Positions 1-42,772 of a stretch of DNA of 42,772 nt are shown in pieces; positions within the stretch are counted from its first letter, which is position 1; each line of letters opens with the position of its first letter. The DNA comes from an uncultured bacterium. GTDB lineage: Bacteria > Bacillota > Clostridia > Oscillospirales > Oscillospiraceae. Location: contig CANRXB010000021.1 in NCBI GenBank assembly GCA_947643715.1, positions 1 through 42,772 of the forward strand, given 5' to 3'. A program made the translations under genes and the position numbers. The notes beneath the pieces are model-generated. The model did not search any database, was not told the origin of the DNA, and saw nothing but the letters and a program-made list of their open reading frames with translations.

Positions 1-37
1 AACCACGCTGGATCGTAAAAGCTTTTTTGGGGGAGCT

Positions 38-979
38 TCATAGGTTCGCGTCCAGAAAGCCATCCAACAGGCCGATGATACCGGCGGTCTTTTGCGGCAG
101 GGAGGCGTCGCAAGCAAAGCGGATGCCCATATGTGTGCGGTCCCCGCCGCCCGTCATACATTTGAAGGTGAAATCTCTCGCAGCATAGCTGCGGCCCCCC
201 AGGTATATGCTGGCCACTTCCCCCAGTGTGAACGATGGCCTTATGCGCATCGTGATGGGGGCGGAAACGATCACATCCATATATTCCCCTGATGTGTTCG
301 TCGCGATGGAGAAAGTACCGCGGACCTTTTGCTGATACCTTTGGCACTTTGCCATCTCCACCGCCTGATCGGGGGGCGCGTCATTGAGCGTCCACCTCCC
401 GTCCGTGCCCTGGAGAGCAAGTGTTTGGACCGGGCCAAGCTCCAATTTGGCCGCGATGAGCCTCGCCGGTCCGGAGCCGGAGATGCCGATGCCCACATAC
501 ACCGTCCCGCTGCCCTCATCGGATCCGGCATCGAGCACCAGTCCCTCCGACTCGATGCTGCCGGCGCTCCCCCTTGTTATTGTGAACGTGTACGACGCAG
601 ATCGGCCGTCTGCCCGCAGGACGCTGAACGTCACCGTCTTGCCAAGGAGCGCCGAGCTATGGGGGCGCCGCTGGTACATCATGCCCGCGTTTAGGTCGAG
701 GCCCCCGTCCTGGAGCGTATATTTGCCATGGACCCACCGGTCTATCCCGTATCCGGCGCCGTCATACTCCGTTTGTCCCCGCTGGTTGATGGGGTCTGCA
801 AAATACCAGTTGTCCAACAGATTGGGATTGCTCCACCCGCTCTGGGCCTCTGCTCGCCCGGAGCTGCCGAACCCCACCACCTGCCCGGGCGTCCCGATGA
901 GCGTGTCCTGCTTGGCGTGGAGCGCAGCTTTCAGGTTCCCCCACAGATAGCGCAGCCCTGTAAGATCTAGATATCCCAT
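38..979 (-). CDS. phage-type tail fibre / receptor-binding protein, isolated
   Basis: Product of 313 aa. The start chosen has a perfect GGAGGTGA ribosome-binding site 4 nt upstream; an ATG nine codons further up has none. The N-terminus (YLDLTGLRYLWGNLK) is the short docking motif seen on many Firmicutes prophage tail fibres, and it recurs in the tail gene at 15189. The segment NLLDNWYF, INQRG, AGYGIDRW (about residues 58-90) begins a carbohydrate-binding-type fibre domain common at the C-terminus of such proteins. No transmembrane segment or signal peptide is seen. It stands alone after a radical SAM gene, though its partners could lie beyond the left edge of the window. A short AAGCT/AGCTT hairpin with TTTT follows the stop. 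The family call is from motifs; the exact ligand is unknown. Confidence 0.7.
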   Translation of the reverse strand: MGYLDLTGLRYLWGNLKAALHAKQDTLIGTPGQVVGFGSSGRAEAQSGWSNPNLLDNWYFADPINQRGQTEYDGAGYGIDRWVHGKYTLQDGGLDLNAGMMYQRRPHSSALLGKTVTFSVLRADGRSASYTFTITRGSAGSIESEGLVLDAGSDEGSGTVYVGIGISGSGPARLIAAKLELGPVQTLALQGTDGRWTLNDAPPDQAVEMAKCQRYQQKVRGTFSIATNTSGEYMDVIVSAPITMRIRPSFTLGEVASIYLGGRSYAARDFTFKCMTGGGDRTHMGIRFACDASLPQKTAGIIGLLDGFLDANL

Positions 980-1316
980 CCAGTCACCTCCGGCAAGTGT
1001 GGGCATGGCAAGCCTTTCCCGTTCCTCGATATGTCCATTTCAAGCGCTCCTCCCGTATCCCATGTTCGAACGTCTTTCCCCTTCGGCTGTGCCGGGTCCG
1101 GCCCTCGCGGTCTGCCCGGCTCCATACGATCTGTGTGTGACCATCTGCCATCACCTCCGCCCGGTGCCGTGAAACCTGGGATAGTTTGATATGGACATAC
1201 AACGGGCAGGAAGATCTCTCCAGATGGGACGCTCTGACAGGACAGCAGGGAGCGCCGCCGGAAGTCCTTCCAGCGGCGCTCCGCGACATAAATAGAGGGG
1301 ACCACAGAGGCGATGT
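980..1316. other. intergenic gap between radical SAM gene and tail-fibre gene
   Basis: No convincing gene is seen. On the minus strand a GGAGGTG precedes two nested short frames (1151-984, 55 codons, and 1144-1040, 34 codons). Neither has a recognisable sequence. The gap also holds a hairpin at 1249-1282. Confidence 0.4.
1249..1282 (-). terminator. terminator-like hairpin after radical SAM gene
   Basis: Ten-base arms GGAGCGCCGC and GCGGCGCTCC pair, with an inner GGAA/TTCC extension. It lies 35 nt after the radical SAM stop. There is no T-run, so intrinsic termination is uncertain. Confidence 0.45.
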
Positions 1317-2708
1317 TCAGCCGGCTTCCCGCCGGTCCGGGCAAGGCTGGGCGCACCCTGCGCAGCTATGCCCGCAGCTCCACAGCCGCTGAGCGGTGGG
1401 GTCCCAGCGCCGGGCGTAGCCGTCGCATTTGGAACACAGATGATCCGCTGTCTCCGGCGAGCCCAGATCGGTGGAGGCCGCTCCGGTGCGCTCCACCATC
1501 TCTCGGAGCCGGTCCGGGTTCTCCAGCATGGGGCAGGGTTTCAAATGGTTCTCGTTGAAGGGCTGTCCATCATGGTATGCCATGAACATGGGGGAGCGCA
1601 AGCAGTCCAGCAGCGGCTTCTCCCGGATGTTGGAGTCGGAATAGTGGACGAACACGCAGGGGTCCACGTCCCCGTTGGCGTTGATGTGCAGATACCGTCT
1701 GCCCCCGGCGATGCAGCCGCCCACATACTCGCCGTCGTTCTGGAAGTCGATGATGAACAGCGGCTTGGTCTTGCGGTAGGCGCGCACCTTGTCATACATC
1801 TCCTCCCGCTGCTCCGGGGAGGGCAGAAGCTCCGGCGCGGCGTCGTTGCCCACCGGCATATAGTGGAAGTACCATGTGAACTTGGCCCCCCATTCGACGA
1901 GATGGTCCACGAACTGCTCCGAACTGATGACGTCCAGGTTGGCGCTGGTATAACAGCAGGAGGTGCCGAAGGGCAGCTTGCGCTGTTTCAAGATCTCCAT
2001 GGCCCGGCGCACCTTCTGGAACACTCCGGTCCCGCGGCGGCTGTCGGTGGCCTCCTCGAACCCCTCCACGCTGATGGCGGGGATAAGGTTCTTCACCCGG
2101 AGCATCTGGTCGGCGAGGTCCTCGTCGATCAGGGTGGCGTTGGTGAAGCAGAGGAACATGCAGTCGTTGTGCTTGTTGCATAGGGCGATGAGGTCGTCTC
2201 GGCGCACCAGGGGCTCCCCGCCGGTATAGATATAGGTATATACCCCCAGCTTCTTGCCCTGGGCGATGATATCGTCGATCTCATCGAAGGTGAGGTCCAG
2301 CCGGCTGCCGTATTCCGCAGCCCAGCAGCCGGTGCAGCGCAGGTTGCAGGCGGAGGTGGGGTCCAGCAGGATGGCCCAGGGGATGTTGCAGCCGTACCGT
2401 TCCCGGGCCTCTTCCTGGATCGGCCAGCCGATGAGGTTGCCGTTGAGCATGAAGTTTTCAAAAAAGGTGCGGCGCACCCCGTCGTCCACGTCCGTCCACA
2501 TGCTGCGCAGCAGGCGGTACCAGTTGTTGTCCGGGTCCTCGATCACCTTCCGGAAGGCGGCCCGCTGGGCGGGGAAGCTGTTGGGGCCGTCCCCCGCGAA
2601 GCGGTCCACCCAGTCCATCAGCTTTGGGATGTTCTTGTCCGGGTCCCTGTCCAGATAGCTGTATAGGGTGCGGAAGCCAGTGCGTTTCACATCGTTCATC
2701 ATAGTCAT
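1317..2708 (-). CDS. radical SAM protein with Cys-rich C-terminal domain
   Basis: Protein of 463 aa. The radical SAM [4Fe-4S] motif CNLRCTGC has its cysteines at residues 121, 125 and 128, and the TGGEP SAM-binding strand follows about 40 residues later. The last about 70 residues hold a cysteine cluster (CPML, CSKCDGY, CGHSCAGCAQPC) that looks like a SPASM/Twitch-type auxiliary cluster region. The first 110 residues are a helical extension not part of the core fold. The AAAGAAAGGA ribosome-binding site lies 11 nt upstream. The TetR gene sits just upstream on the same strand, with a perfect palindrome between the two. The substrate is unknown: peptide-modifying and other radical SAM chemistry are both possible, and no precursor peptide gene was found next to it. 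Confidence 0.85.
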   Translation of the reverse strand: MTMMNDVKRTGFRTLYSYLDRDPDKNIPKLMDWVDRFAGDGPNSFPAQRAAFRKVIEDPDNNWYRLLRSMWTDVDDGVRRTFFENFMLNGNLIGWPIQEEARERYGCNIPWAILLDPTSACNLRCTGCWAAEYGSRLDLTFDEIDDIIAQGKKLGVYTYIYTGGEPLVRRDDLIALCNKHNDCMFLCFTNATLIDEDLADQMLRVKNLIPAISVEGFEEATDSRRGTGVFQKVRRAMEILKQRKLPFGTSCCYTSANLDVISSEQFVDHLVEWGAKFTWYFHYMPVGNDAAPELLPSPEQREEMYDKVRAYRKTKPLFIIDFQNDGEYVGGCIAGGRRYLHINANGDVDPCVFVHYSDSNIREKPLLDCLRSPMFMAYHDGQPFNENHLKPCPMLENPDRLREMVERTGAASTDLGSPETADHLCSKCDGYARRWDPTAQRLWSCGHSCAGCAQPCPDRREAG

Positions 2709-2792
2709 CGTTCACGCGTTCCTTTCTTTAGGGGATGTCCCTGCTCTCTGCGCCATGATACCCCCGCGCGGTACGATGTTCCATAGACATGG

Positions 2793-2828
2793 GACGGAGC
2801 CCTGTCAAGACCTTGACAGGGCTCCGTC
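2793..2828. repeat. perfect 36-nt inverted repeat between tetR and the radical SAM gene
   Basis: Two 17-base arms (GACGGAGCCCTGTCAAG and its exact complement) are separated by only AC. It lies 19 nt after the TetR stop and 84 nt before the radical SAM start. There is no T-run on either side and the spacer is too tight for an ordinary terminator loop, so it may be an operator or a processing or terminating hairpin. Confidence 0.7.
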
Positions 2829-2847
2829 GATGTAAGATCGTGTCGGA

Positions 2848-3420
2848 TCACGGCTGTTGGCACCGCTGGTTCTTTTGGGCGAGCCGTTCCATAGTGTACT
2901 CCAGGCACCCTTCCGCCAGGATGTCGAAATCGTCCATCCGTTCGATGACGCTGGACGGCATCCCCCGATCCACCCAGCTCAGCACGATGCTGGCCAGGGC
3001 CTGGGTGAGCAGTTCGATCAGGAACCCGATCTGGTCCTGCGTGACGCTGTACCGTTGGGCCGCCAGCCGGGTCCGGGCCTCCACCAGAGGCATGGCCCAC
3101 TGGCGCAGGTGATGCTCCACATAGCTGCGTTCATAGGCCCGGTAGACGTTGAGCACCAGCGTCCGGTTCTCCCGCAGGAGGGTCAGCGTCCGCTCCAGGG
3201 TGGAGCGCCATTGCTCCGGGCTGGGGGCCCTCAGCTCTTCCAACAGGAGCTGTATGCCGTGATCGACCACGCCATACAGGTCGGAAAAGTGATAATAGAA
3301 CGCCTGCCGGGAGATATTGCACTGCTCTACCAGCTCTGTGACGGTGATATCGTCCAGCCGTTTGGTCTGGAGCAGCCCGGCCAGCGCTGACATGATCTCG
3401 TTTTTGGTCGATCTTGCCAC
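2848..3420 (-). CDS. TetR/AcrR-family transcriptional regulator
   Basis: Protein of 190 aa. A TetR-type helix-turn-helix is visible near residues 10-55 (DDITVTELVEQCNISRQAFYYHF), followed by an all-helical ligand/dimer domain as in TetR_C relatives. The start is the GTG with AAAGAGGAG 6 nt upstream. An upstream in-frame ATG at 3453 is ruled out because it lies inside the -10 box of the promoter at 3452-3480. It is encoded just upstream of the radical SAM gene on the same strand and divergent from the TSUP genes, so it may control either. The ligand is unknown. Confidence 0.88.
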   Translation of the reverse strand: MARSTKNEIMSALAGLLQTKRLDDITVTELVEQCNISRQAFYYHFSDLYGVVDHGIQLLLEELRAPSPEQWRSTLERTLTLLRENRTLVLNVYRAYERSYVEHHLRQWAMPLVEARTRLAAQRYSVTQDQIGFLIELLTQALASIVLSWVDRGMPSSVIERMDDFDILAEGCLEYTMERLAQKNQRCQQP

Positions 3421-3451
3421 GTCGTTCTCCTCTTTCAACAGATCTTGGAAC

Positions 3452-3480
3452 ATTATACCGGGTCCCTGCCGTCTATGCAA
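3452..3480 (-). promoter_or_regulatory. sigma-A promoter of the TetR gene
   Basis: TTGCAT, a 17-nt spacer, then TATAAT read on the minus strand. Transcription would start near 3445, consistent with the GTG start at 3420. Confidence 0.8.
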
Positions 3481-3559
3481 GGGTAGGATCTTGACGATCG
3501 GACGGTTTTGTCCAGGGATAAAGATCTCCTCCGGTGGGATACTGACACAGGGTGAAGCT

Positions 3560-3928
3560 ATGATGAAGCATGAAAGATCCAAGATGATATGGTACGCGCT
3601 GGCTGGCGGCGCGGCGGGCGTGGTGAACGGCTTTTTCGGCGGGGGCGGCGGCCAGGTGCTGGTGCCCCTGCTGGCGGGCAAGTGCGGCCTGGACCAGCGC
3701 AAGGCGTTCGCCACATCGGTGGCGGTGATCGCGCCGCTGTGCGCGCTGTCTGCGGGGATCTATTGGGCCCGGGGGCAGCTCGAGCTGATGCTGGCCCTGC
3801 CCTATCTGGTGGGAGGGCTGATCGGAGGCTACGTGGGGGGCAGGGTGTTCAAGAAGCTGCCCATGATGTGGCTGCGCCGCGGTTTCGCGCTGCTCATCCT
3901 CTACGGCGGATTGAAGGCGCTGCTATGA
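3560..3928 (+). CDS. TSUP (TauE/SafE) transporter, N-terminal half-size protein
   Basis: Only 122 aa, about half the usual 240-270 aa TauE/SafE permease. It has about four hydrophobic segments. The family's glycine-rich start (GFFGGGGGQVLVPLL, about residues 22-36) is present. It overlaps the next gene by 4 nt (ATGA), and that gene encodes a second half with the same fold. The two probably assemble as a heterodimer that acts like the inverted-repeat full-length transporter. Such transporters move sulfite, sulfonates or other small anions; the substrate here is unknown. Start chosen at ATGATG preceded by AGGGTGA. Confidence 0.82.
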   Translation: MMKHERSKMIWYALAGGAAGVVNGFFGGGGGQVLVPLLAGKCGLDQRKAFATSVAVIAPLCALSAGIYWARGQLELMLALPYLVGGLIGGYVGGRVFKKLPMMWLRRGFALLILYGGLKALL

Positions 3929-4284
3929 TGGAGTGGATCGTCGCAGCCCTGGCCGGGATGGTCACAGGTGTGCTGTCCGGCTTCGGGGTGGGGGGCGGCT
4001 CTTTGCTGCTCATCTACATGACCAACTTCGCCGGAGTGCCCCAGACCCTGGCCCAAGGGATCAACCTGCTCTATTTCCTGCCCACCGCCGCTACCGCTCT
4101 CCCTGCCCACGTCAAGAACGGCTATGTGGAGAAGCGGGCGCTCATTCCCGCCATCGCGGCAGGGCTGATATGCTCGGGCCTCACCGCGTGGGCGGCCACC
4201 GCCCTGGACGTGGAGCTGCTCCACCGCTGCTTCGGCGGGTTCCTGATCGTCATCGGACTGCGGGAATTGTTTCGGAAAGGATGA
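3925..4284 (+). CDS. TSUP (TauE/SafE) transporter, C-terminal half-size protein
   Basis: Protein of 119 aa with about four membrane segments. It has the repeat motif GFGVGGGSLLLIYM and a TLAQGINLLYFLPTA stretch typical of TauE/SafE repeats. It is translationally coupled to the upstream half through an ATGA overlap. Neither half is a fragment: both have intact starts and stops, and no frameshift would join them in one frame without removing the overlap. Inferred role: second subunit of a two-gene anion exporter in the inner membrane. Confidence 0.82.
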   Translation: MMEWIVAALAGMVTGVLSGFGVGGGSLLLIYMTNFAGVPQTLAQGINLLYFLPTAATALPAHVKNGYVEKRALIPAIAAGLICSGLTAWAATALDVELLHRCFGGFLIVIGLRELFRKG

Positions 4285-4290
4285 TTTTGC

Positions 4291-4319
4291 TTGCGTTCGG
4301 TCCGATCCCGTGTTAAGAT
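4291..4319 (+). promoter_or_regulatory. candidate promoter of the ZIP gene
   Basis: TTGCGT, 17-nt spacer, TAAGAT. It sits just after the TSUP stop. A GGCC-rich hairpin (about 4332-4353) lies in the short leader. The -10 match is moderate. Confidence 0.45.
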
Positions 4320-4382
4320 GATGGTTGCCGGACTGGCCCCATGGGCCGGCCCGGTAAAACATACTTAGGAGCGCAATGGACT

Positions 4383-5162
4383 ATGGATCCTGTTTTGTTC
4401 GTCGTACTTCTCACAGCCGCCACCGGCGTGGGCGGTCTGGCCATCGGAGGGGCGCTGGCCGCCCTCATCAAGCGGGAGTCCCCCAGGGGGACCAGTATGC
4501 TGCTCAGCTTCACCGCGGGGCTGATGCTGGCCATCGTGGCGCTGGACATGGTGCCGGAGGCCATCGAAGCGTCCCCCTGGCTGCCCATGACGCCGTTGGT
4601 GTTGGTGCTGGGCTTCGCCGTCACGTGGCTGCTCAACTGCTGGATCGACAAGAGCGCCCACCACGAGGACCGGAACGCCCCCCACCACTGCGCCTGCGGC
4701 CACCACGACCTGCACACCGCCGGTATCGTCCTGGCGGCGGCGGTGGCCCTGCACAACGTGCCGGTGGGCATGGCGGTGGGAGCCACTGTGGCGGTGCAGG
4801 GCATCTGTCTGGCCAGCGTGCTGGCGGCAGTGACGATCGGCCTGCACAACCTCCCGGAAGGCATGAGCATCGCCGTGCCCTTGCTCCACGATGGGTCCAG
4901 GACCTTGTCGGCCATCGCTGTGGCGGCGCTGAGCGGCGTCCCCACCGTGCTGGGGGCGTTGGCGGGCTATTTGGTGGGGGAGCAGGCCCCGGTGGCATTG
5001 GCCGCTGCGCTGGGCCTCGCGGGGGGCGCCATGCTGTATGTGGTGTTCTTCGAGCTGCTGCCCGAGGCGGCGCTCCAGTGGAGATCGCGCTGGCCCATCC
5101 TGGCCACAGTGCTGGGCTTCGCCCTGGGGGTGCTGCTCATCTTCGGCCACAGCCACCACTGA
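4383..5162 (+). CDS. ZIP-family metal transporter (ZupT-like)
   Basis: Inner-membrane protein of 259 aa with seven to eight hydrophobic segments. A cytoplasmic-type His-rich loop (HHEDRNAPHHCACGHHD, residues 93-109) is typical of zinc transporters. Two ZIP metal-site motifs are visible: HNVPVG (124-129) and HNLPEG (155-160). The first has Val where the usual HNxPEG Glu would be, so the binuclear site may be altered. Start: TAGGAG 11 nt before ATG 4383. A closer ATG at 4376 is in another frame. It probably imports Zn or a related divalent cation. It ends with a His-containing tail (FGHSHH). Confidence 0.85.
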   Translation: MDPVLFVVLLTAATGVGGLAIGGALAALIKRESPRGTSMLLSFTAGLMLAIVALDMVPEAIEASPWLPMTPLVLVLGFAVTWLLNCWIDKSAHHEDRNAPHHCACGHHDLHTAGIVLAAAVALHNVPVGMAVGATVAVQGICLASVLAAVTIGLHNLPEGMSIAVPLLHDGSRTLSAIAVAALSGVPTVLGALAGYLVGEQAPVALAAALGLAGGAMLYVVFFELLPEAALQWRSRWPILATVLGFALGVLLIFGHSHH

Positions 5163-5184
5163 AGGGGGCGGACGCGATCGGATC

Positions 5185-5227
5185 GGACAGGGGAAGCCGC
5201 GGCCCGTCGTCGCGGCCGTCCCTGTCC
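5185..5227 (+). terminator. hairpin after the ZIP gene
   Basis: GGACAGGG pairs with CCCTGTCC, with a further GCCGC/GCGGC inner stem. No T-run follows. The next 220 nt (5228-5448) hold no gene that can be supported. Confidence 0.45.
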
Positions 5228-5448
5228 GCCGGGCTATCCGTCCAAGAGTTCCCCATGGATGCCCGCCCTGCATCCGTCCGGGCATCGGGCGTCGGACATC
5301 TCAGCGCGGACGTCGCCATACTCCGGTCCGGCTCCGTCCAGCATAGCATGGACGAGCGGGCAGATGCTGTTCCATGGCTCGCGGCATAGCGGAGGACATT
5401 TGTAAGGCCGGCACACACATGTCGAGCAGGGGCCCCCAGAACTTCCCC

Positions 5449-5477
5449 TTGCAATCGAGGGGGAAAGAGAATATAAT
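5449..5477 (+). promoter_or_regulatory. sigma-A promoter of corA
   Basis: TTGCAA, 17-nt spacer, perfect TATAAT. The predicted start near 5484 leaves a leader of about 227 nt before the corA ATG. Confidence 0.8.
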
Positions 5478-5483
5478 GAGATG

Positions 5484-5710
5484 AGACCGCGACAGCGGAA
5501 AATGAACGAGTAAAGGGAGTGAGATGCGTCGTGTCAGGCGATCCGTTCAGTCGAAGTCATACATCCAGACCACGGCGCACTCGCTGAGACAGCTCACCTG
5601 CCTCCCCGTGCGCCCGCCGCCCGTCGGCCTTGCCGCCGATGGGACGATTTTTCGTGCGAGCGGCGGGGGATCTTTCGTCCTCCCGCCGGTTCGGGAAAGG
5701 TGTGAGAGCT
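5484..5710 (+). promoter_or_regulatory. long structured leader of corA with terminator-like hairpin
   Basis: The leader contains a strong AAAGGGAGTGAG-ATG at 5524, then a 9-bp hairpin (5620-5628 with 5635-5643, one G-U pair) followed by TTTTT at 5648-5652. An alternative stem CCCGCCGC/GCGGCGGG (5613-5620 with 5660-5667) would enclose it. A third hairpin (GGCGGG at 5662 with CCCGCC at 5682-5687) competes with that stem. This is the layout of an attenuator. It does not match the conserved M-box magnesium riboswitch core as far as I can see. Confidence 0.5.
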
Positions 5711-6637
5711 ATGCTGACCATCCACAAGACGGTGGACGGCAAGATGATCCCGCTGGACTCGGTGGAGGACGGCTGCTGGGTCAACATGATCGATCCCAGC
5801 GAGGACGAACTGAGGACCGTGGCCGCCACCCTGGCGGTGGAGCCCGCTTTCCTGCGGGCCGCGCTGGACGAAGAGGAGACCTCCCGCATCGACAGCGAGG
5901 ACGGGAACACGCTCATCATCGTGGACACCCCGTCCATGGAGCAGGACGACACTGGAGTGGTGTATTCCACACTGCCTATGGGCATCATCGTCACCGACCG
6001 CCATATCGTCACGGTGTGCCTGAAGGAGACGTCTGTGGTGAAGGACCTCCAGGCCGGGCTGCTGCGGGACGTGCGCACTCAGCAGCGCACCCGGTTCATC
6101 CTGAACGTCCTGCTGCTGGTGGCCAAGCGATACCTGAACTACCTCAAGCAGATCGACAAGACATACAACCATATGGAGCGGCAGCTCTATAAGTCCCAGC
6201 GCAACAAGGAGCTCATACAGCTCCTGGACCTGGAGAAGTCCCTGGTCTATTTCAATACATCCCTGAAGGCCAACGAGGTGACGCTGGAGAAGATCCTGCG
6301 GGGGCGCATCGTCACCCTCTACGAAGAGGATCACGATCTGCTGGAGGACGTATTGATCGAAGTGCGTCAGGCCATCGAGATGGCCCAGATCTATTCCGAC
6401 ATCATCTCGGGGATGATGGACGCATTCGCTTCCGTCATCTCCAACAACCTGAACGTCATCATGAAGGTGCTCACCTCCATCACCATCCTCATGACGGTGC
6501 CCAACATCGTGTTCGGGTTCTACGGCATGAACGTGGGGGTGCTGCCCTTTGCCGGGAGCTTCTGGCCCCCGCTGGTCATCTCCGCCGTCATCATCCTGGT
6601 GGCGGGGATCGTCCTGAAAAAGAAGGATCTGTTTTGA
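5711..6637 (+). CDS. corA: CorA-family divalent cation transporter
   Basis: Protein of 308 aa. The long N-terminal cytoplasmic alpha/beta domain and long helix are followed by two C-terminal membrane segments. The signature YGMNVG sits at the end of the first one (about residue 278), as in all CorA channels. The C-terminus is short and basic (LKKKDLF). It forms homopentamers that take up Mg2+ (or Co2+/Ni2+) in known family members. Start: ATG 5711 with GGGAAAGG upstream. A monocistronic unit: own promoter, long leader, and a strong terminator 6 nt past the stop. Regulation through the leader is inferred. Confidence 0.92.
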   Translation: MLTIHKTVDGKMIPLDSVEDGCWVNMIDPSEDELRTVAATLAVEPAFLRAALDEEETSRIDSEDGNTLIIVDTPSMEQDDTGVVYSTLPMGIIVTDRHIVTVCLKETSVVKDLQAGLLRDVRTQQRTRFILNVLLLVAKRYLNYLKQIDKTYNHMERQLYKSQRNKELIQLLDLEKSLVYFNTSLKANEVTLEKILRGRIVTLYEEDHDLLEDVLIEVRQAIEMAQIYSDIISGMMDAFASVISNNLNVIMKVLTSITILMTVPNIVFGFYGMNVGVLPFAGSFWPPLVISAVIILVAGIVLKKKDLF

Positions 6638-6642
6638 ATCGA

Positions 6643-6676
6643 GACCGGGCGCGGGACATCCCGCGCCCGGTCTTTT
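6643..6676 (+). terminator. intrinsic terminator of corA
   Basis: A 14-bp perfect stem (GACCGGGCGCGGGA and its complement) with a CA centre, followed by TTTT. Confidence 0.85.
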
Positions 6677-6717
6677 GCAGCTCATGCGGCGCTGCGCGCA
6701 GGTCGCGTCCGCGCCCC

Positions 6718-6746
6718 TTGCCAAACGCAGCGCCGCCGTGTATGCT
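6718..6746 (+). promoter_or_regulatory. promoter of the LytTR-DUF3021 operon
   Basis: TTGCCA, 17-nt spacer, TATGCT. The start near 6753 gives a very short leader before the AAAGGAG at 6762. Confidence 0.65.
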
Positions 6747-6776
6747 CAAGGTGCAGCTGCGAAAGGAGTGATGTCC

Positions 6777-7214
6777 ATGAAGGTGGTCGTCGAGGAACGG
6801 CCGGAGCTGGAGCAGACCGAGGTGATCGTCCGCTGCCGGAGGCTGGACGCACGGACCTCCCGGTTGGTGGAGCTGCTGAGGCTGTCCGACGCCCGGCTCA
6901 CCGGGGAGAAGGATGGGGAGACCTGTATCCTGGACGGGGCGCAGGTGCTTTATATCGATACGGTGGACCGGGGGACCTTCCTCTACACCGGGGACGGGGT
7001 GTACGAGACCCGCCTGCGGCTGTATGAGCTGGAGGAACAGCTCCGTCCGTGGGACTTCATCCGAGTGAGCAAGTCGGCCATCGTGAATTTCGCGCGGGTG
7101 CGCTCGCTGCGTCCCGATTTTGGCGGGCGGATGCGGCTCACCATGTCCAACGGCGAGGTGGTGGTGGCCAACCGCCAGTATGTCCCAGCCATCAAAGCGA
7201 AGCTGGGGATGTGA
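6777..7214 (+). CDS. LytTR-type DNA-binding regulator
   Basis: Protein of 145 aa. The C-terminal about 95 residues are a LytTR DNA-binding domain, with the hallmark FIRVSKSAIVNFARV and NGEVVVANRQYVPAIKAKL segments. There is no receiver domain, so it is not a two-component regulator. Start ATG 6777 is 8 nt after AAAGGAG; the ATG at 6771 is too close. The next gene is a DUF3021 membrane protein 14 nt away. In streptococcal LytTR regulatory systems (HdrRM, BrsRM), such a membrane partner inhibits the regulator, which activates its own operon plus bacteriocin or competence genes. A similar sequestering switch is inferred here. No target gene in the window is obvious. Confidence 0.88.
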   Translation: MKVVVEERPELEQTEVIVRCRRLDARTSRLVELLRLSDARLTGEKDGETCILDGAQVLYIDTVDRGTFLYTGDGVYETRLRLYELEEQLRPWDFIRVSKSAIVNFARVRSLRPDFGGRMRLTMSNGEVVVANRQYVPAIKAKLGM

Positions 7215-7228
7215 AGGGAGCGTCAGAT

Positions 7229-7672
7229 ATGAAAAAGTTCTTCCAAGTGGTCATGGCGATCAAAGAAGGGGCCGCCATGAGCTATACTGCCTCGATGTGC
7301 TTGTATATGTTCTTCCTGTTCGTGTTCAAGCAGGAAGCTGCCTCTTTGTCCATGCTGTTCTCCCTGCTGCTGGTATGCGTGGCCGCAGGGACGCTGCAGG
7401 TGGCGGCGTTCACCGACCTGTTCATCAAGAAGCTGGCCTATGGATGGCGGCTGGTGGTGTTCGTCGTCCCGTTCTTCGCGGTGATCGCCGCCTTCGCCGT
7501 GGCGTTCCAATGGTTCCCTACGGAGAACGTCCAGGCATGGCTCAGTTTCGGCGTGATATTCATCATCATCTTCCTGGTGTTCACAGCGGGGATCGAGGTC
7601 TATTACCGGCTGTCCGGGAAGAAGTACGACCGATTGCTGGGACTGTACCATCGAAGGGGAGAGGAGGAGTGA
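7229..7672 (+). CDS. DUF3021-family membrane protein, partner of LytTR regulator
   Basis: Protein of 147 aa with four hydrophobic segments (about residues 17-37, 43-63, 72-94, 105-126) and a charged C-terminal tail (KKYDRLLGLYHRRGEEE). The AAGGGAG site is 8 nt before the ATG. DUF3021 proteins almost always follow a LytTR gene. Inferred role: a membrane anchor or inhibitor that holds the regulator until a membrane signal frees it. No known catalytic motif. Confidence 0.82.
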   Translation: MKKFFQVVMAIKEGAAMSYTASMCLYMFFLFVFKQEAASLSMLFSLLLVCVAAGTLQVAAFTDLFIKKLAYGWRLVVFVVPFFAVIAAFAVAFQWFPTENVQAWLSFGVIFIIIFLVFTAGIEVYYRLSGKKYDRLLGLYHRRGEEE

Positions 7673-7707
7673 GCCGATCTCGGCGCCCGTCCGCACCGGA
7701 GCATGGA

Positions 7708-7741
7708 CGATCCCGCACAGGGCCTGGCCCGTGCGGGATCG
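7708..7741. terminator. hairpin between convergent DUF3021 and trmO genes
   Basis: CGATCCCGCAC pairs with GTGCGGGATCG, with an inner GGGC/GCCC. It serves the two converging units; T-runs are weak on both sides. Confidence 0.55.
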
Positions 7742-7742
7742 T

Positions 7743-8414
7743 TCATGTCTTGATGATGCCGGTGACGGTGAGCGTCCCGTCCCGGACGGTGAAGCGGACC
7801 TCCGACCCGGCGAAGCCGAAGCCGTACACCCGGTCTGGATCCGCATGATAGGAAGGCCGGGGGTCCTGAGCCAGAACGCCCAACAGCGCCTCGCGGCGAT
7901 CCTCCGGCACCTGTGCCAGCAGCTCCGGCGGGATCTCTACCGCCAGCTCCTTTGCCGGAGCGGTGCCGGCGAACCCGCCCGACGCCTCGGGCCGGCAGTC
8001 GGTGTAAGGGACGTAGGGCTTGATATCGAAGATGGGGGTGCCGTCTACCAGATCCGCCCCAGACACATGGAGGATCGGGCCCTCCGGGGTGGAGAGGGCC
8101 ACTTGCTCCAGCTTCACGCAGGACAGCCCGATGGGGTTGGGCCGGAAAGGGGAGCGGGTGGCGAACACGCCCAGCCGCTTGTTCCCGCCCAGCCTTGGCG
8201 GGCGGACGGTGGGCGACCAGCTCCCCCGCCGGTTTTGGGAGAACTCCCACAGGAGCCACAGGTGGGAGAAGCCGTCGATGCCCCGCAGGGCCTCCGCGAT
8301 CCGGTAGTCGGGCTCGAACACGATGGAAGCGCGCAGCTCCTCCACCAGCCCAGCCTGCCGGGGCACGCCGAATTTGGAGGGGAAGTCTGAGCGGATATGT
8401 GCGATGGGCACCAC
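7743..8414 (-). CDS. trmO: tRNA (t6A37 N6)-methyltransferase TrmO (TsaA family)
   Basis: Protein of 223 aa. The TsaA/TrmO beta-barrel domain fills the first about 140 residues, with DGFSHLWLLWEF and the highly conserved RSPFRPNPIGLS segment. A C-terminal subdomain (SYHADPDRVYGFGFAG) matches the longer bacterial members. The enzyme uses SAM to methylate N6 of threonylcarbamoyladenosine in tRNA-Thr(GGU). The start is GTG GTG, one nt after the HD-domain gene's stop and with only a weak ribosome site, so translation probably depends on coupling. Confidence 0.9.
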   Translation of the reverse strand: MVPIAHIRSDFPSKFGVPRQAGLVEELRASIVFEPDYRIAEALRGIDGFSHLWLLWEFSQNRRGSWSPTVRPPRLGGNKRLGVFATRSPFRPNPIGLSCVKLEQVALSTPEGPILHVSGADLVDGTPIFDIKPYVPYTDCRPEASGGFAGTAPAKELAVEIPPELLAQVPEDRREALLGVLAQDPRPSYHADPDRVYGFGFAGSEVRFTVRDGTLTVTGIIKT

Positions 8415-8415
8415 G

Positions 8416-8973
8416 TCAGTCCACGTTGGCGCTGGCGCGCATGGCCAGGATGGTACGGCCGATCAGCTCGTCCAGCTCCCAGCCCAGCATGGCCGCGCCC
8501 TGCTCGATGACCTCCCGGGAGCAGCCCGCGGCGAACCGCTTGTCTTTATACTTTTTCTTCACCGACTTGAGCTCCAGGTCGTCCACGCTTTTGGAGGGCC
8601 TCATCACCGCTACGGCGCCGATGAGGCCGGTGAGCTCGTCCACGGCGAACAGGACCTTTTCCATCTGGTGCTCGGGCTTTATCTCGACGGTGAGGCCATA
8701 GCCGTGGCTGGCGGTGGCACGGACGATGGACTCGTCCACGCCCCGCTCCCGCAGGAGCTCCTGGCTCTTGACGCAGTGCTCGTCGGGCCACCGCTCGAAA
8801 TCCAGGTCGTGGAGGATGCCCACCACCTCCCAAAAGTCGGCCTGCTCACCGTGGCCCAGTTCTTGGGCGAACCAGCGCATCACGTCGCCCACCACGCGGG
8901 CGTGCCTGCGGTGGAACTCCCCCTCGTTGTATCCGCATAAAAGCTCCCATGCCTGTTCTGGGGTAGGGACCAT
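8416..8973 (-). CDS. HD-domain hydrolase-like protein
   Basis: Protein of 185 aa. An HD metal-site pattern is visible: H24, then HD at residues 55-56 (GILHDLDFE), then a later His (TASHGYG) and Asp (VDELTGLIGA). The GAAAGGAG site is 9 nt before ATG 8973. Substrate unknown: the wider family contains nucleotide and cyclic-nucleotide phosphohydrolases. It is the first gene of a two-gene unit with trmO, behind the promoter at 9175-9203 and a leader of about 195 nt. Confidence 0.8.
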   Translation of the reverse strand: MVPTPEQAWELLCGYNEGEFHRRHARVVGDVMRWFAQELGHGEQADFWEVVGILHDLDFERWPDEHCVKSQELLRERGVDESIVRATASHGYGLTVEIKPEHQMEKVLFAVDELTGLIGAVAVMRPSKSVDDLELKSVKKKYKDKRFAAGCSREVIEQGAAMLGWELDELIGRTILAMRASANVD

Positions 8974-9174
8974 GTCGAACAGCTCCTTTCAAAAGAAGAT
9001 CGATATGGGGGCCCGCCGAAAGACGGGATCGCCCGGTGGACTGGGATGCGCCGAAGGGACGACGATCCGCAAGATCTCTCGCGTCCGTTTTATATGGATG
9101 GCGCGCCGACGAAGGTCGCGCTATCATCGCATATCCTTTCATGCAGGCCCCGCTGCTTGGGCCGATACGAGCAA

Positions 9175-9203
9175 AGTATACCATCATCCCCGGCGGCTTT
9201 CAA
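9175..9203 (-). promoter_or_regulatory. sigma-A promoter of HD-trmO unit
   Basis: Minus strand TTGAAA, 17-nt spacer, TATACT. The leader to the HD gene (about 8974-9168) is long for a simple operon, but no known riboswitch was recognised in it. The rest of the gap to 9318 holds no gene that can be supported. Confidence 0.72.
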
Positions 9204-9318
9204 CCCTCATTTGCCGTGACGGACGGGTAGCCCGGCGGCGGCGGGCTGTCCTGCGAAGAGCGTCCGGTGGCCGCGGACAGCACCGCCGCTTTCGCTGCCG
9301 AAGGCAGGGATTTCCCTG

Positions 9319-9347
9319 TTGACTTTCCCGGATGGAACCAGTACAAT
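9319..9347 (+). promoter_or_regulatory. sigma-A promoter of the cysteine desulfurase gene
   Basis: TTGACT, 17-nt spacer, TACAAT. The start near 9354 excludes the upstream in-frame ATG at 9332. Confidence 0.8.
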
Positions 9348-9382
9348 ACAAGGACCATCTGGGTATGAAGGAGGAGAGGGAC

Positions 9383-10528
9383 GTGGATCGAGACCATCCG
9401 ATCTATTTCGATCATGCCGCTACCGCCCCTGTGTGCCGGGAGGCCATAGAGGCCATGGCGGACGCTCTGCGCCGGTTCGGCAACCCCTCCTCCCGGTATG
9501 GGTACGCTAGGGAGGCCGCCCGCCGGGTGGAGGAGGACAGGGCGGCCGTCGCTCAGGCCGTCGGCTGCACCCCAGACGAGCTCTATTTCACCTCCTGCGG
9601 CACCGAGAGCGATAATTGGGCCCTTCGCCGGGGCGTGGAGCTGGGCCGGAGGAAGGGGAAGCATATCGTCACCACTGCTGTGGAGCACGCCGCCGTGCTG
9701 GAGACGTGCAGGGACCTGGAGCGGCAGGGATATGAGGTCACGTACCTGAGACCGGACAGGGCGGGCCGGATCGGCGTGGAGCAGCTCGCCGCCGCCCTGC
9801 GCCCGGACACCGTTCTGGTGTCCATGATGCTGGTGAACAACGAGACGGGGACCATGCTCCCGGTGGAGCGATGCGTCAGGGCGGTGAAGGCGTTCGACCC
9901 GGGCATCCTGTTCCACTGCGACGGGGTGCAGGGATTCCTGAAAACGCCGGTGCCGTTGGCCCGCCTGGGGGCGGACCTGGTCGCCGTCAGTGGCCACAAG
10001 GTGGGCGCGCCCAAAGGGATCGGGGCGCTGTACATCAAAAAAGGCGTGCGCCTGCGCCCCCTGCTCACCGGGGGAGGCCAGGAGGGGGGGCTGCGCTCCG
10101 GCACCGAGGCCACGGCCCAGATCGCCGCGTTCGCCGCCGCCGTCCGGGCGGTACAGGCGGACGGGGACCGCCTGGAGCGCACCGCCGCTATCAAAGAGTA
10201 TACCCTGGCGAAGCTGGAGCAGACGCTGCCTGAGCTGGAGATCGTCTCCGCCGGGGACGCGCCCCACATCTGCGCCGTCTCCCTCCCCGGCTACAAGAGC
10301 GAGGTGGTGGTCCGGGTGCTGGGCGACCGGGGCGTATGCGTCTCCTCCGGCTCCGCCTGCCATAAGGGGAAGCCCAGCCATGTGTTCGCCGCCATGGGCC
10401 TGCCCAAGCCCTGGCTGGACGGGATGCTGAGGCTGTCCTTTTCCCCCGCCTCCACCCGGGAGGAGGCGGACGCGCTGGTCCGCGCCCTCAAGGACGCGGC
10501 GGAGAGCTTGTTCACCGCCCTGTCGTGA
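9383..10528 (+). CDS. cysteine desulfurase (NifS/IscS family)
   Basis: Protein of 381 aa starting at GTG 9383, which has AAGGAGGAG 6 nt upstream. It is a PLP-dependent class V aminotransferase fold: YFDHAATAP at the N-terminus, SGHKVGAPKG with the PLP-binding lysine, and the loop SSGSACHKGK carrying the catalytic Cys. It removes sulfur from cysteine for Fe-S clusters or thio-modified tRNA. No iscU, nifU or mnmA lies beside it, and no IscR gene, so its partner is unclear. The short Cys loop fits group II-like NifS relatives, though a housekeeping role cannot be excluded. Confidence 0.88.
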   Translation: MDRDHPIYFDHAATAPVCREAIEAMADALRRFGNPSSRYGYAREAARRVEEDRAAVAQAVGCTPDELYFTSCGTESDNWALRRGVELGRRKGKHIVTTAVEHAAVLETCRDLERQGYEVTYLRPDRAGRIGVEQLAAALRPDTVLVSMMLVNNETGTMLPVERCVRAVKAFDPGILFHCDGVQGFLKTPVPLARLGADLVAVSGHKVGAPKGIGALYIKKGVRLRPLLTGGGQEGGLRSGTEATAQIAAFAAAVRAVQADGDRLERTAAIKEYTLAKLEQTLPELEIVSAGDAPHICAVSLPGYKSEVVVRVLGDRGVCVSSGSACHKGKPSHVFAAMGLPKPWLDGMLRLSFSPASTREEADALVRALKDAAESLFTALS

Positions 10529-10630
10529 CAGGCTCTGCCCGAATGGCCCGGCGGACGATGGACACGGCGTCTCGGACCTGTCACGGCAGACCGATCGCCG
10601 ATCATGAAAACGAAGGAGCATCCGATCGAA

Positions 10631-12013
10631 ATGTTCAAGCTGTTCCGGCGGGAGCGCGGTTTTTATCGAAAGCTGCTGACTCTGGCCCTGCCTATCCTGT
10701 TCCAAAACCTGATCACCAACTCCCTGGGCCTCGTGGACACGTTCATGGTGGGCACCATGGGGGAGGGGCCTCTGGCCGGGGTCACCCTGGCCAACATCCC
10801 CGTGTTCGTGGTGCAGCTCATGATGTTCGGTATCCAGAGCGGTTCCTCCGTCCTCATCAGCCAGTATCGGGGCAAGGGGGACACGCAGGCGATCTGCCGG
10901 GTGATGGGCATCGGCATGTACGCCGCGGGCGCCATCGGGCTCGTTTTCGCCCTCATCATGGGGCTGTTCCCTGCGCAGTTCATGAGCCTGTTCGGCAGCG
11001 ACGCGCAGGTCATCGCCACCGCCGCCCGGTATGCCCGGATCGTAGGGTGGTCCTACTTCTTCGACAGCTTCGTGCAGGTGTACATCGGCGTCCACCGGGC
11101 CATGGGGGACCCCAAACGCGGGCTATACATCCTGGGCGCTTCCATGGCCAGCAACACCTTCCTCAACTGGTTGTTCATCTTCGGCAACCTGGGCGCGCCC
11201 AGGCTGGGGGTGGAGGGCGCGGCCCTGGCCACCCTGTTGGCCCGGGTGCTGTCCTGCTCCATCGCCATCGGCTGGGCCGTGCTGGACAAGCGCTTCCGCC
11301 TGGACCCCGCCCTGTTGTTCCGTCCCGGCAGGGAGATGACCCGGCGCTTCGTCCGCTTCGCCACCCCGGTGATGTGCAACGAGACCTTCTGGGGGCTGGG
11401 CTCGTCCCTGTTCCCCACCATCATGGGCCATATGGACGGCTCTCAGGAGATCCTGGCCGCCTACGCCATCGCGGGGAACATCACCAATCTGTGCACGGTG
11501 GGAGTGTTCGCCATCGCGGGCACCGCCGCCATCCTGGTGGGGCAGGAGATCGGCTCGGGCAGAGCGGACCGGGTGTGGTCTCTGGGGGCGCTGCTCAACG
11601 CCCTGGCCTTCCTGTTCGGACTGGGGGCGGGCGCGGTGTTCCTGGCGCTGCTCCACTGGGTCATCGCCCCGGTGCTCTACCCCCTGTTCGATCTGTCCGC
11701 TTCGGCGGGGGACATCTGTACGCTGATGCTCACCATGGTGTTCCTGATGATGCCGCTTCGCTCCATGGAGTGTACCAACATCGTGGGAGTGCTCCGGGGA
11801 GGAGGCGACGTGCGGATGGCCACCCTCATCGATCTGACCCCTCTGTGGGTGGTCGCCCTGCCCATCGCCGCCCTGTCGGGGCTGGTGTTCCAGGCGGGCA
11901 TCTTCTGGGTGTACCTGGGCATGATGAGCGAGAACGTGGTGAAGAGCGTGCTGGGCCTGTGGCGGTTCAACAGCGGACGCTGGATCCGTGACGTCACCGT
12001 CCCGAATATCTGA
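10631..12013 (+). CDS. MATE-family multidrug/Na+ antiporter
   Basis: About 460 aa, twelve hydrophobic segments, with the MATE features ALPILFQNLITNSLGLVDTFMVG at the N-terminus and matching second-half repeat (FATPVMCNETFWGLG). The start is ambiguous: ATG 10631 has AAGGAG 12 nt upstream, while ATG 10604 has no ribosome site. It sits 102 nt after the cysteine desulfurase gene and may share its promoter. Inferred to export cationic compounds across the inner membrane; the substrate is unknown. Confidence 0.88.
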   Translation: MFKLFRRERGFYRKLLTLALPILFQNLITNSLGLVDTFMVGTMGEGPLAGVTLANIPVFVVQLMMFGIQSGSSVLISQYRGKGDTQAICRVMGIGMYAAGAIGLVFALIMGLFPAQFMSLFGSDAQVIATAARYARIVGWSYFFDSFVQVYIGVHRAMGDPKRGLYILGASMASNTFLNWLFIFGNLGAPRLGVEGAALATLLARVLSCSIAIGWAVLDKRFRLDPALLFRPGREMTRRFVRFATPVMCNETFWGLGSSLFPTIMGHMDGSQEILAAYAIAGNITNLCTVGVFAIAGTAAILVGQEIGSGRADRVWSLGALLNALAFLFGLGAGAVFLALLHWVIAPVLYPLFDLSASAGDICTLMLTMVFLMMPLRSMECTNIVGVLRGGGDVRMATLIDLTPLWVVALPIAALSGLVFQAGIFWVYLGMMSENVVKSVLGLWRFNSGRWIRDVTVPNI

Positions 12014-12057
12014 CCTGGTCCGAGGATCCGTTTGGGCCGTCCTCGCGCAGATAGATG

Positions 12058-12101
12058 AAAAAAGGATCGGCGCCCCATGACGGGGCGTCGATCCTTCTTT
12101 T
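12058..12101. terminator. bidirectional terminator between MATE and flippase-like genes
   Basis: A 13-bp stem (GGATCGGCGCCCC with GGGGCGTCGATCC, one G-U) with A-run upstream and TTCTTTT downstream. It serves both converging genes. Confidence 0.88.
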
Positions 12102-12112
12102 CGTTCTCGCGC

Positions 12113-13201
12113 TCAGCCCGCCCGTTCCATGGGCGCGGGCTTGGCGGGCTGCGTGGCCTGCTCCTCCGGCTGGGGGCTTGCCAGGGTGCGGCGGCGCAGC
12201 GCCCGGCCGGCCAGCAGGACGGCCCCGGTCGCGGCGAGCACCAGGTAGCAGTTCAGCGTCCGCGTGAGGATCATGGCCGGGGCTACCAGCGCCTCGCCGT
12301 AGATGAGCAGGAAGCCGCGCAGGAACACGTTCTCCGCCGCTCCGGCGGAACCGGGCAGCGGCAGATAGCCCACGGCGATGGAGCACAGGGCCTGGAGGGC
12401 CAGGATCTCGCCCAGGCCGAAGCCGGACAGCCCGAAGGCGCGGTAGACCACATAGGGCATGGCGTAGGAGAACGCCAACTGCGCCATGCTCAGCCCCACC
12501 ACCTGGAGCAGCAGGACGGGGGCCCGGCGGATGAGCTGCGCCCCGCGGCGGTATTCCTGGAGGTGTTCGTCCGCCTTTTCCTCCAGGCCGGCCCTGTCCA
12601 GCTTGGGCCAGACCCGCGCCGCCAGGGCGATGCAGCCGTGGAGCAGCCGCCGGGCGGGCCCGGGCAAGAACAGGAAGAGGAACATGGCCACGTCCAGCAG
12701 GGCGAAAACGGCCAGCCCTAGGCCCAGCAGCAGCCCGACCTGTCCCCCCAGCCGCTCGGTGAGCCCGCCGGCGGTGAACAGGGCGAACACGCCCCAGATC
12801 ATGGCCCCGGTGTTGTAGCCGATCGTGACCAGCAGCATGTCCAGCGCGCCCGAAGCGGCGGGGACGCCGTCCCGGCTCATGGCGCACACCTGGGCGGGCT
12901 GCCCTCCGGTGGCGGAAGGGGTGATGGTGCTGAAGAAAAAGCCGACGCTGGAATAGTAAGCGCACTTGCGGAACGGCTGGGGACAGCCCAGGGCGCGCAG
13001 GATGGAGTGGGTGGCCTTGGCCTCGCAGCAGATGAACAGCGCCATCATGGGGAGGCCCAGCAGCAGCACGCGCCAGTCGGCGCTGAGCAGGGCGGCGGCG
13101 AGCTGGCCGGGGGTCTGTTCCTGGAATATGGTGTACACCGTCCAGGCCAGCAGGGCCAGTACAGCGCCCACACACACGACGTTCTTCACCTGCTTTTTCA
13201 T
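12113..13201 (-). CDS. flippase-like membrane protein (LPG synthase TM / UPF0104 family)
   Basis: Protein of 362 aa with about seven to eight membrane segments. It carries the family motifs TPSATGGQPAQ (about residue 95) and LPLPGSAGAAE (about residue 300), found in the membrane half of MprF and in AglD-like proteins. There is no soluble aminoacyl-transferase domain. ATG 13201 overlaps the upstream glycosyltransferase stop (ATGA); a GTG two codons earlier is the alternative. Pairing with a diacylglycerol-type glycosyltransferase suggests a role in moving or handling the glycolipid product across the membrane; this is inference. Confidence 0.82.
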   Translation of the reverse strand: MKKQVKNVVCVGAVLALLAWTVYTIFQEQTPGQLAAALLSADWRVLLLGLPMMALFICCEAKATHSILRALGCPQPFRKCAYYSSVGFFFSTITPSATGGQPAQVCAMSRDGVPAASGALDMLLVTIGYNTGAMIWGVFALFTAGGLTERLGGQVGLLLGLGLAVFALLDVAMFLFLFLPGPARRLLHGCIALAARVWPKLDRAGLEEKADEHLQEYRRGAQLIRRAPVLLLQVVGLSMAQLAFSYAMPYVVYRAFGLSGFGLGEILALQALCSIAVGYLPLPGSAGAAENVFLRGFLLIYGEALVAPAMILTRTLNCYLVLAATGAVLLAGRALRRRTLASPQPEEQATQPAKPAPMERAG

Positions 13202-14271
13202 GCGCACACCCTTCCTTCCTCCGCCAGCGCCCGCACCACGGCGCAGGCCGCGGTATGGCTCAGCGTGGCGGCCATGTCGTCCATGGAACGCTCCATGGCG
13301 GACAGGGCCTCGTCGTCATAGATGGTGTCCCGGATCGCGGCCAGGCAGGCGCTCTCCTCCTTGGCGGCGATGCGGGCCATGCCCCGGCGGACCAGGAAGC
13401 CGGCGTTCTCCTGCTCCTGCTTCAAGAACGGCTGCCAGGCCAGGATGGGCAGGCGGGCCGCGATGGCCTCGAAGCAGGTGATGCCGCCGGGCTTGGACAG
13501 CATGAGATGGGCCCGGGCCATGTACCGCTCCACCTCGTTGGTGAAGGGCACCGCCTCGATGTTCTCATACCTTCCGTCCAGGCGCTGGAACAGCTTCTCG
13601 TTCTTTCCGGTGAGGATGACGGTGTGGACCCCGGGCAGGGCGTCCAGCTCCTGATAGAAGCTGTCCCGCCGGGGCATGAGGCCAAGGCCGCCGCCCATGA
13701 TGAGCAGCTCGCGGCGGCGGGACCGGTCCCGGCGAGCGGGCCGGAACCGGTCGCTCACCGGGATGCCGGACACCACGATGGCGTCCGGGTCCACGCCCTT
13801 GGCGATGAGCCCCTGCCGGACAGCTTCCTCCGCCACCAGGTAACAGTCGGTGCCGGGGTGGATCCACTCACTGTGGCAGGTCACGTCGGTGACGCAGGTG
13901 ACCAGGGGGATGTCGGACGGCCCCTCTTCCTTGTACCGGGCCATGGCTGCGGAGCAGATCGGGTGGGTGGAGATCACCACGTCCGGCTCATACTCGTCCA
14001 GCAGGTCGTCCAGGCCGTCGATCAGGTCGTCCCCGCGGCCCTCTCCGGCGTTGTTGGCGGTGAGGTCGTGATACAGGTTGTAGAACACCCCGCCGTAGGT
14101 CACCAGCAGGTTGAAACCCCAGTACATGGCGGCGGCTCGCTCGGGCATGGCATATTCGAACAGGTCTATGATATCGGCGTGATGGCCGTCCTGCGTCAAC
14201 TGCTCCTGGAGCGCCCGGGCGGCGGACAGATGGCCCATGCCGAATTTTCCTGTCAAGATCGTGATGTTCAT
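13198..14271 (-). CDS. MGDG synthase-like / processive diacylglycerol glycosyltransferase
   Basis: Protein of 357 aa, GT28 fold. The N-terminal acceptor domain begins ITILTGKFGMGHLSAARAL, typical of MGDG synthase and UgtP relatives. The C-terminal nucleotide-sugar domain includes LMLSKPGGITCFEAIAARLP (about residues 255-275). It likely transfers glucose or galactose from a UDP-sugar to diacylglycerol at the cytoplasmic membrane face. Ribosome site GAGGAGGG; promoter TTGAAA-N16-TATAAT just upstream. First gene of a two-gene operon with the flippase-like gene. Confidence 0.87.
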   Translation of the reverse strand: MNITILTGKFGMGHLSAARALQEQLTQDGHHADIIDLFEYAMPERAAAMYWGFNLLVTYGGVFYNLYHDLTANNAGEGRGDDLIDGLDDLLDEYEPDVVISTHPICSAAMARYKEEGPSDIPLVTCVTDVTCHSEWIHPGTDCYLVAEEAVRQGLIAKGVDPDAIVVSGIPVSDRFRPARRDRSRRRELLIMGGGLGLMPRRDSFYQELDALPGVHTVILTGKNEKLFQRLDGRYENIEAVPFTNEVERYMARAHLMLSKPGGITCFEAIAARLPILAWQPFLKQEQENAGFLVRRGMARIAAKEESACLAAIRDTIYDDEALSAMERSMDDMAATLSHTAACAVVRALAEEGRVCA

Positions 14272-14372
14272 GAAGTGCCCTCCTCAAATCAGCAAATGCG
14301 GTCTGCCGTTTTGACGGTCCCCATCAGCGTATGTTCGGGACGTAGTATGGTCCATCCCGTGGAACTGTCCTG

Positions 14373-14400
14373 ATTATAGAGGACAAATCTTCAGTTTCAA
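14373..14400 (-). promoter_or_regulatory. sigma-A promoter of the glycosyltransferase operon
   Basis: Minus strand TTGAAA, 16-nt spacer, perfect TATAAT. The leader of about 95 nt has no clear structure. Confidence 0.8.
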
Positions 14401-14565
14401 GGGAGATACTCCTTAGATTTTGGTGGGGTTTCCATTAAAATTTCCTTAAGAGGGAACGGCCGGAGGGGGCGGGGCCTATCGGGCGCGCTGCCTCCGCCTT
14501 GCATCCGCCCGTACAATTCCCCATATGTTTTTGGTGGCGGGCGGAGCGAGGAAAGGAAGTGGAGC

Positions 14566-15192
14566 ATGTTCATTTTATGCGCGGACAAGAACGAGTTGGC
14601 GGTGCGCCAGCGGGAACCCGTCACCAGCGGATCGGTGAACGCGTATCAGGTGCGTTTCGAGTTCTCCTTGGAATGGGAAGGGCTGAAACGCACGGCGGTG
14701 TTCAAGGCGGGCACTGAGATCCGCTCCATCCTGCTGGACGAGAGCGGCGTGTGCGTCATCCCGTGGGAGGTGCTGACCGTCCCGGACAGGCGGCTGATGG
14801 CCGGCGTGTGCGGCGCCCGGGACGGAGAGCTGGTCCTGCCCACGATCTGGGCCGGCCTGGGGACGATCTTGGAAGGCGTGACCACCGGAGAGGAGCACAG
14901 GCCGCCTACGCCGGAGCTGTGGGAGCAGGAGATGGAGGGGAAAGGCGACGGGCTGGGCTACACGCAGGCGGGAGAGCTGGGGCTGTATGCCGGGAAGAGG
15001 CTGCTGTCCAGCGTCCCCGTGATGGCCGGCACGGGGGAGGGCGGTGCGACCGACCACCGTATGCTGAGCCACCGGGACGCGGAGGAGCAGCACCCGATCT
15101 CGTCCATCACCGGTCTGGCGGACGAGCTGGGGCGCATCCCTGAGCCCGTGGAACCACTGACGAACGAAGATTTGGAGGAGATCTTGAGATGA
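14566..15192 (+). CDS. phage baseplate/tail protein (BppU-like N-terminus), first gene of tail cassette
   Basis: Protein of 208 aa. The start (MFILCADKNELAVRQREPVTSG) and the following beta-rich 90 residues, with EFSLEWEGLKRTAVF and a stretch about a value being defined by SGVCVIPWEVL, match the N-terminal domain of prophage baseplate proteins in Clostridia. The C-terminus has LSHRDAEEQHPISSITGLA, a repeat-type motif common where such proteins meet the fibre. No membrane segment. ATG overlaps the next gene (ATGA). AAGGAAG site upstream; the promoter is unclear, with a candidate TAAAAT -10 near 14436. The 165 nt gap before it holds no other gene. Confidence 0.65.
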   Translation: MFILCADKNELAVRQREPVTSGSVNAYQVRFEFSLEWEGLKRTAVFKAGTEIRSILLDESGVCVIPWEVLTVPDRRLMAGVCGARDGELVLPTIWAGLGTILEGVTTGEEHRPPTPELWEQEMEGKGDGLGYTQAGELGLYAGKRLLSSVPVMAGTGEGGATDHRMLSHRDAEEQHPISSITGLADELGRIPEPVEPLTNEDLEEILR

Positions 15193-15539
15193 GCAAGTAT
15201 CTGGACAACAACGGCATGTTATACCTGTGGGGCAAGGTAAAATCGTATGTGCTGGAGCACAGGGACGGCGGCACGGCGGACAGCGTCGCCTGGGAGAACA
15301 TCACCGGGAAGCCGGACGTGGCGCTCCGGAGCGATTTGAGCAGCGTCTACCGCTACAAGGGCAGCGTGTCCAACTACGCCTCCCTGCCCTCCGATACCGC
15401 CGAGGCGGGAGATGTGTGGAACGTGGAGGCGACCGGGATGAACTACGCCTGGACCGGGAAGGGCTGGGACGCGCTGGGCGAGGCGTTCGCCATCGAGAGC
15501 ATCACCAACGCGGAGATCGATACCATCACGGCCGGATGA
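15189..15539 (+). CDS. short phage tail-fibre protein with YLD-YLWG docking motif
   Basis: Protein of 116 aa. The N-terminus MSKYLDNNGMLYLWGKVKS is the standard start of small tail fibres in Firmicutes prophages. The middle (YRYKGSVSNYASLPSD, AGDVWNVEATGMNYAWTGKGWDALG) matches a domain often placed in fibres just after the docking part. It is translationally coupled to the gene upstream. It shares the YLD-x-x-G-x-x-YLWG motif with the isolated gene at 38-979. Confidence 0.72.
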   Translation: MSKYLDNNGMLYLWGKVKSYVLEHRDGGTADSVAWENITGKPDVALRSDLSSVYRYKGSVSNYASLPSDTAEAGDVWNVEATGMNYAWTGKGWDALGEAFAIESITNAEIDTITAG

Positions 15540-15582
15540 AGCAACGGCATCAAGACAGGCGGAAGCGGCGCAGGAGCAAAGG

Positions 15583-16311
15583 ATGGAGGAAAATATGTAC
15601 GACTTTTATAACAAGCACTATATCGTGACCGATGCTCAAGGGCGCATCACGGACGGTTGGAGCGACGGGCCGTTCCCGGACCGGGACGCCGATGGGGCGG
15701 TGTGCATGAACGAGCAGGGCGGCTATCAGTTCCGCCTGTTCCCCGGCGGGGAGGAGAACCCGGCTTTGTCCACTGGAGAGGGCGTCCCGCTGTACTGCTG
15801 GGATGGAGAGACGGTGGTCCCCCGGACGGCGGAGGAGATCCAGGCGGATCTGGCGGCGATGCTCCCCGACCCACTGGAGGCGGCGAAGGAGGCCAAGCTG
15901 GCGGAGCTGTCCGCTGCCTGCAACGCCGCTGTGGTGGCCGGGTGTGACGTGGTCCTGGCGGACGGCGCGGCCGGGCACATCTCCCTCACGCCGGAGGACC
16001 AGATCAACCTCACTGCCGCCCTGGCCGGCGTAGAGGGCGGGGCGGAGGCGTACCCCTATCACTTGGACGGGGAGCTGTGCGCGTCGTACCCTGCGGCGGA
16101 CATCCAGGCCATGGCCCAGGCGGCGACGGCCCACAAGCTGTATCACACCACCTATTATAACCACCTGGCGGTGTGGGTGCGCCGCTGCGAGAGCGTGGAG
16201 CAGGTGCAGCCGGTGGTGTACGGCGCGGAGCTGCCCGGCGACCTGGCGGAGCATATGGCCGGGGTGCTGGCCACAGCGGAAGGTGCGGAGCGGCCAGGAG
16301 GAGCGGGATGA
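15583..16311 (+). CDS. phage tail-assembly-like protein of the cassette
   Basis: Up to 242 aa. It begins with a small domain (YDFYNKHYIVTDAQGRITDGW) of the kind seen at the start of phage tail-associated proteins, followed by a helical alanine-rich segment (about residues 90-200) resembling DUF4376-type tail-fibre assembly domains. ATG 15583 has AGGAG 6 nt upstream; ATG 15595, after GGAGGA, is an equally possible start. It overlaps the next gene by ATGA. Exact role unknown. Confidence 0.58.
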   Translation: MEENMYDFYNKHYIVTDAQGRITDGWSDGPFPDRDADGAVCMNEQGGYQFRLFPGGEENPALSTGEGVPLYCWDGETVVPRTAEEIQADLAAMLPDPLEAAKEAKLAELSAACNAAVVAGCDVVLADGAAGHISLTPEDQINLTAALAGVEGGAEAYPYHLDGELCASYPAADIQAMAQAATAHKLYHTTYYNHLAVWVRRCESVEQVQPVVYGAELPGDLAEHMAGVLATAEGAERPGGAG

Positions 16312-16820
16312 GGATGAGGCCGAGGAAGGAGAGAGAGGCGAGAGCGAGCGGGCAGCGCTCTTGCCTGTGGCAGACGGGATGCGGCACAGGCCGCACGCCC
16401 ATGCTGTGTGAGTGGCAGGGGCATGTGCTGCGCTGGCTGTGCGGCGGCGCGCTGTACGGCCTGCTGGAGATCTTGTGGCGCGGCCACACCCACTGGACCA
16501 TGATGGCGCTGGCGGCTGTGCTGTGCGTGCCGCTGGACCTGGCCAACGAACATCTCCCGTGGATGCTGCCCCTGTGGGTACAAGCGCTGCTGGGCGGGAT
16601 GGTCATCACGGCCGGGGAGCTGCTGGCGGGACTGGCGCTCAACGTCTGGCTGGGACTGGACATCTGGGACTACTCCGGACAGTGGGGCAACGTCCTGGGG
16701 CAGATCTGCCCGCTGTACACGGCCTTGTGGTGTCTGCTGGCCGGGCCGGTCATCGTGGCCTTCGACTGGCTGGACCACTGGCTGTGCGGCGGGGAGAGGC
16801 CCAGGTATCGGGTGGTTTGA
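16308..16820 (+). CDS. ABC_trans_CmpB-like membrane protein of the phage cassette
   Basis: Protein of 170 aa. After a basic, Cys-containing N-terminal 35 residues there are four membrane segments (about 38-54, 60-78, 84-108, 130-155). Motifs ALYGLLEILWRG, ALNVWLGLDIWDYSG and NVLGQICPLYTALWCL match the family annotated as putative ABC-transporter type IV, which is often found beside tail and lysis genes in Clostridia prophages. Ribosome site AGGAGG 5 nt before ATG 16308. No ATPase lies near it, so the ABC label is doubtful; a role in lysis or membrane depolarisation is possible. Confidence 0.68.
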   Translation: MRMRPRKEREARASGQRSCLWQTGCGTGRTPMLCEWQGHVLRWLCGGALYGLLEILWRGHTHWTMMALAAVLCVPLDLANEHLPWMLPLWVQALLGGMVITAGELLAGLALNVWLGLDIWDYSGQWGNVLGQICPLYTALWCLLAGPVIVAFDWLDHWLCGGERPRYRVV

Positions 16821-16884
16821 GCAGGACGGACCTTCTGTCTCGGCCGGCTGAGACGGGACGGATCTTTTGTTGGGAGGGCTCGCG

Positions 16885-17124
16885 ATGGAGAGCATCATCG
16901 TGGCGGCATTGGCGCTGACAGGGACGCTGGCGGGGACGTATTTCGCCAACCGGAAGGGGACGGCGCTGATCGCCTACCGGATGGAAGAGCTGGAGAAACG
17001 GGTACAGGCCCACAATCATCTGGTGGAGCGGATGTATCTGGTGGAGGAACGGACGGAGCTCCAGGAGGAGAAGCTGAAGGTGGCCGATCGCCGCATCCGG
17101 GATCTGGAGAAGGCCGCCGGCTGA
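16885..17124 (+). CDS. holin-like small membrane protein (XhlA-like)
   Basis: Protein of 79 aa starting at ATG 16885 with GGGAGGG upstream. One N-terminal membrane helix (SIIVAALALTGTLAGTYF, residues 3-20) is followed by a long charged coiled-coil (LEKRVQAHNHLVERMYLVEE), the layout of XhlA-type hemolysin/holin accessory proteins but with the helix at the N-terminal end. It is the last gene of the cassette. No amidase or other endolysin follows, which is unusual. Confidence 0.62.
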   Translation: MESIIVAALALTGTLAGTYFANRKGTALIAYRMEELEKRVQAHNHLVERMYLVEERTELQEEKLKVADRRIRDLEKAAG

Positions 17125-17150
17125 AACACAGGCGTGGGAGCAAATTCTCC

Positions 17151-17179
17151 TTCCATTTTCCAAAACGATAGGTTATAAT
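17151..17179 (+). promoter_or_regulatory. candidate promoter of the rhomboid gene
   Basis: Perfect TATAAT at 17174-17179 with a weak TTCCAT -35 seventeen nt upstream. It lies just before the cassette's terminator hairpin, so the hairpin would fall in or at the start of the transcript. Confidence 0.5.
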
Positions 17180-17181
17180 AC

Positions 17182-17221
17182 TTGCCAGCCGGGACATGGG
17201 CCCGGCTGGCAATCTTTATTT
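17182..17221 (+). terminator. terminator of the phage-like cassette
   Basis: A 12-bp stem (TTGCCAGCCGGG with CCCGGCTGGCAA), 7-nt loop, then TCTTTATTT. Confidence 0.8.
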
Positions 17222-17234
17222 CGAGGTGACCGAT

Positions 17235-17822
17235 ATGGCCCGAAACGATATGGACCGCCCCACAGTGAGGATCTCCTACAACGCTCCCGTGGCCCTCACC
17301 TTCGCCCTGACCGCCTTGATCGCCTTGGCGCTGAACGGGTTCACCGGAGGCTGGACCAACGCCCACCTGTTCTCCGTATACCGCTGTTCCCTGGCCGACC
17401 CGCTGGCGTGGTTCCGCTTCTTCGGCCATGTGCTGGGCCACAGCGGCTACGCCCACTATATCGGCAACATGGTGCTGATCCTGGTGCTGGGCCCCAACCT
17501 GGAGGACCGCTTCGGGAGCTGGAACGTCCTCTGGGCGATCCTGTTCACCGCTTTCGTGTCCGGGCTGGTGCAGTTCCTCTTTTTTCCAGGGACGGCCCTC
17601 CTGGGTGCGTCGGGCATCGTGTTCATGATGATCCTGCTGTCCTCTTTTGGCGGGGTGCGCAACGGCACCATCCCCACCACGCTGATCCTGGTGGCCATCT
17701 TCTACCTGGGCGGCGAGCTGTGGGACGCGATCTTCGTGGACGACGATATCTCGCAGCTCACCCACATCATCGGCGGCCTGTGCGGCACGGTCTTGGGCTT
17801 CGCCCTGTCGGGCAGACGGTGA
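17235..17822 (+). CDS. rhomboid-family intramembrane serine protease
   Basis: Protein of 195 aa with six membrane segments. Catalytic motifs are in place: FGHVLGHSGYAHYIGNM in the early segments, GASG with the nucleophile Ser (about residue 135), and THIIGGLCG with the catalytic His (about residue 178). Start ATG 17235 after GAGGTGA. It cleaves membrane helices of unknown substrates. Single-gene unit between two terminators. Confidence 0.9.
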   Translation: MARNDMDRPTVRISYNAPVALTFALTALIALALNGFTGGWTNAHLFSVYRCSLADPLAWFRFFGHVLGHSGYAHYIGNMVLILVLGPNLEDRFGSWNVLWAILFTAFVSGLVQFLFFPGTALLGASGIVFMMILLSSFGGVRNGTIPTTLILVAIFYLGGELWDAIFVDDDISQLTHIIGGLCGTVLGFALSGRR

Positions 17823-17906
17823 AGCTGCCCCCGTGGGGGTCCTCGGCCGCTCCTTCTCATGCGGGGGAGCGGCCGAACGATCCGTCGTCCGGTGATACGC
17901 TGTCGG

Positions 17907-17930
17907 TCCCCCCTGCGGGGGGATCTTTTT
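17907..17930 (+). terminator. intrinsic terminator downstream of the rhomboid gene
   Basis: TCCCCCC/GGGGGGA stem, TGC loop, then TCTTTTT. A second, stronger hairpin without T-run (TCGGCCGCTCC with GGAGCGGCCGA, 17843-17876) lies between it and the stop. Confidence 0.85.
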
Positions 17931-17942
17931 GCCCTGTAAATA

Positions 17943-18012
17943 ATATGTGAACAACATATATTTTTCTTGACGATCGGGGCAGCCCGGATTATTATATGTG
18001 CAACACATGTAT
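17943..18012 (+). promoter_or_regulatory. marR promoter flanked by two palindromic operators
   Basis: Promoter TTGACG (17967-17972), 17-nt spacer, TATTAT (17990-17995). Two related 19-nt inverted-repeat-like sites flank it: ATATGTGAACAACATATAT (17943-17961) and ATATGTGCAACACATGTAT (17994-18012), 14 of 19 bases identical. The second covers the -10 and start point. This fits autorepression by the MarR protein. Confidence 0.72.
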
Positions 18013-18027
18013 TTGGAGGTGCTTTTC

Positions 18028-18486
18028 GTGGAGGAAAACGAGCATGTATCCATCCTCACCATGTTCCAGACACTGAAGGCCAAGACCGCCCGGCTGCTGG
18101 ACCACGTGGTCCAGGCGGAGGGGCTGACGCCCCTCCAAGCCTGTGTGCTCTACCATCTGTACCAGCAGGACGCCGCGGTGGGCGACATCAGCGACCTAGC
18201 CGTCATAGGGCAGGCCAACGCCTCCTCCCTGTGCAAGAAGCTGGAGCGGGAGGGCTTCCTCACCCGGAACCGCCGAGAGCCGGACCGCCGGGTGGTGATC
18301 CTCTCCCTCACGCCTAAGGGCCGGATGGCGGCGGAAGGGCTCCAGCGGCGGCTGGGCTACTTCCTGGAATTGGTCAGCGCCCTGCCCCCCGGCACCAAAC
18401 GGGAGCTGGACCGTGGTTACCAAGTAGCCAATGAGATGCTGGATTATCTTTTCGAAAAAATCAAAGGAGAACGAGACCTATGTTGA
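18028..18486 (+). CDS. MarR-family transcriptional regulator
   Basis: Protein of 152 aa. The winged-helix region is clear: GLTPLQACVLYHLYQ, SSLCKKLEREGFLTRNR and the wing EPDRRVVILSLTPKG. GTG 18028 with GGAGGT 8 nt upstream is the start; an in-frame ATG at 17998 lies inside the second operator and before the predicted transcript start. It overlaps the ABC exporter gene by 7 nt, so the two form one autoregulated operon, probably induced by the exporter's substrate. Confidence 0.88.
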   Translation: MEENEHVSILTMFQTLKAKTARLLDHVVQAEGLTPLQACVLYHLYQQDAAVGDISDLAVIGQANASSLCKKLEREGFLTRNRREPDRRVVILSLTPKGRMAAEGLQRRLGYFLELVSALPPGTKRELDRGYQVANEMLDYLFEKIKGERDLC

Positions 18487-21400
18487 AGCTATCTAACATC
18501 ACCAAGCAGTACACGCTGGGCGGCAGCACCATCGACGCTTTGCGTGGGATAGACCTGGAGTTCCGAGAGAACGAGTTCGTTTCCATCCTGGGTCCCTCCG
18601 GCTGCGGCAAGACCACCACCCTGAACATCATCGGCGGCCTGGACCGCTATACCAGCGGCGATCTGATCATCAACGGACGTTCCACGAAGCAGTACAAGGA
18701 CGGGGACTGGGACGCCTACCGGAACCATTCCGTAGGCTTCGTGTTCCAAAGCTACAACCTGATCCCCCACCAGACGGTGCTGGCCAACGTGGAGCTGGCC
18801 CTCACGCTGGCCGGCGTGTCCCGGGCGGAGCGCCGCCGCCGGGCGGTGGAGGCCCTGGAACGGGTGGGGCTGGGGGACCAGCTCAAAAAAGTGCCCTCCC
18901 AGATGTCGGGCGGACAGATGCAGCGGGTGGCCATCGCCCGCGCCTTGGTCAACGACCCGGACATCCTCCTGGCCGACGAGCCCACCGGAGCGTTGGACTC
19001 CGAGACCTCCGTGCAGGTGATGGAGCTGCTGAAGGAGGTGGCCCAGGACCGGCTGGTCATCATGGTCACCCACAACCCGGAGCTGGCCCAGCAGTACTCC
19101 ACCCGCATCATCACGTTGAAGGACGGCAGGGTCACCGGCGACTCCGACCCTTACCATGCTGAGCAGACCGCCCCCGTCCTCACCGGCAAGCAGGCCAGGG
19201 GGGAGCACAAGACCTCCATGTCCTTCCTCACCGCGCTGTCCCTGTCGCTGAACAACCTGCGCACCAAGATGGGTCGGACGGTGCTCACCGCCTTCGCCGG
19301 GTCCATCGGCATCATCGGCATCGCCCTCATACTGGCGTTGTCCGCCGGCATCAATAGCTACATCCAGAAGGTGCAGGAGGACACTCTGTCCAGCTATCCC
19401 ATCACCATCCAGGCGGAGAGCACCGACATGACCGCGCTCATGACCTCTCTCATGGGGGCTCGGCACGATGAGCTGGGCGGCGAAGGGGGCGGCGCGGGCC
19501 AGGACCCCGACCGGGTATACGCCTCTACGGTCATGTACGACATGATGGATTCCATGCTCAATGCCAAGGTGGAGACCAACGACCTCCAGGCGTTCAAGGA
19601 GTATCTGGACGGCGGTGGCGGCGGCATCAAGGACATGGCCAACATCCAGTACAGCTACGACTTCGATTTCGATATCTACACCCAGGACGAGGACGGCGTC
19701 ATCGTCAAGTGCGACGTGATGACCTTGATGCAGGAGGCCATGAACGCCATGTACGGCGGGGACTACACCTCCTATTTCGAGTCCATGGGCTCCATGTATT
19801 CCGTGATGGAGGTGTGGGAGGAGCTGCTCCCAGGGGAGGACGGCGAGCTGATCGCCCCCCAGGTGAAGAACCAGTACGAACTGCTCTACGGCGGCTGGCC
19901 CCAGGAGCACGACGAGATCATCCTGTTCGTGGACGGCAACAATGAGATCTCCGATCTGATGCTGTACGCCTTGGGTCTCCTGCCCCATGACGACATGGAG
20001 CGGGTCATGGCCTCCATGGCCAAGGGGGAGGACGTGGAGATGCAGGACATGAGCTGGTCCTACGCCGAGCTGTGTGAGCTGGGGTTCAAGCTCATCCTCC
20101 CCTCGGAGTATTATCAGTACGACCCCGCCACAGGGACCTATACCGATATGTCCGCCACCAAGACAGGGATGGACTTCCTTTATAACAACGACGACACCGG
20201 CGTGCGCCTGAAGGTGGTGGGCGTGGCCCGGGCTTTGGACGGCAGCACCGGCATGACCTCCGGCGGCATCGGCTATACCGGCGCCCTCACCCGCTACGCC
20301 ATCGAGACCGCCGCTGCCACCGATATCTTGAAGGAACAGCTAGACGACCCGGACACCGACGTCATCTCCGGCCTGCCCTTCCCCAAAGAGGACGACGTGG
20401 AGCCCACCGATCAGGACAAACAGGAGGCGGTCCAGGAGCATCTGCCCACCCTGTCCGTCCAGGAGAAGGCCGCCGCTTACATCGACGTGATGGGCCAGCC
20501 CTCCCAGGAGTACGTGGACACGGTGGTGGCCCAGCAGCTCGACGGCATGACCCGGGAGACCATCGAGCAGGCCATCGTGGAGCAATACGCCCAGGAGATG
20601 GGGGTGGACGGGGACACCGTGGCCTCCTATATCAAGGACATGAGCGATGACGAGTTGTTCCAGCGGATCGAGGAGGCCGTCGCCCAGGGCGTGCGGGAGC
20701 AGTATGCCGCCGGAGTGGCCCAGCAGTTGGACGCCATGAGCCAGGACCAGCTTGCCGCCATGCTGGACATGGCGCTGGCGGGCGGCGCGTCCCCTTCGGC
20801 GATGGCCGTGCAGCCCTTCTCCGACTGGCAGTTCGTCTATCTCTACGACCATTATATGCCCCCCACCAGGTCCTCCTCGACCTATGAGGACAATCTGGAC
20901 CTGCTGGGCTATGTGCGGCTGGACTCTCCCTCCGCCATCAGCATCTACGCCACCACCTTCGTCCAGAAGGACGAGATCGCGGATCTCATCAAGGAATACA
21001 ACGCCGGCGTCTCCGAAGAGGAAGAGATCACCTACACCGACTATGTGGCCCTGCTGATGAGCTCCATCACCGGCATCATCAGCGGCATCAGCTATCTGCT
21101 CATCGCCTTCGTGTCCATCTCCCTGGTGGTGTCCTCCATCATGATCGGCATCATCACCAACATCTCCGTGCTGGAGCGCACGAAGGAGATCGGTATACTC
21201 CGGGCCGTGGGCGCGTCCAAACGGGACGTGTCCCGGGTGTTCAACGCCGAGACCCTCATCGTGGGCCTGGCGGCGGGCATCCTGGGCATCCTGGTCAGCG
21301 TCGCCGCTACCTTCCCCATCAACGCCCTCATCCACGACCTGACGGGACTGAACGACCTCACCGCCGTGCTGCCGCCGGTGGCGGGGGGGATCCTGGTGAC

Positions 21401-21491
21401 CATCAGCGTGGTGCTCACCGTGTTCGCGGGGCTGATCCCCTCCCGGGGCGCGGCCAAGAAGGACCCTGTGGAAGCGCTGCGCAGCGAATGA
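18480..21491 (+). CDS. MacB-type ABC exporter, ATPase and permease fused
   Basis: Protein of 1003 aa. Residues 1-230 are an ABC ATPase: Walker [10 protein letters not shown] (38-46), signature MSGGQ (142-146), Walker B ILLADEP (162-168). One membrane helix follows at about 263-288. A very large extracytoplasmic part (about 290-850) comes next, then three C-terminal helices with the FtsX/MacB mark [19 protein letters not shown]. MacB proteins themselves have a smaller periplasmic part, so the long, Asp/Glu-rich middle region here is an expanded form. It probably uses ATP to expel peptides, drugs or lipids at the outer face (mechanotransmission). AAAGGAG 10 nt upstream; coupled to marR. Confidence 0.87.
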
Positions 21492-21503
21492 GGAGAGATC
21501 CGG

Positions 21504-22010
21504 ATGCTGGAGACGAAGGACCTCGTTTTGGACAAAGCGAAGCAAGAGGACTGGGAGGGGATGTACCGCAACGTCTGGTCCTGCCCGGAAGCCGCGAGAT
21601 ACATGCAGTGGAGCGTGACCGGCAGCGAAGCGGACGCCAGGGAGCGGATGCGCAGGACCATCCAGTTCCAAAAGACCCACGACACCTATCTGGTGTATTG
21701 GAAGGCGACGGGCGAGCCCATCGGCTTCGCGGGGGTGGAGGAGCTTTCGCCCACCGTCTGGGGGGAAGCGGGCATCTGCCTGGGGCCGGCCTATGTGGGG
21801 AAGGGACTGGGCAGGCAGATCCTCCACTGTCTCATACGATATGCCAAGGGGCTGGGAGCGAAGCGGTTCGTCTGCTCCGCCCGGGAGGGGAACCAGGCGT
21901 CTCGGGCGCTGATCGCGTCGCTGGGATCCACCCTGTTCGACGCTGAGGAGAGGATCGATCCCCGGGACGGCAGTCCCTATACCTACCTTAGATACGAGCT
22001 GGACCTGTGA
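21504..22010 (+). CDS. GNAT-family N-acetyltransferase (RimJ/RimL type)
   Basis: Protein of 168 aa. The acetyl-CoA-binding strand-turn GPAYVGKGLGRQILHCLI (about residues 91-110) is the GNAT motif A with its G-x-G. The fold matches short-chain acetyltransferases acting on protein N-termini or small amines. It lies 12 nt after the ABC exporter and may share its transcript; a resistance-type partnership with the exporter is possible but unproven. Confidence 0.83.
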   Translation: MLETKDLVLDKAKQEDWEGMYRNVWSCPEAARYMQWSVTGSEADARERMRRTIQFQKTHDTYLVYWKATGEPIGFAGVEELSPTVWGEAGICLGPAYVGKGLGRQILHCLIRYAKGLGAKRFVCSAREGNQASRALIASLGSTLFDAEERIDPRDGSPYTYLRYELDL

Positions 22011-22018
22011 GAACTGCT

Positions 22019-22052
22019 CAGGGCGGGCCTGTCCTTCGGACGGCCCGCCCTG
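22019..22052 (+). terminator. terminator-like hairpin after the acetyltransferase gene
   Basis: CAGGGCGGGCC pairs with GGCCCGCCCTG, with an inner GTCC/GGAC. No T-run; the A-run after it reads toward the next promoter. Confidence 0.6.
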
Positions 22053-22068
22053 GATGCGCAAAAAAACC

Positions 22069-22097
22069 TTGCATTTCTCCTGGGATGAGTATATAAT
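22069..22097 (+). promoter_or_regulatory. sigma-A promoter of the aromatic operon
   Basis: TTGCAT, 17-nt spacer, perfect TATAAT. Predicted start near 22104, giving a 231-nt leader before the DAHP synthase gene. Confidence 0.85.
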
Positions 22098-22129
22098 GAC
22101 CACCATCCAAGGATCAGCGAGGTGATCCC

Positions 22130-22225
22130 ATGTCTCCGTTCGCCGTCTACGACGCCACGTTCGCCTTTGGCTGGACCCGATCTGCAGTGTCCGGCTGTTT
22201 TGTCGTGGAGAACTGCGGCGTGTGA
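22130..22225 (+). CDS. aromatic-rich leader peptide of the aromatic operon
   Basis: A 31-codon frame that starts MSPFAVYDATFAFGWTRSAV. It has Phe at 4, 11, 13 and 24, Tyr at 7 and Trp at 15: six aromatic residues of 31, five of them within codons 4-15. The GAGGTGAT ribosome site lies partly in the loop of a small hairpin (GGATCA 22111-22116 with TGATCC 22123-22128). The frame ends UGA 22223-22225, shortly before an attenuator-like hairpin and 109 nt ahead of the DAHP synthase gene. It looks like a ribosome-sensing leader of the trpL/pheL kind. No homology claim is made. Confidence 0.62.
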   Translation: MSPFAVYDATFAFGWTRSAVSGCFVVENCGV

Positions 22226-22263
22226 GTGAGGGGGCATACGATCCCTGCCTGAAGCTGTGTTTT

Positions 22264-22312
22264 AGGGAGCTCATAGGCTGCTTGCCGCGGCCTGGGGGCT
22301 CCCTTTCAATTT
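22264..22312 (+). terminator. attenuator-like hairpin in front of the DAHP synthase gene
   Basis: AGGGAGC (22264-22270) pairs with GCTCCCT (22298-22304); above an internal loop a second stem pairs AGGCTGC (22275-22281) with GCGGCCT (22287-22293). It is followed by TTCAATTT, a weak U-tract. Its upper part can instead pair with the end of the leader peptide frame (22213-22220 with 22283-22290). Confidence 0.55.
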
Positions 22313-22334
22313 CCATCGAAGGAGAAGAGTTATC

Positions 22335-23357
22335 ATGGTCATCGTGATGAAGCCCGGCGTCAGCCAGGAGCATATCCATGCCCTCGTCGCCCGATTGGAG
22401 CACGACCACGGCGTTTGCGTGGGCGTGACCAACGGCGTGGGCTGTTCCATCCTGGGGCTGGTGGGGGACACCGCCCATATCGATATGGACAAGCTGTCCA
22501 TGGACGACGATGTGGAGCGGGTCATGCGGGTGCAGGAGCCCTATAAGAAAGCCAATCGCAAGTTCCATCCGGAGGACACCGTGGTGGACGTGTCCGGCGT
22601 GCCCGTCGGCGGCGGGGACAGGTTCACCGTCATCGCCGGGCCGTGCTCGGTGGAGAGCGGGGAGCAGATCGTGGGCGTGGCCCAAGAGGTGAAGCAGGCG
22701 GGGGCCGCCCTGCTCCGGGGGGGCGCATTCAAGCCCCGCACCTCTCCCTATTCCTTCCAGGGGATGGGCGCGGACGGGCTGGACCTGCTGCTGGAGGCGC
22801 GGGCCAGCTCGGGCCTTCCCATCGTGTCCGAGATCATGGCCCCCCGGGACTGCGGGCTGTTCGAGGAAAAGGTGGATCTGGTCCAGATCGGCGCCCGGAA
22901 CATGCAGAACTTCGACTTGCTCAAAGAGGTGGGCAAGCTGTCCAAGCCTGTGCTGCTCAAGCGCGGGCTGTCCAACACCTATGAGGAGTGGATCATGTCG
23001 GCGGAATATATCATGGCCGCGGGCAATGAGGACGTGATCTTGTGCGAGCGTGGGGTGCGCACCTTCGAGACCTATACCCGCAACACCCTGGATCTGTCCG
23101 CCATCCCCGCCATCCGGCGCATGAGCCATCTGCCCATCGTGGTCGATCCCTCCCATGCCGCGGGGATGTACTGGATGGTGGAGCCGCTGGCCATGGCCGC
23201 CGCCGCCGTGGGTGCGGACGGGCTGATGGTGGAGGTGCACAACGATCCCCCCCACGCCAAATGCGACGGGGCCCAGTCCCTCACCCCGGAGAAGTTCCGG
23301 CACCTCATGGGGAAACTTGGCCCGCTCATCGAGCTGATGGGCAAGACCCTGGCCTGA
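22335..23357 (+). CDS. aroF: 3-deoxy-7-phosphoheptulonate (DAHP) synthase, type I beta
   Basis: Protein of 340 aa. An N-terminal ferredoxin-like regulatory domain (about residues 1-70) precedes the TIM barrel, which contains AGPCSVES, GGAFKPRTSPYSFQG, IGARNMQNF and VDPSHAAG. This is the Thermotoga/Bacillus class, feedback-sensitive through the extra domain; there is no fused chorismate mutase. It joins PEP and erythrose 4-phosphate, the first step of the shikimate pathway. Gene follows GAAGGAG and is first after the leader; aroB follows 50 nt later. Symbol follows the common usage for this class. Confidence 0.95.
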   Translation: MVIVMKPGVSQEHIHALVARLEHDHGVCVGVTNGVGCSILGLVGDTAHIDMDKLSMDDDVERVMRVQEPYKKANRKFHPEDTVVDVSGVPVGGGDRFTVIAGPCSVESGEQIVGVAQEVKQAGAALLRGGAFKPRTSPYSFQGMGADGLDLLLEARASSGLPIVSEIMAPRDCGLFEEKVDLVQIGARNMQNFDLLKEVGKLSKPVLLKRGLSNTYEEWIMSAEYIMAAGNEDVILCERGVRTFETYTRNTLDLSAIPAIRRMSHLPIVVDPSHAAGMYWMVEPLAMAAAAVGADGLMVEVHNDPPHAKCDGAQSLTPEKFRHLMGKLGPLIELMGKTLA

Positions 23358-23407
23358 TCCGTGCCGGTGGGGGACGAAAGCATCGCCAGAGCGAAGGAGG
23401 GACCGGG

Positions 23408-24505
23408 ATGAAAAGACTCGAGGTGGCCCTGCCGGGCCGGGGATACGACATTTTGATCGAGCGGGGCCTGCTGGCCCAGGCCGGGGAGCGTATCCGGGCG
23501 GTCCTGCCCCGTGCCGCCAAGGTGGCCGTGGTCAGCGACAGCACGGTGGCCCCCCTGTATGGCCGGAGCGTGCTGGACAGCCTGGCCCGCGCCGGGTACG
23601 AGGCGGCGCTGTTCACCGTCCCGGCGGGGGAGGGGAGCAAGAACGCCGCGCAGCTCTCCGAGCTGTGGGAGGGTTTCATGGCGTTCGGCCTCACCCGCAC
23701 CGACGCTGTGGTCGCCCTGGGGGGCGGCGTGGTGGGGGATCTGGCGGGCTTCGCCGCAGCCACCATCCTCCGGGGGGTGGCCTTCGTCCAGATCCCCACC
23801 ACTTTGCTGGCCCAGGTGGATTCCTCTGTGGGAGGCAAGGTGGCCGTGGATCTGAAGGCGGGAAAGAACCTGGCCGGAGCGTTCTATCAGCCGAGGCTGG
23901 TGCTCATGGATCCCGACGTGCTGGATACCCTGCCCCTGCCCGTGTTCATGGCGGGGATGGCGGAGGTGGTCAAGTACGGCTGCATCTGGGACGAAGGCTT
24001 TTTCGACTTTCTCACCGCCCGGCCCTCCCGCCAGGGATCGATGGCAGATATCGAACACATCTTGTATACTTGCTGTGATATAAAACGCCAGGTGGTCATA
24101 GAGGACGAGCTGGACACCGGGCTGCGGATGATCCTGAACTTTGGACACACGCTGGGCCACGCCTACGAGCTGGCGGGACATTATGTGGAATGGAGCCATG
24201 GCGAGGCGGTAGCGGCGGGCATGTGCGCCGCGGCCCAGCTCGGCGTGGGGCTGGGGGTCACGCCGCCGGACGTGCCGGGACGCATCGCCCGCGCCTGCGC
24301 GGCCTTGGGCCTGCCCACCCACATCTCCTGCGGCCTGGAGGACTGCTCCGCCGCGATCGGCCTGGACAAGAAGAGCGCGGGATCGGACATCACCCTGATC
24401 TTGCTGGACGCGATCGGCCACGCCGTCCCCTGCAAGATGCCACGGGAGCGTCTGTTGGCGCAGGTGGCGGCCCTGCCGGGCCATGGAAAGGAGTCGGCGA
24501 CATGA
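23408..24505 (+). CDS. aroB: 3-dehydroquinate synthase
   Basis: Protein of 365 aa. NAD-binding GGGVVGDLAGFAAAT, the PTTLLAQVDSSVGGK segment and the metal-ligand NFGHTLGHAYE region are all present. It cyclises DAHP to 3-dehydroquinate using NAD+ and a divalent metal. Start ATG 23408, 7 nt after AAGGAGG. Stop overlaps aroA start by ATGA. Confidence 0.96.
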   Translation: MKRLEVALPGRGYDILIERGLLAQAGERIRAVLPRAAKVAVVSDSTVAPLYGRSVLDSLARAGYEAALFTVPAGEGSKNAAQLSELWEGFMAFGLTRTDAVVALGGGVVGDLAGFAAATILRGVAFVQIPTTLLAQVDSSVGGKVAVDLKAGKNLAGAFYQPRLVLMDPDVLDTLPLPVFMAGMAEVVKYGCIWDEGFFDFLTARPSRQGSMADIEHILYTCCDIKRQVVIEDELDTGLRMILNFGHTLGHAYELAGHYVEWSHGEAVAAGMCAAAQLGVGLGVTPPDVPGRIARACAALGLPTHISCGLEDCSAAIGLDKKSAGSDITLILLDAIGHAVPCKMPRERLLAQVAALPGHGKESAT

Positions 24506-25737
24506 ACCTCACCATCGCTCCGGCCGGATTGGCCGGGAGCATCACGCCGCCCCCCTCCAAATCCCAGGCCCACAGGCTGATCATCGCCGCTGCCTTGGCG
24601 CAGGGACGCAGCGTGCTGTCCAATGTGGCTGCCTCCCAGGACGTGGAGGCCACCTTGGGCTGTATGGAGCAGCTCGGGGCGGAGCATGTATGCTCAGGCG
24701 GCGAGCTCACGGTCCAGGGCATGGAGGCCGGCGCCATGTCGCCCCTGCGCCGGATGGCCTTTCCCCGGCTGGATTGCGGGGAGAGCGGTTCCACCCTGCG
24801 CTTCCTGATTCCGGTGGCCCTGGCCGTGCGGGGCGGCGGCATCTTCTCGGGGCGCGGGCGGCTGATGGAGCGGCCCCAGGAGCCCTATTTCCGCCTCTTC
24901 CATGAAAAGGGCATCTCCTATGAGCGGAAGGACGGCAAGCTCACCGTCCAGGGTCTGCTGGCCCCGGGGCGGTATGCCCTGCCGGGCGGCGTGTCCAGCC
25001 AGTTCGCCACCGGCCTGCTGTTCGCCCTGCCCCTGCTGGACGGGGATTCGGAGATCGTGCTCACCTCTGCTTTGGAGAGCCGGGGCTATGTGGACATGAC
25101 CCTGGCCGTGCTGGAGGGGGCCGGTATCCAGGTGGAGGAGCGGGAGGACGGCTTTTTCGTCCCCGGCGGACAGCGCTACCGGCCCCGGTCCCTCGCTGTG
25201 GAGGCCGACTGGTCCCAGGCCGCGTTCTGGTACGCCGCGAAGAGCATGGGCAGTGCGGTGGAGGTGGAGGGGATGGATCCCGGCTCCACCCAAGGGGACA
25301 AGATCGTGATGGACTACCTCGCGGCGCTGTCCGGGCCGGGGGACGTGGAGCTGGACGTTTCCGGCTGCCCCGATCTGGCGCCCCCCCTGGCCGCCGCAGC
25401 GGCGCTGCGGGCCGGACGTACCACCCGCCTCAGCCATGCCGCCCGGCTGCGCATCAAGGAGAGCGACCGGCTGGCCTCCATCACCCAAGCGCTCGGCGCG
25501 CTCGGTGCGGACGTGACCGAAGGGGCGGACGATCTCGTCATCCGGGGCCGGGAGAGGCTGGCCGGCGGCGCGGCGGTGGACAGCGCCAACGACCACCGCA
25601 TCGCCATGATGGCGGCGATCGCCGCCACCCGGTGCGAAGCGCCGGTGACGGTCATGGGGGCCGGATGCGTGGCGAAATCCTATCCCGGCTTTTGGGACGA
25701 CTACCGGGCGCTGGGTGGAGAGATCCGAGAGATATGA
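24502..25737 (+). CDS. aroA: 3-phosphoshikimate 1-carboxyvinyltransferase (EPSP synthase)
   Basis: Protein of 411 aa. It has PPPSKSQAHRLIIAAALA at the N-terminus, ESGSTLRFLIP, VSSQFATGLLFALPLL, LRIKESDRLASI and NDHRIAMM near the end, the set expected for EPSP synthase. It transfers the enolpyruvyl group of PEP to shikimate-3-phosphate. Start is coupled to aroB (ATGA). The PEP-site sequence is ordinary enough that glyphosate sensitivity class cannot be judged. Confidence 0.95.
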   Translation: MNLTIAPAGLAGSITPPPSKSQAHRLIIAAALAQGRSVLSNVAASQDVEATLGCMEQLGAEHVCSGGELTVQGMEAGAMSPLRRMAFPRLDCGESGSTLRFLIPVALAVRGGGIFSGRGRLMERPQEPYFRLFHEKGISYERKDGKLTVQGLLAPGRYALPGGVSSQFATGLLFALPLLDGDSEIVLTSALESRGYVDMTLAVLEGAGIQVEEREDGFFVPGGQRYRPRSLAVEADWSQAAFWYAAKSMGSAVEVEGMDPGSTQGDKIVMDYLAALSGPGDVELDVSGCPDLAPPLAAAAALRAGRTTRLSHAARLRIKESDRLASITQALGALGADVTEGADDLVIRGRERLAGGAAVDSANDHRIAMMAAIAATRCEAPVTVMGAGCVAKSYPGFWDDYRALGGEIREI

Positions 25738-25789
25738 CCGTGCATGTGCCCGGGCGGCGTCCGCCGCTGGGCGGACGAGGAGGGAGCTC

Positions 25790-26317
25790 ATGGAGACCAT
25801 CGGATTGACGATCCCCGGGCAGGAGCATCTGGATCAGGTGTGGGGATACCGCCAGGACTGCTGTGGAGCGGACAGCTCCATGGACGGCTGCGGCCCCCTG
25901 CGGTTCAACACGAGCCCGGAGCAGTGGCTGGAGGACATCCGGCGGTATGCCGATCCGGACACCGTCCCGGAGGGCAAGGTGCAGGCCACCCAGTTCCTGG
26001 CCGTGCGGCAGCCGGACGGCCGGGTGGTGGGCATGATACAGGTGAGGCACTATTTCAACGAGTACCTGGAAAAGTACGCGGGGCACATCGGCTACTCCGT
26101 CCGGCCCAGTGAGCGGCGCAAGGGATACGCCAAGGAGATGCTCCGGCTCGCTCTGGGCTTTTGCAGGCAGATCGGCCTGGAGCGGGTGCTGGTCTCCTGT
26201 AAGCCGGACAACGAGGGGAGCCGCCGCACCATACTGGCCAACGGGGGCGTGTACGAGCGTACCGTCCATGTGCCGGGCGAAGGCATCGATTTGGAGCGGT
26301 ATTGGATCGCGCTGTGA
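25790..26317 (+). CDS. GNAT-family acetyltransferase inside the aromatic operon
   Basis: Protein of 175 aa. Motif A is SVRPSERRKGYAKEMLRLAL (about residues 104-123), with the family's basic Q/R-x-x-G/A pattern; a motif B-like SCKPDNEGSRRTI follows. Start ATG 25790 after GAGGAGGGA. It sits between aroA and aroC without its own terminator or promoter and is probably read with the operon. No known role in aromatic synthesis; substrate unknown. Confidence 0.83.
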   Translation: METIGLTIPGQEHLDQVWGYRQDCCGADSSMDGCGPLRFNTSPEQWLEDIRRYADPDTVPEGKVQATQFLAVRQPDGRVVGMIQVRHYFNEYLEKYAGHIGYSVRPSERRKGYAKEMLRLALGFCRQIGLERVLVSCKPDNEGSRRTILANGGVYERTVHVPGEGIDLERYWIAL

Positions 26318-26360
26318 CCTTCGGTCCGCCGTGAATATGACCACAAGGAGCTATCATGTC

Positions 26361-27407
26361 ATGAGATATTCCATTTTCGGCGAGTCCCACGGCCCTGCCA
26401 TCGGGGTGGTGCTGGAGGGCGTGCCCGCAGGGCTGGAGCTGGACCTGGAGGCCATCCGTTTCGACCTGGCCCGCCGGGCCCCGGGGAAGGACGCGGTGTC
26501 CACCGCCCGGAAGGAGGCGGACGAGCCCCGTATCCTTTCCGGCGTGTTCCAGGGCAGGACCACCGGAGCGCCGTTGTGCGCCATGATCGAGAACACGGAC
26601 ACGCGCTCCGGGGACTACGAGCGCACCAAGGATCTGGCCCGCCCCGGCCACGCCGACTACGCCGCCCACGTGCGGTACGGCGGGGCCAACGACTATCGGG
26701 GCGGCGGACATTTCTCCGGGCGGCTCACCGCGCCGCTGGTCTTTGCCGGAGGGGTGGCAAAGCAGCTCCTGGCCCGGGAAGGCGTATGGGTGGGGGCCCA
26801 TATCAGCGCTGTCTACGGCATCAACGACGACCCCCTGGAGGACTGGGAGGGACTGGAGGCCGTGGCCTCCAAGGCGTTCCCGGTGCTGGACGACCAGGCG
26901 GGGGAGGAGATGCGAAAGGCCATCCTGGAGGCGAAGGACGAGCAGGATTCGGTGGGCGGTTCCATCGAATGCGGGGTGTTCGGGCTGCCCGCCGGGTTGG
27001 GGGCCCCCGATCTGGGGCAGAATGCGGAGGGCATCTTCTCCCGGCACCTGTTCGCGGTCCCGGCGGTGAAGGCGGTGGCCTTCGGCGCGGGGACGGCCTT
27101 CGCCCTCATGCGGGGCTCCGAGGCCAACGACCCGCTGTATGTGGACGAGGACGGATCGGTCAAAGGGGAGCAGAACTGCGCCGGAGGGATCAACGGCGGC
27201 ATCACCAACGGGATGCCGCTAGTGTTCGAGGCGACGTTCCGCCCCACGCCCTCCATCGCCCGGCAGCAGTTCACCATCGACATGGCGAAGATGGAGAACG
27301 CCGTGCTGGAGCTCCAGGGCCGTCACGATCCCTGTGTGGTCCCCCGGGCGGTGCCGGTGGTGGAGGCCGCAGCGGCGCTGGCGGCCTGCGAGCTGATGGG
27401 GATATGA
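26361..27407 (+). CDS. aroC: chorismate synthase
   Basis: Protein of 348 aa starting MRYSIFGESHGP, the conserved N-terminus; AAGGAG lies 10 nt before ATG 26361. An in-frame ATG at 26337 would add eight residues not seen in the family. SGDYERTKDLARPGHADY and RYGGANDYRGGGHFSGR are the FMN-binding marks. It needs reduced FMN to convert EPSP to chorismate. Confidence 0.95.
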   Translation: MRYSIFGESHGPAIGVVLEGVPAGLELDLEAIRFDLARRAPGKDAVSTARKEADEPRILSGVFQGRTTGAPLCAMIENTDTRSGDYERTKDLARPGHADYAAHVRYGGANDYRGGGHFSGRLTAPLVFAGGVAKQLLAREGVWVGAHISAVYGINDDPLEDWEGLEAVASKAFPVLDDQAGEEMRKAILEAKDEQDSVGGSIECGVFGLPAGLGAPDLGQNAEGIFSRHLFAVPAVKAVAFGAGTAFALMRGSEANDPLYVDEDGSVKGEQNCAGGINGGITNGMPLVFEATFRPTPSIARQQFTIDMAKMENAVLELQGRHDPCVVPRAVPVVEAAAALAACELMGI

Positions 27408-27445
27408 GGCCCGGACGAAAATCAAGGAGACTGTGAGGGATCTTC

Positions 27446-27934
27446 ATGGATCTGAGAACGATGCGTCAGACAGACGAACAGGTGGTCATCCTCCCCGGAG
27501 CGGCGGTGGTGGGCGACGTCACCCTGGGCCCGGACTGCTCGGTGTGGTTCAACGCCGTCCTCCGGGGGGACGGCGAGCCCATCGTGGCCGGCAGGGGCTG
27601 CAATATCCAGGATTGCGCCGTGCTCCATTCGGATAAGTCGCCCACCGTACTGGGGGACTGGGTGTCCGTGGGGCATGGGGCCATCGTCCACGGCGCGCAA
27701 GTGGGGGACCGCTCCATCATCGGCATGGGGTCCACCCTGCTGGACGGGGCGAAGATCGGGAAGGACTGTTTGGTGGGCGCGGGGGCGCTGGTCACAGGCA
27801 AGATGGACGCCCCCGACGGCTCTATGATCCTGGGCGATCCCGCCCGTGTGGTCCGGCCGCTCACCGATGAGGAGATCGCCGGGCTCCGGAAGAACGCCGA
27901 GCATTATGCCCGGCTGAAGGAGATGTATCGCTGA
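27446..27934 (+). CDS. gamma-carbonic-anhydrase-like hexapeptide protein
   Basis: Protein of 162 aa. A left-handed beta helix of hexapeptide repeats runs from about residue 15 to 130. The family's three metal histidines are recognisable (VLHSD and VGHGAIVHG). Such YrdA/PaaY-type proteins bind Zn or Fe and may hydrate CO2 or hydrolyse small thioesters. It ends TGATG, overlapping pheA by 1 nt. Its place in the aromatic operon has no known reason. Confidence 0.85.
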   Translation: MDLRTMRQTDEQVVILPGAAVVGDVTLGPDCSVWFNAVLRGDGEPIVAGRGCNIQDCAVLHSDKSPTVLGDWVSVGHGAIVHGAQVGDRSIIGMGSTLLDGAKIGKDCLVGAGALVTGKMDAPDGSMILGDPARVVRPLTDEEIAGLRKNAEHYARLKEMYR

Positions 27935-29112
27935 TGGACGAGCTGCAGGATCTTCGCCGGGACATCGACGCCATCGACCGGGAGCTGGTGGAGCTGTTCC
28001 GCCGGCGCATGGACGTGACCCGGCGGGTAGGAGAGCACAAGCGGGCGCGGGGGATCCCCGTTTTGGACCAGGAGCGCGAACGCCAGGTGCTGCGCGACAA
28101 AGCGGAGCTGGCGGGGGAGGCGCTGCGTCCCGCCGTCATCACCCTGTTCCAGACGGTGATGGCCCTGTCCCGGCGGCAGCAGCGGGACCTGATGGGCCAG
28201 GGCCAGGAGAATCCCGGTGTGCGCCGCTGGCAGGACGCACGGGCCAACGCCCGCCGGCCTGTCGCCGCGCCCCGGGTGGTGTACCAGGGCGTGCCTGGGG
28301 CGTACAGCGAGCAGGCGGCGCTGGATCTCTTCGGCCAGGGCGCGCGCACCGCTGGACTGGAGCAGTTCGAGGACTGCTTCCTGGCGCTGCGGGAGGGCAG
28401 CGCGGACTATGCCGTGGTGCCCATCGAGAACAGCTCCACCGGGGCCATCCGGCAGATCTACGACCTGCTCACCCAATATGAGTGTTATGTGGTGGGCGAG
28501 ACCACAGTGCGGGTGGAGCACTGCCTCATGGCCCCCAAAGGGGCCACGCTGGACACGATCACCCACGTCTATTCCCATGAGCAGGGCCTGTTCCAATGTG
28601 AACGCTACCTCAACGCCCATCCCCAGTGGGAGCAGGTGCCTCAGGCGGACACCGCCGGGTCCGCCCGGATGGTGGCCGAGTGCGGAGATATCACAAAGGC
28701 GGCGGTCTGCGCCGAGCGGGCCGCGGAGCTGTATGGACTCACCGTCCTGGCCAGGGCGATCAATCACAACACCTGCAACACCACTCGGTTCGTGGTGGTG
28801 TCCCCCCGGCTGGAGCTGCGCCCCGGGGCGGACAAGATCAGCACTCTGTTCGTCCTGCCCCATGAGGCGGGCTCCCTCCACGAAGTGCTCACCGTGTTCG
28901 CCGTGCATGGGCTGAACATGGTGAAGCTGGAGTCCCGGCCCCTGCCCGAACGGAGCTGGCAGTATATGTTCTTCCTGGAATTCACCGGCGCCCCCGGCGA
29001 CCCGGCGGTGGACGACGCGCTGCACGAGCTGGCCCAGACCACCGGAGAGTTCCGGGTGCTGGGGTGGTTCGTGTCCAACCTGGACCAAGGGGGGGAGGCG
29101 GCATGTCCCTGA
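27934..29112 (+). CDS. pheA: bifunctional chorismate mutase / prephenate dehydratase
   Basis: Protein of 392 aa. Residues 1-85 are an AroQ-type chorismate mutase (DLRRDIDAIDRELVELF). Prephenate dehydratase spans about 112-290, with IENSSTG (165-169 region) and the catalytic NTTRF (282-286). An ACT domain follows, with GSLHEVL and the Phe-binding ESRP (333-336). It makes phenylpyruvate from chorismate and should be inhibited by Phe through the ACT domain. Confidence 0.95.
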   Translation: MDELQDLRRDIDAIDRELVELFRRRMDVTRRVGEHKRARGIPVLDQERERQVLRDKAELAGEALRPAVITLFQTVMALSRRQQRDLMGQGQENPGVRRWQDARANARRPVAAPRVVYQGVPGAYSEQAALDLFGQGARTAGLEQFEDCFLALREGSADYAVVPIENSSTGAIRQIYDLLTQYECYVVGETTVRVEHCLMAPKGATLDTITHVYSHEQGLFQCERYLNAHPQWEQVPQADTAGSARMVAECGDITKAAVCAERAAELYGLTVLARAINHNTCNTTRFVVVSPRLELRPGADKISTLFVLPHEAGSLHEVLTVFAVHGLNMVKLESRPLPERSWQYMFFLEFTGAPGDPAVDDALHELAQTTGEFRVLGWFVSNLDQGGEAACP

Positions 29113-29612
29113 GCATCGTGCTCATCGGGATGATGGGCAGCGGGAAGACCACGGTGGGCAAGCTGCTGGCGCGGCGCCACGGCCTGCCCCTGGCGGACAC
29201 CGACCAGCTCGTCCAGGAGCGGGCGGGCCTTTCCGTCCCGGACATATTCGCCCAGTGGGGCGAGGCCCGCTTCCGGGCGTTGGAGCTGGCGGTGTGCCAG
29301 GAGCTGTCCGGGCGGGGCGGGCTGATCGCCGCGTGCGGCGGCGGCCTTCCCATGCAGGAGAGGGCCATTTCCGCGCTGAAGGAGAACGGCCTGGTGTTTT
29401 GGCTGGACCGGGATCCGGGCGAGACCTATGACAGTTTGGACATATCTGGCCGTCCGCTGGCTCAGGCAGGCCGGGAGGACTTCATCCGGCGGTATGCCGC
29501 GCGCGCCCCGGTGTACCGGCGCTGGGCGGACCACATCGTCCCCGCCGGGAAGAGCCCCCGGGAGGCCCAGGCGCTGATCTCTACCATCTATATGGAGGCG
29601 TTGCATCCATGA
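29103..29612 (+). CDS. aroK: shikimate kinase
   Basis: Protein of 169 aa. P-loop GMMGSGKTTVGKLLA (about 9-23), substrate-binding DTD near residue 34, and the central CGGGLPM. It phosphorylates shikimate with ATP. Start ATG 29103 lies inside the end of pheA (10-nt overlap) after GGGGGGAGGCGGC. Length is normal. Confidence 0.94.
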   Translation: MSLSIVLIGMMGSGKTTVGKLLARRHGLPLADTDQLVQERAGLSVPDIFAQWGEARFRALELAVCQELSGRGGLIAACGGGLPMQERAISALKENGLVFWLDRDPGETYDSLDISGRPLAQAGREDFIRRYAARAPVYRRWADHIVPAGKSPREAQALISTIYMEALHP

Positions 29613-30040
29613 AGTTCCTGATCATCAACGGCCCCAACCTGAACCTGCTGGGCAAACGGGAGCCGGACATCTATGGCAGTTTGAGCTATGAGCGGCTGTG
29701 CGCCCTGATCGAAGGACATGCCCTGGCCCACGGCTCCACCGCCTGCTGCTTCCAGTCCAACCACGAGGGGGCCATCATCGACGCGATCCATGCCGCCGAC
29801 GGCGTGTATGACGCGATCGTCATCAACCCGGGGGCATATACCCATTACAGCTATGCCATCCTGGATGCGCTGAAAGCGGTGGACGTGCCCGCGTATGAGG
29901 TCCACCTCAGCCACATCGACCAACGGGAGCCCTTCCGGGCGGTGTCCGTCACCGCCCCCGCCTGTGTGGGGCAGATCTACGGGCACGGTCATCAGGGCTA
30001 CCTCATGGCCATGGACTACTTTTTGGAGGGCGGGAGATGA
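29609..30040 (+). CDS. aroQ: 3-dehydroquinate dehydratase, type II
   Basis: Protein of 143 aa. INGPNLNLLGKREPDIYG at the N-terminus, SNHEGAIID, NPGAYTHYS and VHLSHIDQREPFR are the type II signature set, including the catalytic Tyr and His region. The enzyme is a dodecamer that dehydrates 3-dehydroquinate. Coupled to aroK and aroE by ATGA overlaps on both sides. Confidence 0.95.
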   Translation: MKFLIINGPNLNLLGKREPDIYGSLSYERLCALIEGHALAHGSTACCFQSNHEGAIIDAIHAADGVYDAIVINPGAYTHYSYAILDALKAVDVPAYEVHLSHIDQREPFRAVSVTAPACVGQIYGHGHQGYLMAMDYFLEGGR

Positions 30041-30867
30041 AGCTCCAGGTCATCGGCGACCCGGTGCTGCACTCCAAGTCCCCGGTCATCCACGGGGCCA
30101 TGCTGGAGGCGCTGGGGCTGGACGTCCCTTACGCCGCCCGGGTGGTCCGCAGTGGAGAGCTGCCCCAGTACCTGGCATGGGCCAGGGAGAACGGCGTCAC
30201 CGGATTCAACGCCACCATGCCCCACAAGGAGGCGCTGATCGAGCTGCTGGACGGCGTCGTCGGCGATGCGGCCCTATTTGGCGCGGTGAACACCGTCTGT
30301 CTGCGGGAGGGCAGGTGGATCGGCTACAACACCGACGGCGGCGGGGCGCTGGCCGCGCTGGAAGGGGCGGGCCTGTGGCCCGCCGGGACCGTGGTGGTGC
30401 TGGGGGCGGGGGGAGCCGCCAAGGCGGTGGCCCTCGAGCTGGCCCAGGCGGGGGCGGAGCGGGTGTGGGTGTGCAACCGCACCCTGTCCCGGGCCGAGGA
30501 GCTGTGCCGCAGGGATCCCCGGGGAGTGCTGGTCCCGCAGGGGGCCTCTCCCGATACGCTGTCCCGGCTGTGCCGGGACGCGGAGCTGCTGGTGAACTGC
30601 ACCGATCTGGGGATGGCGGGCTGTCCCCATCAGTTCGAGGACTTCTCCTTCCTGGACGCCCTCCCGCCGGAGGCCGGCGTGTTCGACCTCATCTACCATC
30701 CCGCCGAGACGCAGCTCTTGGCCCGGGCCCGCCGCCGGGGGCTGCGGGGGATCGGCGGCCTGCCCATGCTGGTGGGCCAGGCGGTGCTGGCCCTGGAGCT
30801 CTTCCTGGACCGGCCCTTGGACCGGGGGAGGATGGCCGCCGTTGCTTCCGCCGCTCTGGGGACGTGA
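30037..30867 (+). CDS. aroE: shikimate dehydrogenase
   Basis: Protein of 276 aa. HSKSPVIHGAMLEALG, NATMPHKEAL with the catalytic Lys, the NTDGGG segment and the NADP loop VVLGAGGAAKAVALEL (about 127-142) are all present. It reduces 3-dehydroshikimate to shikimate with NADPH. Start overlaps aroQ by ATGA. Confidence 0.95.
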   Translation: MKLQVIGDPVLHSKSPVIHGAMLEALGLDVPYAARVVRSGELPQYLAWARENGVTGFNATMPHKEALIELLDGVVGDAALFGAVNTVCLREGRWIGYNTDGGGALAALEGAGLWPAGTVVVLGAGGAAKAVALELAQAGAERVWVCNRTLSRAEELCRRDPRGVLVPQGASPDTLSRLCRDAELLVNCTDLGMAGCPHQFEDFSFLDALPPEAGVFDLIYHPAETQLLARARRRGLRGIGGLPMLVGQAVLALELFLDRPLDRGRMAAVASAALGT

Positions 30868-30914
30868 CGGCTTCCGGGATCGGGGACCTTTTGAATGGAT
30901 AAGGAGTCAGGATC

Positions 30915-31790
30915 ATGGAACTCTTGGCTTATGCGAAGATCAATCTCACACTGGACATCCTGCGCAAACGCGAGGACGGCTATCACGATCTGGCGATGGT
31001 GATGCAGTCCGTCACCCTGGCGGACGAGCTCACCGTGGTCCCCGCCGGGGGAGCGCGGGGGCAGGCTGTCTCCGATCTGCGCTTCCTCCCCACCGGGGAC
31101 AAGAACCTGGCCCAGCAGGCCGCGGCCGCTTTCCGCGCGGCCACAGGGCTGGAGCATGAGGTGGACGTGTCCATCCGGAAGCGCGTCCCGGTGTGCGCCG
31201 GGCTGGCGGGGGGCAGCGCGGACGCCGCCGCCGTGCTGCGGGCCATGGACCGGCTCACCGGGGCGGGGCTGGCCCCCGCCGAGCTGGCGCAGATCGGGGC
31301 GAGGGTGGGGTCCGACGTGCCGTTCTGTGTGCTGGGGGGCGCGGCTCTTGCGCAGGGCAGGGGAGAGCGGCTCTCTCCGCTGCCGTCCCTCCCCCCGTGC
31401 CATATCGTGGCGTGCAAGCCGCCCTTCTCCATCTCCACGCCACAGCTCTTCGCCCGGGTGAACGTGCGCAAGATCGTCCGCCGGCCCGACACCGCCGGGG
31501 CCGTGGCCGCGCTGGAGGCCGGGGATCTGGCCGGGGTGGCCCGGCGGATGTACAACGTGTTCGAGGACGTGCTGGAGCCCCGCCGCGCCAACGCCATCGC
31601 CAGCATCAAGTCCGCCCTCATCGACTGCGGGGCGCTGGGCGCGTCCATGTCGGGCAGCGGTCCGTCGGTGTTCGGCCTGTTCGACGACCTGGGCAGCGCC
31701 CAGGCCGCCTGCCGCCGGTTGAAGGAGAGCCTCCGGGACGTGTTCCTGTGCGGGCCCGCCGGGGAAAATAGTTCGCTGCCGGAGGTATGA
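30915..31790 (+). CDS. ispE: 4-diphosphocytidyl-2-C-methyl-D-erythritol kinase
   Basis: Protein of 291 aa, GHMP kinase fold: AYAKINLTLDIL at the start, GLAGGSADAAAVL for ATP binding, and MSGSGPSVFGLF near the end. It phosphorylates CDP-ME in the MEP isoprenoid pathway. It sits 47 nt after aroE with no clear terminator between, so it may be the last gene of the aromatic operon. IspE has no link to aromatic synthesis beyond possible co-expression. Confidence 0.94.
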   Translation: MELLAYAKINLTLDILRKREDGYHDLAMVMQSVTLADELTVVPAGGARGQAVSDLRFLPTGDKNLAQQAAAAFRAATGLEHEVDVSIRKRVPVCAGLAGGSADAAAVLRAMDRLTGAGLAPAELAQIGARVGSDVPFCVLGGAALAQGRGERLSPLPSLPPCHIVACKPPFSISTPQLFARVNVRKIVRRPDTAGAVAALEAGDLAGVARRMYNVFEDVLEPRRANAIASIKSALIDCGALGASMSGSGPSVFGLFDDLGSAQAACRRLKESLRDVFLCGPAGENSSLPEV

Positions 31791-31848
31791 GATCTGCCGA
31801 TACCGTCCATACTATGCCCATACGGTACATAAGAGGACGGTGTTTTCG

Positions 31849-32478
31849 ATGGATGCTATCTCTGTTCCTTCCAAGCTGCGTTTGTGGGAAGCGGCGCTGT
31901 TCCTGGCCCTCGGCCTGACCCTGACGGTGGGCGTGTGGGCCGGGGCCAGCGAGGGCGCTCTGGCGGACCGGGTGCTCCGGCTCCATGTGGTGGCCAATTC
32001 CGATTCCGACTCCGATCAGGCCCGGAAGGCGCTGGTGCGCGACGCGGTGCTGGCCCTGGCCAGCCAGATCCTGGAGGGCGTGGACGACCGCCGGGAGGCG
32101 GAGGAGGCCCTGTCCTCCCGCCTGGACGAGCTGGCCGAGGCGGGGGCGGAGGCCTTGGCCCGGACGGGGCGGGGCGACCCGGTGCGCGTCACCTTGTCTG
32201 ATGAATGGTTCCCCACCCGGGAATATGACAGCTTCTCGCTCCCTGCCGGCCGTTACCGGGCCCTCCGGGTGGTCATCGGGGAGGGCGCGGGCCGCAACTG
32301 GTGGTGCGTGGTGTTCCCGCCGCTGTGCCTGGCCTCGGTGTCCGAGGGCTCGGTGGAGGCGGCGGCCGAAGGGGTGCTCACCGACAATCAGGTGTCCCTC
32401 ATCACCGGGCGGGACGGCGGATACGTGCTGAAGTTCCGGCTGATCGAGTGGTGGCAGGAGCTGATCGGCAAGAGATGA
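31849..32478 (+). CDS. spoIIR: stage II sporulation protein R
   Basis: Protein of 209 aa. An N-terminal membrane/signal helix (about residues 10-30) is followed by the SpoIIR domain with RLHVVANSDSDSDQ, the FPTREYDSFSLPAGRY segment and GRNWWCVVFPPLC. In Bacillus, SpoIIR made in the forespore triggers SpoIIGA to process pro-sigma-E in the mother cell. It should be under forespore sigma-F, but I could not fix such a promoter. AGAGGA is 11 nt before ATG 31849; a GTG three codons earlier is a weaker alternative. Confidence 0.92.
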   Translation: MDAISVPSKLRLWEAALFLALGLTLTVGVWAGASEGALADRVLRLHVVANSDSDSDQARKALVRDAVLALASQILEGVDDRREAEEALSSRLDELAEAGAEALARTGRGDPVRVTLSDEWFPTREYDSFSLPAGRYRALRVVIGEGAGRNWWCVVFPPLCLASVSEGSVEAAAEGVLTDNQVSLITGRDGGYVLKFRLIEWWQELIGKR

Positions 32479-32485
32479 CGCGGGA

Positions 32486-32515
32486 CGGCGCAGGGGTTGG
32501 CCTTGCGCCGTTTTT
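32486..32515 (+). terminator. intrinsic terminator of spoIIR
   Basis: CGGCGCA/TGCGCCG stem with inner GG/CC pairs, followed by TTTTT. Confidence 0.85.
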
Positions 32516-32556
32516 CGCGCCCTGCTCCGGGAGCGTTGGCCGGGCGATTTTTGGGA

Positions 32557-32585
32557 TTGCTTTTACTGTCAAGACAGCATATAAT
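32557..32585 (+). promoter_or_regulatory. pncB promoter with palindrome between -35 and -10
   Basis: TTGCTT, 17-nt spacer, perfect TATAAT (32580-32585). The spacer contains the perfect 12-nt palindrome CTGTCAAGACAG (32566-32577), a natural place for a repressor. NiaR-type niacin repressors act on short palindromes near such genes, but I cannot confirm the motif. Confidence 0.75.
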
Positions 32586-32617
32586 GGGAGCTACAAACGA
32601 CAGGGAGGGATTCTCCA

Positions 32618-34045
32618 ATGAAGCACGACGTGAACTATACGATGCTCACCGACTTCTACGAACTGACCATGGGCAACGGCTATCTCCAGACGGGGATGGC
32701 CCAACGCGTCTGCTATTTCGACGTGTTCTTCCGCAATGTCCCCGACGGGGGCGGCTTCGCCATCGCGGCCGGACTGGAGCAGGTGATCCGGTACATCGAA
32801 GATCTCCGCTTCGATGAGGAGGACTTGGGATACCTGCGCAGCAAGAACTGCTTCTCCCCCGAGTTCCTGGACTATCTCAGGGACTTCCGGTTCACCGGCG
32901 ACATCTGGGCCGTGCCGGAGGGCACCCCGATCTTCCCCCGGGAACCGATCCTCACCGTCCGGGCCCCCGCCATCCAGGCCCAGTTCGTGGAGACCTATCT
33001 CCTGCTGGCTCTGAACCACCAGTCCCTCATCGCCACCAAGTCCAACCGCATCGTCCGGGCGGCGCAGGGCCGTCCGGTGTCCGAGTTCGGCTCCCGCCGG
33101 GCCCAGGGGGCGGACGGCGCGGTGCTGGGCGCGCGGGCCAGCTACATCGCCGGGGCCGGAGGCACCGCCTGTGCCATGGCCGACCTGATGTTCGGCACCC
33201 CCGCCACCGGCACCATGGCCCACTCCTGGGTGCAGATGTTCCCCGACGAGTATACCGCCTTCAAGACCTATTGTCAGGTCTATCCCACCGCCGCCACCCT
33301 GCTGGTGGACACATACAACGTCCTCCACTCCGGCGTGCCCAACGCCATCCGGGTGTTCCGGGAGCTGGGCATCACCGACGGCGGCATCCGCATCGATTCC
33401 GGCGACCTGACGTATCTGTCCAAGAAGGCCCGGAAGATGCTGGACGACGCGGGACTGCCCGGCATCAAGATCGTGGCGTCCAACTCGTTGGACGAATACA
33501 TCATCCGGGACCTGCTCACCCAGGGGGCGTGCATCGATTCCTTCGGCGTGGGCGAGCGGCTCATCACCTCCAAGAGCGAGCCGGTGTTCGGCGGGGTATA
33601 CAAGCTTGCCGCCATCGAGGAGGACGGGACCGTCGTCCCCAAGATCAAGATCAGCGAGAACGCCGCCAAGGTCACGCTGCCCCACTTCAAAAAGGTGTAC
33701 CGGCTGTTCGAGAACGCCACGGGCAAGGCGATGGCAGATTATATCTGCGTCCACGACGAGCAGCCCGACTTCACCCAGCCCCTGGAGCTGTTCGACCCGG
33801 AGGCCACCTGGAAACGCAAGACCATCACTGATTTCACTGCCCGGCCCCTGCTGGTGCCCATCTTCCAAAACGGGGCGCTGGTGTACGAGCTGCCCTCCAT
33901 CCAGGAGGCCCGGGCCTATTGCGGCCGGGAGGTGGACAGCTTGTGGGACGAGGTGAAGCGGTTCGAGTTCCCCCACAACTATTATGTGGACCTGTCGCAA
34001 AAGCTCTGGGACGTGCGCGCCGAGCTGCTGGCGGCAAAGCATTGA
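32618..34045 (+). CDS. pncB: nicotinate phosphoribosyltransferase
   Basis: Protein of 475 aa, the long Firmicutes form. It has TMLTDFYELTMGNGYL at the N-terminus, SEFGSRRAQGADGA in the active site and GGIRIDSGDLTYLSKKAR for phosphate binding. It joins nicotinate and PRPP (ATP-assisted) to NaMN, the salvage route to NAD. GGGAGG lies 9 nt before the ATG. The SAH nucleosidase gene begins 4 nt after its stop. Confidence 0.94.
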   Translation: MKHDVNYTMLTDFYELTMGNGYLQTGMAQRVCYFDVFFRNVPDGGGFAIAAGLEQVIRYIEDLRFDEEDLGYLRSKNCFSPEFLDYLRDFRFTGDIWAVPEGTPIFPREPILTVRAPAIQAQFVETYLLLALNHQSLIATKSNRIVRAAQGRPVSEFGSRRAQGADGAVLGARASYIAGAGGTACAMADLMFGTPATGTMAHSWVQMFPDEYTAFKTYCQVYPTAATLLVDTYNVLHSGVPNAIRVFRELGITDGGIRIDSGDLTYLSKKARKMLDDAGLPGIKIVASNSLDEYIIRDLLTQGACIDSFGVGERLITSKSEPVFGGVYKLAAIEEDGTVVPKIKISENAAKVTLPHFKKVYRLFENATGKAMADYICVHDEQPDFTQPLELFDPEATWKRKTITDFTARPLLVPIFQNGALVYELPSIQEARAYCGREVDSLWDEVKRFEFPHNYYVDLSQKLWDVRAELLAAKH

Positions 34046-34049
34046 AGCC

Positions 34050-34706
34050 ATGAGAGTAGTATCGTTCGCTATGCGAAAGGAGCTCGCCCCGCCCTTCGAC
34101 GCCGGTGAGCTCCTCCCGGACCCCACCGGGCTGGAGCTGCGCAGGCTGTCGAAGGACCTGGTGGTGTGCGTGTGCGGCGTTGGGAAGGTGAACGCCGCGC
34201 TGGCTGCCCAGCGCCTCATCGACCGCTTTGCCCCCACGGAGCTGTGGAACGCCGGTGTGGCGGGCTGCTTCACCGACCTGCCTGCCGGGACGCTGGTGGC
34301 CGTCACCCACTGCGTCCAGCACGATTTGGACGTGTTCGGCGATCCGCCGGGACTGGTGCCCGTGCTGGAACGGGTGGAGCTGCCCTGCGCCTGTGCGGAG
34401 CAGACCCTTGCCCGGCTCACCAGCGCCGGCTTCCGGGCCGTTCCCGGCGTCGCCGCCAGCGGGGACTGGTTCGGCCGGGATCTGGAGCGCGCCGCTCATA
34501 TCCGGGACCATTTCGGCGCCCTGGTGTGCGACATGGAGGCCGCTGCCGCCGCCCAGGTGTGCCTACGCAGCGGCGTGCCCTTCCGGTCGGTGAAATGCGT
34601 GTCCGACCACCTGTTCCACCCGTCCCAATATGAGGAATACCAAGCCAACCTGCCCGCCGCTGTGGCAACGCTGAACAGGGCCCTGGCGGCGGCCATGGAT
34701 ATTTGA
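34050..34706 (+). CDS. 5'-methylthioadenosine/S-adenosylhomocysteine nucleosidase-like protein
   Basis: Protein of 218 aa, nucleoside-phosphorylase fold. It has CVCGVGKVNAALAAQRLID, the middle NAGVAGCF, ASGDWF and a VCDMEAAAAAQVC region with the family's Met-Glu and following Ser-Asp (VKCVSDHL). The next gene is luxS, the following step, which supports an Mtn/Pfs role: splitting SAH to adenine and S-ribosylhomocysteine. The ribosome site is weak, so it may be coupled to pncB. Confidence 0.85.
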   Translation: MRVVSFAMRKELAPPFDAGELLPDPTGLELRRLSKDLVVCVCGVGKVNAALAAQRLIDRFAPTELWNAGVAGCFTDLPAGTLVAVTHCVQHDLDVFGDPPGLVPVLERVELPCACAEQTLARLTSAGFRAVPGVAASGDWFGRDLERAAHIRDHFGALVCDMEAAAAAQVCLRSGVPFRSVKCVSDHLFHPSQYEEYQANLPAAVATLNRALAAAMDI

Positions 34707-34723
34707 AAAGGAGTGAATCGAAA

Positions 34724-35194
34724 ATGGAACGGATCGCCAGCTTTTCCATCGACCACACCCGGCTCCAGCCCGGGATATACCTGTCCCGCCGGGACGGCAC
34801 GGTGGTCACCCTCGACCTGCGCTTCCGCCGCCCCAACACCGACGACCTGCTGTCCAACTCCGCGCTCCATTCGCTGGAGCACATCGTGGCCACCCTGCTG
34901 CGCAACAGCGAACAGAAGGACGCGGTGGTCTACTTCGGCCCTATGGGCTGTCAGACCGGCTTCTACGTACTGTTCGACGAGAGCAAGCTGTCCCTGGCTG
35001 GGATGGTGGAGCTGCTCAAGAAGGTGTTCGACGAGGCCGCGGCATGGCAGGGCGAGATGCCGGGCAAGAGCCCCTATGAGTGCGGGAACTACCGCAGCCT
35101 GGACGTGGCCGTCTGCCGCAAGGAGTGCGCCTATTACGCCGAGGTCATCAAGGACTGGACGGTGGAAAAACTGGAATACGAATTCAGGCTGTGA
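34724..35194 (+). CDS. luxS: S-ribosylhomocysteine lyase (AI-2 synthase)
   Basis: Protein of 156 aa. The zinc-ligand HSLEH motif (about 50-54), the GPMGCQTGFY loop with the catalytic Cys, and the later Cys ligand (VAVCRKEC) are in place. It cleaves S-ribosylhomocysteine to homocysteine and DPD, the precursor of AI-2. Start ATG 34724 is 10 nt after AAAGGAG. Confidence 0.95.
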   Translation: MERIASFSIDHTRLQPGIYLSRRDGTVVTLDLRFRRPNTDDLLSNSALHSLEHIVATLLRNSEQKDAVVYFGPMGCQTGFYVLFDESKLSLAGMVELLKKVFDEAAAWQGEMPGKSPYECGNYRSLDVAVCRKECAYYAEVIKDWTVEKLEYEFRL

Positions 35195-35233
35195 AAAACC
35201 GGCGCGCTGTGTGAGAGCACAGCGCGCCGTTCT
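35194..35233. terminator. bidirectional terminator between luxS and spo0A
   Basis: A 12-bp perfect stem (CGGCGCGCTGTG with CACAGCGCGCCG), TGAGAG loop, with AAAAA on one side and TTCT on the other. The genes converge here. Confidence 0.8.
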
Positions 35234-35257
35234 ATGTCCTTAGGGTGGGCCGGCCGT

Positions 35258-36013
35258 TCATGCGGGGGTCCCGTCCAGGGAGATACGGTCGGCGATCATG
35301 GCGATGAATTCACTGTTGGTGGGCTTGCCCTTGGCGTTGGATACCGTGTAACCGAAATACTTTTGCAGCGTCTCCAGGTCTCCCCGGTCCCAGGCCACCT
35401 CGATGGCATGGCGGATGGCACGCTCCACCCGGCTGGAGGTGGTGCCGAATTTCTTGGCCACCGCAGGGTACAATACCTTGGTCACGGCGTTGATGATCTC
35501 CATGTCCGCCACAGCCAGGCCGATGGCCTCTCTCAGATATTGGTAGCCTTTGATATGGGCAGGCACACCGATCTCGTGGATGATGGCGGTCACCTGCCGT
35601 TCCAGGTCCCGGGCGCTGCTCTCCTCCTGGATCTGGCCCGCGGCGGGAGCGCACGCCAGCGCCCGCGCCCGCCCGATTACCGACTGGATGCGGCAGGGCT
35701 TGAGCATACAGTAGTCGCCGCCATGCCGGGAGATCTGCTCCGCCAGCGCGGGGTTGTTGAACGTGGACAACACCAACATCCGGGGCCGGTCCTCATCCAG
35801 CTCTTCCAGCACTTCCAACCCGTCCATCTCGGCCAGCATCAGATCCATGATCACCACGTCCGGCTTGTGCCGGGCGATGAGATCCAGCAGTTCCTCACCA
35901 TTGCCTGTCTGAGCGCAAACCGTCAGATCTGCCTCCTCCCCGATCATCTCAGCCAGCATTTGGCGGAACTCCTCCGAGGCGTCCGCCAGTACGATCTTCC
36001 ACTTGTCGCTCAT
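35258..36013 (-). CDS. spo0A: sporulation master regulator Spo0A
   Basis: Protein of 251 aa. An N-terminal receiver domain (about 1-120) has the acidic pocket (LADAS), the phosphorylation Asp in [13 protein letters not shown] and the conserved Lys (CMLKP). The C-terminal Spo0A DNA-binding domain has [19 protein letters not shown] and [17 protein letters not shown]. It governs entry to sporulation by binding TGTCGAA boxes. GGAAAGGAACAGGAAC before the ATG. A perfect TGTCGAA lies upstream at 36144-36150, so autoregulation is possible. Confidence 0.96.
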
Positions 36014-36082
36014 GTTCCTGTTCCTTTCCGGTCCGAGACCATTGGTAATTGATTTCCAGATTTACCAAATTTTGGCTTATCC

Positions 36083-36208
36083 TTAAAATACCACAGAATC
36101 CTCCACATGGCAAGGAAGTTTTGCACTTTTTTTCAAAGTTTTCTTCGACATTGCTGTCGGATCTATGTTCCAACATAGCCAAAAGGGCGGAAAAAGTTGG
36201 AAATCCAT
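36083..36208 (-). CDS. candidate 41-aa small protein upstream of spo0A
   Basis: A 41-codon frame starting MDFQLFPPFWLCWN, with AAAGGGA 6 nt before its ATG. It is rich in Phe/Trp at the start and in Lys in the middle (SKKTLKKSAK). It lies in intergenic DNA, so it is not a shadow of a gene. No homology is known; it overlaps the 0A box. Confidence 0.22.
   Translation of the reverse strand: MDFQLFPPFWLCWNIDPTAMSKKTLKKSAKLPCHVEDSVVF
36144..36150 (-). promoter_or_regulatory. Spo0A box upstream of spo0A
   Basis: Perfect TGTCGAA on the minus strand, about 130 nt before the spo0A start. Confidence 0.5.
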
Positions 36209-36504
36209 GTCCGTTTCCCTTTGGGGCGGGCCGTTTTCCAGGGGGAATGGAGCCATCGGGTGATGGGTCTGCGCTTCCATCAGCTCTTTTGTCATATCAT
36301 GCCATATCTGGTAGTAATTTGTCAAATAAAATCGAAAAATATTTTGTGGAGGGGCCCCGGCCGAAGGGGCGAGATCTGTTCTGCCGCTCGGTCGGACTGC
36401 TGGTAAAACGTGTGCCCCTGGTAACGGGAGGGGGGAGAGGACATGGAGATCGTCTCTCTCCCGTCCGATCCGCTCGGCCCGTCGGGGGAGTTCCTGACGA
36501 ACAG

Positions 36505-36529
36505 GAGGGAGCGGCGGAGCCGCTCCCTC
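36505..36529 (-). terminator. hairpin after spoIVB
   Basis: GAGGGAGCGGC pairs with GCCGCTCCCTC across a 3-nt loop, 6 nt past the spoIVB stop. Weak T-run. Confidence 0.6.
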
Positions 36530-36534
36530 GTTCC

Positions 36535-37584
36535 TCAGCCTGATACGTCCTGCCCGCACTGCCGGAGCATCCGGCCCACGTAGATGCCGTAGCCGCTGGT
36601 GGGGTCGTCTACCAGGACGTGGGTCACGGCCCCCACGATCTTGCCGTCTTGGAGGATTGGGCTGCCGCTCATCCCCTGGACGATGCCTCCGGTGGCGTCC
36701 AGCAGCCGCTGGTCGGTGACCTTGAGGAGATAGTCCCGGCAGTCGTCCTTGTTCTCGGGGAACACCTTGGCGATCTCGATGCCGTACTCCTCCACCCGGT
36801 CGCCGGAGATGTTGCACAGGATGGTGGCCTTCCCGGGCTTGACCTCGTCACGCTGGGCCGCTTCCACCGGCGTGCCCTCCACCCAGCCGCTGTCCGCCAT
36901 CACGCCGAACACGCCGCCGCTGGTGTTGGCATGGAGCAGGCCCAGGGTGGACGAGGTGTCGAACACCCCTTGGAGCTGGCCGGGGTCGCCCGCTTTCCCC
37001 TTCTCCACCCCCGCCACCGTGGCGGGCAGGATGGAGCCGCTCTCCAGAGGCATGAGCAGGGCCGTGTCCACGTCGTTGATGCCGTGGCCCAGCGCGCCGA
37101 AGGCCCCGGTGTCGGGGCAGTAGAAGGTCACTGTGCCGATGCCTGCCATGGAGTCCCGGATCCAGGCGCCCAGCTTATAGGCCCCGTCCGCCGTGCACAG
37201 CGCCGCCTGCGCGGTGAGCTGCACCTGCTTGTCGTCCCGGATGGCCCGGATGCTCATGGCCTCGCCCTCCAGCTCCTGGAGCAGAGCGGACACCTCCTCG
37301 ATGGTGTCCACCTCGGTGGAGTTGATATGGGTGATGATGTCGCCCTCCTGGAGCCCGCAGGCTTTGGCCGGGTTCACATTGCCCGTGTCGGTGGCCACGT
37401 CGGAGGTGCCCACCACGACCACGCCGTCGGAAAACAGCTTGATGCCTACGGCCCGGCCCACCGGGACCACCGTAGCCGGACTGGCCCAGGCCATAGTGGG
37501 CCACATCGTCAGCACCGCCGCCAGCAGCAGCCCCAGCCCCCGCAGGACCGCCGCCCCCATGAATGGTCTCGCTTCTTCATTCAA
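36535..37584 (-). CDS. spoIVB: SpoIVB peptidase
   Basis: Protein of about 349 aa. An N-terminal membrane anchor (about 14-34) is followed by a PDZ domain (DGVVVVGTSDV to the EGDIITHIN segment) and an S55 serine protease domain with GALGHGINDVD (His) and GGIVQGMSGSPIL (Ser nucleophile). In Bacillus it is secreted from the forespore and cleaves SpoIVFA to activate sigma-K. The start is probably TTG 37584, 6 nt after GGTGA; the next in-frame ATG at 37560 is possible. spoIVB followed by spo0A is the classic order. Confidence 0.92.
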   Translation of the reverse strand: MNEEARPFMGAAVLRGLGLLLAAVLTMWPTMAWASPATVVPVGRAVGIKLFSDGVVVVGTSDVATDTGNVNPAKACGLQEGDIITHINSTEVDTIEEVSALLQELEGEAMSIRAIRDDKQVQLTAQAALCTADGAYKLGAWIRDSMAGIGTVTFYCPDTGAFGALGHGINDVDTALLMPLESGSILPATVAGVEKGKAGDPGQLQGVFDTSSTLGLLHANTSGGVFGVMADSGWVEGTPVEAAQRDEVKPGKATILCNISGDRVEEYGIEIAKVFPENKDDCRDYLLKVTDQRLLDATGGIVQGMSGSPILQDGKIVGAVTHVLVDDPTSGYGIYVGRMLRQCGQDVSG

Positions 37585-37900
37585 ATCCGTTCACCGCCTT
37601 TTTGAAACTCGCGGGCGTCCGGGCGGCTGTGGAGGCCGTCCTCCGCCGAGCGCCCCAACGCCCGCCCTCTTAATATGGCGATGGCGGCCGCTTTTCACCG
37701 TGGCAATGTCAGGCGAGGTTGGCAGCGCTGTGGGCCGAACCGCCCGGACGGCAAGGGTCTCGGATCTTATCCTGGCAAGATCTCGGCAGGTTGGCCGGAT
37801 CTGGAACGATGGCGATGTGCCGCGTCAAAAAAATCGAGTCCGGGCGAACATAGTCTGCCCGGACCTTTGCATACTTTGTAAGGAAAAGCGAGGTGTGACC
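37585..37900. other. divergent gap between spoIVB and the DUF6512 gene
   Basis: No gene is supported. It contains an inverted repeat GATCTT/AAGATC (37763-37782) and a GTCCGGGC/GCCCGGAC hairpin (37838-37864) close to the DUF6512 gene. A CATATTA on the minus strand (37671-37677) resembles a forespore -10, but no convincing -35 goes with it. Confidence 0.4.
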
Positions 37901-38425
37901 ATGGAAAGATCGACCAAAAAAATGATCATGTACTTTCTGATTGCCGCTGCGGCAGGCGTGCTGCTCCACTTCCTTTACAGTTGGTCCCCAAACCCTGTCC
38001 TGGCCCTGATATCCCCGGTGCGGGAGAGCATCTGGGAACATCTGAAGCTGCTCTACTTTCCGCTCTTGGCCGTGTCGCTGCTCCTCGGCCGGGGGCAGGG
38101 CGGCGCGGGCCGCACGGCCTGGCTGCTGAGCCTGCTGGTGGTCTGCGCCGCGCTGCTGGGGTCGGGCTATCTCTATCACGCGACCCTGCGGGGGGAGAGC
38201 CTGTTCGTGGACGTGGCGCTGTATCTCGTCCTGATGGGAGTGGGGTTCCTGATGCCCAGGGTGCTGTGGCCGCTGTGCGAATGGCCGGGGACCGGCAAAG
38301 CGGCGGCGCTGCTCACCGCGCTGTTGGGCGCGCTCATCGTGTGGTTCACCTTCTTCCCGCCCGATAACGTCCTGTTCGCCGGGCTGGGCGGGGCGATGCG
38401 CACGTTTTTGACGATCCCGGTATGA
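37901..38425 (+). CDS. DUF6512-family membrane protein
   Basis: Protein of 174 aa with five hydrophobic segments. The family mark SPVRESIWEHLKLLYFP follows the first segment (about residues 37-53). Function unknown. GAGGTG 6 nt before the ATG. Single gene between spoIVB and proA, with a hairpin in its leader and a strong terminator after it. Confidence 0.78.
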   Translation: MERSTKKMIMYFLIAAAAGVLLHFLYSWSPNPVLALISPVRESIWEHLKLLYFPLLAVSLLLGRGQGGAGRTAWLLSLLVVCAALLGSGYLYHATLRGESLFVDVALYLVLMGVGFLMPRVLWPLCEWPGTGKAAALLTALLGALIVWFTFFPPDNVLFAGLGGAMRTFLTIPV

Positions 38426-38428
38426 CAT

Positions 38429-38456
38429 ACGGCCCTGCGGGAGACCGCAGGGCCGT
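38429..38456. terminator. bidirectional hairpin between DUF6512 gene and proA
   Basis: A perfect 12-bp stem (ACGGCCCTGCGG with CCGCAGGGCCGT), GAGA loop, extended by GACA/TGTC. Convergent genes; no long T-run. Confidence 0.7.
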
Positions 38457-38462
38457 GTCCCG

Positions 38463-39719
38463 TCAGCGGACCTGTCCCGTCCCAGTGACCACGTATTTGT
38501 AAGTGCACAGCTCCTCCAGCCCCATGGGGCCCCGGGCGTGGAGCCGTTGGGTGGATATGCCCATCTCGCACCCCAAGCCGAACACGCCCCCGTCGGTGAA
38601 CCGGGTGGAGGCGTTCCAATACACCGCGGCGGAATCCACCAAGGCCGTGAAGCGGCGGGCCGTCCCGCCGTCGGCGGTGACGATGGCCTCGGAGTGTCCG
38701 GTGGAGTGGGCCGCGATGTGGCGCGCGGCCTCGTCCACGCCGTCCACCACCTTGACCGCCAGGACATAGTCCAGAAATTCCGTGTCGAAGTCGTCCGGGC
38801 CGACCGGAGTACCGGCGACGGCGGCTGAGGCCGCGTCATCCAGCCGAAGCTCCACCGGGGGCAGGCCATGGGCCGCTCTCTGATCCACGATGCGCTGCGC
38901 CAAACGGGGCAGGAACCCGGCGGCGATGTCCCGATGCACCAGGCAGACCTCGGCGGCGTTGCACACGCTGGGCCGGGAGCATTTGGCGTTCTCCACGATG
39001 TCCAGGGCCATGTCCAGGTCGGCGTCCCGGTCCACATAGATGTGGCAGATGCCGGTGCCCGTCTCGATGACGGGGACGGTAGCGCCCTCCACGCAGGCCC
39101 GGATCAGTCCCGTGCCTCCCCTGGGGATGAGCAGGTCCACCAGCCCTGCGGCGGTCATCAGTTCGGCGGCGGATTGGCGGGTGACGTCCTCCACCAGTCC
39201 CAGCGCGTCCTGGGGCAGCCCTGCGGCGGCGAGGCCCCGGCGCAGGGCGGCAACGATGGCGGCGGCGGAGCGGTGGGCCTGCTTCCCACAGCGCAGCACA
39301 CAGGCGGACCCCGCTTTCAGCGCCAGCGCCGCTGCGTCGGAAGTGACGTTGGGCCGGCTCTCGTAGATGATCGCCACCACCCCCATGGGGACGGCGGTCT
39401 TTTCGATGATCAGCCCGTTGGGCCGCTCCTCCCGGCGGAGCACCCGGCCCACCGGGTCGGGGAGAGCGGCCACCTCCCGCACCCCGTCCGCCATGGCGGA
39501 GACGCGCTGGCCGTCGAGGGCCAGGCGGTCCAGCATCACGGCGGACACCGTGCCCTTCGCGGCCTCCAGATCCAGCGCGTTGGCCGCCAGGATGACCGGC
39601 GCGTCCGCTTCCAGGGCGTCCGCCATGGCCAGCAGGGCGCGGTCCTTCGTCTGGGTGTCCGCAAGGGCCATGGCCCTCTTCGCGCTCTGCGCGCGCCTGA
39701 GCAGCTCTGAAGTGGTCAT
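38463..39719 (-). CDS. proA: gamma-glutamyl phosphate reductase
   Basis: Protein of 418 aa. It has the aldehyde-dehydrogenase fold with [28 protein letters not shown], the catalytic Cys region [10 protein letters not shown] and the C-terminal [16 protein letters not shown]. It reduces gamma-glutamyl phosphate with NADPH in proline synthesis. ATG 39719 overlaps the proB stop (ATGA), with GGAGAGAGG upstream. Confidence 0.95.
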
Positions 39720-40504
39720 CGATCCTCTCTCCTTCCCACGAAACGTGTCCCGATAGGTTCCCCCGCCGCGATGCCGTACAGCAGCTCCGGCCGCTGGCCG
39801 TTGGCGATCACCATGTCGCAGCCGCAGGCCATGACCAGCTCCGCCGCTTTCAGCTTGGTGGCCATGCCGCCGGTGCCCAGGGCGGAGCCGGGGCTGCCCG
39901 CCAGGGCCGTCAGCTCGGGGGTGATCTCCCGCACCTCGGGGATCAGGGCGGCGTCCGGGTCCTTCCGGGGATCGGCGGTGTACAGCCCGTCGATGTCGCT
40001 GAGCAGGACGAGCAGGTCCGCCCCCACACACCTGGCCACGATGGCGGACAAGGTGTCGTTCTCCCCGATGGTGGTGGACACGCCCACCTCGTCGGTGGCC
40101 ACCGCGTCGTTCTCGTTGACGATGGGCAGGGCGTTGAGCTCCAGCAGCCGCTCCATCGCGTTCTCGAAATTCTGCCTCCGGCCAGGGAAGTCCACGTCTT
40201 CCCTGGTGAGCAGGAGCTGGGCCACTGTGTGATGGTATTCGGAGAACAGCTTGTCATAGGTGTACATCAGCTCGCACTGGCCCACGGCCGCGGCGGCCTG
40301 TTTGGTGGGCATGTCTGCCGGCCGGCCGGGGAGGTTCAGCTTCCCTACTCCCATCCCGATGGCGCCGGAGGACACCAGGATGAGCTGATGCCCCGCGTTC
40401 TTCAAATCGGAGAGCACCGTCACCAGCTCCGCCACCCGGCGGATGTTCAGCCGTCCGGTGGCGTGGGCCAGGGTGGAGGTGCCCACCTTCACCACGATCT
40501 TCAT
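39716..40504 (-). CDS. proB: glutamate 5-kinase
   Basis: Protein of 262 aa, amino-acid kinase fold: [11 protein letters not shown] at the start, [20 protein letters not shown] and [15 protein letters not shown]. The C-terminal PUA domain of E. coli ProB is absent, as in several Firmicutes. It phosphorylates glutamate and is usually inhibited by proline. Start ATG 40504, 8 nt after GAGGGG; an ATG eleven codons up has no ribosome site. Confidence 0.95.
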
Positions 40505-40535
40505 GATATCGCCCCTCTGTCTTTGGATTTGGGTC

Positions 40536-40541
40536 ATTATA
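40536..40541 (-). promoter_or_regulatory. -10 box of proBA
   Basis: Perfect TATAAT on the minus strand, 31 nt before proB. The -35 (TTTCCT) is poor. A 10-nt palindrome CGCTAAAGCG (40545-40554) sits between them. Confidence 0.55.
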
Positions 40542-40554
40542 CCACGCTAAAGCG

Positions 40555-40584
40555 AAAAAGGAAAGCCCAGGTTTTGGGCCTTCC
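40555..40584 (-). terminator. terminator of the hflX unit
   Basis: GGAAGGCCC/GGGCTTTCC stem on the minus strand with one mismatch-type pair, followed by TTTTT. Confidence 0.8.
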
Positions 40585-40592
40585 TTCTTCGC

Positions 40593-40796
40593 TCAGATGT
40601 CTCGGAACAGCTCGGGCTTCGACGCGGTCAGCTCGATATGCCCGCACTGGGGGCATACATAGCAGTCCACGACGCACATCTTCTCGCTGTCCCAGATGCT
40701 TTTCGGCTTGGCTCTTGCGCAGATCGGGCAGCCGCCCGGCCCGGGGTCCACCAGTTGGACGAGCTTCGTCCCGGCGCCGCACCTCATGCACTCCAT
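40593..40796 (-). CDS. small double zinc-ribbon protein
   Basis: Protein of 67 aa with eight cysteines: CMRC (3, 6), CPIC (23, 26) and C41, C45, C48, C51 followed by His 53. These would bind one or two zinc ions in ribbon folds. Start ATG 40796 lies 4 nt after the hflX stop, with GGGGAG inside the end of hflX. Function unknown; co-transcription with hflX suggests a ribosome- or RNA-related role, which is only inference. Confidence 0.8.
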   Translation of the reverse strand: MECMRCGAGTKLVQLVDPGPGGCPICARAKPKSIWDSEKMCVVDCYVCPQCGHIELTASKPELFRDI

Positions 40797-40799
40797 CGG

Positions 40800-42068
40800 T
40801 CACTCCCCTTTTTGGGCCAGGTAGTCGCTCAGCCGCCCCAGGGTCTTGGGTGTGCAGACGGCGGTGACCTCTATCGTGTCGCCGTAGTCCACCTTCTCCA
40901 CCTTGGCCTCCCGGTACAGCGCGTCCAGCAGGCCGCCTTTGTCATAGGGCAGGTGCAGCTCCACCCGGTGGGCCCCATCGTCCAGCCGCCGGCCGATGGC
41001 TTGACGCAGGCCGTCCAGCCCCGCGCCGGTCTTGGCGGAGATGGATATCATGTCCTCCCCGTGGGGCAGGATGTCCCCTACGAACTTGTCGCATTTGTTG
41101 AACACCTCCAGGCGGGGGGTCTCCGCGGCCCCCAGCTCTATGATGAGCCGGTCCACCACCGCCGCCTGCTCCCGCCAGCACGGGTCGGAGGCGTCGATGA
41201 CGTGGAGGAGCAGGTCGGCGAAGGTGAGCTCCTCCAGGGTGGCCTTGAACGCGTCCACGAGCTGATGGGGCAGCTTGGAGATGAAACCCACCGTGTCCGA
41301 GATCAGCACAGTGCACGTGTCCGAGATCTCCAGGGTCCGGGTGGTGGTGTCCAGTGTGTCGAACAGCCTGTCGTTGGCCGGGATGCCGGCCCCGGTGAGG
41401 GCGTTGAGCAGGGTGGACTTGCCCGCGTTGGTATAGCCCACGATGGCCACCACCGGGACCTCGTTCTTCTCCCGCCGCTCCCGCTGAGTGGAGCGCACCC
41501 GGCGCACGTCCCGCAGCTCGTCCTCCAGCTTGGCGATCTTCCGGTGGATGTGCCGCCGGTCGGACTCCAACTGGGTCTCGCCGGGGCCGCGGGTGCCGAT
41601 GGCGCCCTCCTGGCGCTCCAGGTGTTTCCACATGCCCGTCAGCCGGGGCAGCAGATATCGGTATTGGGCCAACGCCACCTGGAGCCGGCCCTCGCTGGTG
41701 CGGGCCCGCTTGGCGAAGATGTCCAGGATCAGGGCGGCGCGGTCCATGACCGTGACGCCCAGCTCTTCGGTGAGCACCCGCTGCTGGGAGGGGGACAGGG
41801 GGTTGTCGAAGATCACGAGATCCGCCCCCAGGCTGTGGACCAGCTCCTTGACCTCCGCCGCTTTGCCCTCGCCGATGAAGGTGCGCGGGTCGGGCGTGGA
41901 CTTGTTTTGCAGCACCGTGGCCAGGCAGGTCCCGCCCGCCGTGTCCAGCAGGGCGGCCAGCTCCTCTAGGGAGCGCTCGTCGGCGTTCTCCTCCCGGCTC
42001 AGGCCGGGAGCGTTCAGCCCCACCAGCACGGCTCGGTCGATCGTTCTTACTTCACTTTTGTCAAACAT
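40800..42068 (-). CDS. hflX: ribosome-associated GTPase HflX
   Basis: Protein of 422 aa. An N-terminal HflX domain with PDPRTFIGEGKAAEV and the coiled helix RTSEGRLQVALAQY is followed by GTRGPGETQLESDRR and the G domain: GYTNAGKSTLLN (G1), DTVGF (G3), NKCD (G4). HflX binds 50S subunits and splits stalled ribosomes after heat stress or antibiotic action. A GAGGTAT site is somewhat far from the ATG. The flavin reductase gene lies 31 nt upstream. Confidence 0.95.
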   Translation of the reverse strand: MFDKSEVRTIDRAVLVGLNAPGLSREENADERSLEELAALLDTAGGTCLATVLQNKSTPDPRTFIGEGKAAEVKELVHSLGADLVIFDNPLSPSQQRVLTEELGVTVMDRAALILDIFAKRARTSEGRLQVALAQYRYLLPRLTGMWKHLERQEGAIGTRGPGETQLESDRRHIHRKIAKLEDELRDVRRVRSTQRERREKNEVPVVAIVGYTNAGKSTLLNALTGAGIPANDRLFDTLDTTTRTLEISDTCTVLISDTVGFISKLPHQLVDAFKATLEELTFADLLLHVIDASDPCWREQAAVVDRLIIELGAAETPRLEVFNKCDKFVGDILPHGEDMISISAKTGAGLDGLRQAIGRRLDDGAHRVELHLPYDKGGLLDALYREAKVEKVDYGDTIEVTAVCTPKTLGRLSDYLAQKGE

Positions 42069-42099
42069 AGATCAAAAGATACCTCGTTTTCTGTGGAGC

Positions 42100-42600
42100 T
42101 CATGTCCTTTCCAGGATCTCCACGATCTCGCCCCAGTAAATGGTGTGGTGATCTGCGTCATACCACTTCGCCTTCACGTCCTCCGGCATGGCGGCGGGAT
42201 CCATCGGCATGGCCATGCGCTTGCGGCACACGAAGACCAACTGCGCCTGCTGGAAGTAGGGAGCGCCGCACTCTGCCTGCGCCACTGTGAAGCCGCATTC
42301 CTTCACCTTGTCGATGTCCCGCCCGCTTTTGGAGCCGCACAGGGAGAGCTGGGGGCGGTGCTCCTCCCCGAAGAAGGACAGGGTGAAATACTCGTTCTCA
42401 TCCACGAACTGCTTGGTATACCGCTGGGGACGGATATAGCAGGTAGCCATGGGTGCGCCCCACAAGATCCCCAGGCCGCCCCAGGAGGCGGTCATGGTAT
42501 TGCAGCGCTCCGGCGTCCCGGCGGTGATGAGCATCCACCGGTCCCCGATGGCGGCGAAGGGGTCGATGGTCAGCTTTTTGGGATCTACTTTTTGGAACAT
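42100..42600 (-). CDS. flavin reductase-like protein
   Basis: Protein of 166 aa starting ATG 42600, 9 nt after AGGAGG. It matches the FMN-binding split-barrel flavin reductase family: WMLITAGTPERCNTMTASWG, PMATCYIRPQRYT and FFGEEHR. It would bind FMN and use NAD(P)H; many Clostridia relatives are of unknown role. A -10 TATACT lies at 42632-42637 on the minus strand. Confidence 0.87.
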   Translation of the reverse strand: MFQKVDPKKLTIDPFAAIGDRWMLITAGTPERCNTMTASWGGLGILWGAPMATCYIRPQRYTKQFVDENEYFTLSFFGEEHRPQLSLCGSKSGRDIDKVKECGFTVAQAECGAPYFQQAQLVFVCRKRMAMPMDPAAMPEDVKAKWYDADHHTIYWGEIVEILERT

Positions 42601-42658
42601 GGCGGGATACCTCCTGTTTTCATCGTGATGTAGTATATGCCGGCCGGGCGAAAATAGA

Positions 42659-42693
42659 GAAAGACCCGCCGCAATCATTTGCAACGGGTCTTT
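42659..42693 (-). terminator. terminator of rpmE
   Basis: A 15-bp stem (AAAGACCCGTTGCAA with TTGCGGCGGGTCTTT, two G-U), ATGA loop, followed by CTCTATTTT. Confidence 0.85.
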
Positions 42694-42706
42694 GGATCGA
42701 CTGCTC

Positions 42707-42772
42707 TCAGCCCAAGCCGAACTTCTTGTTGAAGCGGCTGACGCGTCCGCCGGTATCCACCATCTTCTGCTT
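42707..42772 (-). CDS. rpmE: 50S ribosomal protein L31, 3' end (partial)
   Basis: Only the last 21 codons are in the window, ending KQKMVDTGGRVSRFNKKFG plus two residues. This is the typical L31 C-terminus. The rest lies beyond the right edge. Confidence 0.85.
   Translation of the reverse strand, partial: KQKMVDTGGRVSRFNKKFGLG

Follow-up and report, generated by a model that had tools for sequence, protein, structure and literature searches.

The pheL and trpL leaders of enterobacteria carry runs of the regulatory codon; the translating ribosome is the sensor, the antiterminator is a pairing of RNA strands 2 and 3, and the terminator is a pairing of strands 3 and 4. They control pheA or the trp genes. 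T-box leaders bind tRNA directly and respond to its charging. An aroR leader of the aroF operon was reportedly described in Corynebacterium glutamicum by Neshat in 2014.

In the portions of the published accounts drawn on here, aroR encodes a Phe-Tyr-Phe leader upstream of an aroF operon that includes DAHP synthase, with expression enhanced by stalling under Phe limitation (PMC11802643, PMC4046766). The uORFC-13-1 motif upstream of aroF in Acholeplasma, with 24 representatives from Acholeplasma and environmental sequences, is presented in the corresponding part of its source as a proposed attenuator (PMC8632094). For the Firmicutes, attenuation by His leader peptides has been proposed for hisS/hisZ and his operons, again according to the sections used here (PMC2965389, PMC9413887).

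The locus described below lies in a 42,772-nt stretch of DNA (the window) belonging to a 2.63-Mb genome in 93 contigs (96% complete). Its predicted strand logic and ribosome sensor are those of pheL and trpL, but it precedes DAHP synthase and the shikimate pathway. As in aroR, an aromatic leader peptide stands before a DAHP synthase operon; aroR, from an Actinobacterium, has three aromatic codons in a row, whereas here they are spread over codons 4–24 with an RNA hairpin in the frame, and the excerpted accounts of aroR describe no Tyr-specific twin, whereas this genome has a Tyr-rich leader before its second isozyme. Compared by description, and within what the source excerpt gives, uORFC-13-1 resembles it in having a promoter, a short frame containing one or more Phe codons, a terminator, and DAHP synthase. 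The His leaders, as excerpted, are likewise proposed leader-peptide attenuators in Firmicutes, but with histidine codons and genes rather than aromatic ones. A first-pass annotation of the window, noting that aromatic genes of Firmicutes are better known for TRAP or T-box control, had thought a mixed Phe/Tyr/Trp leader over a whole shikimate operon new. Given the His examples, a leader peptide is in itself no novelty in Firmicutes, and aromatic ones over DAHP synthase have been reported in Corynebacterium and proposed in Acholeplasma, as far as the excerpts go; searches of the open-access literature yielded no aromatic leader peptide for Clostridia.

Sequences and Searches

DNA upstream of DAHP synthase genes was gathered by searches of the genus, the family, and a genome collection, the last represented by the best 80 of 587 matches. 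Among those 80, the closest relatives of the window's DAHP synthase are titled Oscillospiraceae, Clostridiales, or uncultured bacteria, with Flavonifractor and Pseudoflavonifractor ranking lower. Removal of short and identical stretches left 106 distinct upstream sequences, those from the best 80 of 587 included. L041, L103, and L127 (less than 200 nt upstream) and L114 (match beginning inside the gene) were dropped, and L040, which contains N, was left out of the terminator count.

Of the 85 distinct sequences with a DAHP synthase identity of at least 69%, 75 have a leader match to a profile HMM derived from the unambiguous cases; since the HMM was trained on members of the set, this figure describes spread and is no blind test. 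Counts given below for 75 loci refer to a leader set defined by HMM E ≤ 0.02 (74 of at least 69% identity, plus L115), which was chosen for having the leader, so that its counts do not measure absence. A blind detector (Shine-Dalgarno site, at least five and 20% aromatic residues, terminator) was positive in 60 of the 106 gathered sequences, in 11 of 60 regions from across the phylum, and in 5 of 600 shuffles of the latter sample. The 60 phylum-wide regions were chosen by hand from the best-scoring listed matches, and in five the alignment opens on a codon other than a start codon. With a looser detector, which had no shuffle control of its own, an aromatic leader and terminator were found in 15 of 21 sequences of less than 69% identity; Clostridium, Pelosinus, and Christensenella are represented in these 15, among the matches listed.

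Ten of the 85 orthologous upstream sequences have no HMM leader match. L067, a near relative without leader and terminator, has a TTGCAT...TATGCT promoter directly 5' of DAHP synthase; L069 and L070 keep the terminator, with a different upstream sequence; L051, L053, L054, and L106 have a different Phe/Tyr-rich frame in its place; and in L046, L108, and L109 (the last with only ~240 nt upstream) no leader was seen.

Gene Cluster, Promoter, and Leader Frame

A same-strand cluster begins at 22335 with DAHP synthase, followed by aroB, aroA, a GNAT-like frame, aroC, a gamma-carbonic-anhydrase-like frame, a pheA-type gene, shikimate kinase, aroQ, and aroE (Table 1), which are presumably read as one transcript. 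The GNAT-like frame (25715-26317) was named by eye, and the gamma-carbonic-anhydrase-like frame (27446-27934) scores below cut-off. The placing of DAHP synthase after leader and hairpin in the first-pass annotation is borne out by two NCBIfam models. Between the preceding gene and the promoter is a strong GC-rich inverted repeat (22019-22052), with no U-run where either strand would require one.

Table 1. Features of the leader region and the gene cluster downstream, in window coordinates.
Feature	Position	Strand	Basis
Sigma-70-type promoter, TTGCAT-17-TATAAT	22069..22097	+	sequence; conserved in relatives
Shine-Dalgarno site of leader, GAGGTGA	22119..22125	+	sequence; similar motif in 71/75 leaders
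Aromatic leader peptide, 31 codons, stop UGA 22223-22225	22130..22225	+	sequence; leader HMM E 2.6e-7
Hairpin within leader frame, ~ codons 13-23	22168..22197 (22168-22176 with 22189-22197)	+	MFE
Strand 2 of antiterminator: last leader codons, stop, two bases	22215..22227	+	-18.6 kcal/mol with 22269-22281; genus register
Terminator hairpin	22264..22304	+	-30.9 kcal/mol
Strand 3: 5' arm of terminator (GCUCAUAGGCUGC)	22269..22281	+	partner permutation 0/20000
Weak U-tract UUCAAUUUCCA	22305..22315	+	5 T in 8
DAHP synthase, first structural gene	22335..23357	+	NCBIfam NF006421 E 4e-144 and TIGR01361 E 1e-116, both above cut-off
aroB, 3-dehydroquinate synthase	23429..24505 (start approximate)	+	TIGR01357 above cut-off
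aroA, 3-phosphoshikimate 1-carboxyvinyltransferase	24493..25737 (start approximate)	+	TIGR01356 above cut-off
aroC, chorismate synthase	26361..27407 (start approximate)	+	NF003793 and TIGR00033 above cut-off
pheA-type chorismate mutase / prephenate dehydratase	27934..29112	+	best NCBIfam: prephenate dehydratase E 1e-66 and chorismate mutase domains, below curated cut-offs
Shikimate kinase, aroK-like	29103..29612 (start approximate)	+	NF010552 E 7e-28, below curated cut-off
aroQ, type II 3-dehydroquinate dehydratase	29609..30040	+	TIGR01088 above cut-off
aroE, shikimate dehydrogenase	30037..30867	+	TIGR00507 above cut-off

The promoter proposed at first pass is present (TTGCAT at 22069-22074, a 17-nt spacer, TATAAT at 22092-22097). 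In our own scan, which required at least 9 of 12 with a half point for TTG, this type of promoter is present 5' of the leader in 67 of 73 relatives and in 40 of 730 shuffles; in the relatives its median distance from the leader ATG is 31 nt. A generic scan for promoters and terminators detected neither here; it missed the promoter because its rule is four of six per hexamer, and TTGCAT scores three.

The leader frame translates as MSPFAVYDATFAFGWTRSAVSGCFVVENCGV, with the four Phe, one Tyr, and one Trp that had been counted in its 31 codons. Five of these six lie within codons 4–15, as had been stated; Phe24 falls outside. ATG is the start codon in each of the 75 leaders of the set. The leader of the window itself is a diverged one and lacks two residues of the family motif. 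Among the 75 loci, the +1 frame contains a stop in 56 and the +2 frame in 37, the leader frame being open by selection. Substitution ratios were also tried as proof of translation and do not discriminate: pN/pS values of 0.89 and 0.79 for the leader frame compare with 1.19 and 1.04 for +1 and 0.68 and 0.77 for +2. To judge by Shine-Dalgarno site, start, stop, and length, rather than by these ratios, the frame is probably translated. In Flavonifractor-like loci such as L088 and L092, inspection by eye shows the Shine-Dalgarno region of the leader, UUGUGAGG, to be complementary to CCUCACAA, which lies a few codons downstream of the start, so that a hairpin may partly hide the leader start there.

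Terminator and Proposed Antiterminator

The hairpin and short U-tract of the first-pass annotation were both found, the tract being weak (Table 1). A terminator lies 3' of the leader in all 75 N-free loci (L035 corrected by hand), and a stricter definition (E ≤ -12, at least four T) retains 74 of the 75, vs. 21 of 75 shuffled intergenic stretches. The fold of the whole leader region is moderately better than those of shuffles (z -2.01).

Across the groups compared, the end of the leader and its stop region are complementary to the 5' arm of the terminator, which holds CUCAU or a near form in nearly all loci. In the window, 22215-22219 and 22221-22227 pair with 22277-22281 and 22269-22275, respectively, for a total of 12 pairs and -18.6 kcal/mol. 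Within the window's genus (L057), CGCGGCGCGUGAG pairs with CUCAUGGACCGCG, and in the next clade (L021) GGACGCUGUGAG with CUCAUUGACACGUCC; in many genomes of the Flavonifractor type, inspection by eye shows the bases that follow the stop (GAUGAAAUGAAUGRG-like) pairing with CUCAUUGAUUUCAUC and reaching the terminator loop. The antiterminator first proposed for the window thus had the correct strand 2 (leader end and stop), and a partner that should be replaced by the lower 5' arm. Its eight pairs, between 22213-22220 and 22283-22290, do exist as complementarity (seven pairs and -13.4 kcal/mol by RNAduplex), but do not stand up as a functional helix, with a probability of 0.00 in every modelled state in which the partner has been transcribed.

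Strand 2 covaries with the terminator 5' arm and loop: the partners belong together. Strand 3 partners were permuted among 74 usable loci. With the entire 5' arm and the loop included, 0 of 20000 permutations attained the native mean duplex energy at each of three redundancy levels (62, 45, and 24 representatives). With only the part beyond CUCAU, the corresponding numbers were 0, 0, and 531 of 20000; a control permutation with the terminator 3' arm was not significant (1428 of 20000, 44 representatives). Single-locus duplex energies are weaker evidence than the permutation, with z against shuffles below -2 in 30 of 75 loci and below -1 in 57 of 75. In the comparison of relatives that the first-pass annotation had recommended, then, frame, terminator, covarying 2:3 pairing, and aromatic codons are all retained, and neither frame nor pairing has the lack of conservation that it thought would count against an attenuator.

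Eight distant relatives picked by eye (L116, L121, L123, L124, L125, L128, L132, L135) have CUCAUU or CUCGUU after the leader, in the terminator 5' arm, and in six of these eight hand-picked sequences AAUGAG occurs at most 48 nt before the leader's end. This recurrence suggests one old device.

T-boxes are also in use in this genome, with matches at 13 places (four above cut-off), some of them 5' of tRNA synthetase genes and none on the window's contig; in one distant relative, Faecalitalea cylindroides, a T-box (L126, 2728-2964) precedes DAHP synthase, putting the same gene under another tRNA-sensing system. It is nevertheless extremely unlikely that the window's leader region is itself a T-box, or another metabolite- or tRNA-binding riboswitch, with the short frame incidental. 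The T-box family (RF00230) has no match in the leader region, Rfam at gathering thresholds matches nothing in the window and gives no relevant match at E ≤ 1 in 22000-22400, and Shine-Dalgarno site, frame, and stop are conserved in 75 loci, with strand 2 located at the stop. Eight of the 13 T-boxes were inspected: ilvB, leuA, glyS, and hisS (then aspS) lie within about 100 nt downstream, and tyrS, ileS, valS, and pheS in the same direction at 461-700 nt, with another open frame without family between T-box and pheS. From these downstream genes, the T-boxes would appear to act on tRNA synthetase genes, those for Tyr and Phe perhaps included, whereas leader peptides precede both DAHP synthase operons.

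Folding Models

To model the switch, transcripts were ended within the terminator loop, and each aromatic codon in turn, or the stop, was masked as if by a ribosome. For the window, the probability of the 2:3 pairing is 0.09 without a ribosome and 0.01 with one at the stop, where the covering of strand 2 is partly a property of the mask itself. With a stalled ribosome it is 1.00 at F4, 1.00 at Y7, 0.89 at F11, 0.26 at F13, 0.90 at W15, and 0.99 at F24. The proposal that a stall frees the pairing and a ribosome at the stop covers it is therefore reproduced in the model, where the window's antiterminator forms at five of six aromatic codons and not at the stop. In transcripts 5-14 nt longer, the F4 and Y7 stalls keep a probability of at least 0.57, and stalls from F11 to F24 give 0.06-0.52.

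Over the 75 loci, the mean probability of the 2:3 pairing is 0.41 in free transcripts, 0.13 with a ribosome at the stop, and 0.60 with a stalled one; in 67 loci the stalled mean is higher than the value at the stop. Contrary to the model, 32 loci form the antiterminator without a ribosome. The model has the antiterminator exclusive of the terminator and covered at the stop, though 10 of the 75 loci deviate, keeping the antiterminator (probability above 0.5) with a ribosome there.

In the full transcript at equilibrium, the terminator has a probability of 0.94-0.98 with any mask: once the 3' arm is complete, it is favored regardless of the ribosome. Full-length equilibrium folding was accordingly set aside as a test of the switch, being uninformative on kinetics. 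Folding with and without a ribosome mask, as the first-pass annotation had suggested, thus shows a switch in truncated transcripts and none at full length; since the terminator always wins there, the switch must be kinetic, with the 2:3 pairing forming first and persisting.

A hairpin that always forms at equilibrium, and loci without switch behavior in the model, would also be expected of a plain terminator or processing site, with the leader as a translated or untranslated spacer and no response to amino acids. Such a site would not account for the covariation of strand 2 with the terminator 5' arm and loop, for the retention of the aromatic codons, or for the parallel Tyr-rich leaders before a tyrA-linked isozyme described below, and we consider it very unlikely.

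Amino Acids Probably Sensed and the In-Frame Hairpin

Phe makes up 15.2% of residues in the 75 leaders, Tyr 4.0%, and Trp 3.0%, and the operon includes a gene of the Phe branch (pheA-type). The leader would be mainly a Phe sensor. The description of it as mixed Phe/Tyr/Trp is correct in that all three are present, but not as to their weight. It is doubtful that the leader senses Trp as an end product, because the Trp codon is within an RNA-constrained hairpin and because the anthranilate synthase N-terminal domain (PF04715, trpE) was not found in the window's genome by a search that was positive in 14 of 14 control genomes. The domain has a match at E ≤ 0.001 in 31 of 120 family genomes, 30 of them above cut-off.

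The hairpin in question is formed within the frame itself (Table 1), with the conserved Trp codon (22172-22174) in its 5' strand. In all 51 distinct leader segments the region folds better than the median synonymous recoding, and in 27 of the 51 it is in the best 5% of 300 recodings; the window's own hairpin is not outstanding, 87 of 300 recodings being equally good. Its loop is CGAUUU in most relatives, synonymous positions included, and CGAUCU in the window. Since these segments fold better than their synonymous recodings, the core W-x-R-F-x-x-x-G appears to owe its conservation at least in part to the RNA, which may serve there as a pause hairpin or binding site.

Some leader peptides, such as TnaC, arrest the ribosome in response to a free ligand. 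Non-aromatic residues are also conserved across the present leader family, and a W-x-R-F-x-x-x-G-[FY]-F motif that stalled the ribosome on a free ligand, rather than through scarcity of charged tRNA, would account for them. This is highly improbable given that the core coincides with the RNA hairpin just described, shows no clear excess of constraint at the protein level (pN/pS 1.36 and 0.79), and belongs to a motif of which the window's leader is without two residues.

A Second DAHP Synthase Operon

The genome has a second DAHP synthase (G000:C48 9011-11200; loci L136, L164), 61% identical to the first, with a prephenate dehydrogenase gene 3' of it (tyrA-type; best matches below cut-offs, E 1e-48). 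It is preceded by the leader MDCRNTVYGYHRYHDSGFSSCL and a terminator. In genomes with both isozymes, 20 of 26 upstream regions of the paralogue have a Tyr-rich leader, followed in all 20 by a terminator; from one group of 20 regions, 6 enter this count, and the other 14, inspected by eye, belong to other DAHP synthases. In five of the 26 (L238, L242, L247, L250, L257) no Tyr-type leader was seen, and in L251 a stop breaks it, within sequence that contains N. Tyr makes up 21.4% of residues in these leaders, Phe 6.8%, and Trp 1.7%. No partner for a strand 2 was found among the Tyr-type leaders by permutation with either the 5' arm (8451 of 20000) or the 3' arm (3973 of 20000).

In E. coli, DAHP synthase is controlled by TyrR and by isozyme-specific regulation. 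We lean toward a view in which the shikimate pathway of Clostridia is under an old two-channel control, passed on mainly by vertical descent, with a Phe-rich leader for the isozyme of the aro and pheA genes and a Tyr-rich one for the isozyme linked to tyrA. Ribosome attenuation would then take the part that these two play in E. coli, and T-boxes serving tRNA synthetases would act alongside it in the same genome.

Proposed Mechanism

The reading best supported by conserved frame, promoter, terminator, 2:3 pairing, and folding switch remains the ribosome-sensing attenuator of the first-pass annotation: very likely, a classic ribosome-mediated transcription attenuator stands over the DAHP synthase, aroB, aroA, aroC, pheA, aroK, aroQ, and aroE operon. 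RNA polymerase would start at about 22104, as placed from the promoter, and a ribosome would translate the Phe-rich leader. When charged tRNA-Phe, and probably also tRNA-Tyr, is scarce, the ribosome would stall at codons 4–24, leaving strand 2 free to pair with strand 3, and the operon would be transcribed. With charged tRNA in good supply, the ribosome would go on to the stop and cover strand 2, the terminator would fold, and transcription would end. In the absence of translation, upstream structure would tend to hold strand 2, at least in the window, and the terminator would form as well.

Implications

The device belongs to the known trpL/pheL kind, of which there are few descriptions from this group of gut bacteria, and it very probably switches off the genes of the operon by leader attenuation when aromatic amino acids are plentiful. 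The two-isozyme leader arrangement is unusual, and is the part worth following. The constrained in-frame hairpin is a reminder that a "conserved small protein" can owe its conservation to its RNA. If the attenuator reading is true, leader-peptide attenuation, beside T-box or TRAP, governs this pathway in Firmicutes; with a Phe and a Tyr leader side by side, two specificities of one device could be compared within one cell; and there would be a testable account of how the flow into aromatic amino acids is controlled in a large group of gut Clostridia, namely Flavonifractor, Pseudoflavonifractor, and their relatives.
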